Shown piece after piece: positions 1-64,000 of a stretch of 64,000 bases of DNA. The position numbers and the translations under genes are program-made. The notes under the pieces are model-generated. The model was not told the origin of the DNA, searched no databases, and saw only the letters and a program-made list of their open reading frames with translations. Source of the DNA: Dissulfurirhabdus thermomarina (GTDB lineage Bacteria > Desulfobacterota > Dissulfuribacteria > Dissulfuribacterales > Dissulfurirhabdaceae); contig NZ_JAATWC010000001.1 of assembly GCF_012979235.1 (NCBI RefSeq), forward strand, positions 439,001-503,000, written 5' to 3'. Positions within the stretch are counted from its first letter, which is position 1, and each line of letters begins with the position of its first letter.

Positions 1-22
1 GTTGGCGGATTCCGTCAAGTAG
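1..22 (+). other. Possible C-terminal tail of an upstream gene
   Basis: One plus-strand frame reads LADSVK and then a TAG stop at 20-22, followed 35 bp later by a rho-independent terminator. This fits the last codons of a gene that begins outside the window, but six codons cannot prove it. Confidence 0.2.
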
Positions 23-57
23 ACCTCCCGGACGCGAGTTCAAGGCAGAACAGAAAA

Positions 58-90
58 GGGCCGCGGCGGTTCACCGCCGTGGCCCTTTTT
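58..90. terminator. Bidirectional rho-independent terminator
   Basis: A 12-bp GC-rich stem (58-69 with 74-85, one G-T mismatch) has a 4-nt loop and is followed on the plus strand by five T. On the minus strand the stem is followed by TTTTC. It lies between a possible upstream plus-strand gene and the end of the minus operon 2203-128, so it can serve both. Confidence 0.8.
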
Positions 91-127
91 GCGTTCCGCC
101 GTCCCGTTTCCGGAAGGGGGCGGCGGC

Positions 128-286
128 CTACCGCCGCGGCCGCTTCCGGGCGGGCGGCTCCCCCGGTGCCAGGAGCTGGGCCAGCAGTTCCGGGGTCACC
201 TCGATGTCCGGCTTCCGGTCCGTGCCGAGCAAGCGTATGGCCCACAGGAGGGCCACGAAAACGGCCAAGCCGATATAGCTGTCCAT
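128..286 (-). CDS. Small single-span membrane protein, 52 aa
   Basis: Not recognised as a named family. The ATG at 286 has a purine-rich AAGGGGGG ribosome site 6 nt upstream. The product begins MDSYIGLAVFVALLWAIRLL, a single N-terminal membrane helix, followed by about 30 polar residues that end in a basic cluster (RKRPRR). Predicted topology is a short anchor with a cytoplasmic tail. It is the last gene of a minus-strand run (XXXCH protein, cytochrome c, CDF exporter), 72 bp after the exporter, and a terminator follows at 58-90. Coding status rests on the start signal, the clear helix and the terminator position. Confidence 0.55.
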   Translation of the reverse strand: MDSYIGLAVFVALLWAIRLLGTDRKPDIEVTPELLAQLLAPGEPPARKRPRR

Positions 287-358
287 GATTTTCCCCCCTT
301 GAAGGGCATTCTCACCTTTCTTGTCGGCAATGCAAGGAAAAAAATTGAAGGGGATGCC

Positions 359-1282
359 TCAAGAACGGGATTTGGACCGGTTTTCGACCCCGGGGGTGTG
401 GGGTTCCACGTGGACCACCACGTCCACCACCTGGTCCAGGGCCGTGCGGATGGCCCGTTCCACGCCGTCGGCCACCGCGTGCCCGTCGGCCACGGTGATC
501 TCGGGGGCCACCTGGACGTGGAGATCCACGTAGACCTCGGCGGCGGACCCCCGGGTCCGGATGGAGTGGCAGTCCAGGACGCCGGGGACCGATCGGGCGA
601 CGTCGCAGAGGCGGTCCGGGTCGATCCGGGCCTTGTCGGAGAGGGTGGTGCCGCATTCCCGGAGGATCCCGAAGGCGGTCCAGAAGATGACCCCCGCCAC
701 GCCGAGCCCCACGAGGGGGTCGGCGGCGGGGTGGCCCGCCCGCACCGCCGCGAGGCTGGCGATGACCCCGAGGCTCACCCAGAGGTCGCTGGCGGTGTGT
801 CCGGCGTCGGCCAGGAGGATGTCGCTTCTGAGCCGCCGGCCGGCGCGGCGCTCCCACAGGGTGACCACGGCGTTGACCACCACGGTGCCTCCCATGACGA
901 GGAAGGAGGCGGCGGTGACTTGCGGCGCCTCGCTCCCGTTGATGAGCCGGGACCAGGCGCCGCTGCCCACCTTCCAGGCCGTGGCCAGCAGGAGGAGGCC
1001 GATGGCGCCCGCGGCATACGTCTGGTATTTGCCGTGGCCGTAGGGATGGTCCCGGTCGGGCGGGCGGGCCGCCAGGGTCAGGCCCAGGAGGCCGATGACG
1101 TTGGACGTCCCGTCGAAGAGGGAGTGGAAGCCGTCGGCTACCATGGCCAGGGACGAGGTGAGGGAACCGTAGCCGAGCTTGGCCGCGGCCACGGCCAGGT
1201 TGAGGGCGAGGACGCCGGCCAGGACCCGTCGGATCTCCCGGAGCCTCCGGTCTTTTGGCGGTTCGGTGCAGGCGGCTTCCAT
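359..1282 (-). CDS. Cation diffusion facilitator (CDF) family metal exporter
   Basis: A 307-aa inner-membrane antiporter of the CDF/cation-efflux family, which exports divalent metals such as Zn, Fe, Mn or Co in exchange for protons. The family's two His/Asp metal sites are visible: DGFHSLFD in the second helix and DAGHTASD in the fifth. A polar HPYGHGK loop separates helices 2 and 3. The last 80 residues form the cytoplasmic ferredoxin-like domain, ending in VVVHVEPH. The start at 1282 gives a normal family length and leaves 4 nt after the cytochrome c stop; an upstream in-frame extension overlaps that gene and is unlikely. The transported metal cannot be read from the sequence. Confidence 0.9.
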   Translation of the reverse strand: MEAACTEPPKDRRLREIRRVLAGVLALNLAVAAAKLGYGSLTSSLAMVADGFHSLFDGTSNVIGLLGLTLAARPPDRDHPYGHGKYQTYAAGAIGLLLLATAWKVGSGAWSRLINGSEAPQVTAASFLVMGGTVVVNAVVTLWERRAGRRLRSDILLADAGHTASDLWVSLGVIASLAAVRAGHPAADPLVGLGVAGVIFWTAFGILRECGTTLSDKARIDPDRLCDVARSVPGVLDCHSIRTRGSAAEVYVDLHVQVAPEITVADGHAVADGVERAIRTALDQVVDVVVHVEPHTPGVENRSKSRS

Positions 1283-1286
1283 GGAG

Positions 1287-1667
1287 TTACTTGTCGGCCC
1301 TCGGGTGCGGCGGCTCAATTCCAGCCGGGGGGCCGAGCGATTCGAGCCAGGCATGGAGGTGAGCCGCCTGGTCGTCGGAGAGGCGGCCGGCGGGGAAGGC
1401 CGGCATGATGACGGAGCCGGGGCGGCGGAGCCTCCCGCGGAACGCCCGCAGGCCCAGGCGCGTGGCGGCGATCCGGGGGGCGCCCTTCCGGCCCTCGCCC
1501 CGGGGCCCGTGGCAGTGGCCGCAATGGTGCAACCGGTAGAGGCGGGCCCCGAGTTCCGGGTCGGGCGGCGCCGCCGGGCGGCAGGCGGCGGCGAGGAAGA
1601 GGAACCCCAGGGCCAGGGCCTTCCGGTGGAGCCGCCCGGGGCTTTTTACTTGTAGCGCTTGTGACAT
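1287..1667 (-). CDS. Small c-type cytochrome, probable lipoprotein
   Basis: A 126-aa exported monohaem cytochrome. Residues 14-29 form a hydrophobic export signal ending LFLAAAC, a plausible but imperfect lipobox with Cys29. The haem site CGHCH is at 49-53 and a probable distal Met ligand is Met88 in the IMPAF segment, the class I cytochrome c arrangement. It should act as a one-electron carrier on the periplasmic face. The ATG at 1667 lies 22 nt inside the end of the upstream XXXCH gene, so the two are likely translationally coupled, and the CDF exporter follows after 4 nt. Electron donor and acceptor are unknown. Confidence 0.85.
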   Translation of the reverse strand: MSQALQVKSPGRLHRKALALGFLFLAAACRPAAPPDPELGARLYRLHHCGHCHGPRGEGRKGAPRIAATRLGLRAFRGRLRRPGSVIMPAFPAGRLSDDQAAHLHAWLESLGPPAGIEPPHPRADK

Positions 1668-2203
1668 CGGCGGATGTCCCGGTCCACCCCGGCGGCGGCG
1701 TCCTCGGCGGCGTCGATGTCGCCGGCGGAGGCGGCCTGGAGACAGGCCTCCGCCCGGCGGATGCAGGCGTGCCAGTCCGCGGCCCAGTCCGGCTGCACGT
1801 GGGGCTCGTAGCGGCGGGCCAGTTCCAGGAAGTCCGGGCCCTCGGCGGCCCCCGGCGCCCGACCGGCGGACAGGGACGCCTTGATGGACTTCCACCTGGC
1901 GGCGAGGGCCTTCTTGAGCACCTTGGCCTCCGGCCCTCCGCCGCCGGCCCCCGCCACGGGTTCCGGCGGGCCATGGGGTGCGGCGACGGGGGCCTTCAGG
2001 GTGATCTCGCAGGAGACCTCGGCCCCCTTGATCTTCAGCTCCGTCTCCATGAAGACCGGGGCGCCGATGTCCAGGGCCTCGCGCCCCACCTCGATCCGGC
2101 CCGCCTCCAGGTCGTCGGCCAGGCGGCGGAGCCGGCGGGCCGCTTCCCCGGGCGGGAGCCGGTCCTTTTGTTCGAAGCGGGTCTTCTTCTTGGATGGGGG
2201 CAT
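1646..2203 (-). CDS. Amphi-Trp domain / XXXCH domain protein
   Basis: A 185-aa protein with two parts. Residues 1-80 look like the amphi-Trp domain: a basic KKK start, then an AARRLRRLADDLEAGRIEV helix-strand and alternating hydrophobic strands. Residues 100-185 are helical and end RRCHKRYK, with Cys180-His181 but no first Cys of CXXCH. That matches the XXXCH domain (TIGR04358), related to the C-terminal part of cytochrome c' and described with the GAK system of sulfate reducers. No signal peptide is present, so it is predicted cytoplasmic. The start at 2203 has a strong AAGGAGG site; longer upstream starts run through non-coding-looking sequence. First gene of the operon with the cytochrome c. 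Confidence 0.7.
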   Translation of the reverse strand: MPPSKKKTRFEQKDRLPPGEAARRLRRLADDLEAGRIEVGREALDIGAPVFMETELKIKGAEVSCEITLKAPVAAPHGPPEPVAGAGGGGPEAKVLKKALAARWKSIKASLSAGRAPGAAEGPDFLELARRYEPHVQPDWAADWHACIRRAEACLQAASAGDIDAAEDAAAGVDRDIRRCHKRYK

Positions 2204-2460
2204 GGCGGTGCCTCCTTGCTTCTTCCCGATTTCGCGCCCGCGGGCGATGACGGCGCCAGAGAGGCGCGCCGATCGCGGCGGCGGGGCGTTCTTCGAGACC
2301 CCGACGTCCCGGATCGGCCCCGTCCTTTTCGGGTGCCGTGCGTCCTCGCCGCCCGGTGGGTGAAAGGTGCGGCCCCGAGGGGTTATGCTGGGGACCGGGG
2401 GCGGCCGTCGCCCCGGGTCCGCCGGCCCGGCCGCCCCGATCCCGAGACCGGAGCGGAACC

Positions 2461-3138
2461 ATGGCACCCTTCGTGACCTTCATCGGCCGCCACGACAGCG
2501 GCAAGACCACCCTGGCCCGGCGCGTGGCGCGGCACCTCCTCAAGAAAGGGTACCGCGTCGCCGTCCTCAAGTCGACCAAGGAGACGGGACTCCTCCCGGA
2601 CGACCCCCCGGGCACCGATACCGCCGGCTACCGGGAGGAGGGAGTCGCGGAGGTGGCCCTGGTGGCCCCCGACGGGATGGTGCTTCGCCGGAAGGGGCTC
2701 CGGGAGTCGCCGCGGGCCCTGGCCTTCCGCCTCTTCCCGGACGCCGACATCGTGCTGGGGGAGGGCTTCAAGCACGCCGAGGGGGTCCCCAAGATCGAGG
2801 TGGCCCGGGCCGAGGTCTCGCGTTCACTCCTCCGGGAGGAGGTCCCGGGAGTGGTGGCGGTGGCCGCGGACTTTTCCGTGGAGGGGACGTCCTTCGACCT
2901 GGCGGACCACGCGGGGGTCGCCCGGTTCATCGAGGAGCGGTTTCTCCGCCCGGGCGGGGGCGCGGCGGGGCGGGCCCGCCTCCTCGTGGACGGCCGGGAG
3001 GTCCCGCTGAACGCCTACGTCCGCGGTTCCCTGGCCGGGGTCCTCTGGGGTTTCATCGGCGCGCTCCGGGGCACGGCCGGGGCGGTCTGCGCCGAGATCC
3101 GCCTCTGCCGGGGACGCAGCCGGCGGCCGGGTGCGTAG
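2461..3138 (+). CDS. mobB: Molybdopterin-guanine dinucleotide biosynthesis protein B (MobB-like)
   Basis: A 225-aa P-loop GTPase-like protein that assists attachment of GMP to molybdopterin to form bis-MGD cofactor for DMSO-reductase-family enzymes. The P-loop GRHDSGKTT is at residues 8-16, followed by the MobB pattern of a KSTKE loop and a DTAGYREEGV segment, and DIVLGEGFKH before the last strand. Length exceeds E. coli MobB (about 175 aa) because of a C-terminal segment (VDGREVPLNAYV) that resembles extensions in other Desulfobacterota MobB proteins. The ATG at 2461 puts the P-loop near the N-terminus; the ribosome site is weak. No MobA or molybdoenzyme lies adjacent. Confidence 0.85.
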   Translation: MAPFVTFIGRHDSGKTTLARRVARHLLKKGYRVAVLKSTKETGLLPDDPPGTDTAGYREEGVAEVALVAPDGMVLRRKGLRESPRALAFRLFPDADIVLGEGFKHAEGVPKIEVARAEVSRSLLREEVPGVVAVAADFSVEGTSFDLADHAGVARFIEERFLRPGGGAAGRARLLVDGREVPLNAYVRGSLAGVLWGFIGALRGTAGAVCAEIRLCRGRSRRPGA

Positions 3139-3173
3139 CCTACCCGGCCGGCCCCTCGAAGGGACTTTTTTGC

Positions 3174-3203
3174 TTGATCTTCGGCGGAGTTTGGTCCTAC
3201 CAT
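3174..3203 (+). promoter_or_regulatory. Possible sigma-70-type promoter of the hydrogenase operon
   Basis: TTGATC (3174-3179) and TACCAT (3198-3203) are separated by 18 bp in the 123-bp gap between mobB and the hydrogenase small subunit. Each box matches 4 of 6 consensus bases. This is the best candidate in the gap, but it is weak. Confidence 0.3.
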
Positions 3204-3261
3204 CGGAAAAGAGCCGGCGCCGGGCCGTCCCCGGCGCCCATCCCCTACAGGGAGGAACGCC

Positions 3262-4353
3262 ATGGCACGAGACCCCCAGCTGGACGCCCTGAACCCCAAG
3301 GTGACCCGCCGGTCCTTCCTCAAGGCCTGCACCGCGGCGGCGGCGGCCCTCGGCCTCGCCGACGAGGCCGTCCCCCGCCTCGTCGAGGCGGCGGCCTCTC
3401 CCGCCCGGCCCCCGGTGGTCTGGCTCCACTTCCAGGAGTGCACGGGGTGCTCCGAGGCCCTGCTCCGGGCCTCGCACCCGGACATCGCGCGTCTCATCCT
3501 CGATCTCGTCTCCCTGGATTACCACGAGACGGTCATGGCCGCGGCGGGGCACCAGGCCGAGGCGGCCCTGGCCGACACCCTCAAGCGGCACGAGGGGAGG
3601 TTCATCTGCGTGGTGGAAGGGGGCATCCCCACAAAGGACGGCGGCGTCTACTGCCGGATCGGGGGGCGGACGGCCATGGAGATCCTGGCCGACGTGGCGC
3701 CCCGGTCGGCCGCCGTCATCGCCATCGGCAACTGCGCCGCCTTCGGCGGGATCCAGGCGGCCCGCCCGAACCCCACCGGGGCCGTGGGCGTCCGGGACCT
3801 CGTCGCGGACCACTCCGTGGTGAACGTGCCCGGGTGCCCGCCGAACCCGGTCTCCTTCCTCGGGACGGTGCTCCATTATCTCACCTTCAAGCGCCTTCCG
3901 CCCACCGATCACCTGGGCCGGCCGCTCTTCGCCTACGGGCGCAAGATCCACGACCACTGCGAGCGCCGGGCCCACTTCGACGAGGGGCGCTTCGCCGAGG
4001 CCTTCGGCGACGCCAACCACCGCCGGGGCTACTGCCTCTACAAGACCGGCTGCAAGGGGCCCGAGACCTACAACAGCTGCCCCGCGGTCCGGTTCAACGA
4101 CGTGGGTGCCTGGCCCGTGGGCGTGGGCCACGGCTGTATCGGCTGTTCCGAGCCGGGCTTCTGGGACACCATGACCCCCTTCTACGAGCGGCTTCCGGGA
4201 GTGGCCGTCCCGCAGGGCCGGGGAACCGTGGCGGCGGCGGACCGGATCGGCAAGGGCGTATTCACCGTGGCCGCGGCCGCGGCGGGCATCCACGCGGCCA
4301 TCGGCGTGGGGCGCAAGATCTGGCGTTCCCGCTCGGGCGGCGGCGAAGGCTGA
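3262..4353 (+). CDS. hyaA: [NiFe]-hydrogenase small subunit, Tat-exported
   Basis: A 363-aa iron-sulfur subunit of a membrane-bound group 1 uptake hydrogenase. The Tat motif TRRSFLK is at 15-21. Cluster ligands appear in family order: proximal ECTGC (Cys60, Cys63), GNCAAFGG and PGCPPNP; distal DHCER with the YCLYKTGC segment; medial NSCP and HGCIGC. Proximal position 62 is Gly, so the extra Cys of oxygen-tolerant [4Fe-3S] enzymes is missing and a conventional oxygen-sensitive site is predicted. A hydrophobic helix near residues 330-350 followed by an RSRSGGG tail anchors it in the inner membrane. A clear GGGAGG site precedes the ATG; the large subunit starts 29 bp downstream. Confidence 0.96.
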   Translation: MARDPQLDALNPKVTRRSFLKACTAAAAALGLADEAVPRLVEAAASPARPPVVWLHFQECTGCSEALLRASHPDIARLILDLVSLDYHETVMAAAGHQAEAALADTLKRHEGRFICVVEGGIPTKDGGVYCRIGGRTAMEILADVAPRSAAVIAIGNCAAFGGIQAARPNPTGAVGVRDLVADHSVVNVPGCPPNPVSFLGTVLHYLTFKRLPPTDHLGRPLFAYGRKIHDHCERRAHFDEGRFAEAFGDANHRRGYCLYKTGCKGPETYNSCPAVRFNDVGAWPVGVGHGCIGCSEPGFWDTMTPFYERLPGVAVPQGRGTVAAADRIGKGVFTVAAAAAGIHAAIGVGRKIWRSRSGGGEG

Positions 4354-4382
4354 CATGCTGACATAGGGAAAGGAGCGGACCG

Positions 4383-6083
4383 ATGGCCAAGCGAATCGTC
4401 GTGGATCCGGTGACGCGCATCGAGGGGCACCTGCGCATCGATGCCGAGGTGGCGGGGGGCCGGGTGCGCAAGGCCTGGTCCTCCGGCCAGATGTGGCGGG
4501 GGATCGAGGTCATCCTCCAGGGGCGCGACCCGCGGGATGCCTGGCTCTTCACCCAGCGCATCTGCGGGGTCTGCACCACGGTGCACGCCATCACCTCCGT
4601 CCGGGCCGTGGAGAACGCCCTGGGCCTCGAGGTGCCCATCAACGCCCAGTACATCCGGAACCTGGTGCTGGCCCTCCACGCCCTGCACGACCACATCGTC
4701 CATTTCTACACCCTCTCCGCCCTGGACTGGGTGGACGTGGTGGCGGCCCTCAAGGCGGACCCGGCCCGGACCGCCGCCCTGGCCCAGGGCCTCTCCGACT
4801 GGCCCAACAACGGCAAGAGCCGCTTCAAGGCGGTCAAGGAAAAGGTCCAGGCCCTGGTGGAGAGCGGGCAGCTCGGGCCCTTCGCCCACGGCTACTGGGG
4901 GCACCCGGCCATGACACTTCCGCCGGAGGCGAACCTCATGGCCGTCTCCCACTACCTCGAGGCCCTCGACTACCAGCGAAAGGCCACCCAGGCCCTGGGC
5001 ATCCTCGGGGGCAAGAACCCCCACGTCCAGAATCTCGCCGTGGGCGGAGTGGCCACGGCCATCAATCCCGACAACGAGGCGACCCTCAACATGGATCGGC
5101 TCTACCAGGTACGCCAGCTCCTGGAGGAGGTCCGGGCCTTTGTCCACCAGGTCTATCTCCCGGACGTCATCGCCGTCGGGGCCCTCTACAAGGACTGGCT
5201 CGCCCACGGGGCCGGGGTCATGAACTACCTCGCCGTGCCGGACATGCCGCTGGATACCGCGGGGACCCGCTTCGATCTTCCCGGGGGCACCCTCTTCGAC
5301 GGGGATCTTTCCACCGCCCGGGCCTTCAAGGGTTTCCAGGATCCCTACTTCCGGGACAACGTGGCCGAAAGCATCGCCCATTCCTGGTACGAGGGGGACT
5401 GGACCCGGCATCCCTTCGAGGAGGAGACCGTCCCCCACTACACCGACTTCCAGGACGAGGGCAAGTACAGCTGGGTGAAGGCCCCCCGCTTCCAGGGACG
5501 GCCCATGCAGGTGGGGCCCCTGGCCCAGGTCCTGGTGGGCTACGCCCTGAACCACGAGCCGACCCGCCGCTACGTGGACGACGCCCTGGCCCGGGTGGGC
5601 ACCCTGGCCAAGACCCGGGTGGTCCCGGCGGCGCTGCACTCCACCCCCGGGCGGCACCTGGCCAGGGCCATCCGGACGGCGGTCATCTCCGATCTCGCCG
5701 TCAAGCACTGGGAGCTGCTGGTGGCGAACATCGGCCGGGGCGACTACGCCATCTGTAACCCCCCGGCCTTCCCCCTCGGCGAGCAGCGCGGGTTCGGATT
5801 CCACGAGGCCCCGCGCGGCGCCCTCTCCCACTGGATCGTGATCCGGGACGGGCAGATCCGGAACTACCAGTGCGTGGTCCCCTCCACCTGGAACGCCGGC
5901 CCCCGGGACGGCAAGGGCCAGCCCGGCCCCTACGAGGCCGCCCTGGTGGGGAACCCGGTGGCCGATCCCGAGCGGCCCCTGGAGGTGCTGCGCACCATCC
6001 ATTCCTTCGACCCTTGCATCGCCTGCGCCGTCCACATGCTCGATCCCTCGGGCCGGGAGACGGTGCGGGTGCGGGTCCTCTAG
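4383..6083 (+). CDS. hyaB: [NiFe]-hydrogenase large subunit
   Basis: A 566-aa catalytic subunit that splits H2 at the NiFe(CN)2CO site. The N-terminal L1 motif RICGVC is at 59-64 and the C-terminal L2 motif DPCIACAVH at 543-551, which supplies the other two Ni-binding cysteines. The fifteen residues after His551 are the peptide normally removed by a HyaD/HynC-type endopeptidase once nickel is in. A Cys, not selenocysteine, occupies the first L2 position. It has no signal peptide and should be exported with the small subunit through Tat. It sits between small subunit and cytochrome b in one operon. Confidence 0.96.
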   Translation: MAKRIVVDPVTRIEGHLRIDAEVAGGRVRKAWSSGQMWRGIEVILQGRDPRDAWLFTQRICGVCTTVHAITSVRAVENALGLEVPINAQYIRNLVLALHALHDHIVHFYTLSALDWVDVVAALKADPARTAALAQGLSDWPNNGKSRFKAVKEKVQALVESGQLGPFAHGYWGHPAMTLPPEANLMAVSHYLEALDYQRKATQALGILGGKNPHVQNLAVGGVATAINPDNEATLNMDRLYQVRQLLEEVRAFVHQVYLPDVIAVGALYKDWLAHGAGVMNYLAVPDMPLDTAGTRFDLPGGTLFDGDLSTARAFKGFQDPYFRDNVAESIAHSWYEGDWTRHPFEEETVPHYTDFQDEGKYSWVKAPRFQGRPMQVGPLAQVLVGYALNHEPTRRYVDDALARVGTLAKTRVVPAALHSTPGRHLARAIRTAVISDLAVKHWELLVANIGRGDYAICNPPAFPLGEQRGFGFHEAPRGALSHWIVIRDGQIRNYQCVVPSTWNAGPRDGKGQPGPYEAALVGNPVADPERPLEVLRTIHSFDPCIACAVHMLDPSGRETVRVRVL

Positions 6084-6099
6084 CCGAGGGAGGCCGGCC

Positions 6100-6753
6100 A
6101 TGGTGGAATACGAGAAGCACTGCGTCTGGAGCGTCCTCTTTCGGCTCTTCCACTGGTCCTTCGCCCTCTCCATCGTCACCCTGGCGGTCACGGGCTTCTA
6201 CATCCACCATCCCTGGACCAACACGGTGCTCGAGGGCCGGGGGGCGTTTCCCGTGGCGGACATGCGCTTCGTGCACTTCGTGGCGGGTTACGTCTTCACC
6301 GCCGCCATCCTCGTCCGCCTCTTCCTCTGGTTCTTCGGGAACACCGAGGAGCGGGTCACCGACTTCATCCCCATCAACCGCCGCAACGTCAACAACCTCA
6401 AGCGGACCCTCCTCCTCTACCTCTACCTCTCCGACCGGCTGGACCTCCGGCGCGGCCACAACGTGCTGGCGGGCATCTCTTACGTGGTGCTCATGGGGCT
6501 GGCGCTCCTCCAGATCCTGAGCGGCTTCTGCCTGCTCTTCCCCGAGAGCCTCGCCTGGCAGGGCTGGGGGCTGGCGGTCCTCGGCACCCAGATGGAGATC
6601 CGGGTCTTCCACCACCTGAACACCTGGCTGTTTCTGACCTTCGCCTTCATCCACGTCTACATCGTGATCTGGAACGACATCCACTTCCCGGAATGGCTGA
6701 TCTCCGCCATCTTCAACGGGTGCAAGTTCCTCAAGAAGCACTACGACTATTGA
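6100..6753 (+). CDS. cybH: Ni/Fe-hydrogenase b-type cytochrome subunit
   Basis: A 217-aa integral membrane di-haem cytochrome b of the HyaC/CybH family that passes electrons from the small subunit to the quinone pool. Four hydrophobic helices are visible (about 17-40, 65-90, 120-145 and 175-200). Likely haem ligands are the histidines in RLFHWSF, MRFVHF, VFHHLNTW and FIHVYIV. The length is close to the family norm of about 220 aa. It starts 16 bp after the large-subunit stop behind a GAGGGAGG site and is the last gene of the operon, before a terminator. It indicates a respiratory, H2-oxidising role. Confidence 0.93.
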   Translation: MVEYEKHCVWSVLFRLFHWSFALSIVTLAVTGFYIHHPWTNTVLEGRGAFPVADMRFVHFVAGYVFTAAILVRLFLWFFGNTEERVTDFIPINRRNVNNLKRTLLLYLYLSDRLDLRRGHNVLAGISYVVLMGLALLQILSGFCLLFPESLAWQGWGLAVLGTQMEIRVFHHLNTWLFLTFAFIHVYIVIWNDIHFPEWLISAIFNGCKFLKKHYDY

Positions 6754-6795
6754 GCCGGGGCCGGGGCCGACAGCCCCCGGCCTCGAAGTTTTCCC

Positions 6796-6818
6796 ACCGG
6801 GCCCCGGCCCGGTTTTTT
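6796..6818 (+). terminator. Rho-independent terminator of the hydrogenase operon
   Basis: ACCGGG pairs with CCCGGT around a CCCCGG loop and is followed by six T. A further GC-rich repeat (CCGGGGCCGG and CCCCCGGCC) lies just upstream and may extend the structure. Confidence 0.7.
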
Positions 6819-6850
6819 CGTGCAGGCGCAAGATGTGGGGGGAGGTGACA

Positions 6851-6877
6851 AAAATCGTCCAACATGTTGTGTATTTT
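6851..6877. promoter_or_regulatory. Palindromic operator candidate upstream of the NtrC-type regulator
   Basis: CAACATGTTG at 6860-6869 is a perfect 10-bp palindrome, flanked by AAAAT on the left and ATTTT on the right with arm lengths that differ by one base. It lies in an AT-rich island, unusual in this GC-rich window, about 50 bp upstream of the likely promoter. It could bind a dimeric regulator, possibly the downstream activator itself. Confidence 0.4.
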
Positions 6878-6923
6878 GACACGGTGCCGGCGTGATTTCG
6901 CGTCAAAAAATGGACATCAAAAG

Positions 6924-6951
6924 TTGACAAATCCTGGGGAGTTACGATAAC
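6924..6951 (+). promoter_or_regulatory. Sigma-70-type promoter of the NtrC-type regulator
   Basis: A perfect TTGACA (6924-6929) is separated by 16 bp from GATAAC (6946-6951). The predicted transcript begins about 35-40 nt before the ATG at 6996. Confidence 0.6.
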
Positions 6952-6995
6952 TTGGTGATGTCCGTTCGAAAAAAGTTCATTCCGGGGGAACAGCC

Positions 6996-8468
6996 ATGCG
7001 CAACGAGTCCGTACTGGTCGTGGACGATGCACCGGAGATCCGGGCGTTTTTGACCGAGCTCCTCCAGGGGGAGGGCTTTGCCGTGGAGACGGCCACCGAT
7101 GGCCAGGAGGCCATCGAGATGCTCGAAGGTCGGTTCTTTGACGTGGTCTTGACGGACGTCAACATGCCCCGGAAGGACGGCATGGCCGTCCTGGACTACA
7201 TCCAGGAGCATTCCCCGGACAGCATCTGCATCCTCGTGACCGGGTACGGCTCCATCCGGGACGCGGTGGAGGCCATGCGGAAAGGGGCCTTCGACTACCT
7301 CACCAAGCCGGTGAAGGCCGAGGAAGTGGCCCTGGTCATCGAGCGGGCGCTGGAGGTCCGGGAGCTGCGCCGCGAAAACCAGAACCTCAAGAAGGAACTG
7401 CGCACCCGGTACGGGTTCGACCGCATCGTGGGCGCCAGCCCCGCCATGCAGGACCTCTTCGACCTCATCGAGAAGGTGGCCGACACCGAGAGTACCGTGC
7501 TCATAACCGGTGAGTCCGGAACGGGCAAGGAACTCATCGCCCATGCCATCCACTTCGCCAGCGACCGGCGCGACAATTCCTTCATCCCCATCAACTGCGG
7601 CGCCATCCCCCCGGAGCTCCTCGAGAGCGAGCTCTTCGGGCACGAGAAGGGGGCCTTCACCCATGCCATCCGGACCCGGATCGGCCGGTTCGAACTGGCC
7701 AACAAGGGGACCATCTTCCTGGACGAGGTGGGCGAGATGAGTCCCGCCCTCCAGGTGAAGCTCCTCCGCGTCCTCCAGGATCGGCAGTTCGAGCGCGTGG
7801 GCGGCGTCCGCACCATCCGGGTGGACATCCGGGTCATCGCCGCCACCAACATCGACCTCGAGGAGGCGGTCCGCGAGGGCCGCTTCCGGGAAGACCTCTA
7901 CTACCGCCTCAACGTCATCCCCATCCACGTGCCGCCCCTCCGGGAGCGGGTCTCGGACATCCCGCTCCTCGTCCAGCACTTCCTCGAGCGGTTCCGCCAG
8001 AAGAACCGGGGTCGGCTGGAGCGGGTGGCGGAGGACGCCATGCAGTGCCTCATGGCCTACGAGTGGCCCGGCAACGTCCGGGAGCTCGAGAACCTCATGG
8101 AGCGCATGTCCATCCTGGCCAGCGGCCCGGTGCTGACGGCCCAGGACTTGCCGGCCTCCTTCACCCGGGCCACCGGCTACCCCCTCTCCGAGGGCATCCC
8201 GGTGCCCGTCCCGACCCTGCCGGAGGAGGGCCTCTCCCTGAACGCCGCGGTCCAGACCTTCGAGAAGAACCTCATCCTCCAGGCCCTGGACCGGACGGGC
8301 GGGGTCAAGAACCGGGCGGCCCAGCTCCTGCGGCTCAACCGGACCACCCTGATCGAAAAGATGAAGAAACAGCGCCTCATGACCCCGGCCACCCGGGGTC
8401 GGGGAGGGCGCCCGGCCAAGAAGAAGCCCGAGGGGACGGCCCCGTCCCGGGCCGCCGCCGGTGCCTGA
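6996..8468 (+). CDS. NtrC-family sigma-54-dependent response regulator
   Basis: A 490-aa activator with three domains. The receiver domain (5-120) has Asp54 in VLTDVNMP as phospho-acceptor. The AAA+ domain (about 145-375) has Walker A GESGTGKE near 172 and Walker B TIFLDEVGEM. A Fis-type helix-turn-helix near 425-465 (NRAAQLLRLNRTTLIEKMKK) binds DNA. The sigma-54 contact loop, normally GAFTGA, reads GAFTHA near residue 219. No kinase gene is adjacent. Its own promoter region holds a palindrome that may allow autoregulation. The basic Lys/Arg-rich tail after the helix-turn-helix is unusual. Target genes cannot be told; flagellar, hydrogenase or unlinked genes are all possible. Confidence 0.93.
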   Translation: MRNESVLVVDDAPEIRAFLTELLQGEGFAVETATDGQEAIEMLEGRFFDVVLTDVNMPRKDGMAVLDYIQEHSPDSICILVTGYGSIRDAVEAMRKGAFDYLTKPVKAEEVALVIERALEVRELRRENQNLKKELRTRYGFDRIVGASPAMQDLFDLIEKVADTESTVLITGESGTGKELIAHAIHFASDRRDNSFIPINCGAIPPELLESELFGHEKGAFTHAIRTRIGRFELANKGTIFLDEVGEMSPALQVKLLRVLQDRQFERVGGVRTIRVDIRVIAATNIDLEEAVREGRFREDLYYRLNVIPIHVPPLRERVSDIPLLVQHFLERFRQKNRGRLERVAEDAMQCLMAYEWPGNVRELENLMERMSILASGPVLTAQDLPASFTRATGYPLSEGIPVPVPTLPEEGLSLNAAVQTFEKNLILQALDRTGGVKNRAAQLLRLNRTTLIEKMKKQRLMTPATRGRGGRPAKKKPEGTAPSRAAAGA

Positions 8469-9336
8469 GGTGCCTGCCTTGCCGGCGGCGACGGCCGGTC
8501 CCGGCGCCTCCCGGGCCGGGCGGCCGGGGTGGCTCCTGGTCCTCCTCGGGCTGGTCCTGGCGGGGGCGGCTTCGGCCGTCGCCGCTCCGCCGGAAACAGG
8601 GGAGCTTCGGGTCCTCGTGCTTCCCTTCGAGGTCCCGGCCGCCGAGGCCCGCCTCGCCCACCTCGATCTGGCCCTCCGGGACGTGCTGGCCGGCCGGCTC
8701 GAGCAGGAGGGGGACATCCTCTGCCGCGGCGGCGCGGAGCGGTCGACCGATGCCTCGGCGGCGCACCTGTCGGAGCTCGCCCGGCACGCCGGTGTGGACT
8801 TCGTGGTGGCGGGCCGGGTCGAGGCGGTGGCCGGCGGCCGCTACGTGGTGACCCTCCGGGCCGTCTCGGCCGCCGCCGGCGGCCCGGAAGGGGTCATCGC
8901 CGGGGAGCCGGCGCCCCTGGACGGGCTCCACGGGCAGCTCAAGCGGCTGGCCCGCCGCGCGGCGGGGTTCCTCCGGCGGCCCTACGCCGCGCCCCCGGGG
9001 GCGTCCCAGGCCCCGGCCGCGGCGGCCATCCCGTTCCCCGGGGAGCCCCCCGGGCGCCTCCATCCCGACCTGCTGGTCCCACCGCCCGAGGTGACGGCGA
9101 GCAGCGCCTCCGCTGCGCTTCCGGCCGCCGGGGCCTCCGCGGCCGGCGGGCAACGGGGCTGGTTCAACTGGATCTTCGGCGGCCGCCGGGCCCCGGCGGC
9201 CCGAGCGGACGGCTTGCCCTATCCTCCCCCGGAAGAGGTCGCGTCCCCGGAGGATGCAGCGTCTCCGGGCCCGGAAAGGGCCGCGGCGGGCAACGAGACC
9301 GGGGCGCCCCGGGGGGCACGCTGGCAGTGGCGTTGA
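8461..9336 (+). CDS. Exported protein with a FlgO/TolB-N-like domain
   Basis: A 291-aa protein with a late N-terminal hydrophobic segment (about 23-42, ending ASAVAA) that reads as a signal peptide or anchor. Residues 48-165 show the pattern LRVLVLPFEV, a helix, an L-R-DVL-RL helix, then GVDFVVAGRVEAV and YVVTLRAV, which resembles the alpha/beta fold of FlgO/TolB-N-type periplasmic proteins. The rest is Pro/Ala-rich and low in complexity. The GTG start at 8461 overlaps the upstream regulator stop by 8 nt, so the genes are probably co-transcribed. I cannot name a function. A related pattern occurs in the lipoprotein at 54547. Confidence 0.65.
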   Translation: MPEVPALPAATAGPGASRAGRPGWLLVLLGLVLAGAASAVAAPPETGELRVLVLPFEVPAAEARLAHLDLALRDVLAGRLEQEGDILCRGGAERSTDASAAHLSELARHAGVDFVVAGRVEAVAGGRYVVTLRAVSAAAGGPEGVIAGEPAPLDGLHGQLKRLARRAAGFLRRPYAAPPGASQAPAAAAIPFPGEPPGRLHPDLLVPPPEVTASSASAALPAAGASAAGGQRGWFNWIFGGRRAPAARADGLPYPPPEEVASPEDAASPGPERAAAGNETGAPRGARWQWR

Positions 9337-9345
9337 GCCAGCCCC

Positions 9346-10434
9346 TCAGGGGGCCGCGGCGGGCCGTTCCTCCACCCGCACCTTGGCGGTGGTCCGCCGG
9401 CCGTCCCGGTAGAGGGTGAGCGTCACCTCGGTGCCGGGCTTGCGCCCGTCGATCATCTCCTCCAGGGCCGCCGCAGAGGCCACGTCCTTCCCGTCCACGG
9501 CCACGATGACGTCGCCGCCCACGCGGTGGGTGCGGTTTCCGAGGTGGACGGTCTTCATCCCCGCCCGGAGGCCGGCATCGAGGGCGGGCCCCTGGGGGAA
9601 GAGGCGGGTCAGCACCGCGCCTCTTTCCACGGGAAGCCCGGTGAGGCGGGCCAGGGCCGGGGAGAGGGTCTCGAACTCCGCCCCCAGCCAGGCGTGGAGG
9701 ACGTAGCCGTCCGCCAGGAGCCCGGGGACGATCCGCTGGAGGACCTCGGCGGACACGGCGAAGCCGATCCCCGCAAGGGCTCGGGTGTCGGCGAAGGCGA
9801 GGCTGCACATCCCGATCACCCGGCCGGAGGAGTCCAGGAGGGGGGCGCCCTCGGCCCCGGGATGCACGGGGATGTCGGTCTGGAGGACTCCGCGGATTTT
9901 CAGGCCGGCGCGGGTTCGGAGGGTGCGGCCCTTGGCCGCGAGGAGCCCCTCGGCCAGCTGTGGTCCCTCGCCGAAGGGATCGCTCACCCGCCAGACGCGC
10001 TGGCCCACGGCCAAGTCCCGCGCCTGGCCGAGGAGCAGGGGCGGCAGGCCGGCCAGGACCTTCTTCGGGGCCCGGATCTCCACCACCGCGATGTCGGTGG
10101 CCGGGTCGGCTCCTACGAGCCGGGCGGGCCAGCGGCGCCCGTCCCGGGTGGTGACCTCGAGGGACTGGCCGTCGCCCACCGCGCCGCAGCTCGTCACCAC
10201 GTGGCCGTGGTCGTCCAAGACGAAACCGCTGCCGGTGCCCTTTTCCGGCACGGGGTGCCAGGCGAACCCGGGTTCCTGCTGGGTGCTGGTGATGTTGACG
10301 ACCCCGGCGGCGGCCTTTCGGAAGAGGAGGATCGTCGCTTCTTCTCCGGGGGTGAGCCCGGCCGCGGGGGGCGGGACCAGGAGGGCGGCCAACACCGCGG
10401 CGAGGACCGCCGGGGAAAGGCGGTGGGGCGTCAT
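9346..10434 (-). CDS. HtrA/DegP-like protein lacking catalytic His and Ser (probable pseudoprotease)
   Basis: A 362-aa periplasmic protein: signal peptide 1-26 (ending PAAG), trypsin-like domain about 40-235 and PDZ domain about 255-352. The HtrA framework is clear (GTGSGFVLDD, ATDIAVVEI, VSDPFG, LQTDIPVHPG). The usual TNxHVV is replaced by TSCGAV, with Gly84 in the His place, and GNSGGPL by GAEGAPL, with Glu195 in the Ser place; Asp114 is kept. Proteolysis by the normal mechanism is not expected, so a chaperone, adaptor or sensor role through the PDZ domain is more likely. It overlaps uppP by 4 nt and would share its transcript. Confidence 0.85.
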   Translation of the reverse strand: MTPHRLSPAVLAAVLAALLVPPPAAGLTPGEEATILLFRKAAAGVVNITSTQQEPGFAWHPVPEKGTGSGFVLDDHGHVVTSCGAVGDGQSLEVTTRDGRRWPARLVGADPATDIAVVEIRAPKKVLAGLPPLLLGQARDLAVGQRVWRVSDPFGEGPQLAEGLLAAKGRTLRTRAGLKIRGVLQTDIPVHPGAEGAPLLDSSGRVIGMCSLAFADTRALAGIGFAVSAEVLQRIVPGLLADGYVLHAWLGAEFETLSPALARLTGLPVERGAVLTRLFPQGPALDAGLRAGMKTVHLGNRTHRVGGDVIVAVDGKDVASAAALEEMIDGRKPGTEVTLTLYRDGRRTTAKVRVEERPAAAP

Positions 10435-11231
10435 GCGGCGCTCCCCCAGAGGAGCAGCGCGGCCACCACCCCGGCCAGCACGATGCGGTAGTAGGCGAAG
10501 GGGTGGAAGGTGTGCCGGGCGAGGTAGGCGAGAAGCCAGGAGATCACCGCGTAGCCGGCGACGAAGGCGGCCAGGGTGCCCCAGAGGACCTCGGGCCCCG
10601 GGCCGGCGGTGCCGTTGAGCAGCTTGTGGCCTTCGTGGAGGCCGGCACCGGCGATGATGGGCGCGGAGAGGAGGAAGGAGAACCGGGCGGCCTCCGCCCG
10701 GCGAAAGCCGAGGAACAGGGCGGCGGTCATGGTGATGCCGCTCCGGGAGACCCCGGGCACGATGGCGAGGGCCTGGGCGAGGCCGATGACGGCGGCGTCA
10801 CGCCAGTCGAGGGCGGCGAGGGTGCGGTCCCGGCGGGCGACGCCCTCGGCCGCGAGGAAGAGGGCCCCGACGCCGGCCAGCGTGGCCGCGACCACCCAGG
10901 GGCTTCGGAGGGTGGTCGCGGCGAGGTCGTCCAGGAGGTAGCCGAAGACGCCGCCCGGGATGGTGGCCAGCACGAGGAGGGCGAGGAGGCGCCGGTCGCC
11001 GGTCGCCCCCCGCCCCGGGACCAGGGCCTCGGCCATGTGCCACCACTCCCGCCGGAAGTAGAGCAGGACCGCCGCCAGGGTCCCGAGGTGGAGCATGACG
11101 TCGAAGGCGAGCCCCCCGCCGGCAAGGCCGAGGAAGTGCTCGGCGAGGAGGAGGTGCCCGGAGCTCGAGACGGGGAGGAACTCCGTGGCCCCCTGGAGGA
11201 GGCCGAGGAAGACGGCTTCTGGCGAGGTCAT
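10431..11231 (-). CDS. uppP: Undecaprenyl-diphosphatase (UppP/BacA family)
   Basis: A 266-aa polytopic inner-membrane enzyme that converts undecaprenyl diphosphate to the monophosphate lipid carrier for peptidoglycan and other surface polymers; it also gives bacitracin tolerance. Signature motifs are present: the N-terminal GATEFLPVSSSGHL with the catalytic Glu, and PGVSRSGITM in the second half. Length and helix number are normal for the family. First gene of a minus-strand pair with the HtrA-like gene (ATGA overlap). Its promoter candidate (11278-11307) overlaps that of nagZ. Confidence 0.95.
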   Translation of the reverse strand: MTSPEAVFLGLLQGATEFLPVSSSGHLLLAEHFLGLAGGGLAFDVMLHLGTLAAVLLYFRREWWHMAEALVPGRGATGDRRLLALLVLATIPGGVFGYLLDDLAATTLRSPWVVAATLAGVGALFLAAEGVARRDRTLAALDWRDAAVIGLAQALAIVPGVSRSGITMTAALFLGFRRAEAARFSFLLSAPIIAGAGLHEGHKLLNGTAGPGPEVLWGTLAAFVAGYAVISWLLAYLARHTFHPFAYYRIVLAGVVAALLLWGSAA

Positions 11232-11256
11232 GCAGGCGGTGCTCCTTGGCGGCCGG

Positions 11257-11285
11257 TTGGCCTTGGCGTGTCCCCCGACTATACT
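11257..11285 (+). promoter_or_regulatory. Promoter of nagZ, overlapping the uppP promoter
   Basis: TTGGCC (11257-11262) and TATACT (11280-11285) are spaced 17 bp. The predicted start lies about 50 nt before the nagZ ATG at 11340. Confidence 0.6.
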
Positions 11286-11307
11286 CCGTCGAGGGGCCGG
11301 AGCTCAA
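11278..11307 (-). promoter_or_regulatory. Promoter of uppP, overlapping the nagZ promoter
   Basis: On the minus strand TTGAGC (11307-11302) and TATAGT (11283-11278) are spaced 18 bp. Its -10 box shares the TATA step with the plus-strand -10 box, so both cannot be occupied by polymerase together. Confidence 0.5.
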
Positions 11308-11339
11308 GCCGGCCGGCCCGGAGGGAGGCGAAGGGCGGC

Positions 11340-12356
11340 ATGATCGACGCGGGGGGCACCCGCCCGGGGGCCGTGGTGATGGCGGGGCTGCCGGGGCCGG
11401 AGCTGGACACGGCGACCCGGGAGCTCATCCGGCGGGGCGGAGTGGGGCACTTCATCCTCTTCGCCCGGAACGCGGTCTCGCCGGGCCAGGTGCGGGATCT
11501 CGTCCTCGCCCTGGAAGACGAGTGCCGGTCGGCCGGGCTGCCGCCGCCCCTCGTGGCCGTGGACCAGGAGGGCGGCCCGGTCCAGCGCCTGGCCCCGCCC
11601 GCCTGGCCGGCCCTGGTGTCGGCGGCCGAGGTCGGGGCGTCTCCGGACCCGGCGGCCGCTTCGGCCGCCCAGGGCATGGCGGCGGCCGAGGTCCTCCGTC
11701 CCGCCGGCATCCGCCTGAACCTCGCCCCGGTGTTGGATCTCGCCCCGGCGGGAGTGGAGGGCGTCCTCGCCGGTCGGACCTACGGCGACGACCCGGCGGC
11801 CGTGGCCCGCGCAGGGGCCGCCTACGTCCGCGCCCTCCAGGCGGCGGGGGTGGGCGCCACGGCCAAGCACTTCCCGGGCATCGGCCGTGTGGGCGGGGAC
11901 CCCCACGAGGTCCGGCCCCGGGTGGAAGCCCCGGCGGAGGTGCTCCGGGCGGAGATGCTCCCGTTCCGGGCTGCGGTGGCGGCGGGGGTGGCCGCGGTCA
12001 TGACCTCCCACGTGGTCTACCCCGCCCTGGACCCCGACCGCCCCGCCACCTTCTCGGAGCGGATCGCCCGGGGGCTCCTCCGGGAGGAACTGGGCTTCGA
12101 GGGGCTTCTTCTCACCGACGACCTGGAGATGGGCGGTGTCCTGGGGTACGAAGACGTGGGAGAGGCCGGTCTTTCGGCCCTGGCGGCGGGCCACGACCTT
12201 CTCCTCGTCTGCCACCGGGCCGACCGGGCCTGGCGCGTCGTGGAGGCCCTGGAGCGGGGCCTCCGGGACGGCCGGCTCCCCGAGGGCCGCCTCATCGACG
12301 CCGTCCGGCGCATCGACGCCGCCCGGGGCCGTCTTGCCCGGGCGGTGTCCTCCTAG
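11340..12356 (+). CDS. nagZ: Beta-N-acetylhexosaminidase, glycoside hydrolase family 3 (NagZ-like)
   Basis: A 338-aa cytoplasmic enzyme that removes N-acetylglucosamine from GlcNAc-anhydroMurNAc peptides during cell-wall recycling. Family motifs are AVDQEGGPVQRL, AKHFPGIGRVGGDPH (with the His of the flexible catalytic loop) and LLTDDLEMGG containing the nucleophilic Asp. No signal peptide, as expected for NagZ. The ATG at 11340 follows a GGAGGCGAAGG site; longer frames cross the promoter. It is divergent from uppP and overlaps the TauE/SafE gene by 4 nt at the 3' end. Confidence 0.92.
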   Translation: MIDAGGTRPGAVVMAGLPGPELDTATRELIRRGGVGHFILFARNAVSPGQVRDLVLALEDECRSAGLPPPLVAVDQEGGPVQRLAPPAWPALVSAAEVGASPDPAAASAAQGMAAAEVLRPAGIRLNLAPVLDLAPAGVEGVLAGRTYGDDPAAVARAGAAYVRALQAAGVGATAKHFPGIGRVGGDPHEVRPRVEAPAEVLRAEMLPFRAAVAAGVAAVMTSHVVYPALDPDRPATFSERIARGLLREELGFEGLLLTDDLEMGGVLGYEDVGEAGLSALAAGHDLLLVCHRADRAWRVVEALERGLRDGRLPEGRLIDAVRRIDAARGRLARAVSS

Positions 12357-13243
12357 CCCAGGGCCGCCAGGAGGTACTTCCCCGCCACGAAGAGCAGGAC
12401 CGCGAGGAGGCCGACCTTGATGGGCCGCTCCGGCACGAACCGTTGCATCCGGGCCCCCAGGTAGCCCCCGGCGAGCCCGCCGAGGCCGAAGAGGGCCCCG
12501 AGCAGGATGTCCGGCCGGGTCTCCACCCCCCCCGAGAAGAACCCCGCCGAGTAGACGGCGACACCCACCACCGAGCTCATGAAGGTGCCGAAGAGGGCCG
12601 CCCCGGCCACGGCGTGGACCGGCAGCTCCAGCACGGTGACGCAGAAGGGGGCGAGTACCGCGCCGCCCCCGATCCCGTAGGCGCCGCCCACCACCCCCAC
12701 GGCCAGGGCCACGAGGAAGAGGGGGCGTGGGTCGAAGGCGTGGTCCCGCCCGTCGAAGGCGAAGACGACCCGGCGGAGCCCCAGCGACCGGGTCCGGACC
12801 CGGGCCGCGGCGGCGGGGGGCGCGGCCGGGCGGCCGCCGGCGCCGAGGAGGTTTCGCCCGATGCGCCAGGCGAGGTAGAGGAGCACCAGGGCGACGAAGG
12901 GCTTGAAGTGCCGGGGGTCGGTGAGGAAGCGGACCCGGGCGAGATACCCGAGGCCGATGCCGGGGAGGCTCCCCAGGGTGATCACCGCGGCCAGCGGCCA
13001 GTTCATGCGCCCCTCCCGGGCGTATCGGAGCACCGTCCCGGGGATGGCGAAGAGATTGTAGACGAAGTTCGTGGCGGAGACCCCGGGCCCGGTGTAGCCC
13101 AGGATGCTCACCTGGAAGGGGAGGAGCAGGAAGGCCCCGGTCACCCCGGCCATGGCGCCGAAGAAGGCGAGGACGAAGGTGACGAGGGGCGGGAGGAAGA
13201 CCCAGGTGGTGACCTGCGAGACGGGGAAGGTGAACCGGAACAT
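12353..13243 (-). CDS. TauE/SafE family membrane transporter
   Basis: A 296-aa inner-membrane protein of the TauE/SafE (DUF81) family, whose characterised members export sulfite, sulfoacetate or other organosulfur anions. About eight hydrophobic segments are visible, with the family features FGAMAGVTGAFLL in the first half and GGAYGIGGGAVLAPF in the second, reflecting an internal two-fold repeat. A soluble loop of about 60 residues separates the halves. The substrate is unknown. It begins 6 nt after the acyltransferase stop on the same strand and is probably co-transcribed with it. Confidence 0.88.
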   Translation of the reverse strand: MFRFTFPVSQVTTWVFLPPLVTFVLAFFGAMAGVTGAFLLLPFQVSILGYTGPGVSATNFVYNLFAIPGTVLRYAREGRMNWPLAAVITLGSLPGIGLGYLARVRFLTDPRHFKPFVALVLLYLAWRIGRNLLGAGGRPAAPPAAAARVRTRSLGLRRVVFAFDGRDHAFDPRPLFLVALAVGVVGGAYGIGGGAVLAPFCVTVLELPVHAVAGAALFGTFMSSVVGVAVYSAGFFSGGVETRPDILLGALFGLGGLAGGYLGARMQRFVPERPIKVGLLAVLLFVAGKYLLAALG

Positions 13244-13249
13244 GGGGCC

Positions 13250-13993
13250 TCAGGCGGGACGGTTTCCGGGGTCGAGCCCCGAGAGGATGGCCTGGTGGAG
13301 CTCCCGTGTCAGGGCGTCCTTGCCCTTCGGGCCGCCGGGCCCCACGGGGTCCACGGGAGGCAGGAGGCGGACGCGGATCCGCCCGGGGCGGACCAGGATG
13401 CTCCCCCTGGGCAGGCACCGGTGGCTCCCGCTGATGGCGACGGGCAGGACCGGCGTTCCGGCCTTCCGGGCGAGCAGGACGCCGCCGGGCTTGAAGGGCC
13501 GGAGCCGGCCGTCCGGGCTCCGCGTCCCCTCCGGGAAGATGAGCACGGCCACCCCGGATCGGACCACCTCCGCCGCCCGGTTGAGGCTTTCCACCGCGGA
13601 GCGGCCGCCGGAGCGGTCGATGGGGATGTAACCCGTAAAGCGCATGGCCGGGCCGAGGAGCGGGAGGTGAAAGAGCTCTTTCTTGGCCACGAAGCGGAAC
13701 TGGATGGGGAGGGCCACGAAGAGGGCGAGGATGTCGAGCTGGCTGGCGTGGTTGGCCGCGATGACGAGTCCGCCGGGCAGGCCGGCGAGGTGTTCCCGGC
13801 CCGTCACCTCCACCTCGACCCCGGCCGCGGCGAGCAGCCACCGGGACCAGCGCCGGCCCAGCCGGTGGGCGGCGTCGCCGGACCGGGTGACCAGCGACAT
13901 AGCGATGGCCACGGGCGCCAGAACCGCCGTGAGCGAGAGGAACCAGGGGATGAAGAGGAGCCCCCGGGTGATGTGCCGGATGCGTTGCCACAT
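13250..13993 (-). CDS. 1-acyl-sn-glycerol-3-phosphate acyltransferase (PlsC-like)
   Basis: A 247-aa membrane-bound acyltransferase for phosphatidic acid synthesis. An N-terminal membrane helix (about 10-35) is followed by the PlsC domain with the catalytic NHASQLD (HX4D) near residue 85, the FVAKKELF block, and the glycerol-phosphate-binding FPEGTRS near residue 152. The ATG at 13993 has a GAGAAGGG site and gives the usual length. It is the first gene of a two-gene minus unit with the TauE/SafE gene. Acyl donor specificity is not readable. Confidence 0.92.
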   Translation of the reverse strand: MWQRIRHITRGLLFIPWFLSLTAVLAPVAIAMSLVTRSGDAAHRLGRRWSRWLLAAAGVEVEVTGREHLAGLPGGLVIAANHASQLDILALFVALPIQFRFVAKKELFHLPLLGPAMRFTGYIPIDRSGGRSAVESLNRAAEVVRSGVAVLIFPEGTRSPDGRLRPFKPGGVLLARKAGTPVLPVAISGSHRCLPRGSILVRPGRIRVRLLPPVDPVGPGGPKGKDALTRELHQAILSGLDPGNRPA

Positions 13994-14421
13994 GGCCCTT
14001 CTCTTAACCCGGCCCGGCAGGCGGGTCAACGCGGGGCCCCGGCCCTGGATCGTGGATCGACCTCTTCCCTCTTTCGGCAAAGGGCGGTAAAAATAATAAT
14101 TTTCAACCCAAGTCGGCCGGGACCGGCGGCGGCCCCAGGGGAGCGGGTCCCGCGAGGGCCCGGCGCGATGCGGGCGGACGCGAACGATGGCCCCGTAAAA
14201 GGCCTCCGAGTGGATGGCTCAGCAGAAAATCGCCAAATGCACGGCGCGAGGATGTCGAGGTAACGAAGTGGACTTCTGATACGCCGCAGTGACGAGCGCA
14301 CCGAGGCACCGCCGCAGTCGGCGGCTTCTCGTGCCGCCGGCATGAGTCGTCGGTTGCGCTGCGGAGGCGTCGCGGCGTACGATTTCCGCCGGCGCCACCC
14401 GAAGGAAGGAGGACGGCCCCC
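13994..14421. other. 428-bp intergenic region between divergent genes
   Basis: No convincing gene. It holds an AT-rich patch near 14090-14105 (TAAAAATAATAATTTTC) that could contain the acyltransferase promoter, a GC-rich middle part, and from about 14195 a distinct stretch whose 3' half (14280-14379) folds into a three-way junction described separately. A GGAAGGAGG ribosome site for the next gene is at 14403-14411. Short frames here have no recognisable protein. Confidence 0.6.
14280..14379. ncRNA. Structured three-way-junction element of unknown function
   Basis: A 100-nt segment with nested pairing. The outer stem is 14280-14287 with 14372-14379 (8 bp, perfect). It continues with GAC 14291-14293 to GTC 14369-14371, GCGCA 14296-14300 to TGCGC 14355-14359, and CCGA 14301-14304 to TCGG 14350-14353. 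Two closed hairpins sit inside: 14309-14314/14319-14324 (6 bp, CAGT loop) and 14328-14335/14339-14346 (8 bp with one G-T). It may be an RNA leader of the downstream 4Fe-4S gene, an independent RNA on either strand, or a dispersed palindromic DNA repeat. Only one copy is seen here. Confidence 0.45.
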
Positions 14422-15789
14422 TTGCCCCCCAAGCCCTCCCTGTTTTCGGCATTCCGGGATCCCGAGGCCCCCGTGGACCTCTTCGAGCGGTTCCCGCGCC
14501 TGCGGGAGTTCTTCCGCCGCCGCCGGCTGCATGCGGCCATGCGGACCTTCGGGGACGCCACCTTCACCTTCATCATCGTCTCGGGGCTCTTCGGGCCCCA
14601 GGAGCCGGACCGGAACGTCGCCCTCTTCCTCGCCTGGGGGGTCTGGTGGCCCTCGGTGGTCCTCAGCTGGTTCGTGTTCGGGCGAATGTGGTGCGGTTTC
14701 TGCCCGTTTCCCGGCATCGGCCGGGTGATGCAGCGGCTCGGCCTCTCCCTCGAGCGGCCCGTGCCCCGGTGGCTGCAGAAGACGGGGGTCTACTGGTCCG
14801 TGGGGCTGCTGGCGCTGATCATCTGGGTGGAGGAATCCACGGGGATGAAGCAATGGCCCCGGGGTACGGCGCTCTTGCTCTTGGCCATCCTCGGAGGGGC
14901 CACCCTCGCGGCCATGATCTACCGGAAGCAGGCCTGGTGCCGGTATCTGTGCCCCATGGGCCGGATCACCGGGGTGGCGGCCACCTTCGCCCTCACGGAG
15001 TTTCGTCCCGATCACGAAAAGTGCCGCGGTTGCAAGACCTTCGCCTGCAAGCGCGGCGCCGGCGGGGTGCCCGGGTGCCCCGTCTATCTCGGGGCCTTCA
15101 ACGTGCGGAACAACCTCCACTGCCTGGTCTGCGGCCACTGTGTCATGCTGTGCGACCGCAACTCGCCCCGGCTCAACCTGCGCAACCCCTTCAACGAGCT
15201 CATCCTCAACAAGGGGCGCTACATCACCTGTTCCTACATCATCCCCTTCCTCATGGGGTCCCAGCTGGCGCGGTTCGTCAAGATGAGCCCGGCCGTGGAG
15301 GACTGGTTCTGCAGCGGCACCATGGCGTGCCAGATGATGCTCTTCTCCGTGCTGCTCTTCGTGGGCTTCCACTACGTCTACGGGGTGATCCGGCTCGGGG
15401 CGCGGTTCTTCGGCGTGACCGAGGACGAACTCTTCGGGCGTTTTTCGCCCCTCGTCCCCATCTTCGTGCCCCTGGCCTTCGCCGGGGAGCTGTCGTACCG
15501 GCTCGACTTCGCCCTGGTCAACGCCCCGGCGTTCCTGCCCACCCTCGGCCGGCAGTTCGGGTGGGACCTCGTCGCCTGGACCTTCAGCCCCCCGCAGGAC
15601 CTGCGCCTGGCCATCGCCCTGGGGATCCTGGCGGCGGGGGGGCTGGCCGGGGTCTACATCCTGCGCCGGTTCATGACGGAGGAGTTCCAGGGGATGGTGA
15701 GCCGCCTTCGCTATGCCCTGGTCCTGGCCCTCGTGGGGATCATGCTGGCCAGCTACGTCGCCGCCGTGGCCACGGGGGTCGGGCCTTAG
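14422..15789 (+). CDS. 4Fe-4S membrane protein, NapH/polyferredoxin type
   Basis: A 455-aa integral membrane iron-sulfur protein of the NapH/YccM-like group. Six or more helices are interleaved with cysteine motifs: FGRMWCGFCPF near residue 95, WCRYLCPMG near 175, CRGCKTFACK near 205 followed by CPVYL, and CLVCGHCVMLC near 235. These could bind two 4Fe-4S clusters and carry electrons between quinol and soluble partners. The start is TTG at 14422, chosen because a GGAAGGAGG site ends 10 nt upstream and the product begins cleanly. It overlaps rluD by 4 nt tail to tail. The partner enzyme is not in the window. Confidence 0.85.
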   Translation: MPPKPSLFSAFRDPEAPVDLFERFPRLREFFRRRRLHAAMRTFGDATFTFIIVSGLFGPQEPDRNVALFLAWGVWWPSVVLSWFVFGRMWCGFCPFPGIGRVMQRLGLSLERPVPRWLQKTGVYWSVGLLALIIWVEESTGMKQWPRGTALLLLAILGGATLAAMIYRKQAWCRYLCPMGRITGVAATFALTEFRPDHEKCRGCKTFACKRGAGGVPGCPVYLGAFNVRNNLHCLVCGHCVMLCDRNSPRLNLRNPFNELILNKGRYITCSYIIPFLMGSQLARFVKMSPAVEDWFCSGTMACQMMLFSVLLFVGFHYVYGVIRLGARFFGVTEDELFGRFSPLVPIFVPLAFAGELSYRLDFALVNAPAFLPTLGRQFGWDLVAWTFSPPQDLRLAIALGILAAGGLAGVYILRRFMTEEFQGMVSRLRYALVLALVGIMLASYVAAVATGVGP

Positions 15790-16730
15790 CCCCGCAGGGA
15801 CTCCAGGGCCGCCGCCATGTCGGGCGGCAGCGGCGCCCGCCACTCGAGGCGTTCGCCGGTGGCGGGGTGACGGAGGGCCAGGGCGGCCGCGTGCAGCATC
15901 TGGCGGGGCAGGCGAAGCCCCCGGGGACGCAGGATGGTTCCGCCGCCGTAGAGGGCGTCGCCCAGGACGGGGTGGCCCGCGGCGGCCATGTGGACCCGGA
16001 TCTGGTGGGTGCGTCCCGTGTGGAGGCGCAAGCGGAGGAGGGCCGCGCCGCCGAGGCGTTCCACCACCTCCCACTCGGTGACCGCCGCCTTTCCCCCCGA
16101 CCTCCGGACCGCCATCCGCTTCCGGTGGACGGGGTGGCGCCCGATGGCGGCTTCCATCCGTCCCCGGTCCGCGCCGGGCTCCCCCTTCACCAGGGCGAGG
16201 TAGGTCTTTTCCACATCTCCGGCGGCGAACTGTGCGGCCAGGCGGGCGTGGGCGTCGTCGTCCTTGGCCACCACCATGAGGCCGGAGGTGTCCTTGTCGA
16301 GGCGATGGACGATGCCCGGCCGGAGTTCCCCGCCGATGCCCGACAGATCCCGGCAGTGGTGGAGGAGGCCGTGGACCAGGGTGCCCCGCGCGTGGCCGGC
16401 GCCGGGATGGACCACGAGGCCGGGGGGCTTGTCGAGCACCAGGATGCGGTCGTCCTCGAAGACCACCCGGAGGGGCAGGGGCTCGGGCTCCAGGGCCGCC
16501 GGCCGGGGCGGCGGGACCTCGAGGCGGACTTCGTCCCCGATACGAACGGCCCGGCGGGCGGAAAGACACGGGGTGCCGTTGACCGAGGCCCGCCCCTCGG
16601 TGATGAGCCTCTGGACCCGGGACCGCGACAGGCCTTCCAGTTGGTGGGCGAGGAAGCGGTCGAGCCGCCAGCCGTGGTGGCCGGCCGCCACGGGCAGGAC
16701 ATGGACGCGGCAGGGGTCGGAGGTATGCAT
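15786..16730 (-). CDS. rluD: RluA-family 23S rRNA pseudouridine synthase (RluD-like)
   Basis: A 314-aa enzyme that isomerises specific uridines to pseudouridine, most likely in 23S rRNA. Residues about 20-75 form an S4 RNA-binding domain (RLDRFLAHQL, SRSRVQRLITEGRASVNG). The catalytic domain holds VLDKPPGLVVHPG, HRLDKDTSGLMV with the catalytic Asp, and LHTGRTHQIRVH. Domain order and length match RluD rather than the shorter RluA. It lies downstream of carD on the same strand, 52 bp after it. Confidence 0.92.
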   Translation of the reverse strand: MHTSDPCRVHVLPVAAGHHGWRLDRFLAHQLEGLSRSRVQRLITEGRASVNGTPCLSARRAVRIGDEVRLEVPPPRPAALEPEPLPLRVVFEDDRILVLDKPPGLVVHPGAGHARGTLVHGLLHHCRDLSGIGGELRPGIVHRLDKDTSGLMVVAKDDDAHARLAAQFAAGDVEKTYLALVKGEPGADRGRMEAAIGRHPVHRKRMAVRRSGGKAAVTEWEVVERLGGAALLRLRLHTGRTHQIRVHMAAAGHPVLGDALYGGGTILRPRGLRLPRQMLHAAALALRHPATGERLEWRAPLPPDMAAALESLRG

Positions 16731-16782
16731 GGGACCGCCGGCGGGCGCCGCGGCCCGGGAGGGCGGACGGGGCCCGCGGGCC

Positions 16783-17265
16783 TCAGCCGTTGAAGATGGC
16801 CTCGATGCCGGCCTCGATGTCGGTCTCTTCGGTGTTTCTCGCGATGGAGAGCTCCTTCACCAGGAGTCCCTTGGCCGTCTCGAGCATCTTTCGTTCACCG
16901 AAGGAGAGCGGCTTGTCCATCTGGAGGAGGTAGAGATCCCGGAGGACCACGGCGAGGTCGAAGATGGAGCCCGTCTTGATCTTCTCCATGTATTCCCGGT
17001 ACCGCCGGTTCCATGTCTGCGGGGTGAACTTGACGTCCCGGTCTTCCAGGATGGCATAGACCCGCTCCACGTCGGCCTCGGAGATGATGTTGCGGAGCCC
17101 GAGGTTGACGGCGTTGGCCTTGGGAATCATGATCTTCATGTCGTTGTCGAGGATCCTCATCACGTAGAAGAGCTGCTCGACCCCGGAGATGTCCTTCTGC
17201 TCCACGGACTCGATGACACCCACCCCGTGGGCGGGGTAGACGGCAAGGTCGCCTTCGGAAAACAT
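16783..17265 (-). CDS. CarD family transcriptional regulator
   Basis: A 160-aa protein of the CarD/CdnL family, which binds RNA polymerase beta and stabilises open promoter complexes. The N-terminal Tudor-like RNAP-interaction domain (1-55) shows the typical FSEGDLAVYPAHGVGVI, followed by a helical DNA-contact domain with the NRRYREYMEKIKTG and SFGERKMLETAKGLLVKEL helices. The ATG at 17265 has a GGGAGGAGG site; the longer frame upstream crosses the promoter. A good -10 box (TATAAT) lies about 70 bp upstream. rluD follows. It is probably a global regulator of rRNA or stress genes. Confidence 0.93.
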   Translation of the reverse strand: MFSEGDLAVYPAHGVGVIESVEQKDISGVEQLFYVMRILDNDMKIMIPKANAVNLGLRNIISEADVERVYAILEDRDVKFTPQTWNRRYREYMEKIKTGSIFDLAVVLRDLYLLQMDKPLSFGERKMLETAKGLLVKELSIARNTEETDIEAGIEAIFNG

Positions 17266-17307
17266 GAGCCTCCTCCCTCCCCCGCGGCCTGCGGGCACGG
17301 GGCTGGA

Positions 17308-17898
17308 ATGCTGATGGGGAACTTTCAACAAAATAAATTATATCCTATATTTGGCCTTTTGAAAAGGACGGCCGGTCCGGCGGCGGCCGCGGTGCTCATG
17401 GCGGCCGCCCTGATGGCCGGCGGGTGCGCCGCGGGGCAAGAGCGCGCCGTCGTGGCCACCGCCTATTGCGGGTGCGGGGCGTGCTGCGGGTGGGAGAGGG
17501 GCAGCTGGCGGTATCTCAAGCTCGATTTCTGGAACCGCTACGTCAGCCGCGGCCCGAGGAAGGGGCGGCCCTACACCGGCAAGACCGCCAGCGGGGCCGA
17601 ACCCCGGGAACCCGACCCCGGCTTCTTCTCGTGGGACAGCCTCCGGCGGCCTTGGATGATCCCCGTCCGGCTCGTCTTCTTCCCGTGGCTCTTTCTCGCC
17701 CGGGACGGGACCATCGCCGCCGACACCCGCTACTATCCCTTCGGGACCCGAATGTACGTGCCCGGGTACGGGTGGGGGGTGGTGCAAGACCGCGGCAGTG
17801 CCATCAGGGGACCGGATCGGATCGACCTCTACTTCCGCAGCCACCGCCGGGCCCTGGCCTGGGGGCGGCGCCGGGTGGTGGTGGAGATCCGGCGCTGA
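17308..17898 (+). CDS. 3D-domain lipoprotein (MltA/YocH-type)
   Basis: A 196-aa exported protein with a lipobox (LMAGGC) after the hydrophobic segment that starts near residue 20, so it is likely anchored in the inner or outer membrane. The mature part is a 3D domain, named for three conserved Asp that form the active site in MltA-like lytic transglycosylases: TAYCGCGACCG, then AAD near residue 138, VVQDRGSAIRG and RIDLYF. Several Cys near residues 52-58 are unusual. Function is probably peptidoglycan cleavage or remodelling. The start is uncertain; ATG 17308 or 17314 gives a complete signal peptide. It is divergent from carD with only 42 bp between starts. Confidence 0.8.
   Translation: MLMGNFQQNKLYPIFGLLKRTAGPAAAAVLMAAALMAGGCAAGQERAVVATAYCGCGACCGWERGSWRYLKLDFWNRYVSRGPRKGRPYTGKTASGAEPREPDPGFFSWDSLRRPWMIPVRLVFFPWLFLARDGTIAADTRYYPFGTRMYVPGYGWGVVQDRGSAIRGPDRIDLYFRSHRRALAWGRRRVVVEIRR
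17337..17365 (-). promoter_or_regulatory. Promoter of carD
   Basis: On the minus strand TTTTCA (17365-17360) and a perfect TATAAT (17342-17337) are 17 bp apart. It lies inside the predicted 5' coding end of the divergent lipoprotein gene, in a marked AT-rich patch. Confidence 0.6.
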
Positions 17899-17903
17899 AC
17901 CGG

Positions 17904-18098
17904 TCAGCCCTCCGCCGGGGACGAGGCCAGCTTTCGGTTGAGGAACTCGCACTCCTTGGGAGAGAGATCGAAGCGTTCCTCGGCCTCCCGGAGGACCGCA
18001 TCCCGGCTGCGTTCGGGGTGCTCCCGGCAGACCTGGGCGATCCACTTCACGGCCTTGCGAAGCTTTTCGCCGTGAGGCAGGAGTTCTTCGGTGGTCAT
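17904..18098 (-). CDS. Small conserved-looking hypothetical protein, 64 aa
   Basis: Not recognised. The product is soluble and helical, with the core KAVKWIAQVCREHPERSRDA, then a helix-turn-like AEERFDLSPKECEFLNRKL that could be a small helix-turn-helix or dimer unit. The ATG at 18098 has a GGAGAT site. It follows the NodB-like gene by 9 nt and is the last gene of the polyprenyl synthase operon, ending 5 nt from the convergent lipoprotein stop. Coding potential is supported by normal codon pattern, spacing and start signal. Confidence 0.65.
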   Translation of the reverse strand: MTTEELLPHGEKLRKAVKWIAQVCREHPERSRDAVLREAEERFDLSPKECEFLNRKLASSPAEG

Positions 18099-18107
18099 GG
18101 CATCTCC

Positions 18108-18845
18108 TCAGTAGTCGCGCGCCAGGAGCGCGTTGAGCCCCCAGATCTCGAGGCCCCGGTGGCGGAGGCCGGTGACGAGCGTCTCGAGGAGGTGTTCCAT
18201 GCGGGTGCCGTCCGCCCCGTCCCCGGCCAGGGCCAGGATGTCGCCGGGACGGACGCGGCGGAGGCCCCGGGCGGAGGCATCGGCCGGCGTGGTCACCCGG
18301 AGGGAGGGATTCAGCACCACCAGGCCCATTCCGCGGGCCTCCTCGCACAGCCGCCAGTCCTTCCATCCGCGGGGGGGCATGAGGAACCGCGGGGGACGCC
18401 GAAGGGTCTCGGCGACGCGGTGGACCACCGGCCCCAGGAGGCGGCGGAGGGTTCGGCGCCGCCGGAAGATCAAGGGGGCCTGGCTGGCGCCCTGGACGCC
18501 GATCTCGAAGCCCCGGAGGGCCTTCATGGCCGCCGGGTGCGCCAGGATCCGCCGGCCTTCCAGGAAGAAGGCGGCCGGGGCGGCCAGCTCGTGGAGCCGG
18601 GTGCAGAGTGCCTCGGTGTGCCGGGAAGGACTCCGGTCGAAGACCAAGGCCACGGCCGGCCGGTTCCTGGGGCCGTGGGTGATGACCCGGCCGCCGAGGG
18701 TCGCCCGCATCGAAAAGACCTGGTAGAGCAGGCCGCCGGCCACGCCGGCGCCGACCCCCGCGGCCGCGATTCCCAGCAGACGCGGATCCACCGTCCGGGC
18801 CCCCGTTCGGGCCTCCGGGGGGCTATTTCTTTCTTTCCAGTACAT
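18108..18845 (-). CDS. Degenerate polysaccharide deacetylase-like (NodB fold) membrane protein
   Basis: A 245-aa protein with one N-terminal membrane helix (about 22-45) and a domain that follows the NodB outline: PAVALVFD strand, LHELAAPAAFFLEG, a helix, then GFEIGVQG. The metal-binding motifs are lost. The usual TFDDGP is VFDRSP at 68-73 and the usual HxxxH loop after EIG is VQGASQAP. A deacetylase reaction is therefore doubtful; it may bind glycan or act structurally in the periplasm. The ATG at 18845 overlaps the polyprenyl synthase end by 23 nt, which suggests coupled translation. The fold assignment is from motif order only. Confidence 0.6.
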   Translation of the reverse strand: MYWKERNSPPEARTGARTVDPRLLGIAAAGVGAGVAGGLLYQVFSMRATLGGRVITHGPRNRPAVALVFDRSPSRHTEALCTRLHELAAPAAFFLEGRRILAHPAAMKALRGFEIGVQGASQAPLIFRRRRTLRRLLGPVVHRVAETLRRPPRFLMPPRGWKDWRLCEEARGMGLVVLNPSLRVTTPADASARGLRRVRPGDILALAGDGADGTRMEHLLETLVTGLRHRGLEIWGLNALLARDY

Positions 18846-19809
18846 AACGGGCCAGCCCTTCCAGGATACCCCGCGGGCGCGAGGGAGGAAAGGCCGCCAG
18901 GGCGGCAAGGGCCTCGGACACCTGCGCCTCGGCCCGGCGGCGTGCCTCCTCGGCGGCGCCGGTCTGCTCGATGAGGCCACGGACCCACCGGAAGTCGTCT
19001 TCACCCCCGCCTCCAGAGGCGAAGAGACCCCGCAGGCGCCGCTGTTCCTCCCGGCCCGCGCGCGCCATGGCGAGGATCACGGGCAGGGTGACCTTGCCCT
19101 CGGCGAGGTCGGTGCCGGTGCGTTTGCCGAGTTCGGCGGTGTCGGCGGTGTAGTCCAGGAGATCGTCCACCATCTGGTAGGCCCGCCCGAGGGCCTGGCC
19201 GTAGGCGTCGGCGGCCGCCACCAGTTCCGGGGCCGCGCCGGCGAAGAGGGCGCCGATACGAGCGGCGGCCGAGATGAGGACGGCGGTCTTGCGGAAGATG
19301 ACCGCGTCGTAGGTGGCCTCGTCGTAGCCGGTGTTCTTGGCCTGGAGGAGCTGGAGGATCTCGCCCTCGGCCATGAGGGCCACCGTCTCGGCGATGACGC
19401 GGGAGATCTCTGCCAGGCCGAAGGAACTGGCGATGTCGATGGCACGGGCGTAGAGGAAGTCGCCCACCAGGACGGCCGCCTTGTTGCCCCAGACCTTGTA
19501 GGCGGGGGGCTTGCCCCGGCGCAGCTGCCCGCCGTCCAGGACGTCGTCGTGGAGGAGGCTGGCGGCGTGGAGGTATTCCGGCACCACCGAGAGGGAGAAG
19601 ACGCCGCCGTCGTCCCGGCCGCAGAGCCGGGCCGCGAGCACCGTGATCAGGGGGCGCAGGCGTTTGCCCCCGGCGAAGAGGATGTAGCCGCTGACCTCGG
19701 TGACGAAGGGGACCTGGGAGTGGAAGTCCTCCTGGAGGGCGGCCTCGATCCGCTCGAAGTCCGGGGCGCAGGCCTCGAGGATGGCCGTGATGTCCTGGCG
19801 ATCGTCCAT
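18823..19809 (-). CDS. Trans-polyprenyl diphosphate synthase
   Basis: A 328-aa cytoplasmic prenyltransferase that condenses isopentenyl diphosphate onto an allylic primer. The first Asp-rich motif is LLHDDVLD and the second DDLLDYTAD, with the expected GGKRLRPL substrate-binding block before them and GDFLYARA after. It is most like octaprenyl/solanesyl synthases for quinone side chains, although chain length is not certain from sequence. The ATG at 19809 gives a standard N-terminus; an ATG at 19866 is possible. Divergent from mutS. Confidence 0.9.
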   Translation of the reverse strand: MDDRQDITAILEACAPDFERIEAALQEDFHSQVPFVTEVSGYILFAGGKRLRPLITVLAARLCGRDDGGVFSLSVVPEYLHAASLLHDDVLDGGQLRRGKPPAYKVWGNKAAVLVGDFLYARAIDIASSFGLAEISRVIAETVALMAEGEILQLLQAKNTGYDEATYDAVIFRKTAVLISAAARIGALFAGAAPELVAAADAYGQALGRAYQMVDDLLDYTADTAELGKRTGTDLAEGKVTLPVILAMARAGREEQRRLRGLFASGGGGEDDFRWVRGLIEQTGAAEEARRRAEAQVSEALAALAAFPPSRPRGILEGLARYVLERKK

Positions 19810-19841
19810 GTCGGTGGGCGTGGCGCCCAGGCGGGCGCGCC

Positions 19842-19871
19842 TTGAAGTCTTCCAGGGAAATACCATATACT
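19842..19871 (+). promoter_or_regulatory. Promoter of mutS
   Basis: TTGAAG (19842-19847) and TATACT (19866-19871) are spaced 18 bp. Transcription would start near 19878, which leaves room for either the GTG at 19891 or the preferred ATG at 19966. Confidence 0.6.
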
Positions 19872-19965
19872 GCGCCGGAGGGCCAGCGCCGTGCAGTGCG
19901 CGGGGCGCCCGGAGGTGAAGATCCGCCGGAGGTGGCGGCGGGCGGACGGCGAGAGGGTGACCCGG

Positions 19966-22644
19966 ATGACAGAGAGCGCTTCCCCCGCCGGGACGTCCGC
20001 CAAGGTCAAGGCGCCGGCCGAGACCCCCATGCTCCGGCAGTACCGGGCCATCAAGGCCCAGGTCCCGGACGCCATCCTCTTCTACCGGATGGGGGACTTC
20101 TACGAGATGTTCTTCGAGGACGCGGAGATCGCCGCCCGTGTCCTGGAGATCGCCCTCACCACCCGCGACAAGCACAAGGCCGAGAAGGTCCCCATGTGCG
20201 GGGTGCCCGTCCATGCGGCCGAGGGATACCTCACCCGGCTGGTCCAGGCGGGTTACCGGGTGGCCGTGTGCGAGCAGGTGGAAGACCCGGCCGCGGCCAA
20301 GGGACTCGTCCGGCGGGAGGTGGTCCGGGTCCTGACCCCGGGGCTCCTCACCACCGAGGGCGGCGTGCCGGCCACGGCCAACAACTTCGTGGCGGCGGTG
20401 CGCCCGGGGGCGGGGGAGGCCCCCTGGGGCCTGGCCTGCCTGGATCTGTCCACCGGCGAGTTCCGGGTGACGGAGCTCGCCGGCCGGGCGGAGGCGGCGG
20501 ACGAGCTCTACCGGTTGGAACCCGCGGAGATCCTCGTCCCGGAGGACGAGGACGGCTTTCCGGCGGAGGTCCGCCGGGTCCTCCCCTCTCTCTTCGTCTC
20601 CACCCGGCCGCCCGAGTGGTTCGAGGCCCGGCGCGGCGTCCGCCTGCTCACGGCGCACTTCGGCGTCCTCTCCCTGGACGGGTTCGGCGTCTCGGGCCTC
20701 GAAGCGGGGGTGGGGGCGGCGGGGGCGCTCTTCTCCTACGTGGAGGAGACCCAGAAGGGCGACCTCTCCCACATCCGGGCCCTTCGACCCTACCATCTCT
20801 CCGAGTATCTCCGCCTGGACGAGGCCACCAAGCGGAACCTGGAGCTGGTGGCCAACGGGCTCGACGGGGGCCGGCGGGGGACCCTGCTCGAGGTCCTGGA
20901 TTTCACCGTGACCTCCATGGGGGGGCGGTTGCTTCGCCACTGGATCCTCTATCCCCTCACGGATCTGGCCGCCATCGAGGGGCGGCATGCCGCGGTGGCG
21001 GCGCTGCTCGAGGCCCCGGCCGCCCGGGCGGATCTCCGGGCGCGGCTGCGGCGCGTGGCCGACCTCGAGCGGCTGGTGGCCCGGGTATCCCTCGGGACGG
21101 CCAGCGGGCGGGACCTCGTGGCCCTCAAGAAGTCGCTGCGGGAAGTGCCGGGGATCCGCGACGCCGTGGCGGAGACCGCGGCCTCGGCCCCGCTGCTGGC
21201 CGACCTCCTCGGCGGGCTCGATCCCCTGGAAGACCTGGTGGCGGTGCTCGATGCCGCCCTGCGCGAGGACTGCCCGCTCCAGCTCCGGGAAGGGCGGCTC
21301 ATCCGCGAAGGCTACAACGCCGAGCTCGACGAGCTCATGGCCATCCAGCGCGACGGGCGCGCCTTCATCGCCGGGGTGGAGGCGGCGGAGCGGGAGCGCA
21401 CCGGGATCCCTTCCCTCAAGGTGGGCTTCAACAAGGTCTTCGGCTACTACATCGAGGTGGGGAAGGCCCACGCGGCGAAGGTCCCCGGCCACTACGTCCG
21501 AAAGCAGACCCTGGTGGCGGCGGAGCGCTACATCACCCCGGAGCTCAAGGATGTGGAGGCCAAGATCCTCACCGCCCAGGAGCGGCGCCTGGCCCTGGAG
21601 TACGAGCTCTTCCAGGAGCTGCGCCGGCGGGTGGCCGGAGAGGGGCCCCGCATCCAGGAGACCGCGCGGGCCCTGGCCCGGCTGGACGTCCTGGCGGGGC
21701 TCACCGAGGCGGCCGACCGCCACGGCTACGTGCGGCCCCGGGTGAACGCCGGCGACGCCATCGACATCCGGGACGGGCGCCATCCCGTGGTGGAGCGGGC
21801 GGTGGAGCCGGGTACCTTCGTGCCCAACGACGTGCGCCTCGACGACACCGGGGCCCGGCTTCTCATCCTCACCGGCCCGAACATGGCGGGCAAGTCCACC
21901 ATCCTCCGCCAGACGGCCCTCATCGTCCTCATGGCGCAGATGGGGAGCTTCGTCCCGGCCGCCGAGGCGGAGATCGGGGTGGTGGACCGGCTCTTCAGCC
22001 GGGTGGGGGCCACCGACTACCTCGCCCGGGGCCAGAGCACCTTCATGGTGGAGATGAGCGAGACGGCCAACATCCTCCACAACGCCACCCCGCGGAGCCT
22101 CGTCATCCTCGACGAGATCGGCCGGGGCACCAGTACCTACGACGGGCTCGCCATCGCCTGGGCCGTGGCGGAGTACCTGGCGGAGAAGGACGGCCGCGGG
22201 GTCAAGACCCTCTTCGCCACCCACTACCACGAGCTGACGGAGCTGGCCGCGCAGAGGCCGAAGGTGCGGAACTTGCATGTAGCCGTGCGGGAATGGGAAC
22301 ACCGGATCGTGTTCCTCCACCGGCTCCTTGAGGGGGCCACCAATCGCAGTTATGGTATTCAAGTAGCGGCACTGGCAGGGGTCCCCGGGGGCGTGATCGC
22401 CCGCGCCCGCGAGATCCTCGCCAACATCGAGCGGGACGAACTCAACGTGTGGGGGGAGCCGAGGATCGCCAAGACGCGCAGAGAGGCCAAGGCCCCTGGC
22501 GTCCAGATGGCGCTCCCGCTCTTCCCGGACGGTGAATCGGCCCTGCGGCGGGAGCTCTTGGCACTGGACGTCAACCAGATGACACCTCTCGAGGCCCTCC
22601 AGCGGCTCGCCGAGCTCCAGGCCCGGGCGCGGAAGGGGGGCTAG
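19966..22644 (+). CDS. mutS: DNA mismatch repair protein MutS
   Basis: An 892-aa mismatch-recognition ATPase. The N-terminal domain carries the mismatch-wedge FYEMFFED (Phe-x-Glu). The connector, lever and clamp domains follow, then the ABC-type ATPase with Walker A LTGPNMAGKST near 640, Walker B/signature LDEIGRGTSTYDGLAIAWAV and ATHYHELTEL. The C-terminal helix region (LALDVNQMTPLEALQRLAELQ) is intact. The ATG at 19966 follows GAGAGGGTGA; an upstream GTG at 19891 would add 25 residues of no MutS likeness. mutL is not in the window. The amidase gene overlaps by one base. Confidence 0.96.
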   Translation: MTESASPAGTSAKVKAPAETPMLRQYRAIKAQVPDAILFYRMGDFYEMFFEDAEIAARVLEIALTTRDKHKAEKVPMCGVPVHAAEGYLTRLVQAGYRVAVCEQVEDPAAAKGLVRREVVRVLTPGLLTTEGGVPATANNFVAAVRPGAGEAPWGLACLDLSTGEFRVTELAGRAEAADELYRLEPAEILVPEDEDGFPAEVRRVLPSLFVSTRPPEWFEARRGVRLLTAHFGVLSLDGFGVSGLEAGVGAAGALFSYVEETQKGDLSHIRALRPYHLSEYLRLDEATKRNLELVANGLDGGRRGTLLEVLDFTVTSMGGRLLRHWILYPLTDLAAIEGRHAAVAALLEAPAARADLRARLRRVADLERLVARVSLGTASGRDLVALKKSLREVPGIRDAVAETAASAPLLADLLGGLDPLEDLVAVLDAALREDCPLQLREGRLIREGYNAELDELMAIQRDGRAFIAGVEAAERERTGIPSLKVGFNKVFGYYIEVGKAHAAKVPGHYVRKQTLVAAERYITPELKDVEAKILTAQERRLALEYELFQELRRRVAGEGPRIQETARALARLDVLAGLTEAADRHGYVRPRVNAGDAIDIRDGRHPVVERAVEPGTFVPNDVRLDDTGARLLILTGPNMAGKSTILRQTALIVLMAQMGSFVPAAEAEIGVVDRLFSRVGATDYLARGQSTFMVEMSETANILHNATPRSLVILDEIGRGTSTYDGLAIAWAVAEYLAEKDGRGVKTLFATHYHELTELAAQRPKVRNLHVAVREWEHRIVFLHRLLEGATNRSYGIQVAALAGVPGGVIARAREILANIERDELNVWGEPRIAKTRREAKAPGVQMALPLFPDGESALRRELLALDVNQMTPLEALQRLAELQARARKGG

Positions 22645-24473
22645 TGGCGGGCGGCGTGACCTCCCCGGCGACAGCGGCCTCCCCCGGGGTGCGGCTCCAG
22701 GCCGCCGCCCGATGCCTCCTCTTCCTCCTGTGCCTGGCCGCGTGCCTGCCGGCGGGGCTGGTCGCCCCCGCGGCCGCGGCCGCGCCCTCCTACCGCGAGG
22801 CCAAGGCCGGCTACGATCGCCTCCAGAAGAGCGCGCGCCTCAGGCGCTACCGGCGTAACTGGATCCGGGTCATCGACGATTTCAAGGCGGTCTACCGGGC
22901 CTATCCGCGGGCGGCCCGGGTGGCCCCCCGGGCCCTCTACATGCTAGGGCGCTGCTACCACGAGCTCTACGGCTACTCCCGCCGGCGGGCGGACCTGAGA
23001 AGCGCCCGCCAGTATTTTCAGATCCTCGTTCGGGACTTCCCCGGAAGCGGGCTGGCCGACGACGCCTACTATCATATCGGCCGCATCGCCAAGCGCCTCG
23101 GCGACGTCGCCGAGGCCCGGGATGCCTGGTCGCGGGTGGTGGCGGACTACCCCCGGGGCAACATGGCGCGCCGGGCCCGGGCGGCCTTGCGCCGCCTGCC
23201 CGGGGGGGGGCGCCGTCCCCGTCCGAAGGCCGCCCCCCGTCCCGCCATCAGCTCGGAGGTGAGCCCCAAGCTCCCGCCCGGGGCCCCGGTGGCCACCATC
23301 CAGGCGGTCCGCTACTGGTCCGGGAAGGACTACACCCGTGTGGTACTCGACGCCTCTGGACAGGTGAGCTTCCGGAAGGGATTCCTCCCCGCGGACAAGG
23401 CCAACAAGAAGCCGCCGCGGCTCTACCTCGACATCCTCCCCGCCCGGGAAGGGCCCGACCTCGCCGACAACCTCGACATCCGGGACGGTCTCCTCCGGGG
23501 GATCCGCCTGGCCCAGTACCGGTCCCAGACGGTGCGGGTCGTCTTCGACATCGACGACATCGACCACACCAACATCTTCTACCTCGACGACCCCTTCCGC
23601 ATCGTGGTGGACGTCTTCGGGGCGGGCTCCGAGGTGCCCGAGCCCTGCCCGGTGCCCGAGGTCACGGCCAAGGTGGCACCCGACGACGATGAAGAGGAGG
23701 ACGCGGCGCCGGGCGGGCGGCCCATCCCCCTGGCCCAGCAGCTGGGGCTGTGCGTGCGCCGGGTGGTGGTGGATCCCGGCCACGGGGGGAGAGACCCGGG
23801 CGCCGTCGGCCCGGGCGGTCTCAAGGAAAAGGACGTCTGCCTCCGCCTCGCCAAGAAGGTGGCGGCACGGTTGCGCCGGGAGCTTGGCTGCGAGGTGATC
23901 CTCACCCGTGACCGCGACCGCTTTGTCCGCCTTGAGCGGCGCACCGCCATGGCCAACGCCAAGAAGGCGGACCTCTTCGTCTCCATCCACGTCAACGCCG
24001 CCCCCAACCGGCGGCTTCGGGGCGTCGAGACCTATTTCCTGAACCTCGCCGTCAACGAGGAGGCCATGCGGGTGGCGGCCCTGGAAAACGCCATGTCCAC
24101 GAAGCGCATCGCGGACATGAAGCGCCTGCTCGATTCCATCCTCCGCTATACCAAGGTGAGCGAGTCGTCCCGCCTGGCCGCCTACGTTCAGTCGGAGGTG
24201 GTCCGGGACCTCGGCCAGGCCTACAGCGGGATCCGGGACCTCGGGGTGAAGCAGGCCCCCTTCATCGTGCTCATGGGCGCCAAGATGCCAGCGGTGCTGG
24301 CAGAGGTGTCCTTCATCACCAACCGGACCGAGGAAAAACGCCTGCGGCAGGGTGCCTACCTCGACCGCCTGGCCCGGGGGATCGTCCAGGGCATCAAGCG
24401 CTACGCCAACGAGACGGCCACCGCCTACGTCCCCGCCCGCCTCTCCGCCGTGCGGGAAACCGGGCGCCCCTGA
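22644..24473 (+). CDS. N-acetylmuramoyl-L-alanine amidase with TPR and AMIN domains
   Basis: A 609-aa exported peptidoglycan amidase of the AmiC type, which cuts the bond between MurNAc and L-Ala during cell separation. Order: signal peptide 1-47 (ending APAAAAA); TPR-like helices about 48-190 (ALYMLGRCYHEL, AYYHIGRIAKRLGD); AMIN domain about 210-325, expected to target the septum; Amidase_3 domain about 365-595. Zinc ligands are in VVVDPGHGGRDPG, the Glu in GLKEKDV and SIHVNA, and the catalytic Glu in VLAEVSFITN. The N-terminal TPR addition is not in E. coli AmiC. The GTG start overlaps the mutS stop by one base. Confidence 0.92.
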   Translation: MAGGVTSPATAASPGVRLQAAARCLLFLLCLAACLPAGLVAPAAAAAPSYREAKAGYDRLQKSARLRRYRRNWIRVIDDFKAVYRAYPRAARVAPRALYMLGRCYHELYGYSRRRADLRSARQYFQILVRDFPGSGLADDAYYHIGRIAKRLGDVAEARDAWSRVVADYPRGNMARRARAALRRLPGGGRRPRPKAAPRPAISSEVSPKLPPGAPVATIQAVRYWSGKDYTRVVLDASGQVSFRKGFLPADKANKKPPRLYLDILPAREGPDLADNLDIRDGLLRGIRLAQYRSQTVRVVFDIDDIDHTNIFYLDDPFRIVVDVFGAGSEVPEPCPVPEVTAKVAPDDDEEEDAAPGGRPIPLAQQLGLCVRRVVVDPGHGGRDPGAVGPGGLKEKDVCLRLAKKVAARLRRELGCEVILTRDRDRFVRLERRTAMANAKKADLFVSIHVNAAPNRRLRGVETYFLNLAVNEEAMRVAALENAMSTKRIADMKRLLDSILRYTKVSESSRLAAYVQSEVVRDLGQAYSGIRDLGVKQAPFIVLMGAKMPAVLAEVSFITNRTEEKRLRQGAYLDRLARGIVQGIKRYANETATAYVPARLSAVRETGRP

Positions 24474-24482
24474 AAAATCGTG

Positions 24483-24510
24483 TTGAATTCTGACGGCCTT
24501 TTGATAAAGT
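24483..24510 (+). promoter_or_regulatory. Possible promoter of pal
   Basis: TTGAAT (24483-24488) and TAAAGT (24505-24510) are spaced 16 bp in the first AT-rich stretch after the amidase stop. It would give a leader of about 125 nt before the pal ATG. Both boxes are imperfect. Confidence 0.3.
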
Positions 24511-24640
24511 GGGGTCGAATTTTCGGGCATTCCCCGCCCGGGGAGCTCCGGTTTCGGTCTCCGGGTGGCGGTGTTGCCCGGGGAAGGACCTGGGGTGGGT
24601 GCCTTTCGAATCGGCAATCAGTAGACAACTGGAGGTGATC

Positions 24641-25216
24641 ATGAGCTGCAATATGGCCGTAAAACGCACGTGGGTTCCGGGAGCCGTCCTGTTTTTCGCC
24701 GTCTTCCTGCTGGCGGCGGGATGCGCCAAGACGGAGGTCTCCGCTCCGGAGGAGACGGCGCCCCCCGCCGTGGTGGAGGAGCCGGTGGCCGAGGAGCCAC
24801 AGGCCCCGGCAGTGGAGCAGCCCGCCGAGACGGAGGCCGCGGCCCCGGTCTACGGCGAGGAGATCTCGGAGGGGCGGACCCACGCGCCCATGCTCCCCGT
24901 CTACTTCGACTTCGACAAGTACAACATCCGTGACGACATGAAGGGCCGGCTCGAGGACGACGCCCGTTTCCTCCTGGATCACCCCGAGATCCGCATCGAG
25001 GTCCAGGGCAACTGCGACGAGCGCGGCACCAACGAGTACAACCTGGCCCTCGGGGAACGCCGTGCCAAGAGCATCAAGGACTACCTGGTCAATCTCGGCG
25101 TGGCCGCCGATCGGATCGAGACGGTGAGTTTCGGCGAGGAGCGTCCCCTGGACCCGGGCCACAACGAGGAGGCATGGGCCAAAAACCGCCGGGGAGACCT
25201 CGTCATCCTGAAGTAG
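24641..25216 (+). CDS. pal: Peptidoglycan-associated lipoprotein Pal
   Basis: A 191-aa outer-membrane lipoprotein of the Tol-Pal system that ties the outer membrane to peptidoglycan. The signal peptide ends in the lipobox LLAAGC near Cys27. A Glu/Pro/Ala-rich linker spans about 28-80. The OmpA-like domain (85-191) has YFDFDKYNIRDD, QGNCDERGTNEYN with the diaminopimelate-contacting Asp and Arg, and GERRAKSIKDYL. The ATG at 24641 has an ideal GGAGGTGATC site; longer upstream frames lack it. tolB and tolQRA are not in this window. A terminator follows. Confidence 0.94.
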   Translation: MSCNMAVKRTWVPGAVLFFAVFLLAAGCAKTEVSAPEETAPPAVVEEPVAEEPQAPAVEQPAETEAAAPVYGEEISEGRTHAPMLPVYFDFDKYNIRDDMKGRLEDDARFLLDHPEIRIEVQGNCDERGTNEYNLALGERRAKSIKDYLVNLGVAADRIETVSFGEERPLDPGHNEEAWAKNRRGDLVILK

Positions 25217-25250
25217 GGCCCTTCTCCGGCGTGTTGGCATGACGACACCA

Positions 25251-25286
25251 GGGGCCACGGGGGTGGACCGCCTCCGTGGCCCCTTT
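25251..25286 (+). terminator. Rho-independent terminator after pal
   Basis: GGGGCCACGG (25251-25260) pairs with CCGTGGCCCC (25274-25283) around a 13-nt spacer that itself can pair partly, followed by TTTGCTT. Confidence 0.65.
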
Positions 25287-25464
25287 GCTTGACGGCGGGG
25301 CGAGGGCCCTTCACCGAGGCCGGTCCTTCGGGCCGCCCGCCGCGCACCGCGGCGGCGAGAGGCGCGAAGGACCACGCCGCGGCCGGAGACGGGCGCGGCG
25401 CCTTCACTTCCCGACCCCATCATCCCCGGCCCGGCGCTCCCGGCCGGGCCCCCGGAGGGAGGAC

Positions 25465-26025
25465 ATGAAACCCATGCATTCCGGACAGCGACTCTTGACC
25501 CTGCTCGTGTCTGCGGCCGGCGGCCTGCTGTTGGCCCTCGGGCCGGCGGCGGCCCAGGACCGGCCCGTCCGCATCGCCGTGCTGGACATGCAGCGGGTGG
25601 TGCTGTCGTCCAAGGCCATCCAGGCGGCCCGCAAACCCCTGGCGGAGAAGTTCGGCCGGCTCCAGAAGAAGCTCAAGGCCCGCCAGGAGGAGATCCAGTC
25701 CTTCCGGGACGACCTCCAGAAGAAGGCCGCCCTCATGAGCGAGGAGGCGCGCGCCAAGAAGGAACGCGAGCTCCGGAAGATGACCATGGACTTCAAGTAC
25801 GAGAGCGAGGAGGCCGAGCAGGAGATGCGCCAGGCCGAGGACCGGGTGATGCAGCCCGTCCTGGAGCGCCTTCGGAAGGTGCTCGACCGCCTGGCCAAGG
25901 ACCGGGGCTATGACCTGATCCTGGACGTCAAGACCCCGGGAGTCATCTATTCTTCCTCGGCCATCGACATCACGGACGCCGTGGTGGCGGCCTACGACGC
26001 CGAGACACGGCAGCCCCGGAAGTAA
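25465..26025 (+). CDS. OmpH/Skp family periplasmic chaperone
   Basis: A 186-aa periplasmic chaperone for unfolded outer-membrane proteins. Signal peptide about 1-31 (ending PAAAQ). The mature protein begins with the family strand IAVLDMQRVVLSSKA, continues with two long charged coiled-coil helices (about 60-145, rich in Lys/Glu), and ends with the strand GYDLILDVKTPGVIYSS and DITDAV, the typical Skp closing. The ATG at 25465 follows GGAGGGAGGAC. bamA and lpxD, its common neighbours, are absent; pal lies upstream and a flagellar gene downstream. Confidence 0.9.
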   Translation: MKPMHSGQRLLTLLVSAAGGLLLALGPAAAQDRPVRIAVLDMQRVVLSSKAIQAARKPLAEKFGRLQKKLKARQEEIQSFRDDLQKKAALMSEEARAKKERELRKMTMDFKYESEEAEQEMRQAEDRVMQPVLERLRKVLDRLAKDRGYDLILDVKTPGVIYSSSAIDITDAVVAAYDAETRQPRK

Positions 26026-26096
26026 CCCGCGTCCGGTCCCGCCCGGGCCCTTTCTCATCCCGGCGCTCCGGCCGGCCGAAAAGCTGGTCAGGGCGT

Positions 26097-27905
26097 ATGG
26101 GCATCGATTCCGTCACGGCATACCTTTCCTCCCTCCGCGGGGCGGCTGCACCCGGGACAGGCCGGGAGGCCCCGCCGTGGGCCGTCCAGGGGGGGCGCGT
26201 GGAGGCCGTGGTGGTGGGCAGGGACGGCCCCCACGATCTCATCGCCGTGCGCGGCGAGGTGCTTCGGGCCCTCGCCGAGACCGCCCTGCCCCAGGGCGCT
26301 CGTATTTTCCTCGAGGTGGTTTCCACGGAGTCGCCGCTCCAGGTCCGGGTGGTGGACACGGAGACCGGGCCGCCGCCCGCCGGTGATGTCCGGGGCCTGG
26401 CCCGGGAGCTTCTGGGACTCCGGGCGCTTCTCGGCCGGCTCGGGGCGGAGATGGCGACGCGGCTCGGGGCCGAGGCGGCTCCCGGCCCGGGCGGGGAGGC
26501 GGCGGCCCTGGTCCGGGCCTTCGCCCAGGACGCCGCCGCCGTCCCGGAGCGCATTGCGGCCCTGGCTGCGGCCCTGGGCCTCGACCGCGGGGAGGGGCCG
26601 CCCCCGATCCAGGTCCTCCTGGGGCCCGTCACCGGTGACGGCGGCGCGGGGGACGCCGAGGCGGCTCCTGCGCCGTCCGGGGTGTCGACCGGAGCCCCTC
26701 CTGCCGGCGGGGCCGCGGGGGGAGGCGGCCGCCTTTTCTTCTCCGGCGATGTGCCTGCCCAGGCCCCGGCGGGCGCCGCGGCCTCGGGCGGGGCCGTTTC
26801 GGCGGGCGCCGCCGGTGCGGGGCCTGCCACGGGCGGGCATTCCGGGGAATCCCCCGGCATGCCGGGCGGTATTCCGGCGGCCGATCTTCCAGGCCGAGTG
26901 TCTTCGCCGGGCCCGTCGCCGTCCGTCTTGGCGGCGGGTGCGCCTTCGAGGCCGCCGGCATCGCCTCCGCCGGGGCAGGCAGCCGCGTCGCCCGGGCCGG
27001 GATCGGTCGTCCGCGGGGAGGCCTCCGGCACCCCTGGAACCGGAGCCCCGGCGGCCGCCTCCGAGGCGCCGCCGCAAGGGCCCGGCCCCGCCGTGGGCGG
27101 CGTTTCGGCGGGTGCCGCCGGTGCAGGCCCCGACCCGGGCGGGCGGGTCCCCCTCCCCGATATGCCGCCCGGTGCCCCCGACGCCCGACCCCGCCCGGCG
27201 GCGGCCCGTGCTCCCGGCCGCGGCGCCGGGGCCCGCGCGTATTCTCCCGCGGCCGGGCGGATTTCCGGCTCCCCTGCCCCCGTCGGCCGCCCGGCGGCCT
27301 CCGGGGTGCCTCCCGGAGCGGCCCCGGCCGCCGCCGGTGCCGAGGGCCCGCCGCCGGCTGGGCCCGGCGCCCGGCCGGCCGGAGCGGCCCCGGCCGATCC
27401 CGGCGTGTCTTCCGGGGCGCCCGGCCGGGCGGAGCGGGATCCGGCCTCCCAGTTGCTCCTCCACTACGCCCTGGGACTCCAGTCCTTCCACCAGGACGTC
27501 CGCCAGGTGCTGGACTTTCCCCTCTGGGTCCTGCCCTTCTGGTTCAGCCACGGGCAGGGATGGGGACAGTGCGTCTACTGGCGGGAGGAAGGCGGGGACA
27601 CCGGGAAGGAGCCGGAGCCCGGGGGCGCGGCCAGCCACATGGTCTTCGACCTCCACCTCGCGGCCCTCGGAGAGGTGCGGATCCAGGTGACCCTCCGGGG
27701 CCGGGACCTCGCCTTCAGCCTGGCGGCTGCGCCGGAGGTCTTGCCCGCGGTTCGGGCCGGGGTGGCCGCGCTCCGGGAGACCTTCGTCCGCCTCGGCTAC
27801 CGGCCGGAGATCGACGTCCTGGCCCTCCGGGACATCGACCGGGCGGCCGTCCTCGGCCCCTTCGTCCCCCCGGAATCCGAGGGGACGCTGCACGTCGTGA
27901 CCTGA
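26097..27905 (+). CDS. FliK-like flagellar hook-length control protein
   Basis: A 602-aa protein with three regions. Residues 1-170 are moderately conserved-looking (a strand ARIFLEVVS and helical Ala-rich parts). Residues about 175-450 are an extreme Pro/Ala/Gly-rich low-complexity ruler-like stretch with near repeats of VSAGAAGAGP. Residues 455-602 form a compact C-terminal domain with LGEVRIQVTLRGRDLAF, then LPAVRAGVAALRETFVRLGY, the pattern of the FliK/Flg_hook domain. The role would be hook-length sensing and export-specificity switching with FlhB. Position just upstream of a FlhB-like tail gene and flgF supports this. The start codon lacks a strong ribosome site. Confidence 0.7.
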   Translation: MGIDSVTAYLSSLRGAAAPGTGREAPPWAVQGGRVEAVVVGRDGPHDLIAVRGEVLRALAETALPQGARIFLEVVSTESPLQVRVVDTETGPPPAGDVRGLARELLGLRALLGRLGAEMATRLGAEAAPGPGGEAAALVRAFAQDAAAVPERIAALAAALGLDRGEGPPPIQVLLGPVTGDGGAGDAEAAPAPSGVSTGAPPAGGAAGGGGRLFFSGDVPAQAPAGAAASGGAVSAGAAGAGPATGGHSGESPGMPGGIPAADLPGRVSSPGPSPSVLAAGAPSRPPASPPPGQAAASPGPGSVVRGEASGTPGTGAPAAASEAPPQGPGPAVGGVSAGAAGAGPDPGGRVPLPDMPPGAPDARPRPAAARAPGRGAGARAYSPAAGRISGSPAPVGRPAASGVPPGAAPAAAGAEGPPPAGPGARPAGAAPADPGVSSGAPGRAERDPASQLLLHYALGLQSFHQDVRQVLDFPLWVLPFWFSHGQGWGQCVYWREEGGDTGKEPEPGGAASHMVFDLHLAALGEVRIQVTLRGRDLAFSLAAAPEVLPAVRAGVAALRETFVRLGYRPEIDVLALRDIDRAAVLGPFVPPESEGTLHVVT

Positions 27906-27918
27906 GGAGTCTCCCGCC

Positions 27919-28287
27919 ATGGGATCGTCCAGGGAAGGCCCGCGGAAGAAGGCCGTCGCCCTCCGCTACGACGAGGCGCGGGACGCCGCCCCCAGGGTGA
28001 CCGCCAAGGGGGAAGGGCTCCTCGCCGAGCGGATCCTCGCCCTGGCCCGGGAGGCCGGTGTGCCCGTGCGGGAAGAGCCCGACCTCGTGGAGGTCCTCTC
28101 CCGCCTCGAGGTCAACCGGGAGATCCCGGCCGAGACCTACGTGGTGGTGGCCGAGATCCTGGCCTGGATCTACGGGGTGAACGAGGCCGCCCGGGGGGCA
28201 AGGCCTGCCGGGTCGGCAGAAGCTGCCCCGGAGACAAAGGGGCGGACCTCCGGATCTCGTCCAGATAACGCTTTGAAATCAAAGTAA
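27919..28287 (+). CDS. FlhB C-terminal-like (EscU/YscU cytoplasmic) protein
   Basis: A 122-aa soluble protein that resembles the part of FlhB after its autocleavage site: KAVALRYDEARDAAPRVTAKGEGLLAERIL, VPVREEPDLVEVL, then REIPAETYVVVAEILAWIY. It has no membrane helices and no NPTH motif, so it is a stand-alone homologue of the FlhB-CC fragment, known as FhlB/YlqH-like in other bacteria. In some species such proteins can partly replace FlhB-CC in substrate switching. It starts 13 bp after the fliK-like gene and shares its operon. The last 40 residues are a polar, poorly conserved-looking tail. Confidence 0.85.
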   Translation: MGSSREGPRKKAVALRYDEARDAAPRVTAKGEGLLAERILALAREAGVPVREEPDLVEVLSRLEVNREIPAETYVVVAEILAWIYGVNEAARGARPAGSAEAAPETKGRTSGSRPDNALKSK

Positions 28288-28317
28288 GTTTTTCCTGGCT
28301 TCCGTGTGCTTGACGGG

Positions 28318-28333
28318 TGGCATGGCCCTTGCT
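28318..28333 (+). promoter_or_regulatory. Sigma-54 promoter before flgF
   Basis: TGGCATGGCCCTTGCT matches the -24/-12 consensus with GG (28319-28320) and GC (28331-28332) exactly 10 bp apart. The expected transcript starts near 28344, 13 nt before the flgF ATG and covering its GGCAGGAGG site. Confidence 0.75.
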
Positions 28334-28356
28334 GTTTCCCGGGCAGGAGGCGAGCC

Positions 28357-29109
28357 ATGCAGGTGTCACCCGGACTCCATCCCTACCAGCGGCTGGGCCG
28401 CATGGAGGCCCTCGAGGGCGGCCGGATCCTCGAGCGCAAGCTCGAGGTCCTGACCCACGACCTCGCCAACATCTCCACCGACGGCTTCAAGGCGCAGGAC
28501 GTCACCTTCCGCGAGGCCCTGGCCGCGGCCCAGGCGGGGGAGCGCCGGGTGGCCAAGGTGGAGAAGGCCTGGACCGACTTTTCCCCCGGGCCCCTGGTGG
28601 AGACCGGGAACCCCCTGGACTTCGCCGTGGACGGGGAGGGGTTCTTCGCCGTCCAAACCCCGGCGGGCGTCCGCTATACCCGGGCCGGGGGCTTCACCCT
28701 GAACGCCCTGAACGAGCTGGTGACCGCCGAGGGGTACCGGGTGCTCGGCGACGGCGCCCCCATCACCCTCGAAGACACCACGGGCCGGGGAATCTGGCTC
28801 AGCGAGGACGGCTACTTCTTCGTGGACGAGGCCCAGACGGGCCGCCTCGACGTGGTGAAATTCGACCGGCCGGAGGCCCTGGTTCCGGCGGGGGGCAACC
28901 TCTACGAGGCCCCGGCCGCCGCCGGTCCCCCCACCCCCTCGGCGGCCCGGATCCGCCAGGGCTTCATCGAGCGGTCCAACGTCAACGGGCTCAAGCTCAT
29001 GGTGGAGCTCATGGAGCTCCAGCGGGCCTACGAGGTCCAGCTCCGGGCGATCCAGTCGGCGGACCAGCTCGACGGCCGGGCCGTGAACGAGGTGGGCAAG
29101 GTGGCGTAG
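28357..29109 (+). CDS. flgF: Flagellar basal-body rod protein FlgF
   Basis: A 250-aa proximal-rod protein of the FlgE/F/G family. The N-terminal helix carries the rod signature LTHDLANISTDGFKAQD (usual N-LANVxTxGFK), the middle has NPLDFAVDGEGFFAV and TRAGGF, and the C-terminus is the amphipathic QGFIERSNVN...ELMELQRAYE helix used for assembly. It is shorter and more divergent than the neighbouring FlgG, which fits FlgF. A clear GGCAGGAGG site precedes the ATG at 28357. It is the first gene behind the sigma-54 promoter. Confidence 0.88.
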   Translation: MQVSPGLHPYQRLGRMEALEGGRILERKLEVLTHDLANISTDGFKAQDVTFREALAAAQAGERRVAKVEKAWTDFSPGPLVETGNPLDFAVDGEGFFAVQTPAGVRYTRAGGFTLNALNELVTAEGYRVLGDGAPITLEDTTGRGIWLSEDGYFFVDEAQTGRLDVVKFDRPEALVPAGGNLYEAPAAAGPPTPSAARIRQGFIERSNVNGLKLMVELMELQRAYEVQLRAIQSADQLDGRAVNEVGKVA

Positions 29110-29160
29110 CGGGCCGCCGGGCCCGGCAGACGGCATCAGCGTGATCGGAGGAGGACACGG

Positions 29161-29943
29161 ATGATTCGAGGACTGTACTCGGCCGCATCGGGCATGAACG
29201 CCCAGCAGCTCAACCTGGACACCATCGCCAACAACCTGGCCAACGTGAACACCACCGGCTTCAAGCGGAGCCGGGCGGACTTCGAGGACCTCCTCTACCA
29301 GACCCTTCGGATGCCCGGCACCGAGAACGCCGACGGCACCCAGGTGCCCACCGGGATGCAGGTGGGCATGGGGGTCCGGCCCGCCGCGGTGCAGAAGATC
29401 TTCACCCAGGGCGACTACGAGAACACCGGCAACGAGCTCGACTGGGCCATCGAGGGCCGGGGGTTTTTCAAGATCATCAGCAACGGCGAGGAGCTCTATA
29501 CCCGGGCCGGGGCCTTCAAGCTCGACCGGGACGGCTTCATCGTGACCTCCAACGGCGACCGCCTGCAGCCGGAGTTCGCCGTGCCCAACGGGACGGCCCG
29601 CATCACCATCGACGCCTACGGCAACCTCGTGGCCTCGGACCAGAGCGGCGCCCCCCTGGCCTCCGCGCAGCTGACCCTGTACGACTTCCCCAACCCCGCC
29701 GGTCTCTACAGCGTGGGCCGCAACCTCTACCGGCCCACCGAGGCCTCCAGCGATCCCATCGAGGGCAACCCCGGCACCGACAACTTCGGGACCATCAGCC
29801 AGGGCTTCCTCGAGCAGTCCAACGTGGACGTGGTGAAGGAGATGGTGGACATGATCATCACTCAGCGGGCCTATGAGCTCAACTCCAAGGCGGTGCAGAC
29901 CGCGGACAACATGCTGGGCATGGCGGGGAACCTCAAGCGGTAG
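29161..29943 (+). CDS. flgG: Flagellar distal rod protein FlgG
   Basis: A 260-aa distal-rod subunit. It begins MIRGLYSAASGMNAQQLNLD and has the classic NNLANVNTTGFKRSRADFEDLLYQT segment, GRGFFKI and YTRAGAFKLD in the core, and QGFLEQSNVDVVKEMVDMI with ITQRAYELNSKAVQTAD at the C-terminus, all diagnostic. Length equals the family norm. It follows flgF by 51 bp and precedes flgA by 28 bp. Confidence 0.97.
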   Translation: MIRGLYSAASGMNAQQLNLDTIANNLANVNTTGFKRSRADFEDLLYQTLRMPGTENADGTQVPTGMQVGMGVRPAAVQKIFTQGDYENTGNELDWAIEGRGFFKIISNGEELYTRAGAFKLDRDGFIVTSNGDRLQPEFAVPNGTARITIDAYGNLVASDQSGAPLASAQLTLYDFPNPAGLYSVGRNLYRPTEASSDPIEGNPGTDNFGTISQGFLEQSNVDVVKEMVDMIITQRAYELNSKAVQTADNMLGMAGNLKR

Positions 29944-29971
29944 GCCCGGCGGCCCGGACCGGGAGGCGGCG

Positions 29972-30745
29972 ATGCGGTGTGAACTGGTGCAGGCGTGGAG
30001 GCCCCGAGGCCCGAGGGCGGCGGTCGCGGCGGCGGTGGTCGTTCTGGCGGCCCTTGCCTGCGCGGGGCCGGTATCGGCCACGCCGGGCGGCCCCGGCGGT
30101 GAACAGGTGGTGGCGGACGGCGTCTTCGCCCGGCTCTTTCGCCGGGCCTTCCTGGAACGGGCCCCCTGGCCCGCCCCTGACGTGGAGATCCTCCGCCTCC
30201 AGGTGGTGCCGTCCCGCCCGCGGGTCCCTGCCGGCCGGCTCTCCTTCGACGTGGAACCCCCGCGCACCGGGACGGGCATCGGTCGGGTGACCTGCGACGT
30301 CACGGTGAAGGTGGACGGGGTGCCGCGGCGCCGCGTCCGGGTGAGCGCCTGGGTGGAGGTCTACCGCCCGGTGGTCTGCGTGACGGCGGCGCTGCCCCGG
30401 GGGCACGTCCTGGAGGCCTCGGACCTGGAGGTGGCGCGCCTGCCGCTGTCGCGGCTCCGGGGCGAGGCCGTCTCCAGCCCGGAGGCGGCCGTGGGCCAGG
30501 CCGTCCGCCGCTCGGTGCGGGCCGGCCAGGCCCTCACCACCGACCTCCTGATGCCGCCCGTGGTGGTGCACCGGGGCGACGTCGTGACCATCCTGGCCCA
30601 GTCGCCGGCGCTCACCGTCCGGGTTCCCGGCGAGGTCCGGCAGGACGGTGCCAGGGGCTGCATGGTCCGGGTCCGCAACCTCATGAGCCGGAAGGAGGTC
30701 GTGGCCCGCGTGGTGGACGCCCGGACGGTGGCGGTCCCCTTCTGA
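29972..30745 (+). CDS. flgA: Flagellar P-ring assembly chaperone FlgA
   Basis: A 257-aa periplasmic chaperone for FlgI polymerisation. A signal peptide (about 14-36, ending PVSA) is followed by an N-terminal domain and a C-terminal SAF domain. Typical FlgA elements are the LPRGHVLEASDLEV segment, GQAVRRSVRAGQALTTDLL, VVHRGDVVTI and GCMVRVRNLMSRKEVVARVVD. The ATG at 29972 behind GGGAGGCGG removes an upstream extension that overlaps flgG. The longer N-terminal part is common in this phylum. Confidence 0.92.
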   Translation: MRCELVQAWRPRGPRAAVAAAVVVLAALACAGPVSATPGGPGGEQVVADGVFARLFRRAFLERAPWPAPDVEILRLQVVPSRPRVPAGRLSFDVEPPRTGTGIGRVTCDVTVKVDGVPRRRVRVSAWVEVYRPVVCVTAALPRGHVLEASDLEVARLPLSRLRGEAVSSPEAAVGQAVRRSVRAGQALTTDLLMPPVVVHRGDVVTILAQSPALTVRVPGEVRQDGARGCMVRVRNLMSRKEVVARVVDARTVAVPF

Positions 30746-30769
30746 AGACGCCCGAGCGAGGAGATCCAC

Positions 30770-31507
30770 ATGAAGATCCACAAGGCCCGCCTCGACATGC
30801 ACGTTCGGTATCCCGGCCTCCTGGCCCTCGCGGCGCTGTTGGTCCTCTCGGCCGGCTGCGCCGGAACGGCCAATCCCGTGGCGCCGGCCGCCTTGGCCCC
30901 CACCCGGCCCCCGGTCTACTCGGCGGCGCCGGCGCATCCCGCCGAGGGCTCGCTCTTCACGCCGGACCTCTCCGCCAGCCTCGTGGCGGACTTCCGGGCC
31001 CGGCGGGTGGGCGACGTCCTCACCATCGAGATTGAGGAGGACCTCAAGGGGGCGAAGAACGTCAAGACCCAGAGCGACCGGAAGTCCAGCACGGACGTGG
31101 GGCTTACGGGGTTCCTCGGCCTCAAGCTGGACGAGAACGTGCAGCCGGATCTGCCCGGTTTCGACGCCTCGAAGGCCCTCGGCGGCTCCACGGAGAGCGC
31201 CTTCGACGGCTCCGGCAAGACCTCCCGCGACGCCTCCCTCACCGGAACCGTCTCGGCCCGGGTGGTCCAGGTCCTCCCGGACGGGAACCTCATGGTGCAG
31301 GGGGCCCGGGAGCTCCGGATCAACAACGAGACCCAGTACCTCATCCTCACCGGGGTGATCCGGCCCAAGGACATCCAGCCCGACAACACCGTCTCCTCCA
31401 CGCGACTCGCCGACGCCCGGATCGAGTACACCGGGAGCGGCGTCCTGAGCGACAACCAGCGGCCCGGGTGGCTGGCCCGGCTGGTCTCCGCCCTGGCGCC
31501 CTTCTAG
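30770..31507 (+). CDS. flgH: Flagellar L-ring lipoprotein FlgH
   Basis: A 245-aa outer-membrane ring subunit. The signal peptide ends in the lipobox LSAGC near Cys30. Family motifs are the SLFTPD segment, DFRARRVGDVLTIEIEE, the T-rich middle and the C-terminal block NLMVQGARELRINNETQYLILTG-IRPKDI followed by SSTRLADARIEYTGSG. The ATG at 30770 follows a GAGGAG site. It precedes flgI, although a sigma-54 promoter starts inside the short gap. Confidence 0.96.
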   Translation: MKIHKARLDMHVRYPGLLALAALLVLSAGCAGTANPVAPAALAPTRPPVYSAAPAHPAEGSLFTPDLSASLVADFRARRVGDVLTIEIEEDLKGAKNVKTQSDRKSSTDVGLTGFLGLKLDENVQPDLPGFDASKALGGSTESAFDGSGKTSRDASLTGTVSARVVQVLPDGNLMVQGARELRINNETQYLILTGVIRPKDIQPDNTVSSTRLADARIEYTGSGVLSDNQRPGWLARLVSALAPF

Positions 31508-31514
31508 CCGGGCA

Positions 31515-31530
31515 TGGCGCGATGCTTGCA
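31515..31530 (+). promoter_or_regulatory. Sigma-54 promoter between flgH and flgI
   Basis: TGGCGCGATGCTTGCA has GG at 31516-31517 and GC at 31528-31529, 10 bp apart, and matches the consensus TGGCACGNNNNTTGCA in all but one defined base. The expected start is near 31541, which rules out the ATG at 31514 as a start for this transcript and favours 31565 for flgI. Confidence 0.75.
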
Positions 31531-31564
31531 CTTTAACGATGGCATGAGACGGGGAACGAAAGAG

Positions 31565-32752
31565 ATGCAGCAGCGGCGATCCCTCGACCAGACGGCCCGT
31601 TTCGGCGCCCCCCGGGGCCTCCGGCACCGGCCGGCACCCGGCAAGAATCTCCCCCCGGCCGGCTGCCTGGCGGCGGTTCTTGCCGCCCTCTGCCTCCTCG
31701 CGGCCGGGCCCGCCTCGGCCGCCCGGCTCAAGGACGTGGCCGACCTCCAGGGCGCCCGGGCCAACCAACTGGTGGGCTACGGCCTGGTGGTGGGGCTCAG
31801 CGGCAGCGGCGACGGGACCCAGGCGGAGTTCACCATCCAGTCCATCGTGAACATGATGGAGCGGATGGGGATCAACGTGGACCCGAACGCGGTGAAGGTG
31901 AAGAACGTGGCCGGGGTGATGGTGACGGCGCAGCTGCCGCCCTTCGCCAAGGTGGGGCAGAAGATCGACGTCCTGGTCTCCTCCATGGGGGACGCCAAGA
32001 GCCTCCAGGGCGGGACCCTGCTGCTCACGCCGCTCAAGGGCGTGGACGGCCAGGTCTACGCCCTGGCCCAGGGCGCGGTGAGCCTCGGGGGTTTCGGGGC
32101 CGGCGGCGCCGGGGCCGGGGTCCAGAAGAACCACCTCACCGCCGGCCGGATCCCCAACGGCGCCACCGTGGAACGCCAGGTCCCCTTGGCTCTGGACGGC
32201 AAGGGGGAACTCCGGCTGACCCTCCACCGCCCGGACTTCACCACGGCCCACCGAGCCGCCGGCGCGGTGAACCGGGCCCTCGGCGCCCCCCTGGCCCGCG
32301 CCCTGGACGCCGAGACCCTGGCGGTGGCCGTCCCGCCCGCCTACCGAGATGACGTGGTGGGTTTCCTGGCCCGGGTCGAGACCGTGGAGGTGGCGGTGGA
32401 CAACCGGGCCCGGGTGGTGCTGGACGAGCGCACGGGTACCGTGGTCATGGGCAGCCAGGTGCGCCTCTCCACCGTGGCCGTGGCCCACGGCAACCTGAGC
32501 ATCCAGATCCGAGAGACCCCCCGGGTCTCGCAGCCGCCGCCCTTCTCCCGGGGCCAGACGGTGGTCACCCCCGAGACCCAGGTGGGGGTCAAGGAGGAGG
32601 CCGGCGGCCTGGTGGTGCTCGACACCGGCGCCACCATCGGCGAGCTCGTCCGGGCGCTCAACGCCGTGGGCGTGACCCCGAGGGACCTCATCGCCATCCT
32701 GCACTCGGTCAAGGCGGCGGGGGCCCTCCAGGCGGACCTCGAGGTGATCTGA
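31565..32752 (+). CDS. flgI: Flagellar P-ring protein FlgI
   Basis: A 395-aa periplasmic ring subunit. A long N-region leads to the signal helix (about 34-50, ending GPASA), then the mature start ARLKDVADLQGARANQLVGYGLVVGLSGSGDGT, which is diagnostic. Other signatures are NVAGVMVTAQLPPFAKVGQKIDVLVSSMGDAKSL and the C-terminal LVRALNAVGVTPRDLIAILHSVKAAGALQADLEVI. ATG 31565 was chosen over 31514 because a near-consensus sigma-54 element occupies 31515-31530; ATG 31544 is also possible. Confidence 0.95.
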   Translation: MQQRRSLDQTARFGAPRGLRHRPAPGKNLPPAGCLAAVLAALCLLAAGPASAARLKDVADLQGARANQLVGYGLVVGLSGSGDGTQAEFTIQSIVNMMERMGINVDPNAVKVKNVAGVMVTAQLPPFAKVGQKIDVLVSSMGDAKSLQGGTLLLTPLKGVDGQVYALAQGAVSLGGFGAGGAGAGVQKNHLTAGRIPNGATVERQVPLALDGKGELRLTLHRPDFTTAHRAAGAVNRALGAPLARALDAETLAVAVPPAYRDDVVGFLARVETVEVAVDNRARVVLDERTGTVVMGSQVRLSTVAVAHGNLSIQIRETPRVSQPPPFSRGQTVVTPETQVGVKEEAGGLVVLDTGATIGELVRALNAVGVTPRDLIAILHSVKAAGALQADLEVI

Positions 32753-32788
32753 CGCCGGGCGCCGGCCCGGCTCGACGGAGCAACGGCC

Positions 32789-33148
32789 ATGATGCCTTCC
32801 TTCATCACCGCCCCGGATGCGATCTCGCTCACGGAGGCCCGATCCGTGGACCGGACGGCCCGGGGCCTCCGCCGGGAGGATCGCCGCGACCCGGAGGCCC
32901 TCCGGGCGGCCTGCCGGGACTTCGAGGCGGTCTTCCTCCGCCAGCTCCTGAAGGCCATGCGGAAGACCGTGCCGAAGTCCGGCCTCCTGGACGGGGGATT
33001 CCGGGAAGAACTCTACCGGGGGCTCCTGGACGAGGAGTTCGCCCGGCGGATGGCCGAGGGCGGGGGCATCGGCCTCGGACGCGAGCTCTTCCGGCAGCTT
33101 GCGCACCGGGAAGGCGCCGGCGCCGATGGGGGCCCGGAGACGCCATGA
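32789..33148 (+). CDS. flgJ: Rod-binding protein FlgJ, N-terminal domain only
   Basis: A 119-aa rod-cap type protein that consists only of the rod-binding domain: ALRAACRDFEAVFLRQLLKAMRKTVPKSGLLDGG, then the EELYRGLLDEEFARRMAEGGGIGLG block. The C-terminal muramidase domain of enterobacterial FlgJ is missing, as in many Desulfobacterota, so another hydrolase must open the cell wall. Start ATG is preceded by GACGGAGC. It overlaps flgN by 4 nt. Confidence 0.9.
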   Translation: MMPSFITAPDAISLTEARSVDRTARGLRREDRRDPEALRAACRDFEAVFLRQLLKAMRKTVPKSGLLDGGFREELYRGLLDEEFARRMAEGGGIGLGRELFRQLAHREGAGADGGPETP

Positions 33149-33714
33149 AGATCCGCAAGCGACCCGGAACCGGGGCCTTCCAGCCCCTGCCGCCCTTGCC
33201 CGAGCGGTTCTGGAACCTCACCGCCGAGGTGCTCGCGGCCTGGGAGGACCTGGGCCGTATCCTGGAGGCGGAGTGGGCGGCCCTCAAGTCGGGGCGCCAC
33301 GAGGACCTCCTGGCCGTGGCCTCCGAGAAGCGGCGGCGGGCGGAACGGGTCCAGGCTTGCGAGGACCGGCTGGCCGCGGTGGTGGAGCGGATCCTGGCCG
33401 GCTGCGGCGGTGCGCCGCCCGAGGCGCAGCTCTGGGCGCGGCTCCGCGCGGTGCTGCACCCGGCGGACCTCCGGCGGTTCGAGGCCTGGAAGGCCAGGCG
33501 TGACCGCCGTCGCCGGGAGGTGCTCTTCGTCAACGAGCGCCACGAGGCGTGGGTCCACTCGCGGCTGGACCTCGCCCGGCGCCTCACGGGTATCCTCACC
33601 GGCGGCGTCCTCGGGCGCCGGCCCACCTACGACGGAGGCGGGCGGCCCGGGAGCGATGGGCCGCGCGGGCCGTTTCGGCCTTCGGCCTCCAGGTGTCTCA
33701 GGGGGGTGGTCTGA
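33145..33714 (+). CDS. flgN: FlgN-like flagellar export chaperone
   Basis: A 189-aa, mostly alpha-helical, charged protein between flgJ and flgK, where FlgN is usually found. Helical heptads run from about 20 to 140 (LTAEVLAAWEDLGRILEAEWAALKSGRHEDLLAVASEKRRR fits the FlgN pattern of a long helix with a KS/GR-HEDL turn). FlgN binds FlgK and FlgL before secretion and keeps them unfolded. The C-terminal 40 residues are Gly/Arg/Pro-rich and may be disordered. Starts by ATGA overlap with flgJ and ends in a TGATG overlap with flgK. Confidence 0.75.
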   Translation: MKIRKRPGTGAFQPLPPLPERFWNLTAEVLAAWEDLGRILEAEWAALKSGRHEDLLAVASEKRRRAERVQACEDRLAAVVERILAGCGGAPPEAQLWARLRAVLHPADLRRFEAWKARRDRRRREVLFVNERHEAWVHSRLDLARRLTGILTGGVLGRRPTYDGGGRPGSDGPRGPFRPSASRCLRGVV

Positions 33715-36533
33715 TGTCCGGTCTCAACAAGCTGCTCGACATCGGCAAGACGAGTCTCCTCGCCCAGCAGACGAACCTCCAGGTCACGGGGCACAACGTC
33801 TCCAACGTGAACACGGAGGGTTACAGCCGCCAGAGTGTCACCCTCGCCGCCCGGGAGCCGACCCCCATGGAGATCGGCCCCATCGGCAACGGCGTGGAGG
33901 CCGTGGAGATCACCCGGGCCTTCGATCGGTTCGTCACCACCACGCTCTTCGACAAGGTTTCCGTGAACTCCGGCCTGGAGACCCGGACCTCTGGCATGAA
34001 ACTCATCGAGGGCATCCTGAACGAGGTGCCCGACACCGGGCTCGATGCGGCCATCAACGACTTCTGGGCCGCCTGGGACGATCTCGCCAACAACGCCGAG
34101 GGCGCCGCGGAGCGGACCTCGCTGCTCCAGCGGGCCCAGCTCCTGGTGGACGGGATCCACGACCGCTACAACGCCCTCTTCCAGCTCTCCCAGGACCTCA
34201 ACCTGAACATCCAGACCGCCGTGGAGGACGTGAACCGGCTGGCGGACCAGATCGCCGACCTCAACGTCCGCATCGTGGCCCTGGAATCCGAGCAGCACCC
34301 GGCCAACGACCTCCGCGACCAGCGCGACCAGCTCATCCGGCGCCTGTCGGAACAGGTGGACATCCACTGGTTCGAGAACCAGCGAGGCTCCTACACCGTC
34401 CTCATCGGGGCCGGCAAGCCCCTGGTGGAGGACGACAAGTCCTGGCACATCGAGTACGCCGACGAGCGGATCAACTGGGTGGCCACCAACGGGCAGCGCA
34501 CCCGGCTGACCACCCAGGATCTCCAGGGCGGGGAACTGGGGGGCTGGCTCGACATCAAGACCCGCATCCAGCCCCGCGACACCAGCGTGCTCGTCGGCTC
34601 CCGGGTCAACACCTCCGGCGGCAAGGGTATCCAGGCCGGGACGGACTTCGCCCTCATCGACGGGGTGACCGTGACGGGGCCCTTCACCATCCAGTTCTCC
34701 GGGACGGACCAGAACGGGAACCCGGTCACCGGGACCTTCGACAGCACCGTGGACTACGACGGCGACGGAACGCCCGGCCGCGTGGGGGACTTCCTCTTCC
34801 AGATCGAGGCGGCCTACCCGGCGGGGACCCTCCAGGCCTCCATCAACGACGAGGGCCGGCTGACGCTCACCGACCTCGCCCCTGGCACCTTCCCCATCAC
34901 CTTCCGGATCGACGCCATCGCCGGCGGGGTCTCCGGCCTGGACTTCGGGCGCCTCGACGGGAGCTACCCCCTCAACTACACGGAGCAGCTCAACCGTTGG
35001 GCGGCCGAGCTCATCAAGGCCGTCAACGGACTCCACGGCCAGGGGGTGGGGCTCGTTCCGCTCCAGGAGAGCACCGGTGTGGCCACCGCCCTGGACCCGG
35101 CACAGCCGCTGGACTTCCAGGCCTCGGGCCTGCCCTTCGCCGACCAGGTCCAGACCGGTCGATTCGCCATCTGGCTCTACGACGCGGCGGGCAACGTGGT
35201 GGACACCAACCCCGCCACGCCCCTGGTCAACGATCCCTTCTACGTGAACGTGACCGCGGCCGGGGCGCCGGGGGACACCTCCATGAACGACGTCCGGGAC
35301 CAGATCAACGCCGCCGGCCTCGGCCTCACCGCCCGGGTGGTGAACGGGCGCCTGGTGGTCCAGGTGGACGGCACCACCTCCGTTGCGGGGTTCGCCTTCG
35401 GCGAGGACACCTCGGGCGCCCTCCTCGCCATGGGGATGAATGCCTTCTTCACCGGGGAGGACGCGGCCACCATCGGTGTCAACCCCGACCTCGTGGAGGA
35501 CCCCCGCCTGGTGGCGGCGGCCCGGGTGGAACCCGGCGGGCTCGAGGAGGCGGTGAGCACGGACGCCGTCCGGGACGGCGACCGCCCCCTGGGCGTGGCG
35601 GTCCAGAACGGCGTCCTCTCCATCGATCTCTACAACGCCTCCGGCGTCCTGGACCACACCTTGACCGTGCCGGTCACCGCGGCCACCGACGACCTCGACG
35701 CGGTCATGGACGCCATCAACGCCGACCCGGGCCTCCACGCCGAGGTGCGCGACGGCCTCTTCCACCTGGAGGCGGTGGAGGCGGGTTGGTCGGTGGACGC
35801 GAACGACGGCGCCACCCGCCTCTTCGACTACCTCGGCATCACGCCGCCGGGCGGTCCCGGCCAGCAGAGCCTTTCCGGCGCCTACCAGGTGGAGCGTACC
35901 TTCGAGCCCCTGGCCTCCCACGCCCTGGGCGTCGCCCCCGGCACCTTCGACCTCTATACCCGGGACGCGGCGGGCACGGTCTCCGGGCCCTTCACCGTGA
36001 CCCTCACGGACGACGGCTTCGGCGGGGCGGCGGAGAGCCTCCGGGCCGTGGCGGCCCAGATCGACGCCTTTGCCGATCTGGCCGCCGACGTGGTGGACGG
36101 GCGGCTTGTCGTCCGGGCGGCGGGAAACGCCGAGGTCTTTCTTGTGGACAACGACACCACGGGGCTTACGGGGGCCATCGGCCTCGCCACGCCGGGCGGC
36201 GGGGAACTGGCGCCCGCCGACAACCGCAATGCCCTCGCCATCCGGGACCTGAGCCGGGTTCCCGTGGCCGCCCTCGACGGCGCCACCCTGAACGAGGGGT
36301 ACCAGTCCCTCGTGGGCGAGGTGGGCATCCACTCCCGGGGCTTCCAGCTGGACTACGACTTCAGCCGCAGCGCCGTGGACGAGCTCCAGGCCCGCCGCGA
36401 CGAGATCTCGGCGGTCTCCCTGGACGAGGAGATGGCCGACCTCATCAAGTTCCAGCATTCCTACGCGGCGGCGGCCAAGTTGATGAGCGTGGCGGACGAG
36501 CTCTTCGTGACGCTCCTCCAGACCAAGCAGTAG
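33714..36533 (+). CDS. flgK: Flagellar hook-associated protein FlgK (HAP1), enlarged
   Basis: A 939-aa hook-filament junction protein. The N-terminal helix (MSGLNKLLDIGKTSLLAQQTNLQVTG and NVSNVNTEGYSRQ) and the C-terminal coil (DELQARRDEISAVSLDEEMADLIKFQHSYAAAAKLM) are typical. The usual length is 450-650 aa; here the exposed middle holds about 500 extra residues with four divergent repeats of a domain that pairs a DAIN-type helix with DGRLVV and a TSGLL/LG turn (about 317-412, 480-582, 626-712 and 738-829). The start overlaps the flgN stop by one base and has an AGGGGGG site. Confidence 0.94.
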   Translation: MSGLNKLLDIGKTSLLAQQTNLQVTGHNVSNVNTEGYSRQSVTLAAREPTPMEIGPIGNGVEAVEITRAFDRFVTTTLFDKVSVNSGLETRTSGMKLIEGILNEVPDTGLDAAINDFWAAWDDLANNAEGAAERTSLLQRAQLLVDGIHDRYNALFQLSQDLNLNIQTAVEDVNRLADQIADLNVRIVALESEQHPANDLRDQRDQLIRRLSEQVDIHWFENQRGSYTVLIGAGKPLVEDDKSWHIEYADERINWVATNGQRTRLTTQDLQGGELGGWLDIKTRIQPRDTSVLVGSRVNTSGGKGIQAGTDFALIDGVTVTGPFTIQFSGTDQNGNPVTGTFDSTVDYDGDGTPGRVGDFLFQIEAAYPAGTLQASINDEGRLTLTDLAPGTFPITFRIDAIAGGVSGLDFGRLDGSYPLNYTEQLNRWAAELIKAVNGLHGQGVGLVPLQESTGVATALDPAQPLDFQASGLPFADQVQTGRFAIWLYDAAGNVVDTNPATPLVNDPFYVNVTAAGAPGDTSMNDVRDQINAAGLGLTARVVNGRLVVQVDGTTSVAGFAFGEDTSGALLAMGMNAFFTGEDAATIGVNPDLVEDPRLVAAARVEPGGLEEAVSTDAVRDGDRPLGVAVQNGVLSIDLYNASGVLDHTLTVPVTAATDDLDAVMDAINADPGLHAEVRDGLFHLEAVEAGWSVDANDGATRLFDYLGITPPGGPGQQSLSGAYQVERTFEPLASHALGVAPGTFDLYTRDAAGTVSGPFTVTLTDDGFGGAAESLRAVAAQIDAFADLAADVVDGRLVVRAAGNAEVFLVDNDTTGLTGAIGLATPGGGELAPADNRNALAIRDLSRVPVAALDGATLNEGYQSLVGEVGIHSRGFQLDYDFSRSAVDELQARRDEISAVSLDEEMADLIKFQHSYAAAAKLMSVADELFVTLLQTKQ

Positions 36534-36582
36534 GTTTGCAGGCGCGGCCCCCGGGCGCCGATACGTTGATGGAGGACCCCCG

Positions 36583-37479
36583 ATGCGCGTGACCATGAAC
36601 ACCCTCTTCGACCAGATCCGGACGGATCTCGGCCGCCTCACGGACCGGATCGCGCGGACCAGCTCCACCATCACCTCCGGGAAGATCTACCGGCGGCCCT
36701 CGGACGCCCCGGTGGCCCTGACCCACGCCCTGGCCCTCCGGGGCGACATCGCCGACGGGGAGCAGTACTCGCGCAACATCTCCTACGGCCGGGGCTGGGC
36801 GGCGGCCACGGAGTCGGCCCTCTCCCAGGTGGAAGACCGGCTGCTGCGTGCCAAGTCCCTGGCCGTCCAGGGCGCCAACGACACCCAGGACGCCACCAGC
36901 CGGGCCGCCATCGCCGAGGAGGTCCAGACCCTCCTCGAGGAGGTGGTGGCCCTCGGCAACACCAAGATGGGAGACCGCTACATCTTCGGCGGGCAGAAGA
37001 CCCGGGGATACGGGCCGGGGGAGGCCCCCTTCGTCCTCGACCGCGACGGCGCCGTCCGCTACCTGGGCGACCAGGGGGACGTGGCCGTGGACGTGGCCCC
37101 GGGGGTGGCCCAGAAGATCAACACCGACGGCAAGACCGCCCTGGCCGACAGCGGTGCCTTCGAGGCCCTGGACCTCCTCCACGACAGTCTCTTGGCCGAC
37201 AGCAACGCCAACATCGAGATCGCCCTCGCTGACCTCGAAAAGAGCCTCGACTACCTGCGGTCCCAGGTGGCGGGCCTCGGCGCCCGGACCAACACCCTGG
37301 ACAACCGGGCGGCCATGATCGACGAGCTCACCTTCACCGACACGGAGCGGCTCTCGGACATCGAGGACACCGACATCGTCAAGGCCGTGGCCGACCTCCA
37401 GGCCCTTCAGACCAGCTACCAGGCCGCCCTGGCCTCGGCCGCCAAGGTGACGGGGCTGAGCCTCGTCAACTACATCTGA
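36583..37479 (+). CDS. flgL: Flagellar hook-associated protein FlgL (HAP3)
   Basis: A 298-aa junction protein, close to the family's usual 300. The N-terminal [23 protein letters not shown] coil with [14 protein letters not shown] and the C-terminal [31 protein letters not shown] coil are flagellin-like and assemble between FlgK and filament. The middle contains YIFGGQKT, a FlgL/flagellin hallmark. A GGAGGACC site precedes the ATG. No flagellin gene is in the window. Confidence 0.95.
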
Positions 37480-37553
37480 TAGAATGGGAGCGGCCCCGGT
37501 GTACGTTCCGTCGATCGACGCATCCATCGCAGCCCGGCGCCAGGGAGGGCACC

Positions 37554-37793
37554 ATGCTGATCCTGACCAGGAAGGCGGGAGAGAAGATCACCATCGGAGA
37601 TGACATCGAGATATCGGTGGTGGAGATCAAGGGCCGCCAGGTCCGGATCGGCGTCAAGGCCCCGCCCGAGCTGGCGGTGCACCGGGAGGAGGTCTTCCGG
37701 AGGATCCAGGAGGAGAACCTGAGGGCGGCGGCCGTCGGGCCCGAGCTCGGCGACCTGGAGGCCCTGCTCGCCGGGCGGCGGAATAGGAAATAG
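37554..37793 (+). CDS. csrA: Carbon storage regulator CsrA
   Basis: A 79-aa RNA-binding translational regulator that dimerises and binds GGA-containing hairpins, typically blocking ribosome access. The start [37 protein letters not shown] and the [14 protein letters not shown] helix are diagnostic. A C-terminal extension of about 18 residues past the usual 61 is seen, as often in flagellated Gram-positives and Desulfobacterota. Adjacent fliW encodes its antagonist, so this gene probably represses flagellin translation until the hook is complete. Confidence 0.96.
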
Positions 37794-37828
37794 CCGTCTC
37801 GACGGCGGCCGGCCCCGGAAGGAACGCC

Positions 37829-38320
37829 ATGGAAATCGCAACCACCCGTTTTGGACGCATCGAGATCAAGGAAGAGAAGATGATCCGCATGACCCAGGGG
37901 ATCCTGGGCTTTCCGGACGAGCGGCGCTACGTCCTGCTGCCGCACCGGGAGGGGTCGTCCTTCTTCTGGCTCCAGAGCGTGGACCGGCCGGAGCTGGCCT
38001 TCGTGGTGATCAGCCCGTTCCTCTTTGCCCCCGACTACAGCTTCGATATCCCCGACGCGGTGGAACGGGAGCTCGAGATCGAGCGGCGGGAGCAGGTGGA
38101 TGTCCTGGTGCTGGTGACCATCCCGGCGGGGAACCCTCGGGCCATGACGGCGAACCTCCTGGGGCCCCTGGTGATCAACGTGGAGCGGCGCCTGGGGCGG
38201 CAGCTGGTGCTCGATCCCAACCGCTATCCCCTCCAGCACCCCCTCATCCCGGACGCGGCCCCGTCACCCGGGGAACCGGCGGCCGCCGGCGAAGGGCACA
38301 AGGCCGCCGGCGCCGGCTAG
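37829..38320 (+). CDS. fliW: Flagellar assembly factor FliW
   Basis: A 163-aa protein that binds flagellin and, when released, CsrA, thereby linking flagellin secretion to its translation. Signature elements are FGRIEIKEEKMIRMTQGILGFPDERRYVLL, WLQSVDRPELAFVVISPFLF, VLVLVTIPAGNPRAMTANLLGPLVIN and the C-terminal QLVLDPNRYPLQHPL. A short Ala/Gly tail follows. It starts 35 bp after csrA and is the last gene of the flagellar block. Confidence 0.95.
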   Translation: MEIATTRFGRIEIKEEKMIRMTQGILGFPDERRYVLLPHREGSSFFWLQSVDRPELAFVVISPFLFAPDYSFDIPDAVERELEIERREQVDVLVLVTIPAGNPRAMTANLLGPLVINVERRLGRQLVLDPNRYPLQHPLIPDAAPSPGEPAAAGEGHKAAGAG

Positions 38321-38346
38321 AAGCGCGCAGTCCGGGTGTCTCCCGG

Positions 38347-38368
38347 CGGCCGGGGTCAGCCCCGGCCG
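38347..38368. terminator. Possible terminator between fliW and ihfA
   Basis: CGGCCGGGG (38347-38355) pairs perfectly with CCCCGGCCG (38360-38368) around TCAG. On the plus strand it is followed by TTGATCTTCTTCC, only moderately T-rich, and its loop overlaps the ihfA stop codon. Confidence 0.4.
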
Positions 38369-38643
38369 TTGATCTTCTTCCGGAGGACGCCGGAGGGGCG
38401 GAAGGTCACCACCCGGCGGGGGGCGAGGATGAGGTCCTCGCCGGTCTGGGGGTTGCGGCCCCGGCGGGCCTTCTTGTCCTTGACCACGAACTTCCCGAAG
38501 CCGCTGATCAAGACGTCTTCACCGTTTTCGAGGGTGCTCTTGATGAGCTCGAGGGTCGCCTCCACGGCACGGACGGCCTCCGCCTTGCTGAGGAGGTTCT
38601 TCCCGTAGATGCGGTTGACCAGTTCGGCTTTTGTGAGGGTCAT
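38356..38643 (-). CDS. ihfA: Integration host factor subunit alpha (HU/IHF family)
   Basis: A 95-aa DNA-bending protein. MTLTKAELVNRIYGKNLLSKAEAVRAVEATLELI is the dimerisation half; GEDVLISGFGKFVVKDKKARRGRNPQTGED is the beta-arm region that contacts the minor groove, with RRGRNPQTG as the IHF/HU signature. The start at 38643 is preferred to an upstream ATG because it gives the canonical N-terminus and has an AGGCAGG site. IHF commonly assists sigma-54 promoters, two of which lie in the flagellar block nearby. Its own promoter may be TTGACT...TAGGTT near 38691-38720. Confidence 0.9.
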   Translation of the reverse strand: MTLTKAELVNRIYGKNLLSKAEAVRAVEATLELIKSTLENGEDVLISGFGKFVVKDKKARRGRNPQTGEDLILAPRRVVTFRPSGVLRKKINGRG

Positions 38644-38747
38644 GTGGACGGTTGCCTGCCTTTCTCGGGGCGCAGCGATCAACTGAAAAGAACCTAAAGA
38701 AAAAGTTCCGTCAAGTCAAGAGGATAACGAGATGGGGCGCGCGGTCC

Positions 38748-39452
38748 CTACCGGCGCGTGTTTTGCGGGGCCTGGAGCCGGTCCAGGATGTCCCGGAGCT
38801 CCGCCAGGGGGACCTGGCCGGGGGCGGTCTCCCGGCCCGCCTCGAGGGTGGCGTAGGTGAAGGGGGCGCCCAGGGCGAGGCAGGCGAGGCGGGTTGTCCG
38901 CCCGAACGGCCCCATGGCGAAGGCGACGAGCGGCAGGTCCCGGGTCTCGGCCTCCGGGTAGAGGAAGAGGAGGCGCCGGGCCTCCTCCGGGGAGCGGGCG
39001 GTGGTGACCAGCTTGGCCACGTCGGCGCCGGCGGCGTGCTGCCGGGCCAGGATGTCGCGGAGGGTCTCCGGCGGGGGCGTGGCGGCGAAGTCGTGGTGCG
39101 AGACGATGAGGCGGGCGCCGCCGGACGTGGCGGCCTCGCGGAGCCGCCGGCGGAGTCCGGCCTCGGTCCGCAGCTCGATGTCCACGTAGGCGGCCCCGGA
39201 CCGGGCCGCGGCGATGAGCGGGGCCACGCGGGCCTCTTCGGGGCCGCGGAATGCGCCGCCCTCGCCGGGGTGGCGGTTGGTGAAGACCAGGGGCAGGGGG
39301 GCGGCTCCGAGGAGGGTCTCCACGTCGGCCGGGCCGGGGGCCCCGAGGGCGTCCAGGCGGACCTCGACCAGGTCGGCGCCTCCGGCCGCCGCCCGGTCCG
39401 CGGCCTCCAGGAGGTCGCGGACGGACCGCTCCGCCAGGGCCACGCAGATCAT
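38748..39452 (-). CDS. aroD: Type I 3-dehydroquinate dehydratase
   Basis: A 234-aa enzyme of the shikimate pathway that dehydrates 3-dehydroquinate through a Schiff base. EVRLDAL near the N-terminus, the catalytic His in IVSHHDF, the Schiff-base Lys in DVAKLVTTA, and FAMGPFGRTTRLACLALGAPFTYATL are visible. Its start abuts the purH stop on the same strand with no gap, so the two are co-transcribed. The rest of the aromatic pathway is not nearby. Confidence 0.93.
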   Translation of the reverse strand: MICVALAERSVRDLLEAADRAAAGGADLVEVRLDALGAPGPADVETLLGAAPLPLVFTNRHPGEGGAFRGPEEARVAPLIAAARSGAAYVDIELRTEAGLRRRLREAATSGGARLIVSHHDFAATPPPETLRDILARQHAAGADVAKLVTTARSPEEARRLLFLYPEAETRDLPLVAFAMGPFGRTTRLACLALGAPFTYATLEAGRETAPGQVPLAELRDILDRLQAPQNTRR

Positions 39453-40070
39453 CTACGCGAAATAGGGGTCCGAGACCGGGTCGATACCCGAGAGGTAGCG
39501 CGTGATGGCCTCGTCGTAGCGGCAGGTGGTGGCGAAGACCTTCCGCGCCAGTTCGAAGCGGGTCCGCAGCGTGGTGGCCCCGCCGTTGGCCCGCATCTCG
39601 TCGAGCACCTTGCCGTAGTCCGCCGGGTCCACCACTACGGTGACGAAGCGGAAGTTCTTGGCGGAGGACCGGAGCATGGTGGGGCCGCCGATGTCGATGT
39701 TCTCGATGGCGTCGGCCAGGGTGACGCCTTCCCGCGCCACGGTCTTTTCGAAGGCGTAGAGGTTCACCACGATGAGGTCCAGGGGCCGGATCCCGTGCTC
39801 GGCCATCTGGGCCGCGTGGACGGGGTTGTCGCGGAGGGCGAGGATGCCGCCGTGGACCTTCGGGTGCAGGGTCTTGACGCGGCCGTCCATCATCTCCGGG
39901 AACCCGGTGATCTCGGAGACGTCCCGGACCGGGACGCCGCCTTCCCGGATGGCCCGGGCGGTGCCGCCGGTGGAGATGATCTCCACGCCCATGCCGTGGA
40001 GATCGCGGGCCAGTTCCACCACGCCCGTCTTGTCCGTCACGCTGATGAGGGCCCTTTCGATCTTGGCCAT
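39453..40070 (-). CDS. IMP cyclohydrolase (N-terminal PurH domain only)
   Basis: A 205-aa protein that corresponds to the MGS-like IMP cyclohydrolase domain of bifunctional Pur[69 protein letters not shown], and [18 protein letters not shown]. It ends in SDPYFA where the AICAR transformylase domain (about 300 more residues) would begin. There is no frameshifted remnant downstream, since aroD follows at once. The organism needs a separate AICAR formyltransferase. An AAGGAGC site precedes the ATG. Probably transcribed together with the upstream tRNA. Confidence 0.88.
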
Positions 40071-40152
40071 GTCGTGCTCCTTGGTCCTTGGGGAACGGGA
40101 ACGGACCCGCGCCGGGGCGCCGGGCCCCGGGGGGAATCACAAGGAAAGGGGG

Positions 40153-40229
40153 TGGTCGGGACGAGAGGATTTGAACCTCCGACCCCAGCGTCCCGAACGC
40201 TGTGCTCTACCAGACTGAGCCACGTCCCG
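40153..40229 (-). tRNA. tRNA-Pro (anticodon CGG)
   Basis: A 77-nt cloverleaf with the encoded 3' CCA. The acceptor stem CGGGACG pairs with CGTCCCG, the anticodon arm is CAGCG-TTCGGGA-CGCTG with anticodon CGG at 40195-40193, and the T arm contains GGTTCAAATCC. It reads CCG codons, which should be frequent in this high-GC genome. It precedes purH by 82 bp on the same strand. Confidence 0.96.
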
Positions 40230-40240
40230 ACACGGAATTC

Positions 40241-40269
40241 TCTATATACGGAGGCCCCCTCCTTGTCAA
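40241..40269 (-). promoter_or_regulatory. Promoter of tRNA-Pro and probably purH-aroD
   Basis: On the minus strand a perfect TTGACA (40269-40264) and TATAGA (40246-40241) are spaced 17 bp. Transcription would start about 6 nt before the mature tRNA 5' end. Confidence 0.7.
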
Positions 40270-40358
40270 CCGAGGCCGCCGGGGGGCTTTCCAGGGGCGG
40301 CCGGCGGTGGCAACCTGGACGGTGAGGCGCAGATCACCGATCGCTGGAGGCACGGGAC

Positions 40359-40718
40359 ATGGACGAAGTACGCGTGGGCAATTACCGGTTCGGCGAGGTG
40401 GAGGTCGACGGGCGTCCCTTCCGGCGGGACCTCAAGATCGTCCGGGGACGGGTCCGCGAGGGCTGGTGGCGGGACCGGGGGCACGCCGTGGGGGAGGCGG
40501 ACCTGGTCGACGTCATCGAGGCCCGGCCGGCGGTCCTGGTCCTCGGGACGGGCGCCTCGGGGCTCATGCGCCCGGACCCCAGCCTGGAAGAGGCCCTGGC
40601 GGCCCGGGAGATCCGCCTCGAGGCCCTGCCCTCTGCCAGGGCCGTGGAACGGTTCAACGAGCTCTGCCGCGAGATGGGGGCGGAGCGGGTGGCTCTCGCC
40701 ATCCACCTCACCTGCTGA
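40359..40718 (+). CDS. Mth938/NDUFAF3-like domain protein
   Basis: A 119-aa protein with the Mth938-like (DUF498) fold: NYRFGEVEVDGRPFRRDLKIV at the start, the LVLGTGASGLMRPD turn, and a C-terminal helix-strand VERFNELCREMGAERVALAIHLTC. The human homologue NDUFAF3 is a complex I assembly factor; bacterial function is unknown. It has no signal peptide. The ATG has a GGAGGCAC site. It converges on the rhodanese gene with an 11-bp overlap. Confidence 0.8.
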   Translation: MDEVRVGNYRFGEVEVDGRPFRRDLKIVRGRVREGWWRDRGHAVGEADLVDVIEARPAVLVLGTGASGLMRPDPSLEEALAAREIRLEALPSARAVERFNELCREMGAERVALAIHLTC

Positions 40719-41082
40719 GGGCCTTCCATGCCAGGTACCCGGCCATGCCGCCCGTGAGGTTGTAGACCCGCTGGAAACCCGCCCTTCGAAGCCGAAGGGC
40801 GGCGAAGGGCGAGCGGTGTCCCGAGAAGCAGATCACCACCACGGGCCGGTCCTTGGGGTGGGCGGCGGCCGCCGCCGTGAGGCCGCGGCCGCCGGGAAGG
40901 TTCTCCGCCCCGGGGACGTGGCGCCAGGCGAACTCCCCCGGCGTCCGAACGTCTACGAGCCAGGCGCCCTCCAGGCGTTCCACTTGGCGGGGGGAGAGGG
41001 GACGGACGCCGGCCGCCCACCAGCCGAGGTCCCAGCCCACCGTGAGGGCCGCCACCAGGGCGACGGCGGCCGCGGTCGTCAC
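40708..41082 (-). CDS. Membrane-anchored rhodanese-like protein
   Basis: A 124-aa protein with an N-terminal hydrophobic helix (about 4-24) and one rhodanese domain: AWLVDVRTPGEFAWRHVPGAENLP, then VVVICFSGHRS, where the Cys is the persulfide-bearing residue in a CxxGxRS loop, and LTGGMAGYLAWK at the end. It likely carries sulfane sulfur in the periplasm or at the membrane. The GTG start overlaps the stop of the upstream MBL hydrolase (GTGA), which indicates coupled translation. Confidence 0.85.
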   Translation of the reverse strand: MTTAAAVALVAALTVGWDLGWWAAGVRPLSPRQVERLEGAWLVDVRTPGEFAWRHVPGAENLPGGRGLTAAAAAHPKDRPVVVICFSGHRSPFAALRLRRAGFQRVYNLTGGMAGYLAWKALSR

Positions 41083-42194
41083 GGCCGGCCCCCGGCGGCG
41101 TCTCCCAGGCGAAGGGTCTCGCCGGGACGGAGCACCGGCGTCGCCGCCTCGGCAAGTCCCAGCCGGCGGCAGGCCTGGCGGAAGCGGTCCGGGAGGGCCC
41201 CCGGCGGGTCGTCGCCCAGGGGAAAGGTCCCCCAGTGGATGGGGAGGATCCGCCCGGCGCGGAGGTCCAGGCCGGCCTGGACGGCCTCTTCCGGGCTCAT
41301 GTGGACGGGCTGGAGGAACCAGCGGGGTTCGTAGGCGCCCGCCGGCAGGCAGGCGAGGTCCACGGGGCCGAACTTGCGGCCGATCTCGTGGAACCCATGG
41401 AAGTAGCCGGAATCTCCGGCGAAGAAGGCCCGGCACCCGGCGGCTTCCAGGAGCCAGCTGGCCCAGAGCGAGCGGTTGGTGTCGCGCAGGCGCCGCCGGG
41501 ACCAGTGCTGGGCCGGCAGGCAGGTCAGACGGACGCCCTTGATGGTCACGGACTCGAACCAGTCGAGTTCCAGCAGGCGGCCGCGGCGGTGCCAGTGCCG
41601 GAGGAAGGGGCGGAACCCCAGGGGGGCCACGATGGTGTAGCGTCCCCGAAGCCGCCGCAGCGTTGGCAGGTCCAGGTGATCGCGGTGGGCATGACTCAGG
41701 AGGACCACGTCCATGGGCGGCAGGGCCTCCGGCGGGCAGGGCGGGGCCTGGAGCCGGGGCAGGACGGGAAAGATGTTCCCCAGGACGGGATCCGTTATGA
41801 TGTCGGCGGCACCCATCCGGAACCACAGGGTGCTGTGGCCGAGGAAGGTGACCGCCGGAGGCGGGAGGGCGGCGGCCGCCTCCGGCGAAAGGGGCACCGC
41901 CGCCGGGGCCCCCGCCGGCCGCCGGGGCCGGTTTCCTTCCCATCGTTTCAGGATGTCGGCGGGTTGGAACCGCCGGCTCAGCCACGGGTTGCAGAACCCC
42001 CCGGGCGCGTGGTGGAGCCGGCGCAGCACCAGGGTCTCGAGGTCCAGGACCTCGGGCATCTCCACGGCCGCGGCGGCCCGATGGTGGCCCTGGGTCATCC
42101 GGAGAAGGGGTGTGACCCGGTCCAGGAGCCGGGGCGGGGGCTTCAGGCCGAAGGGCCGGTGTGACCTCCGGATCTTTCCGATGTGGTTTCTCAT
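41079..42194 (-). CDS. Metallo-beta-lactamase fold hydrolase (UlaG / NAPE-PLD-like)
   Basis: A 371-aa cytoplasmic metal-dependent hydrolase. Metal-binding motifs are TFLGHSTLWFRMG, LLSHAHRDHLD (HxHxDH near residue 168), PAQHWSRR, FAGDSGYF and PIHWGTF. The N-terminal 100 residues include LRRLHHAPGGFCNPW, typical of the group related to N-acylphosphatidylethanolamine phospholipase D. Substrate unknown. The ATG at 42194 has a weak ribosome site, so an internal start is possible. The rhodanese gene follows by GTGA overlap. Confidence 0.85.
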   Translation of the reverse strand: MRNHIGKIRRSHRPFGLKPPPRLLDRVTPLLRMTQGHHRAAAAVEMPEVLDLETLVLRRLHHAPGGFCNPWLSRRFQPADILKRWEGNRPRRPAGAPAAVPLSPEAAAALPPPAVTFLGHSTLWFRMGAADIITDPVLGNIFPVLPRLQAPPCPPEALPPMDVVLLSHAHRDHLDLPTLRRLRGRYTIVAPLGFRPFLRHWHRRGRLLELDWFESVTIKGVRLTCLPAQHWSRRRLRDTNRSLWASWLLEAAGCRAFFAGDSGYFHGFHEIGRKFGPVDLACLPAGAYEPRWFLQPVHMSPEEAVQAGLDLRAGRILPIHWGTFPLGDDPPGALPDRFRQACRRLGLAEAATPVLRPGETLRLGDAAGGRP

Positions 42195-42278
42195 GGGGAC
42201 GCAGGGCCGCCGGCGGGCCGCCCGATGTCATGATCATCGGCCTGCCCGACCGGCATCATTAAAGATAGGTCCCGGGTC

Positions 42279-43739
42279 ATGAAACAGCAAGGACGTCCCT
42301 TCCCCCGTCACGCCGCCGCTCCGGGGGTCGTGGTGGCCGGGCCCCACAGCGGGTGCGGGAAGACCACGGTCACCCTCGCCCTGATGGCCGCCCTCCGGCG
42401 GCGCGGCCTCGAGGTGGCCCCTTTCAAGGTGGGGCCGGATTTCATCGATCCGGGTCTCCACGCGGCGGTGTGCGGCCGCCCGTCCCGGAACCTCGACGGC
42501 TGGATGTCCGCCCGGGACGAGGTCCTCGGCATCTTCGCCCGGGGCATGGAGCGGGCCGACGTGGCCGTGGTGGAAGGGGTCATGGGGCTCTTCGACGGGG
42601 CCCGGGCCGACGGCGAGGCCGGCTCCACCGCAGAGATCGCCAAGTGGCTCGGCCTCCCGGTGCTCCTGGTGGTGGACGCCGCCCGTGCGGCGCGGAGCGT
42701 GGCGGCCCTGGTCCGGGGCTTCCGTGACTTCGACCCGGAGCTCCGCCTGGCCGGGGTCCTCCTGAACCGGGTCGGCGGGTCCCGGCATGCCGGGATCCTC
42801 CTCGAGGCGCTGGCCCCCCTGGATCTTCCGTGGGTGGGGTGGCTTCCCCGGCGCGAGGAGCTCCGGATGCCCTCCCGGCACCTCGGCCTGGTGACCGCGG
42901 CGGAGCTGGACCTCGGCCCCGGGGTGCAGGCCGCCCTGGCCGGCTGGATGGAGGGCGGCGGCCGGATGGAGGAGCTCTTGCGGGTCCTCGGGTGCCCGGA
43001 AGGGCGCGGCGGGGCCGCCCGCCGCCAAGGCCCGCCGGGCGCCCCAGCCCGCCCCGGCGGGGAACCGCGGCCGGTGGTGGCCGTGGCCATGGACCGGGCC
43101 TTCTGCTTCTACTACCGGGCCAACCTGGACCTTCTCGAGGCGGCCGGGGCGGAACTCGCCTTCTTCTCCCCCCTCCGGGACACGGACCTCCCGGCGGGGA
43201 CGTCGGGGCTCTACCTCGGGGGCGGCTACCCCGAGCTCCACGGCCCGGCGCTGGCCGAAAACCGTCCGCTCCTCGGGGCGGTCCGCCGGGCCGTCGAGGC
43301 GGGGATGCCCGTCTACGCCGAGTGCGGAGGGCTCCTCTACCTCTGCCGGGGCCTCCTGGACCCGGCCGCCCCCGGCGGGCTCGTCCCCTGGGTGGGGGCT
43401 CTGCCCTACGCCGTGGAGATGACTCCGCGGCGGCGGGCCCTGGGGTACCGGGAGGTGGAACTCGCCGTGGACTGCCTGCTCGGCCCCGCCGGGACCCGGC
43501 TCCGGGGCCACGAGTTCCACTACTCCCGCCTGGTGCCCGCCGGGGGGGAAGGGACGCCGCCGGCCGCGCGGCGGCCCTTCCGGGTGTGGGACGCGGCGGG
43601 GCGCTTGGTGGAGACGGCGCACTTTCACGTGGAGCGGACGGTGGCCAGCTACGTCCACCTGCACCTGGCGGGGTGCCCCGGGGCGGCGGCGAGCTGGGTC
43701 GCGGCCTGCCGGGCCTACGCGGCCGAAACGGTGGGCTGA
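42279..43739 (+). CDS. cbiA: Cobyrinate a,c-diamide synthase
   Basis: A 486-aa ATP- and glutamine-dependent amidase of cobamide synthesis that converts cobyrinate to its a,c-diamide. The N-terminal dethiobiotin-synthetase-like domain has the P-loop AGPHSGCGKTT and FKVGPDFIDPGLHAAVCG; the C-terminal GATase1-like domain has YLGGGYPELH and the nucleophile Cys in VYAECGGLLYL. The last part HFHVERTVASYVHLHLAG closes the triad. No other cobalamin genes are near, and the 84-bp upstream gap is too short for a full cobalamin riboswitch. It overlaps the nnr gene by 25 bp tail to tail. Confidence 0.94.
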   Translation: MKQQGRPFPRHAAAPGVVVAGPHSGCGKTTVTLALMAALRRRGLEVAPFKVGPDFIDPGLHAAVCGRPSRNLDGWMSARDEVLGIFARGMERADVAVVEGVMGLFDGARADGEAGSTAEIAKWLGLPVLLVVDAARAARSVAALVRGFRDFDPELRLAGVLLNRVGGSRHAGILLEALAPLDLPWVGWLPRREELRMPSRHLGLVTAAELDLGPGVQAALAGWMEGGGRMEELLRVLGCPEGRGGAARRQGPPGAPARPGGEPRPVVAVAMDRAFCFYYRANLDLLEAAGAELAFFSPLRDTDLPAGTSGLYLGGGYPELHGPALAENRPLLGAVRRAVEAGMPVYAECGGLLYLCRGLLDPAAPGGLVPWVGALPYAVEMTPRRRALGYREVELAVDCLLGPAGTRLRGHEFHYSRLVPAGGEGTPPAARRPFRVWDAAGRLVETAHFHVERTVASYVHLHLAGCPGAAASWVAACRAYAAETVG

Positions 43740-45298
43740 ACGGATCGGGGCGTCCAGGCCTTCCACAGCCGGGGCAGCCAGTCGGCCACCTCCCGGGCGA
43801 GGTAGCCGTGGGGGCCCGCCTGCCGGGCCAGCAGGTCGGCGGCCCGGCCGTGGGCGTAGACCCCGAGCCGGGCGGCGTCCCAGGGGGCGTAGCCCTGGGC
43901 GAGCAGCCCGCCGAGGATCCCGGTGAGGATGTCCCCCATGCCCCCGGCGCCCATGCCCGGGTTGCCGCTGCCGTTGACGGCGGCGCGCCCGCCCGGCTCG
44001 GTGATCACCGTGGCCGCGCCCTTGAGGACCACCACGGCGCCGGTGGCGCGGGCCAGTTCCCGGGCCGCCCCGAGCCGGTCCGACTGGATCTCGGCGGTGG
44101 AAAGGCCCGTCAGGCGGGCCATCTCCCCGGGATGAGGGGTGAGGAGGCGGGGGGCGGGGGCGGCGGCGAGGATGCGCGGGGCCTCGGTGCCGAGGGCGGT
44201 CAGGGCGTCGGCGTCGAGGACCGCCGGGCAGGGCGCCTCGGCCGCCAGGCGCCGCACCAGCTCTTGCACCTCCTCGTCGAGGCCGAGGCCCGGTCCCACG
44301 GCCAGGGCCCGCTTGCCCTCGAGGAGCGCCCGGATGCCGTTCCAGGCGGCCGCGGCCAGGGTCCCATCCGCCGTCTCGGCCAGGCCCGCCGTCATGGCCT
44401 CGGTGAGCTTCGCGGCGAGCACCGGCTGGCACCCGGCCGGGGTCCCCACGGTGACGAGGCCGGGGCCGGAGCGGAGGGCACCGATGGCCGCCAGCGCCGC
44501 GGCCCCTGTCTTGCCGGGGGCGCCGGCCAGGACCAGGAGGTGCCCGAAGGTGCCCTTGTGGCCGTCGGGCGGCCGGGGCCGGACCAGCTCCCGGGCTGCG
44601 GCCTCGTCGAGCAGTTCCTGGGCGGGCGGGTGGCGGCGGAGGGCGGCCGGCGGCAACCCGATGTCCACCACCCGGAGCTCGCCGGCCAGCTCCCGCCCCG
44701 GCCAGACCACGAGCCCGAGTTTCGGTAGCGCCATGGTGGCCGTCATCCGGGCGGCCACGGCGATTCCGAGCGGCCGGCCGGTGTCGGCGGAGAGCCCCGA
44801 GGGGACGTCCACCGAGACCACCGGGCGGCCGGCGTCGTTCATCGTGCGGATGATCTCCGCGAAGCGGCCCGTGACTTCCCGCGCCAGCCCCGTCCCGAAG
44901 ACGGCGTCCACCAGGAGGCCGGCCGACCGGCAGCGGCCGGCCAGGCCGGGGACGTCCGCTTCCGTGGGGCAGAACTCGAGGGGGATCCCGCTCCGGCGGA
45001 CGATCTCGAGGTTGACGCCCGCCTCGTTTCGGAACTTCTCCGCCGGGGCCAGGGCGGCCACCCGGACGGGAACCCCCGCCTGGTGGAGGTGGCGGGCGAT
45101 CACGAAACCGTCGCCCCCGTTGTTGCCGGGCCCCGAGAGCACCAGGACGCCGCCGGCGGCCTCGGAGGGGAAGGCCTCCAGGACGAGTCCGGCCACGCCG
45201 CGGCCGGCGTTCTCCATGAGTACCACGCCGGGGATGCCGAATTCCTCCATGGCGGCCCGGTCGAGCGCTTGCATCTCGGCGGCGGCGGCGAGTAACAT
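43715..45298 (-). CDS. nnr: Bifunctional NAD(P)HX epimerase / ADP-dependent dehydratase
   Basis: A 527-aa nicotinamide-nucleotide repair enzyme. The N-terminal YjeF_N epimerase domain (1-215) shows MENAGRGVA, VLSGPGNNGGDGFVIARHL and VSVDVPSGLSADTG. The C-terminal carbohydrate-kinase-like dehydratase domain (about 225-510) has KGTFGHLLVLAGAPGKTGAA, AVGPGLG, LLTPHPGEMARL and the GSGNPGMGAGGMGDILTGI loop. It repairs hydrated NADH and NADPH. The ATG at 45298 has an AGGAGAACG site; longer frames run into hisA. Only 29 bp separate its start from that of hisA. Confidence 0.94.
   Translation of the reverse strand: MLLAAAAEMQALDRAAMEEFGIPGVVLMENAGRGVAGLVLEAFPSEAAGGVLVLSGPGNNGGDGFVIARHLHQAGVPVRVAALAPAEKFRNEAGVNLEIVRRSGIPLEFCPTEADVPGLAGRCRSAGLLVDAVFGTGLAREVTGRFAEIIRTMNDAGRPVVSVDVPSGLSADTGRPLGIAVAARMTATMALPKLGLVVWPGRELAGELRVVDIGLPPAALRRHPPAQELLDEAAARELVRPRPPDGHKGTFGHLLVLAGAPGKTGAAALAAIGALRSGPGLVTVGTPAGCQPVLAAKLTEAMTAGLAETADGTLAAAAWNGIRALLEGKRALAVGPGLGLDEEVQELVRRLAAEAPCPAVLDADALTALGTEAPRILAAAPAPRLLTPHPGEMARLTGLSTAEIQSDRLGAARELARATGAVVVLKGAATVITEPGGRAAVNGSGNPGMGAGGMGDILTGILGGLLAQGYAPWDAARLGVYAHGRAADLLARQAGPHGYLAREVADWLPRLWKAWTPRSVQPTVSAA
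45269..45298 (+). promoter_or_regulatory. Possible promoter of hisA inside the nnr start
   Basis: TTGCAT (45269-45274) and TAACAT (45293-45298) are spaced 18 bp, each matching 4 of 6 bases. A promoter for hisA must lie within the nnr coding region because the gap between the two starts is 29 bp. Confidence 0.35.
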
Positions 45299-45327
45299 GT
45301 CGTTCTCCTGTGATCTTCGGGGGGAAG

Positions 45328-46104
45328 ATGCGCTTTCGTCCATGTATTGATCTCCACGGCGGCCGTGTCAAGCAGATCGTCGGTTCCACCCTCCGGGACG
45401 ACGACCCCGCGGGGCTGCGGGAGAACTTCGTCTCCGACCGGCCGCCGTCCTACTACGCGGCGCTCTTCCGCCGTGACGGCCTCACCGGCGGCCACGTCAT
45501 CATGCTGGGGCCGGGGAACGAGGCCGCCGCCCGGGATGCCCTTGCGGCCTGGCCCGGCGGCCTCCAGGTGGGCGGCGGCATCACCGCCGCCAACGCCGCC
45601 GGCTGGCTGGAGGCCGGGGCGGCGGCGGTGATCGTGACCTCCTTCGTCTTCCAGGACGGGCGGATCCGGGCAGACCGCCTCGAGGCCTTGGTCTCGGCCG
45701 TGGGCCGGGAGCGCCTGGTGCTGGACCTGAGCTGCCGCCGGCGGGGGAACGACTACATCATCGTCACCGACCGCTGGCAGCGTTTTACCGAGGTGGCCAT
45801 CTCCCCCGACAGCCTCGGTTACCTGGCGGGGTTCTGCGCCGAGTTCCTCGTGCACGCCGCCGACGTGGAGGGAAAATGCCGGGGCGTGGACCTGGAGCTC
45901 GTCCGCCGCCTGGCGGACTTCAGCCCCATCCCCGCCACCTACGCCGGCGGGGCCTCCTCCCTGGAGGACCTCCACCGGGTGAAGGAGGCCGGCCGGGGGC
46001 GGGTCGATCTCACCATCGGCAGCGCCCTCGACATCTACGGCGGCAGCGGGGTGCGCTACGCCGACGCCGTGGCCTTCAACCGGCGGGAGGCGGCGGGCGG
46101 CTGA
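45328..46104 (+). CDS. hisA: Eukaryotic-type HisA (ProFAR isomerase)
   Basis: A 258-aa TIM-barrel isomerase of histidine synthesis (ProFAR to PRFAR). It belongs to the eukaryotic-type HisA group, seen in CIDLHGGRVKQIVGSTLRDD, ENFVSDRPPSYYAALFRRDGLTGGHVIMLG, the LVLDLSCRRR strand and HAADVEGKCRGVD. Bacterial HisA usually begins IIPAIDLxxGxCVRL instead. Catalytic Asp residues are kept near the N-terminus and in HAADVEG. The ATG at 45328 is preferred to the GTG at 45310, which lacks room for a ribosome site. No other his gene is in the window. Confidence 0.9.
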   Translation: MRFRPCIDLHGGRVKQIVGSTLRDDDPAGLRENFVSDRPPSYYAALFRRDGLTGGHVIMLGPGNEAAARDALAAWPGGLQVGGGITAANAAGWLEAGAAAVIVTSFVFQDGRIRADRLEALVSAVGRERLVLDLSCRRRGNDYIIVTDRWQRFTEVAISPDSLGYLAGFCAEFLVHAADVEGKCRGVDLELVRRLADFSPIPATYAGGASSLEDLHRVKEAGRGRVDLTIGSALDIYGGSGVRYADAVAFNRREAAGG

Positions 46105-46113
46105 GGCGGCGCC

Positions 46114-46545
46114 TCACCGGGCGTGCCACCAGAGGTCCCAGGCGATGGCCGCCAGGGAGAAGGCCGAGATGACGAAGTAGTTCCAGCGTTCCTTCGAGGC
46201 CATGAGGCTCGCCACCAGGTATCGGAGGGCCTCGTAGTCTTCCGGGCACAGGCGGGCTTCGTCCTGGAGCTTGGCCGGGAGGTCGAGGGAGAGGATGACC
46301 CGCCGCCGGCGCTGGGTGATGTAGGAGCGGAAGAGGAAGAAGAGCATGTTGCCGCAGACCCCGATGTACCAAAAGAGGCGGATGAGGTCGGGGTCGTAGG
46401 CCTTGGCGACGAGGATGAGCCGGAGGGAGATGGCGCCGGTGAGGCCCACGCCGAAGGCCGCCCACGTGACCCAGGCGGGGAAGCGGACCGGGACGCGGCC
46501 GCCGGGCGTGGGGTGGGGGCACGTGATGCGCGGCTCCGGCTCCAT
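46114..46545 (-). CDS. Small membrane protein of unknown function, 143 aa
   Basis: Not recognised. Three hydrophobic helices are seen at about 24-46 (WAAFGVGLTGAISLRLILVA), 57-74 (RLFWYIGVCGNMLFFLF) and 122-140 (FVISAFSLAAIAWDLWW). A basic RSYITQRRRR loop follows helix 2 and a soluble helical stretch lies between helices 2 and 3, with LRYLVASLMASKERWNYF preceding the last helix. The protein is predicted in the inner membrane with a cytoplasmic middle loop. It ends 10 bp from the convergent hisA stop. Confidence 0.7.
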   Translation of the reverse strand: MEPEPRITCPHPTPGGRVPVRFPAWVTWAAFGVGLTGAISLRLILVAKAYDPDLIRLFWYIGVCGNMLFFLFRSYITQRRRRVILSLDLPAKLQDEARLCPEDYEALRYLVASLMASKERWNYFVISAFSLAAIAWDLWWHAR

Positions 46546-46601
46546 GGCGGGAGGATACCCGCGGCGGTCCCCCGGGGCAAGACGGCCGCCGGGGGCCCGC
46601 G

Positions 46602-46630
46602 TTGACGCCCGGGGGCCGGGCCGGTAAGCT
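46602..46630 (+). promoter_or_regulatory. Promoter of the histidine kinase gene
   Basis: TTGACG (46602-46607) and TAAGCT (46625-46630) are spaced 17 bp. The expected start near 46637 falls on the GTG at 46638, which suggests a leaderless or nearly leaderless mRNA. Confidence 0.4.
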
Positions 46631-46637
46631 CATCTGC

Positions 46638-47681
46638 GTGGCGGCCGTGACCCAAAAAGTCCCCGAAATCCTGGTGGAAATCTGGGAGCAGATCCCGCAG
46701 GCGGGGGCCATCCACGACGGCGAGACCTGTCTCTATGCCAACGAGGCCTTCGCCCGGCTCTTCGGGTTCGCCCGGGCGGAGGACGTGGTGGGACGCCCCA
46801 TGGGCGACTTCTTCTCGCCCTGGCCGGCGGGCTACCGCCGGCTCGGCCTGCGCGAGCACATGGGGCGGCGCCGGGACGGGAGCCGGATCGAGGTGGAGAT
46901 GACCTGCCTGCCCTGCGAGGTGGGTGGCGGTCTCCTCTTCCAGAGCCTCCTTCGGGACGTCACGGCCCGCCGGTCGTGGGAGGGGCGCCTCCTCCAGGCC
47001 GAGCGCCTGACCGCCATGGGAAAGCTGGCCGGGGAGATCGCCCACGAGATCAACAACCCCCTGGGGGGCATCCTCCTCTACGGGAAGCTCATCCGGGAGG
47101 ACCTGCCGCCGGAGAGCCCCGCCCGCGGCAACCTCGACAAGATCCTGAAGCTGGCCACCCGGTGCCGGATCATCGCCAAGGGGCTCTTGAACTTCGGCCG
47201 TTCCGACGCCGGGCCCTACGCCCCGGTGGACGTCAACCACGTGGTCCGGGACATGCTGGGACTCGTCCGGGACCACAAGATCTTCCAGCGGATTCGCGTG
47301 GCGCAACGCCTGGACCCGGAGGTCCCCCACATCATGGGCGACCGGGGGCAGGTGGAGCAGGTGGTCCTGAACCTCATCATCAACGCGGCGGAGGCCATGG
47401 ACGGGGGGGGCGTGCTTCGGCTCGAGACGGCCCCGGCACGCGACCCGGACGGTGTCCGGTTCGTTGTGGAGGACGACGGTCCCGGCATCCCGGAGGACCT
47501 CCTTCCGAAGATCTTCGAGCCGTTCTTCACCACCAAGCGGCTCGGGAAGGGAACCGGGCTCGGGCTTTCCATCACCCACGGGATCGTCCAGCGCCACGGC
47601 GGCCGGATCGAGGTCCGCAACCGTCCGGAGGGGGGCGCCCGGTTCGACGTCTTCCTGCCGCTTCGCGGCGGGGGGGCCTAG
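46638..47681 (+). CDS. PAS-domain sensor histidine kinase
   Basis: A 347-aa cytoplasmic NtrB-like kinase. A PAS domain (about 10-115; YANEAFARLFGFARAEDVVGR) is followed by the dimerisation domain with phospho-accepting His in GEIAHEINNPLGG near residue 135, and an HATPase domain with NLIINAAEAM, EDDGPGIP, FEPFFTTK and GTGLGLSI. No membrane helix or signal peptide is present, so it senses an internal cue. Start codon uncertain: GTG at 46638 or 46647; neither has a good ribosome site. The NtrC-type partner follows after 8 bp. Confidence 0.92.
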   Translation: MAAVTQKVPEILVEIWEQIPQAGAIHDGETCLYANEAFARLFGFARAEDVVGRPMGDFFSPWPAGYRRLGLREHMGRRRDGSRIEVEMTCLPCEVGGGLLFQSLLRDVTARRSWEGRLLQAERLTAMGKLAGEIAHEINNPLGGILLYGKLIREDLPPESPARGNLDKILKLATRCRIIAKGLLNFGRSDAGPYAPVDVNHVVRDMLGLVRDHKIFQRIRVAQRLDPEVPHIMGDRGQVEQVVLNLIINAAEAMDGGGVLRLETAPARDPDGVRFVVEDDGPGIPEDLLPKIFEPFFTTKRLGKGTGLGLSITHGIVQRHGGRIEVRNRPEGGARFDVFLPLRGGGA

Positions 47682-47689
47682 GAGGGGCC

Positions 47690-49071
47690 ATGGACGCCCG
47701 CATCCTCATCGTGGACGACGACGCCGCCATCCGCGACGGCTCGGCCCAGGTGCTCGGCCGGGCGGGGCACGAGATCTCCGAGGCCGCCACCGGGCGGGAG
47801 GCCCTGGATCTCCTCGGGCGCTACGCCTTCGACCTCATCCTCCTCGACCTCAAGATGCCCGATATCAACGGCCTGGACCTCCTCCGCCGGATCCGGGAGC
47901 AGGACCCGGCGGTCCCCGTGGTCATGATCACCGCCTACGGCACCATGGAGAACGCCGTGGAGGCCATGCGGCTCGGAGCCAACGACTTCCTCTCGAAGCC
48001 CTTCGAGCCCGAAGAGCTCCGCCTGGTGGTGGACCGGACCCTGCAGGCCCGGCGCCTGGCGCTGGAGAACCTCTACCTCAAGGAGGAACTCCGGCGCCAG
48101 GAGGGTGCCCCCGAGATCGTGGGCCGGAGCCCCGCGCTCCGGCGCCTCCTCGAGCAGGCGGAGCGCGTGGCGGCCACGGACAGCACCGTCCTCGTCACCG
48201 GAGAGTCCGGGACGGGAAAGGGGCTGCTCGCCCGCTACATCCACGAGGCGAGCCCCCGGCGCGACCGCCCCCTGGTGGCCGTGGACTGTTCCACCCTGGT
48301 CTCGTCCCTCTTCGAGAGCGAGCTCTTCGGCCACGTCAAGGGCGCCTTCACCGGCGCCTCCGCCAACAAGATGGGCAAGTTCGAGCTGGCCAACGGCGGG
48401 ACGCTCTTCCTGGACGAGATCGCCAACATCGACCTCGACCTCCAGGCCAAGCTCCTCAAGGCCGTGGAGGAGAAGGTCATCTCCCGGGTGGGAAGCCACC
48501 GGCTCACCAAGGTGGACGTCCGGATCATCGCGGCCACCAACCAGGATCTCCGGCGGGCCGTGGCCGCGGGCGCCTTCCGGGAGGACCTCTACTTCCGGCT
48601 CAACGTGGTGGCGCTCGAGACGCCGCCGCTCCGAGAACGGCGCGAGGACATCCCGCTCCTCGTGCGGCACTTCCTCGAGCGCTACGGGCGCAAGTACCAG
48701 CGGCCCGGGCTCCGGCTGGCCGGGGACGCCATGCGGTGGATCGAGGCCTACCACTGGCCGGGCAACGTCCGGGAGTTGGAGAACGCCGTGGAGCGGCTCG
48801 TGATCTTCGCCCGGGGGGGGACCATCGGCGCGGACGACCTCCAGGCGGCCGGACTCCTGGAGGCGGCCGGCGAGACGGCGGGGCCGGAGGCGGCCTCTCC
48901 CGTCCCGGGGGAGGCGGGACGGCCCCTCCCCCTCGACGAGGTGGAGCGCCGCCACGTCTTGTCGGTCCTCCGCCGGGCCGAGGGGAACCGGTCCGAGGCG
49001 GCGCGGCTCCTGGGCATCGACCGAAAGACCCTGCGCCAGAAGCTCCGCCGCTGGGGCCTGGAGGATGCCGG

Positions 49072-49075
<4 letters not shown>
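47690..49075 (+). CDS. NtrC-family sigma-54-dependent response regulator
   Basis: A 461-aa activator paired with the upstream kinase. Receiver domain 4-118 with Asp in LILLDLKMPDING; AAA+ domain about 142-370 with GESGTGKG, the intact sigma-54 loop GAFTGA near 218, and TLFLDEIANID; Fis-type helix-turn-helix at the end (EGNRSEAARLLGIDRKTLRQKLRRWGL). The Walker A ends in Gly rather than the common Glu after GTGK. ATG 47690 has a GGAGGGG site. It converges on the U32 peptidase with a 4-bp overlap. Targets unknown. Confidence 0.94.
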
Positions 49076-54306
<5,231 letters not shown>

Positions 54307-54330
54307 CGGCGCCGGAGTGGGCCGGCATCG

Positions 54331-54357
54331 ACGGCGGGGGCCTCCCCCGCCGTTTTT
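54331..54357 (+). terminator. Rho-independent terminator after yajC
   Basis: ACGGCGGGGG (54331-54340) pairs perfectly with CCCCCGCCGT (54344-54353) around a CCT loop, followed by TTTTCG. Confidence 0.85.
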
Positions 54358-54424
54358 CGTGGCGGCGGCAGGGCGCGGCGCTTTGGTGCACGCATTTTGC
54401 ATGTTGTCGGGACGGACGATGCCC

Positions 54425-54454
54425 TTGCCGGGATTGCCGGCCTTGGTCTAAAAG
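54425..54454 (+). promoter_or_regulatory. Possible promoter of the lipoprotein gene at 54547
   Basis: TTGCCG (54425-54430) and TAAAAG (54449-54454) are spaced 18 bp, each with 4 of 6 consensus matches, in the gap after the yajC terminator. It would give a leader of about 85 nt. Confidence 0.35.
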
Positions 54455-54546
54455 AGACTTAATGAACCGGCCATGCGAACCGATGAGAATGATTGAGTAC
54501 GGCACCAGCACGTGATGTGCGTGCCCATGTAGCGGGGAGGCCATTC

Positions 54547-55719
54547 ATGACGAGAAAATCCTTCGGCATCTTGACGGGCGTCTGGCTGTGCCTGGCCCTG
54601 GCCGCCTGCGGGCAGTCGGTCAGCGAGAGTGTCACGCACATCCGGACGGGGAACGACCTGACCGTGGAGCCCACGCACCACGTGGTGCTGCTCCCGCTGG
54701 CCGACTATGCGGAAGGGATCACCCTGGACGACTCCATGCGGCGCCAGGTCAAGGTCCACGATGCCATCGCCCACCGGCTGGCCCGCCACGGCATCCTCTC
54801 GCCCGTGCCCGAGGACGTGGTGCAGTACCTCGTGGATCTCGGCGTCATCCGGGTCCTCGAGTCCGCCACCCATGCCTCGGCCAACCGGGTGATCGCCCGG
54901 GAGCTCAACAAGGGCTGGTCTCCCGAGATGAAGGAAGAGATCCGCAAGCAGATCGCCCTGAACGCCGCCGGCAACGAGTCGGGCCGCCTGGAGATGGCCA
55001 AGGTGGGTCTCGACCGCGAGACCATCCAGGACATCGGCCAGCGATTCGGGGCCGACTACGTCCTCCGCGGCCGCATCGTCGAGTACGAGGTGCGCGAGGG
55101 GCACTCCTTCGATCCGCTCAAGCGGGGGCTCCTGCCCTTCACCTTCGACCTCAGTTCCACCACCCTCTTCGGCGTGGCCGAGTCCGAGGACTACGATCTC
55201 TGGCAGCAGATGGCGGTGGGTGCCATCGCCGGGGCGGTGGCGGGGGGCGCCTCCTCGGTGGAGACGCCCTACGCGGACGTCCCCGGGGCCGGCAACAACG
55301 ACCACCACGGCAAGAACGCCGCCTTTTGGGGCGGCACCGGCGCCTCCGTGGCGTATTTGGCCGCCAAGGGCGGCAAGATCCCCAAGGGGGTCGTGCAGCT
55401 GAGCCTCGCGCTCCAGGACGTCCGGACCGGCCGCGTGGTCTGGGCGAACCGGGTGGAGAAGCAGGTCATCCCGCGCTCCGCCTGGGCCGATCCCGCCGAC
55501 CGGGCCCAGGTCGACCGGGCCGTGGAGGAGGCGGCCGCCACGCTGGCGGACGACCTGGCCGCCGCCCTGGCCAAGACTCCCAAGATGGCCATGAAGCCGG
55601 CCGCCATGGAGACGCTTCCCACCATGCCCATGGTGGAGCCCGAGGAGGTGCCCGAGGTGGCCCCGCCGCCGGAGCCCGCGGTGGAGTCCTGGAAGGGCGT
55701 GGAGATGACGGACGAGTAG
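54547..55719 (+). CDS. Lipoprotein with FlgO/LpoB-like domain
   Basis: A 390-aa lipoprotein. The signal peptide ends ALAAC (Cys20). Mature residues contain HHVVLLPLADYAEGITLDDSMRRQVKVHDAIAHRLARHGI, then FGADYVLRGRIVEYEV and VVQLSLALQDVRTGRVVWANRVEKQV, a pattern also seen in FlgO, LpoB and TolB-N-like proteins: a strand, an amphipathic helix, then a sheet that reports variation in binding. A Gly-rich insertion (about 220-275) holds a glycine-zipper-like GAIAGAVAGGASS. The tail is Pro/Met/Glu-rich. The ATG at 54547 has a GGGGAGG site. No function can be named. A strong terminator follows. Confidence 0.75.
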   Translation: MTRKSFGILTGVWLCLALAACGQSVSESVTHIRTGNDLTVEPTHHVVLLPLADYAEGITLDDSMRRQVKVHDAIAHRLARHGILSPVPEDVVQYLVDLGVIRVLESATHASANRVIARELNKGWSPEMKEEIRKQIALNAAGNESGRLEMAKVGLDRETIQDIGQRFGADYVLRGRIVEYEVREGHSFDPLKRGLLPFTFDLSSTTLFGVAESEDYDLWQQMAVGAIAGAVAGGASSVETPYADVPGAGNNDHHGKNAAFWGGTGASVAYLAAKGGKIPKGVVQLSLALQDVRTGRVVWANRVEKQVIPRSAWADPADRAQVDRAVEEAAATLADDLAAALAKTPKMAMKPAAMETLPTMPMVEPEEVPEVAPPPEPAVESWKGVEMTDE

Positions 55720-55747
55720 GACTCCCCTTTCCGTAACGACGGGAACC

Positions 55748-55785
55748 GAGAGGGGCCCCCGGCCGCATGCCGGGGGCCCCTTCTC
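55748..55785. terminator. Bidirectional terminator between the lipoprotein gene and cheB
   Basis: GGGGCCCCCGG pairs with CCGGGGGCCCC around CCGCATG, with the pairing extended by flanking GAGA and TTCTC. It lies between the convergent lipoprotein gene and the cheB stop, so it can end both transcripts. T-runs are short on each side. Confidence 0.7.
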
Positions 55786-55817
55786 GTGGACCGGGGTCTT
55801 CCGCCCCCGCGGCGTCC

Positions 55818-56942
<1,125 letters not shown>

Positions 56943-57797
56943 TCAGGGATGGACGCCGAGCATGTCCTCCGTCCGCCTGAGCTCGTCCCAGAGCTCGGCG
57001 AGGAGGAGGTCCATCTCCCCGGCCTCCAGGCCGCATATCTCCAGGAGCTCCGAGCCTCCCTCGTAGGTGAGCCCGTCGACGCCCGCCCCGATGCCCATGA
57101 CCACGGACAGGAGGTCGCTCAGGGCCACCACCGCCCCGAGGTGGTTTTCCCGGCAGGCCTCGGGCTGGTGGTGGATCCGGACGCCTTCCACGATCTCGGC
57201 GGGAAAGTTCCATCGCGAGAGGATCTCGGCGCCGATCCGGGCGTGGTCCGCCCCGAGCACCTCGGCTTCGGCCACGTAGAAGGGGACGCCCCGTTCCTTC
57301 ACCAGGGCGGTGATCCGCTCGAAGTCGTCCCTGACGTAGGTGTGGAGCACGATCTTGCCGATGTCGTGGAGGAGGGCGGTGGTGAAGAGGTGGGGAGGGA
57401 AGGCCTCCCGGCAGCGGCGGGCGATGAGCTTCGAGGCCGTGGCGGTGGTGACGGAGTGCCACCAGAGCTCCCGGCTCTTCAGGTCGTAGCCCGGGACGGA
57501 TTCCGACAGGAGCCGTTCCCCGCAGTTGGCCATGATGATGTCCACCAGCTGGCGCTGGCCCAGGAGGGAGATGGCCGTGGAGAGGGACTCCACCTTCCGG
57601 GGCAGGCCGAAGGCGGCGGAGTTGCAGACCCGGAGGATGTTGGTGGTGATGCCCTGGTCGTACTTCACGATCTCGACCATGTCCTGCACGGTGGCCTTGG
57701 GATCGTCCATGAGGAGCATCACCCGGTGGGCGATCTCCGGGAAGGGCGGCAGCCGGTCGACGGCGGCGTAGATCTCGTCGATCTTCTTCGGGTTCAT
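56943..57797 (-). CDS. HDOD domain protein
   Basis: A 284-aa cytoplasmic protein with one HDOD domain (about 15-215), a family often found with signal-transduction and chemotaxis genes. It starts KIDEIYAAVDRLPPFPEIAHRVMLLMDDPKATVQDMVEIVKYDQGITTNILRVCNSAAFG, a strongly typical opening, and retains an HD pair in TTALLHDIGKIVL plus ADHARIGAEIL. Whether it hydrolyses a nucleotide is unknown. It overlaps cheD by 4 nt and precedes cheB by 36 bp. Confidence 0.92.
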   Translation of the reverse strand: MNPKKIDEIYAAVDRLPPFPEIAHRVMLLMDDPKATVQDMVEIVKYDQGITTNILRVCNSAAFGLPRKVESLSTAISLLGQRQLVDIIMANCGERLLSESVPGYDLKSRELWWHSVTTATASKLIARRCREAFPPHLFTTALLHDIGKIVLHTYVRDDFERITALVKERGVPFYVAEAEVLGADHARIGAEILSRWNFPAEIVEGVRIHHQPEACRENHLGAVVALSDLLSVVMGIGAGVDGLTYEGGSELLEICGLEAGEMDLLLAELWDELRRTEDMLGVHP

Positions 57798-58273
57798 AGC
57801 TCGATCTCCTTGCCGCCGGAGATCTTGACGACCAGGCGGCCGGTCCCGACGTGGAGGTAGACGGTGCGGTTGAAGCGTCCGCCCACGTGTTCGGCGGCGA
57901 TGGTGATGCCGTTCTGGCGAAAGATCTTCTCCAGGACGAGGTAGTTGCGGCTCCCGATGGCGAAGAAGTCCTCGGTGTCCATGATGTTGCCGCCCCCGGC
58001 CACCTTGACCACGATGTTCTCCTTCTTGGCCCCCATGGCGTAGGCCTTTCGGAAGAGGAGGGGGATGCCCGTGTCGGCGAACATGCAGGGGTTTTCCTGG
58101 GCCCGTTCCCAGTTGAGCTTGGAGGAGGGCAGCATGTAGTGGAGGAGGCCGCCCACCCGGGCCACCGGGTCGTGGATGGCCACTGCGATGCAGGAGCCGA
58201 GGGAATAGGTCACCAGCGTGGCCCCCGGGTCCTGGCTCAGCCGCATGTCGGCGATGTCCACGACGATCCGCAT
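57794..58273 (-). CDS. cheD: Chemoreceptor glutamine deamidase CheD
   Basis: A 159-aa enzyme that deamidates receptor glutamines and can interact with CheC. LVTYSLGSCIAVAIHDPVARVGGLLHYMLP contains the catalytic Cys and His, and VKVAGGGNIMD is the second motif. No cheC or cheY is in this part of the operon. It begins 4 bp after the cheR stop and overlaps the HDOD gene by 4 nt. Confidence 0.95.
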   Translation of the reverse strand: MRIVVDIADMRLSQDPGATLVTYSLGSCIAVAIHDPVARVGGLLHYMLPSSKLNWERAQENPCMFADTGIPLLFRKAYAMGAKKENIVVKVAGGGNIMDTEDFFAIGSRNYLVLEKIFRQNGITIAAEHVGGRFNRTVYLHVGTGRLVVKISGGKEIEL

Positions 58274-58277
58274 GGTT

Positions 58278-59183
58278 TCAGGCCGCCGGTTCCTTCCGGT
58301 AGACGGTGGGGCGGACGTACCGGTAGGGGTGATCCGTCCCGATGAGGCTCTCGGAATGCCCCACGAAGAGGAATCCCCCCGGCCGAAGGCAGGCGTGGAA
58401 GCGCCTCACGGTCCGCTCCTGGGTGGGCTTGTCGAAGTAGATCATCACGTTCCGGCAAAAGATGATATCCATGGGATCGCGCCAGGGGAAGGGCTCCATG
58501 AGGTTGTGTCGAAGGAAGCGGACGTGCCGCCGGACGGTCTCCTTCACCCTGACATACCCATCGTATCGGCCGATCCCCTTCTGAAAGTAACGGTGCAGGA
58601 CGTGGCGGGGGAGGGGGGTGGTCTTCTGGATGTCGTAGATCCCCCGTTCCGCCTGGGCCAGGACCCGGGTGGAGAGGTCCGTCGCTTGGACCTCCAGCCG
58701 CCAGGTGGGCGGCAGGACCTTCGCCTCGAGGCAGGCGATGACCAGGGAGAAGGGCTCCTCGCCGCTGGCGCACCCGGCGCTCCAGATCCGGAGCGTCCGG
58801 TCCCGGTCGAGGCGCCGCAGCCGCAGGATCTCCGGGATGGCCTCGCCGGTGAGGAAGTCGAGGTGCCGGCGTTCCCGGAAGAACTGGGTGAGATTGGTGG
58901 AGATGGCGTCGAGGAGCGCGGCGAGCTCGGCCCCCGTCTCGTCCTCCACCACGAGCCGGTAGTAGTGGGAGAATCTCCGGATGCCTCTCTGGCGCAGGAT
59001 CTTTCCGAGCCGGGCCTTGAGGAGTTCCTTCTTTTCCGCCCGGAGGTAGATCCCGGCCTTGCGGTGGATGAGGTCGCTGAGGCGCTGGAACTCCTGGTCG
59101 CGCAGGGGCACCGTCTCGAAGAGGTCGGCGGTCCCCCTCCCCGGCGCTTCCCTGGTCGCCGCTGGCGGCCTAGAAGTCTTCAA
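58278..59183 (-). CDS. cheR: Chemotaxis protein methyltransferase CheR
   Basis: A 301-aa S-adenosylmethionine-dependent enzyme that methylates receptor glutamates. The N-terminal helical domain (about 28-90) is followed by the catalytic domain with [13 protein letters not shown], the SAM-binding [34 protein letters not shown], and [20 protein letters not shown] beta-subdomain able to hold C-terminal receptor pentapeptides is expected in the second half. Its start overlaps the end of the upstream MCP gene by 14 nt, and that receptor ends in QFEDF, a tether-like tail. Confidence 0.96.
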
Positions 59184-60819
59184 ATTGGGCCTCCACTTCG
59201 TCGTCGAAGGGGATGGCCCGGGCGGGGTTCACGAAGGGCCGCTCCCCGTTCGGGGGGGCCTTCCGGGGCCCGGCGGCGGCCGGGGCGGGGGCCCGGTCGG
59301 GGCGGGGCGGGAGTGCCGGCTGCGCGGGGCGGGGGGCGGGAGCGGGACGCCGCCCGGCGGCAGGCGTGGCGGGGGGCCGGCCGCCGCCGTCGCCGATGAC
59401 TTCCGAGAGGGCCCGGACGGTGGCCGTGAGGACCTGGGCCTGGCGGCGCAGGCCGTCACTGCTGGAGGCCACCTTGTCGGCGGTGGCGGCGTTCTTCTGG
59501 ACCACCTGGTCCATCTGCTGGACGGCCAGGTTGAGCTGTTCCACGCCGCCGGCCTGCTCCTTGCTGGCGGCGCTGATCTCCCGGACGAGGTTCTCGAGGC
59601 GGCCCGAGTGTTCCATGACCTCCCCGAAGGAGGCCTCCACCTCCTCGAGGAGCCCGGCCCCGCCGTCGATGCGCCGGCGGGTCTCCTCGATGAGCCCGGC
59701 GGTGTTGCGGGCGGCCTCGGCGGAGCGCTGGGCGAGGTTTCGGACCTCGTCGGCCACCACGGCGAATCCGGCCCCGGCCTCCCCGGCCCGCGCGGCCTCC
59801 ACGGCGGCGTTCAGGGCGAGAAGGTTGGTCTGGAAGGCGATCTCGTCGATGGTGCCGATGATGCGCCCGATGTGTTCTCCGGCGGCGGAGATCCTCTTCA
59901 TGGACTCGTCCATGTCGCGCATGGACCGGTTGGCCTTGTGGAGCACGTCGCGGGATTTTTCCACCAGCTGGTTGGCCTCGTGGGCGTTTTCCGCGTTCCG
60001 GCGTGTCATGGAGGCCATCTGCTCCAGGGAGGCGGCGGTCTCCTCCAGGGCGGCCGCCTGGGCCGCGGCGCCGTCGGCGAGGTCCTTGCTGGCGGCGGCG
60101 GCTTCCGCCGACGCCGCCGCCATCCGCTCCGCCTCCCGGTGGAGTCCTAGGTTCAGGTGGATCAGCCGCCGGAAGGAGCCGCCCAGGAGGAACCCCAGGG
60201 CGATGGAGATGCCCACGGCCGCCAGGCCCGACAGGGCGCCCACGATGGTGTAGCGGCGGACCTTGGCCGCCGTGTCCACCCGGAAGGCGGTCCGGTAGGC
60301 CCCGACCTCGTCGAGGAGCCGGATCATCTTGGACTGGTAGGCCCGCCAGAGGCGGACCTGGTCGGAGCGGACCGCTTCTCTGGCTTCGTCCAGGCGGCCG
60401 GCGGCGGCCAGGGAGAGGATCCGCCGTCGAAGCTCCACGTCGCCCCGCCACAGGCGCCGGATCTCCTCCCCGGACCGCACGAAGTCCGTCCTCCCGGCGG
60501 CGCGGGCCAGGTCCAGGAAGGTGTCGCAGAGATCGCCGAAGGCCTCCACGGCGGCCTCGTGGGCCTGGTAGGCCCGCCGGTTGGAAGGATCCAGCACGAC
60601 GTTGCGGATGGCCTGGCCCTGCTGGAGCCCCTGGGCGTACATGTCCCGCAGGGTGGTCGCCAGGGATTCCGCCGTGGCGGTATAGTGCTCGAAGGCCTGG
60701 TGGGTGCGGACCGCCGTGGCGAGCAGGAGGCCCACGGCGAGCACCGTGAGGGCCGTTGCGGCGGCGAGCGCCGCGGTGGTCTTGAACCGGATCCCCCGTT
60801 CCGTCCTCTTCGTGTCCAT
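59170..60819 (-). CDS. Methyl-accepting chemotaxis protein with Pro-rich linker and QFEDF tail
   Basis: A 549-aa receptor. Membrane helices at about 14-36 and 190-212 frame a periplasmic four-helix-type sensor domain. No canonical HAMP is clear after the second helix. The signalling domain has the hairpin tip core [49 protein letters not shown]. After about residue 470 comes a Pro/Ala-rich linker and the last five residues are QFEDF, similar to the NWETF-type CheR/CheB tether. It overlaps cheR by 14 nt. Confidence 0.95.
59686..59853. repeat. 168-bp patch nearly identical to 61752-61919 (copy 1)
   Basis: The patch covers the MCP signalling-tip region. It differs from copy 2 at only two of 168 positions, both third-codon-type changes, while sequence on either side diverges. 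Confidence 0.9.
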
Positions 60820-60868
60820 GGTTCGTTGTCCGTTCCCGGGCCGCCGCGGCCCTCCCGCCCGGCCCGGC

Positions 60869-61387
60869 TCAGGCCTCCGCGGCGGCCGGCTCGGCCTCGG
60901 CGAGCAGGTTCCATCCCTCGTCCTTGAGGATCTCCTCGATGTTCAGGAGGATCTTGACGCGGTCCTTCACCTTGGCCATCCCCAGGATGGCCCCGGCCAT
61001 GACGTGCATGCCGAGGCCCGGCGGGGGCTCGATGTCCTCCCCCGCGATGTTGAGGACCTCCGAGACCGTGTCCACCACCACCCCCACGTGGACCTTCTCG
61101 TCTCCCTCCCGGATCTCCACCACGATGATGCAGGTCCGCTCGTCGTAGGCGCGTTCCGGCATCCCGAACCGGAGGCGGAGGTCCAGGACGGGGATCACCT
61201 TGCCCCGGAGGTTGATGACGCCCTTGACGTAGGGCGGGGTCTGAGGGACCGCGGTGATCTCCATGAGGCCGATGATCTCCCGCACCTTCATGATTTCCAG
61301 GCCGTAGTCCTCGTCGGCCAGGGTGAAGGTGAGGTACTTGCCCTCAAGCTCCGAGAGCCCGCTGGGGTTCTTTTCGTTCTGGCGCAT
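60869..61387 (-). CDS. cheW: Chemotaxis coupling protein CheW
   Basis: A 172-aa adaptor that links receptors to CheA. It has the two five-strand barrels of the CheW fold: [24 protein letters not shown], then [37 protein letters not shown] and [21 protein letters not shown]. The ATG at 61387 is preceded by GAGGACG and lies 44 nt inside the end of the upstream MCP gene; a TTG at 61408 could add seven residues. It sits between two MCP genes. Confidence 0.95.
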
Positions 61388-62885
61388 ATTCGTCCTCGTA
61401 GTTCGCAAGTTCCAGCCGCCCGCCGTCGAGGGAGTAGGGTTCCCGGCTGTGGTCGCGGCCCACCATCTCGGTGAGGCGGGCCACGATGTCCTCGAGGTGG
61501 CGGGCCTGGCCCCGGAGCTGTTCGCTGGCGGAGGAGGTCTCTTCCGCCGTGGCGGCCACCCGCTGCACCGCGGTCTCGAGCTCGTTCATGTTGGCGTTGA
61601 TGCTGGTGATGCCCTGGGCCTGCTCCTGGCTGGCCGCGGAGATCTCGGAGATGAGCTGGCGGATCCGGTTGAAGCCCGTGGTGACCTCGCCGAAGGCCTC
61701 GTTGGTGCGGCGGACGAGGTCGGAGCCGCGGTCGATCTTCCGAATGGTTTGCTCGATGAGCCCGGCGGTGTTGCGGGCGGCCTCGGCGGAGCGCTGTGCG
61801 AGGTTTCGGACCTCGTCGGCCACCACGGCGAATCCGGCCCCGGCCTCCCCGGCCCGCGCGGCCTCCACGGCGGCGTTCAGGGCGAGGAGGTTGGTCTGGA
61901 AGGCGATCTCGTCGATGGTCTTGATGATCTGGCTGATCTCCTGCCCGGAGGCGGCGATCTCGGTCATGGAGCCCGTCAGCTCCTGCATGGAGGCGTTGGC
62001 GTTGTTGACCACCTCCTGGCTGGAGGAGGAGAGGTCTTCCACGCTCTTGGCGTTCTGGGCGTTCTGCTCCGTCATGGAGGCGATCTCCTCCATGGCGGTG
62101 GCGGTGGTCTCCAGGGTGGCGGCCTGCTCCGAGGCCCCGCTGGCCATCTGCTGCGAGGCGGTGGCCACCTGGGCGGAGGCCTCGGTGAGCTGGGCGGATC
62201 CCTGGCTGATCTCGGTCACCACCCCGCGGAGCGGCCGGCTGATCATCCGGTCCACCACCAGCCAGAAGGTGAGGATCACCAGCGGGAGGGTGATGACCGC
62301 CAGGATCACCGCCGCCCGGATCATCCGGGCCTTGGCCTTTCGGGTGGCCGCCAGGGAGGCCTCGCGGAAGTCCTCGATGCTGGCCCGGCTCTCCTCCACG
62401 GCCTTGTCGATGTAGTCCCGCTTGAGGCCGAGCTGGACGGTCCCGATCTTTTCACCTTCCACGAGGATGGGCTGGGTGATGACGGGGATGCCGGCCACCG
62501 GGTCGGTCCCCGCCAGGCGCTTGCCGTCGAGGTTGCGGAAGGAGAGAAAGGCGATGTCCGGGTCCTGGAGGCTCGCCGAGGCGTATTCCTCCAGGGCCGA
62601 GAAGTCGTAGCCGAGGACCCGCTCGGGCGCGATCATGGCCATGATGCGCCCGAGGGTGTCGCCCTTTTCCTGGAGCTTCTTCTGGAGATGGGCGGTCTGC
62701 TGTTCCTGGAGGCGCGAGAGCAGGTCGGCCACCTGGGCGTTCTGCTCGTGCTGGGCCTGGACCGAGAGGTAGAGAAGGGTCCCGGCCACCAGCACCAGGG
62801 TGCCCACCGCGGTGAAGATGCCGGTGAGGGCCACCACCTTGGCGCCGAAGGTGCCGCCGTGGTTTCGATTGAGGCGTTTCATCAT
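61344..62885 (-). CDS. Methyl-accepting chemotaxis protein
   Basis: A 513-aa receptor. Helix 1 at about 15-40; a periplasmic sensor of about 145 residues with a PAS/Cache-like run ([29 protein letters not shown]); helix 2 at about 190-212; then a HAMP-like segment ([15 protein letters not shown]) and the signalling domain with the same tip core as the other MCP. It ends in a polar tail of about 30 residues with no tether pentapeptide. The PhnD-like binding-protein gene lies directly upstream, which suggests it may sense a bound ligand. It overlaps cheW by 44 nt. Confidence 0.95.
61752..61919. repeat. 168-bp patch nearly identical to 59686-59853 (copy 2)
   Basis: Second copy of the shared MCP segment; the same strand and reading frame as copy 1, about 2.1 kb away. 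Confidence 0.9.
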
Positions 62886-62919
62886 GATCCGATTCCCCCT
62901 GTCAGGCCGACGCCCGGCC

Positions 62920-63810
62920 TCATTTTTCGTGCTCCCTGACGATCCGGAGGCATTCGGCCACCGGGCCGTAGTCCAGCGGGGCGGTCCAGCCGGCGATCTT
63001 GGCCGCCTTGGCCGCCGGGTGCCCCTCCTTCAGGGAAAGGAGGGCCCGGGTCACCCGCCGGTTGAGATCCGCCGGGGTCTTGGCGAGGGCCGCGAACGGC
63101 CATTCCGGGTAGAGGATGGTGGTGTGGACGAAGGGGAAGCCGTCGTGGGCCGGGTCGATCACCCGGAACTCGCCCATGCGGATCTTGCCCTCCGCCTCCA
63201 TCCGTTCCAGGGTGTCGCTCCGGACCGTCCCGGCGTCCATGACGCCGTTTTTGACGGCGTAGACGACGTTGTCGTGTTTCTTGCCCTCCACCAGGGTGAA
63301 GTCCCGGAAGGGGTTGATCCCGTGTTCGATGAGGTGCCGGAAGGCCATCTGGCCGCCGCCGAAGGAGGTGCGCTTCACGCACATGAACCGGGTGCCGCGC
63401 AGGTCGGCGAGGGAGCGGATGGAGCTGCCGGCCCGGGTGAAGATGACGCCGCCGAACCGGTTGAGGGCGCGGCCCTCGCGCATGTTGAGGAGGCTGGCCA
63501 GGGCCTTGACGCCGTACTTCTCGTGCATGTCCACGTAGAAGCCGGAATTGGCGATGAGGTAGTCGATGCGCCCCCCGCTCACCGAGGGTTCGATCTCCTC
63601 GAAGTTCAGGGGCACCACCTCGAAGGGCGTCCCGGTCTCCTTGGTGAGGTAGTCCGCCAGGGGCTTCCACTTCTTCATGGCCACCACGTTGCCCCGCTTG
63701 GCGAGGACCCCGATCTTCATGGCGGCGTGGGCGCCGGCCGGGGCGGACAGGGGCGCGAGGCCGAGGACGGCGAACCATGCCACGAGTCGGATGAACATTT
63801 TCCCTTTCAT
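62920..63810 (-). CDS. PhnD-like phosphate/phosphonate-type periplasmic binding protein
   Basis: A 296-aa exported solute-binding protein. Signal peptide 1-29 (ending GAHA). The mature protein follows the PhnD pattern: [30 protein letters not shown], then [32 protein letters not shown], and [13 protein letters not shown]. No ABC permease or ATPase gene is adjacent, so it is probably not part of a transporter here. It overlaps cheA by 4 nt (ATGA) and is followed by an MCP gene, so a role as ligand-loaded partner of a chemoreceptor is plausible. Ligand unknown. Confidence 0.9.
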
Positions 63811-64000
63811 GCGTTGACCTCCATCGTTTCGTTGTGCCGGGCCCCCTCTGCCGAAGCCCGGTGATCCATCTGCTCGTTGTCCCGGCGGACCTTATCGTTG
63901 TGGGACTCGATGATGCCGGCGATGTCGAGGATGAGTCCCACCCGGCCGTCGCCGAGGATGGTTCCCCCGGCCACGCCCCGGATCTGCTGGAGGTACTTGC
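63807..64000 (-). CDS. cheA: Chemotaxis histidine kinase CheA, C-terminal fragment
   Basis: The last 64 codons of a gene that continues beyond the window edge. The frame reads QQIRGVAGGTILGDGRVGLILDIAGII, the closing part of the CheA CheW-like (P5) domain, followed by a polar tail of about 35 residues. It is the most upstream visible gene of the chemotaxis operon and its TGA overlaps the next ATG. Confidence 0.85.
   Translation of the reverse strand, partial: KYLQQIRGVAGGTILGDGRVGLILDIAGIIESHNDKVRRDNEQMDHRASAEGARHNETMEVNA

Follow-up and report, generated by a model that had tools for sequence, protein, structure and literature searches.

Introduction

Plant Deg1 and Deg8 are active chloroplast proteases, and we know of no link between them and the undecaprenyl-diphosphate phosphatase UppP. 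By both sequence and fold they are the closest solved structures to the protein described here, an HtrA-like protein encoded next to uppP in Dissulfurirhabdus thermomarina. DegS, DegP and DegQ have the same fold and domain order as this protein, and DegS shares with it a single PDZ domain and an N-terminal hydrophobic segment. Unlike all three, our protein lacks the catalytic His and Ser and falls far below the NCBIfam cut-offs for DegS and Do.

HtrA pseudoproteases have been described in magnetotactic bacteria, where MamO and degenerate copies of MamE have independent origins in three groups (PMC4794232). The proteins studied here resemble them in joining a trypsin fold to a degenerate triad, in being kept under selection and in having lost the triad in several lineages (PMC4794232). 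As in MamO, whose membrane part is TauE-like, they can be joined to a polytopic membrane protein (PMC4794232). They differ in setting, since MamO binds metal and acts in magnetite formation (PMC4794232) whereas the partner here is UppP and the neighbouring genes are those of the cell envelope. They also differ in layout: in the UppP fusions the membrane part is N-terminal, and the PDZ domain is the best-kept part.

A second point of comparison is E. coli PBP1B, which couples physically with PgpB and BacA and so speeds recycling of the lipid carrier (PMC6053597). The arrangement reported here likewise appears to couple a C55-PP phosphatase to another envelope protein, but PBP1B is a peptidoglycan synthase (PMC6053597) whereas the partner here is a dead HtrA/PDZ protein encoded in the same operon or chain. 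Our search of open PubMed Central titles and abstracts (subscription papers lie outside it) for UppP, BacA or undecaprenyl together with HtrA, PDZ, trypsin-like, pseudoprotease or fusion returned no such pair. The pairing is real, recurrent and under selection; HtrA pseudoproteases are known, and the UppP setting is new.

Results

An HtrA-like gene overlaps uppP

The window, by which we mean the whole 64,000-nucleotide stretch analysed, has a G+C content of 71-72% and comes from a genus that NCBI places in the class Dissulfuribacteria, phylum Thermodesulfobacteriota. The features used below are as follows.

9346..10434, minus strand: HtrA-like pseudoprotease gene, 362 aa (open reading frame and translation, Pfam, model)
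10357..10434, minus strand: N-terminal hydrophobic segment, residues 1-26, a putative signal peptide or membrane anchor (sequence)
9727..10245, minus strand: trypsin-like domain, residues 64-236 as used for counts (Pfam, structural matches)
9370..9687, minus strand: PDZ domain, residues 250-355 (Pfam, DegS alignment, conservation)
10183..10185, minus strand: Gly84 codon, catalytic His position (alignment with L002)
10093..10095, minus strand: Asp114 codon, retained catalytic Asp (alignment with L002)
9850..9852, minus strand: Glu195 codon, catalytic Ser position (alignment with L002)
10431..11231, minus strand: uppP (bacA), undecaprenyl-diphosphate phosphatase, 266 aa (Pfam BacA, 1.7e-80; NCBIfam UppP TIGR00753 above cut-off)
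10431..10434, minus strand: four-base overlap ATGA of the uppP stop (TGA) and the htrA-like start (ATG) (sequence)
11340..12356, plus strand: GH3/NagZ-like glycosidase, divergent neighbour (Pfam Glyco_hydro_3 on 11412-12356)

The HtrA-like frame starts with ATG and encodes an N-terminal hydrophobic helix, a trypsin-like domain (Pfam Trypsin_2, residues 68-209, 1.6e-27) and one PDZ domain (PDZ_2, residues 250-354, 3.5e-12). The helix lies at residues 8-19 in the structural model, at low pLDDT in that stretch, and the N-termini of the listed unfused relatives are hydrophobic as well. Within the PDZ domain, the WLGA loop aligns to YIGI of DegS, and the LGNR...VGGDVIV stretch is conserved across the family. 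The upstream uppP has both active-site motifs intact, and the genome search found no other BacA-type UppP. The ATGA overlap suggests translational coupling of the two genes.

On the other side of the pair, a convergent gene (8461-9336, plus strand) overlaps the end of a sigma-54 type response regulator. Neither this gene nor a 580-residue gene in the corresponding position of locus L064 has a Pfam match, and the similarity between the two is weak (27% over 132 residues, E 3e-7). It is a fast-evolving envelope protein gene whose position is conserved.

The HtrA fold is kept and two triad residues are gone

The preliminary description of this DNA, made from the letters alone, had proposed an intact HtrA framework and PDZ domain in which the catalytic His is Gly84, the catalytic Ser is Glu195 and only Asp114 remains. 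The Pfam domains and an AlphaFold2 model agree on the framework, and alignments with L002 (a DegP-like paralogue of the same genome with its triad intact), with the solved Deg1, Deg8 and DegS structures and with relatives return Gly84/Asp114/Glu195 in place of His/Asp/Ser. The flanking motifs align with L002 without gaps (VVTSCGAV to ILTNNHVV and HPGAEGAPLL to NPGNSGGPLL). A third trypsin-like protein of this genome, L003 (1216-2241 of G000 contig 5), also has intact triad motifs, so that both paralogues in the window genome keep HDS; no PDZ was seen on inspection of the L003 translation.

The usable model (mean pLDDT 84.9, pTM 0.78), for which 13 sequences including HtrA relatives were aligned, shows an ordinary HtrA fold; a single-sequence model with pLDDT 44.6 was discarded. 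It matches Deg, DegS and DegP structures with Z of 28-34, including Deg8 4ic6_A (Z 33.7, 314 residues, rmsd 2.6) and DegS 3gdv_C (Z 31.2, 293 residues, rmsd 2.5). From the alignments and this fold match it follows that the catalytic His and Ser have not moved to another place in the structure; structure prediction and the Deg alignment bear out the preliminary reading. The protein has the HtrA/Do architecture, trypsin-like domain then PDZ, with Trypsin_2 and PDZ_2 above the Pfam cut-offs, and lacks the His-Asp-Ser triad of the HtrA/Do serine proteases. Its NCBIfam scores lie below the curated cut-offs for Do (TIGR02037, 194.1 vs 416.2) and DegS (TIGR02038, 142.8 vs 422.95).

These data bear on two alternatives. 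First, the protein might still be a protease that uses a displaced nucleophile or another catalytic set in the same fold. Asp114 is retained, and in one relative, L133, a Tyr/Asp/Cys triad supplies a nucleophile. Against this, neither His nor Ser occurs at or beside the two positions in the window protein, the replacements vary in nearly every lineage with no common alternative residue, and the protease domain is now the less constrained part (see below). A search of the triad loops across the family turned up no common substitute set of catalytic or metal-binding residues, and we regard residual proteolysis as very improbable.

Second, the protein could be a metal-binding scaffold of the MamO type. 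MamO is a protein of a comparable kind, an inactive HtrA linked to a membrane protein (TauE; PMC4794232), and Cys83 of the window protein lies beside Gly84. In MamO, however, the residue immediately before Asp149, at the catalytic position, is the metal ligand His148 (PMC4794232), whereas the window protein has Thr at the metal-ligand position and lacks the di-histidine motif His before the Asp. This residue, Thr113, is Thr in 93% of triad-lost rows, and the NCBIfam MamO score is 46.4 bits vs a cut-off of 800. A role of this type seems highly doubtful.

The pair is conserved across the order and the triad is not

We searched all 46 genomes of the order with a profile of 39 relatives and with the window UppP. 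A uppP and an htrA-like gene share one fetched region in 36 of them, on the same strand with uppP upstream in 36/36. The genes lie apart in five genomes (G005, G014, G027, G029 and G039) and probably also in G002, where the pieces are at contig ends; a cut contig leaves linkage in G019 uncountable, and the search did not find one or both genes in G021, G028 and G045. The UppP motifs are intact in 58 of 62 loci. The usual divergent neighbour is a GH3/NagZ-like gene, relatives of the window gene at 11340-12356 adjoining the pair at many other loci of the order.

Among the 39 readable, unfragmented copies (a count made without G013, G002, G017 and G039), the triad is lost in 29 and is His-Asp-Ser (HDS) in 10, eight of these from family f2 and two from f8. 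The lost combinations include GDE (the window protein), QDA, NDS, QQI, TTE, DGN and EGR, and further HDA, SDM, SGD, RGD, NGS and VRN. The preliminary description had raised the question of whether the same substitutions and the uppP linkage recur in relatives. The linkage does; the substitutions do not, different residues replacing the triad in almost every lineage. Because 10 of the 39 orthologues keep the full triad, inactivity does not define the family, and judged from these sequences triad loss is instead a repeated outcome within it.

Two copies are broken: that of G013 (L080 and L054, on two contigs) reads His, Asp, Asn in a split gene, and that of G017 (L076, 48-985) lies in two overlapping frames through a frameshift or an assembly error. 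In L056 and L068 (G008 and G023), the open frame of the UppP match runs to 646 and 619 aa, far beyond the first reading; in these loci the two genes seem to share a frame and to be separated by a stop codon, which brings them near to fusion.

The exceptions to linkage are also instructive. In family f5, uppP sits between recD2 and the htrA-like gene; in f6 (G005) these two outer genes are direct neighbours, and uppP is missing from between them. At L046 and L052 (G014 and G005, both f6) the locus has lost the family uppP but kept the pseudoprotease, and the only UppP match of these two genomes is elsewhere and divergent (36-38% identity). Since the f6 locus keeps the pseudoprotease after loss of uppP, the protein can persist without a local UppP. 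In genus g19 (G027, G029 and G039) it is likewise unlinked. Retention of the pseudoprotease without a local uppP in f6, and unlinked in g19 and probably G002, counts against reading it as a partner of UppP.

The pair recurs in a second class

A phylum-wide profile search (395 genomes, E at most 1e-72) gave matches in 95 genomes, 78 of them outside the order; 61 of the 78 were fetched and read, as 60 regions and L044. Strongly diverged members escape this search (the copies of f72 and f39 surfaced only in a class search), so that linkage outside the order is counted as a minimum. Of the 60 regions, 58 are HDS, one is YDC (L133) and one is unreadable. Retention of HDS in these outside relatives, and in both paralogues of the window genome, marks the loss in the window protein as exceeding chance. 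Six of the 60 regions contain uppP: five of family f28, and L133. The f28 loci (L083, L085, L086, L089 and L092) have a triad-intact htrA directly downstream of uppP. An active-type HtrA can thus be linked to uppP, and, as the 10 order copies keep the triad too, the UppP link does not require inactivity.

L133 comes from another class, which we take to be Thermodesulfobacteria. We searched 41 genomes of this class and fetched 20 regions, 15 of which have the htrA-like gene with uppP, as ten adjacent pairs and five fusions. The triad is lost in all 15 copies, with the combinations PER, PDR, EGE, PEV, YGG, HGG, FGG, PEG and SEY, or in 16/16 counting L133. As for the other five regions, L147 is a fusion running off its contig, L158 is truncated at the end of its contig, and the fetched regions of L159-L161 yielded uppP but no htrA-like gene. 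Here the pair is flanked by CorA and a methyltransferase; because the flanks differ between the two classes, the pair is a unit that has been kept. One contig scan returned only a distant actinobacterial HtrA (L033), and no relative turned up when viral sequences were scanned with the family alignment; both are uninformative on distribution.

UppP and the HtrA-like protein occur as single chains

Nine complete in-frame UppP::HtrA-like chains were found, all of them triad-lost (L051, L055, L057, L133 and L142-L146), with L051, L055 and L057 inside the order. Among the five fusions run against Pfam, L051, L055, L057 and L133 give the order BacA, Trypsin_2, PDZ; in L143 only BacA and PDZ are detected, the protease part no longer scoring. 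The Tyr/Asp/Cys fusion L133 (4977-6737, minus strand) lies in the single-contig genome G305, which has a second family match at C1:764957-765901.

The C-terminus of E. coli BacA/UppP is periplasmic, and a full-length BacA-beta-lactamase fusion retains phosphatase activity (PMC4641660). Since E. coli BacA ends in the periplasm, the HtrA part of the natural fusions would face that compartment. By this analogy the fusions make topological sense, and the HtrA part would sit beside the active face of UppP, where C55-PP is dephosphorylated. Contact with UppP is established in the fusions alone, as a covalent link; in the case of the window pair we infer it from the overlap, the conserved linkage and the fusions. 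The coupling to uppP that had been noted from the window therefore extends from the ATGA overlap to linkage across the order, a second class and single-chain fusions.

Alternatively, the protein could act as a chaperone or holdase without proteolysis, or as a regulatory subunit of the cell's own active DegP-like protease, and its adjacency to uppP could reflect shared expression under envelope stress rather than contact. The genome does encode an active-type DegP-like paralogue (L002), the gene is kept unlinked in f6 and g19, and MamO activates the protease MamE without catalysis (PMC4794232). Nine UppP fusions and a linkage that recurs in two classes with different flanks are, however, hard to explain by co-expression alone, and we consider this account unlikely.

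The triad was probably lost repeatedly, and constraint moved to the PDZ domain

To place these changes we used a 77-row tree from an alignment stripped of its triad columns, with the fusions trimmed to their last 335 residues. Fragments (L054 and L076-L081), L101 (unreadable frame), L003, L002 and L075 were left out of the counts, and 22 triad-intact rows were kept as outgroup. All members from the order and the second class, the window protein among them, form one 55-row clade (support 98/99). The f28 pairs branch outside it at an unresolved fork, so that either the uppP link predates triad loss or it arose twice.

Under a rule that forbids regain, the best tree requires nine losses, and 300 bootstrap trees require 6-11. 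Under equal-weight parsimony 4 changes suffice, with a single ancient loss and later regains, and we judge the regain of full triads unlikely. A single clade of all 45 triad-lost rows was rejected (p-AU 7.5e-6), weakly so once L039 and L043 are removed (p 0.039). L051 has lost only Ser and L043 only His; because the first residue lost differs, these two at least are separate events. From the sequences we claim several independent losses, and not exactly nine.

Triad loss had been read in the window as selected rather than as decay. We computed dN/dS (Nei-Gojobori) over the last 320 codons, using triad-lost pairs with pS under 0.7. Eight such pairs give 0.05-0.20, in the range of triad-intact pairs (0.03-0.22), and the mixed pair L042/L043 (HDS and NDS) gives 0.22. 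These sequence-based ratios indicate purifying selection on the triad-lost relatives and agree with the earlier reading for them; the window protein is without a relative close enough for a rate of its own.

Relaxed selection would instead make these genes ones on the way out, kept expressed by their operon position. The scatter of triad residues and the gene split in two frames in G017 point this way, but the low dN/dS values, the invariant PDZ and structural residues, the presence of the gene in nearly all genomes of the order and the fusions all speak against it, leaving this explanation with hardly any likelihood.

We then compared conservation of the PDZ and protease domains with the triad loops excluded; the pairs share ancestry and are not independent. 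The PDZ domain is the more conserved in 375/406 triad-lost pairs of the order and 110/120 pairs of the second class, and in just 4/45 triad-intact pairs of the clade and 3/231 outside pairs. In the triad-lost proteins the PDZ domain has replaced the protease domain as the more constrained part, and the reversal is large. PDZ residues Gly-Asn (299-300), Asp308 and Gly251 are invariant in the triad-lost rows of both classes. Gly251 sits in the loop aligned to the carboxylate-binding loop of DegS.

Discussion

Taken together, the computed fold, lost triad, selection, linkage, fusions and shift in constraint support reading this protein as a partner of UppP. Judged from sequence, it is probably a dead, membrane-tethered, periplasmic HtrA/DegS-like protein that serves as a non-proteolytic partner of the UppP of its own operon, most likely as a scaffold or ligand-responsive regulator. 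The preliminary description had proposed a scaffolding or regulatory role in lipid-carrier recycling: UppP as the partner is well supported, and the mode of action is a matter of inference only.

A possible course of events begins with an active protease encoded next to uppP. The need for catalysis would have been lost many times while the binding function stayed, the useful part being binding through the PDZ domain and not cutting. The PDZ domain may bind a peptide ligand, such as the C-terminal end of a peptidoglycan synthase or of some envelope protein, and this binding could either dock UppP where undecaprenyl diphosphate is released or change UppP activity. Docking would place UppP where the wall is being made, in the manner of E. 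coli PBP1B with PgpB and BacA (PMC6053597).

More tentatively, UppP and its dead HtrA/PDZ arm may form a ligand-gated phosphatase, in which an envelope signal read by the PDZ domain throttles or directs precursor flux with no sigma factor cascade. The arm would then be a periplasmic DegS-type sensor stripped of its protease output and coupled straight to the enzyme limiting the supply of undecaprenyl phosphate, a conversion made repeatedly and with gene fusion as the final stage in three or more families.

Undecaprenyl diphosphate phosphatases determine how much carrier is available for peptidoglycan and other envelope polymers, and little is known of how bacteria regulate them. A dedicated periplasmic partner, available as natural single-chain UppP fusions, would make their regulation directly testable in E. 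coli. After the magnetosome proteases, this family is a second well-sampled case in which HtrA catalysis has been lost repeatedly with the protein kept, and a single order holds the intermediates: triad intact, one residue lost, all lost, and fused.

Follow-up and report, generated by a model that had tools for sequence, protein, structure and literature searches.

Short, IS-derived elements of the MITE kind are well known (reviewed in PMC10969869). MITEs of the IS1182 family have been described in an archaeon, Methanosarcina acetivorans, in which the ISMac2 MITEs are 160–169 bp long, carry inverted repeats of about 25 bp, and are assigned to an IS1182-family partner (PMC3852290). The bacterial repeat family reported here resembles the ISMac2 MITEs in size and inverted repeats, and its likely partner is related to IS1182. 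Compared by description, it differs in two other respects: the ISMac2 host is archaeal, and the ISMac2 direct repeats are listed as 4 or 0 bp (PMC3852290), versus at least 6 bp in the present family.

Related bacteria also harbor similar repeats. The Chunjie MITE of Geobacter uraniireducens Rf4 (Chen et al. 2008), as described in a review, occurs in the same broad bacterial group as the present family and is likewise mostly intergenic, with terminal inverted repeats (TIRs) and direct repeats; the elements are 178–235 bp long and present in tens of copies, many of them partial (PMC10969869). Chunjie and the present repeats may share one TIR superfamily. Unnamed multicopy intergenic sequences are listed for Geobacter metallireducens and Pelobacter carbinolicus (PMC2700814, PMC3543383). 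According to these listings, they are short and palindromic and some have inverted-repeat ends, as in the present family, but they are entered as sequences of unknown function or as predicted regulatory elements. A literature search for the letters of the TIR returned no relevant paper; since most such sequences sit in supplements, this absence is weak evidence of novelty. We class the repeat as a new MITE family of a known kind.

The locus lies in the window, the whole 64,000-nucleotide stretch of Dissulfurirhabdus thermomarina DNA that was analyzed. Positions 14186–14341 are, with little room for doubt, a copy, now decayed, of a MITE (a non-autonomous transposable element). The features of the locus are as follows.

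13250–13993, minus strand: 1-acylglycerol-3-phosphate O-acyltransferase (PlsC-like), the divergent upstream neighbor (TIGR00530, 118.9 bits, above cut-off)
14186–14341, plus strand: very probable MITE copy, degenerate but full-length, 156 bp, GATGG...C (model positions 2–157 of 158)
14186–14202, plus strand: left TIR, GATGGCCCCGTAAAAGG, with the consensus GATGGCCTCGTAAAAAG (TIR motif counts in the genome)
14213–14234, plus strand: second TIR-like motif inside the element, GATGGCTCAGCAGAAAATCGCC, conserved across family members (alignment of copies; direct reading of the sequence)
14280–14379, plus strand: three-way junction of the earlier note, which runs over the right end of the MITE copy; 27 of its 37 pairs need bases 3′ of the MITE
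14325–14341, minus strand: right TIR, degenerate in this copy; the family consensus is CTTTTTGCGACGCCATC on the plus strand (alignment with L002 and other copies)
14342–14421, no strand: unrelated flank between the MITE and the downstream start codon; the model match ends at 14341, and the flank contains the 3′ arm of the junction's closing stem (14372–14379)
14422–15789, plus strand: membrane 4Fe-4S ferredoxin-type protein, weakly NapH-like, the downstream neighbor (TIGR02163, 22.1 bits, below cut-off)

Using the intergenic sequence as a query, at least 40 similar places were found in the organism's own 2.46-Mb genome. A sequence-only model built from 24 copies gave at least 140 genomic matches at E ≤ 0.01 and at least 132 at E ≤ 1e-4, counted among the 150 candidates scored and including some that are fragments of one copy. 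The aligned copies have sharp common ends and a length of about 145–160 bp, and many matches are bounded by positions 2 and 157 of the 158-position model. These ends are inverted repeats in which the sequence GATGGCNTCGNAAAAAG recurs on both sides. Allowing up to two mismatches, the TIR motif occurs 152 times in the genome versus 7 times for the reversed pattern. The fold of one intact copy, L007, spans nearly the whole element (z = −6.19; none of 200 shuffles folded as well).

The flanks of the copies bear the mark of transposition. With element boundaries set as GATGG...CCATC, 20 of 54 elements from the genome and its relatives are flanked by an exact 6-bp duplication, about 0.01 (54/4096) being expected. 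Similarly, 6–8 identical flanking bases were observed at 8 of 27 copies, taken from among the best in the genome, versus 1 of 702 mismatched flank pairs. Judged by eye, the insertion target tends to ANNNNT. The best 30 copies in the genome are all intergenic, according to the heuristic gene calls of a simple codon-usage caller. Elsewhere in the genome, a half element (about model positions 73–157) directly adjoins a full copy at G000:C1:679000-679252, C5:81729-81958, C4:68494-68732, C1:304492-304717, and C9:81488-81718, an arrangement that suggests a longer composite subfamily.

The window copy, itself one of the 24 used for the model, matches that model with 109.6 bits (E = 4.2e-33, cmsearch) and is 74–88% identical to other copies (BLAST). 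Its full-length hairpin has been lost (z = 0.23), and no target duplication is left: the flanks read GCGAAC and ATGAGT. The copy thus appears to be old. It is probably a decayed, inactive relic that has no specific present-day job at the locus.

The three-way junction at 14280–14379, which had drawn attention to the region in the earlier note, was accurately described as a structure. The perfect 8-bp closing stem (14280–14287 with 14372–14379) is present, and the nested pairs and two internal hairpins occur in the minimum-energy fold (−55.1 kcal/mol). What did not hold up was the assertion that this fold is far more ordered than chance. Its z-score is −1.69 on the plus strand and −1.88 on the minus strand, and 8 and 9 of 200 shuffles, respectively, were as stable. 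Moreover, 262 of 2556 100-nt windows across the 64,000-nt stretch (10%) are at least as stable, 24 of 773 windows of like GC content fold as well or better, and perfect 8-bp inverted repeats with a spacer of 60–110 number 313 in the same stretch. The distinct composition noted from about 14195 is real, corresponding to a dispersed repeat that starts at 14186 and ends at 14341. The interval of the three-way junction therefore takes in 62 bases from the right side of the repeat plus 38 bases of unrelated flank. Only 10 of the 37 junction pairs lie inside the MITE, and other copies form about half of these on average; all 8 closing-stem pairs and 19 others use outside bases. From 14340 to 14440, the sequence folds no better than its shuffles (z = 0.84). 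The three-way junction is no biological unit; it is an accidental GC-rich fold spanning the MITE border.

These data bear on whether the region encodes a cis-acting leader RNA or unrecognized riboswitch of the 4Fe-4S gene, with the junction as aptamer or switch. In favor of this, the element lies only 80 bp from the start codon, on its upstream side, and the junction fold does form. However, a junction that crosses the MITE border is difficult to reconcile with such a leader, as is the genomic distribution of the element. The 4Fe-4S gene has orthologs in 26 other genomes of the same order, and 24 loci in relatives that carry a homolog (51–64% identical) all lacked the element and any similar DNA within about 1.5 kb upstream. 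Conversely, the approximately 130 copies of the family adjoin many different genes. Searches for RNA signals pointed the same way: Rfam yielded nothing credible at gathering or relaxed thresholds (best score, 18.2 bits versus 50 needed), and no promoter-like site was found. The leader reading is already largely refuted, and we regard it as extremely improbable. A single minus-strand site resembled a terminator, near chance level, and a plasmid collection contained short chance matches only.

A broader RNA hypothesis is that the family comprises dispersed small RNAs or attenuators that are incidentally mobile, the RNA of the intact hairpin being useful to the host as a terminator, in mRNA stability, or as a decoy. 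The strong fold of intact copies is consistent with this idea, as are two-sided changes in helices 5 and 9 and the placement of copies: of the best 30, 17 have co-directional genes on either side, and several are within 50 bp of a gene end. Nevertheless, just 2 of the 30 lie between convergent genes, the remaining 11 being between divergent ones, and the window copy has lost its fold. The family hairpin has 82.1% of cells paired versus 81.5 in shuffles, and its covariation score of 0.103, which 52 of 500 shuffles reach, compares with 0.097 for the shuffled controls. Such near-shuffle values are as expected for a palindrome that descended from one ancestor and is decaying. The hairpin pairs of the copies show neither clear compensatory covariation nor a clear trace of selection on pairing beyond what an inherited palindrome would leave. 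Given this and the roughly 130 copies near many genes, a small RNA is highly unlikely, whether at this locus or as the basis of the family.

A candidate for the element that moved the MITE was identified through the TIR. In one genome, G303 (loci L099–L109), several contigs terminate 137 bases into the TIR or IS end. Such breaks point to a longer repeat that has collapsed, and the corresponding IS contig is absent from that assembly. When this end was used as a query in the order to which G303 belongs, complete ~1.9-kb elements bounded on each side by the same TIRs were located in genomes G458, G431, and G455. Three are full IS, L149 (1899 bp), L150 (about 1900 bp), and L153 (1867 bp), and a fourth, L151, is decayed. 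L153 is flanked by a 6-bp duplication, AATATT. In L149 and L150, the transposase is 579 amino acids long and contains the Pfam domains DUF772 and DDE_Tnp_1_6. Its best family is IS1182 (NF033551; E = 4e-54, residues 46–522), with a score of 184 bits against an NCBIfam cut-off of 270.

No match to this transposase was found in the D. thermomarina genome, in which the search for a long TIR pair gave a 620-bp candidate (C1:622838-623457) with no evident transposase. Across 60 genomes, broken or partial IS1182-related transposase genes were present in only three, which are relatives of D. thermomarina (G027:C44, G030:C162, and G046:C59). Because the ends are shared and the duplication length is equal, the IS1182-related transposase of the ~1.9-kb IS is the likely mobilizer of the MITE, as judged from sequence. 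IS1272 is a member of the IS1182 family. At 1934 bp with 16-bp inverted repeats, it resembles the partner IS, but it replaces target inverted repeats without a target duplication (PMC5678879), whereas the present IS and MITEs carry duplications.

The same results speak against a palindrome of the REP or BIME type that a RAYT (Y1) transposase had mobilized. Intergenic, palindromic, and present in many copies, the family superficially fits that class; however, its unit of about 150 bp has two TIRs and target duplications of at least 6 bp, and the same ends bound a DDE transposase gene. Judged from these features, the probability of a REP-type origin is close to nil. As for the MITE reading, the family comprises many dispersed, gene-free copies with fixed ends, TIRs, and target duplications, and an IS with the same ends exists in other genomes of the phylum. 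We infer that an IS1182-related DDE transposase, once present in the lineage or supplied to it, would have bound the MITE ends in trans and moved a copy into the divergent intergenic region between the acyltransferase and 4Fe-4S genes, the insertion duplicating the target site. Later mutation would have removed the right end, the central hairpin, and the target duplication of the window copy. Among the interpretations in the earlier note, a palindromic mobile repeat is thus the one that stood, with strong support from copy number, fixed ends, target-site duplications, and the occurrence of the same ends on an IS elsewhere; those invoking a leader RNA or a small RNA did not.

The TIR extends far beyond D. 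thermomarina. Of 395 genomes from the phylum Desulfobacterota, 114 carry it, spread over 73 of the 246 genera; a single genome has as many as 274 exact matches, and the reversed pattern gave 2 matches in total. When named genomes were scanned for paired TIRs, the records listed were almost only from Desulfobacterota (Desulfobacterales, Desulfuromonadales, Syntrophaceae, and others). Single records among those listed were labeled Nitrospirae and Neomarinimicrobiota, and these may be binning errors. The interiors of the MITEs vary between genomes and also inside the D. thermomarina genome, where L017 (G000:C9:42586-42824) represents another type of MITE. L017 shares the TIRs, has an unrelated, AT-rich interior, and sits within the left portion of a first-type copy. 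It is an evenly balanced question in our judgment whether GATGNNNTCGNAAAAAG is a single TIR that defines a phylum-wide MITE superfamily with many interiors, all moved by a deep, distinct branch of IS1182-related transposases that duplicates about 6 bp at ANNNNT targets, and constituting an unrecognized major class of Desulfobacterota repeats.

Two further observations concern the arrangement and carriers of the TIR. In genome G159, three loci (L049, L068, and L075) contain tandem MITE pairs whose members are 6–7 bp apart, as though the second element had entered the duplication made by the first or a site next to it. In addition, 20 IMG/VR viral contigs (L079–L098) contain one exact TIR each.

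The common TIR provides a simple search key for these elements, and the IS found through it is a candidate source of transposase. Repeats of this MITE and IS type break assemblies, as illustrated by the IS contig missing from one genome, and can mislead covariance-based searches for RNAs. Finally, the analysis removes a false RNA candidate and puts a testable statement in its place: structured-looking intergenic DNA in such genomes can be MITE copies.
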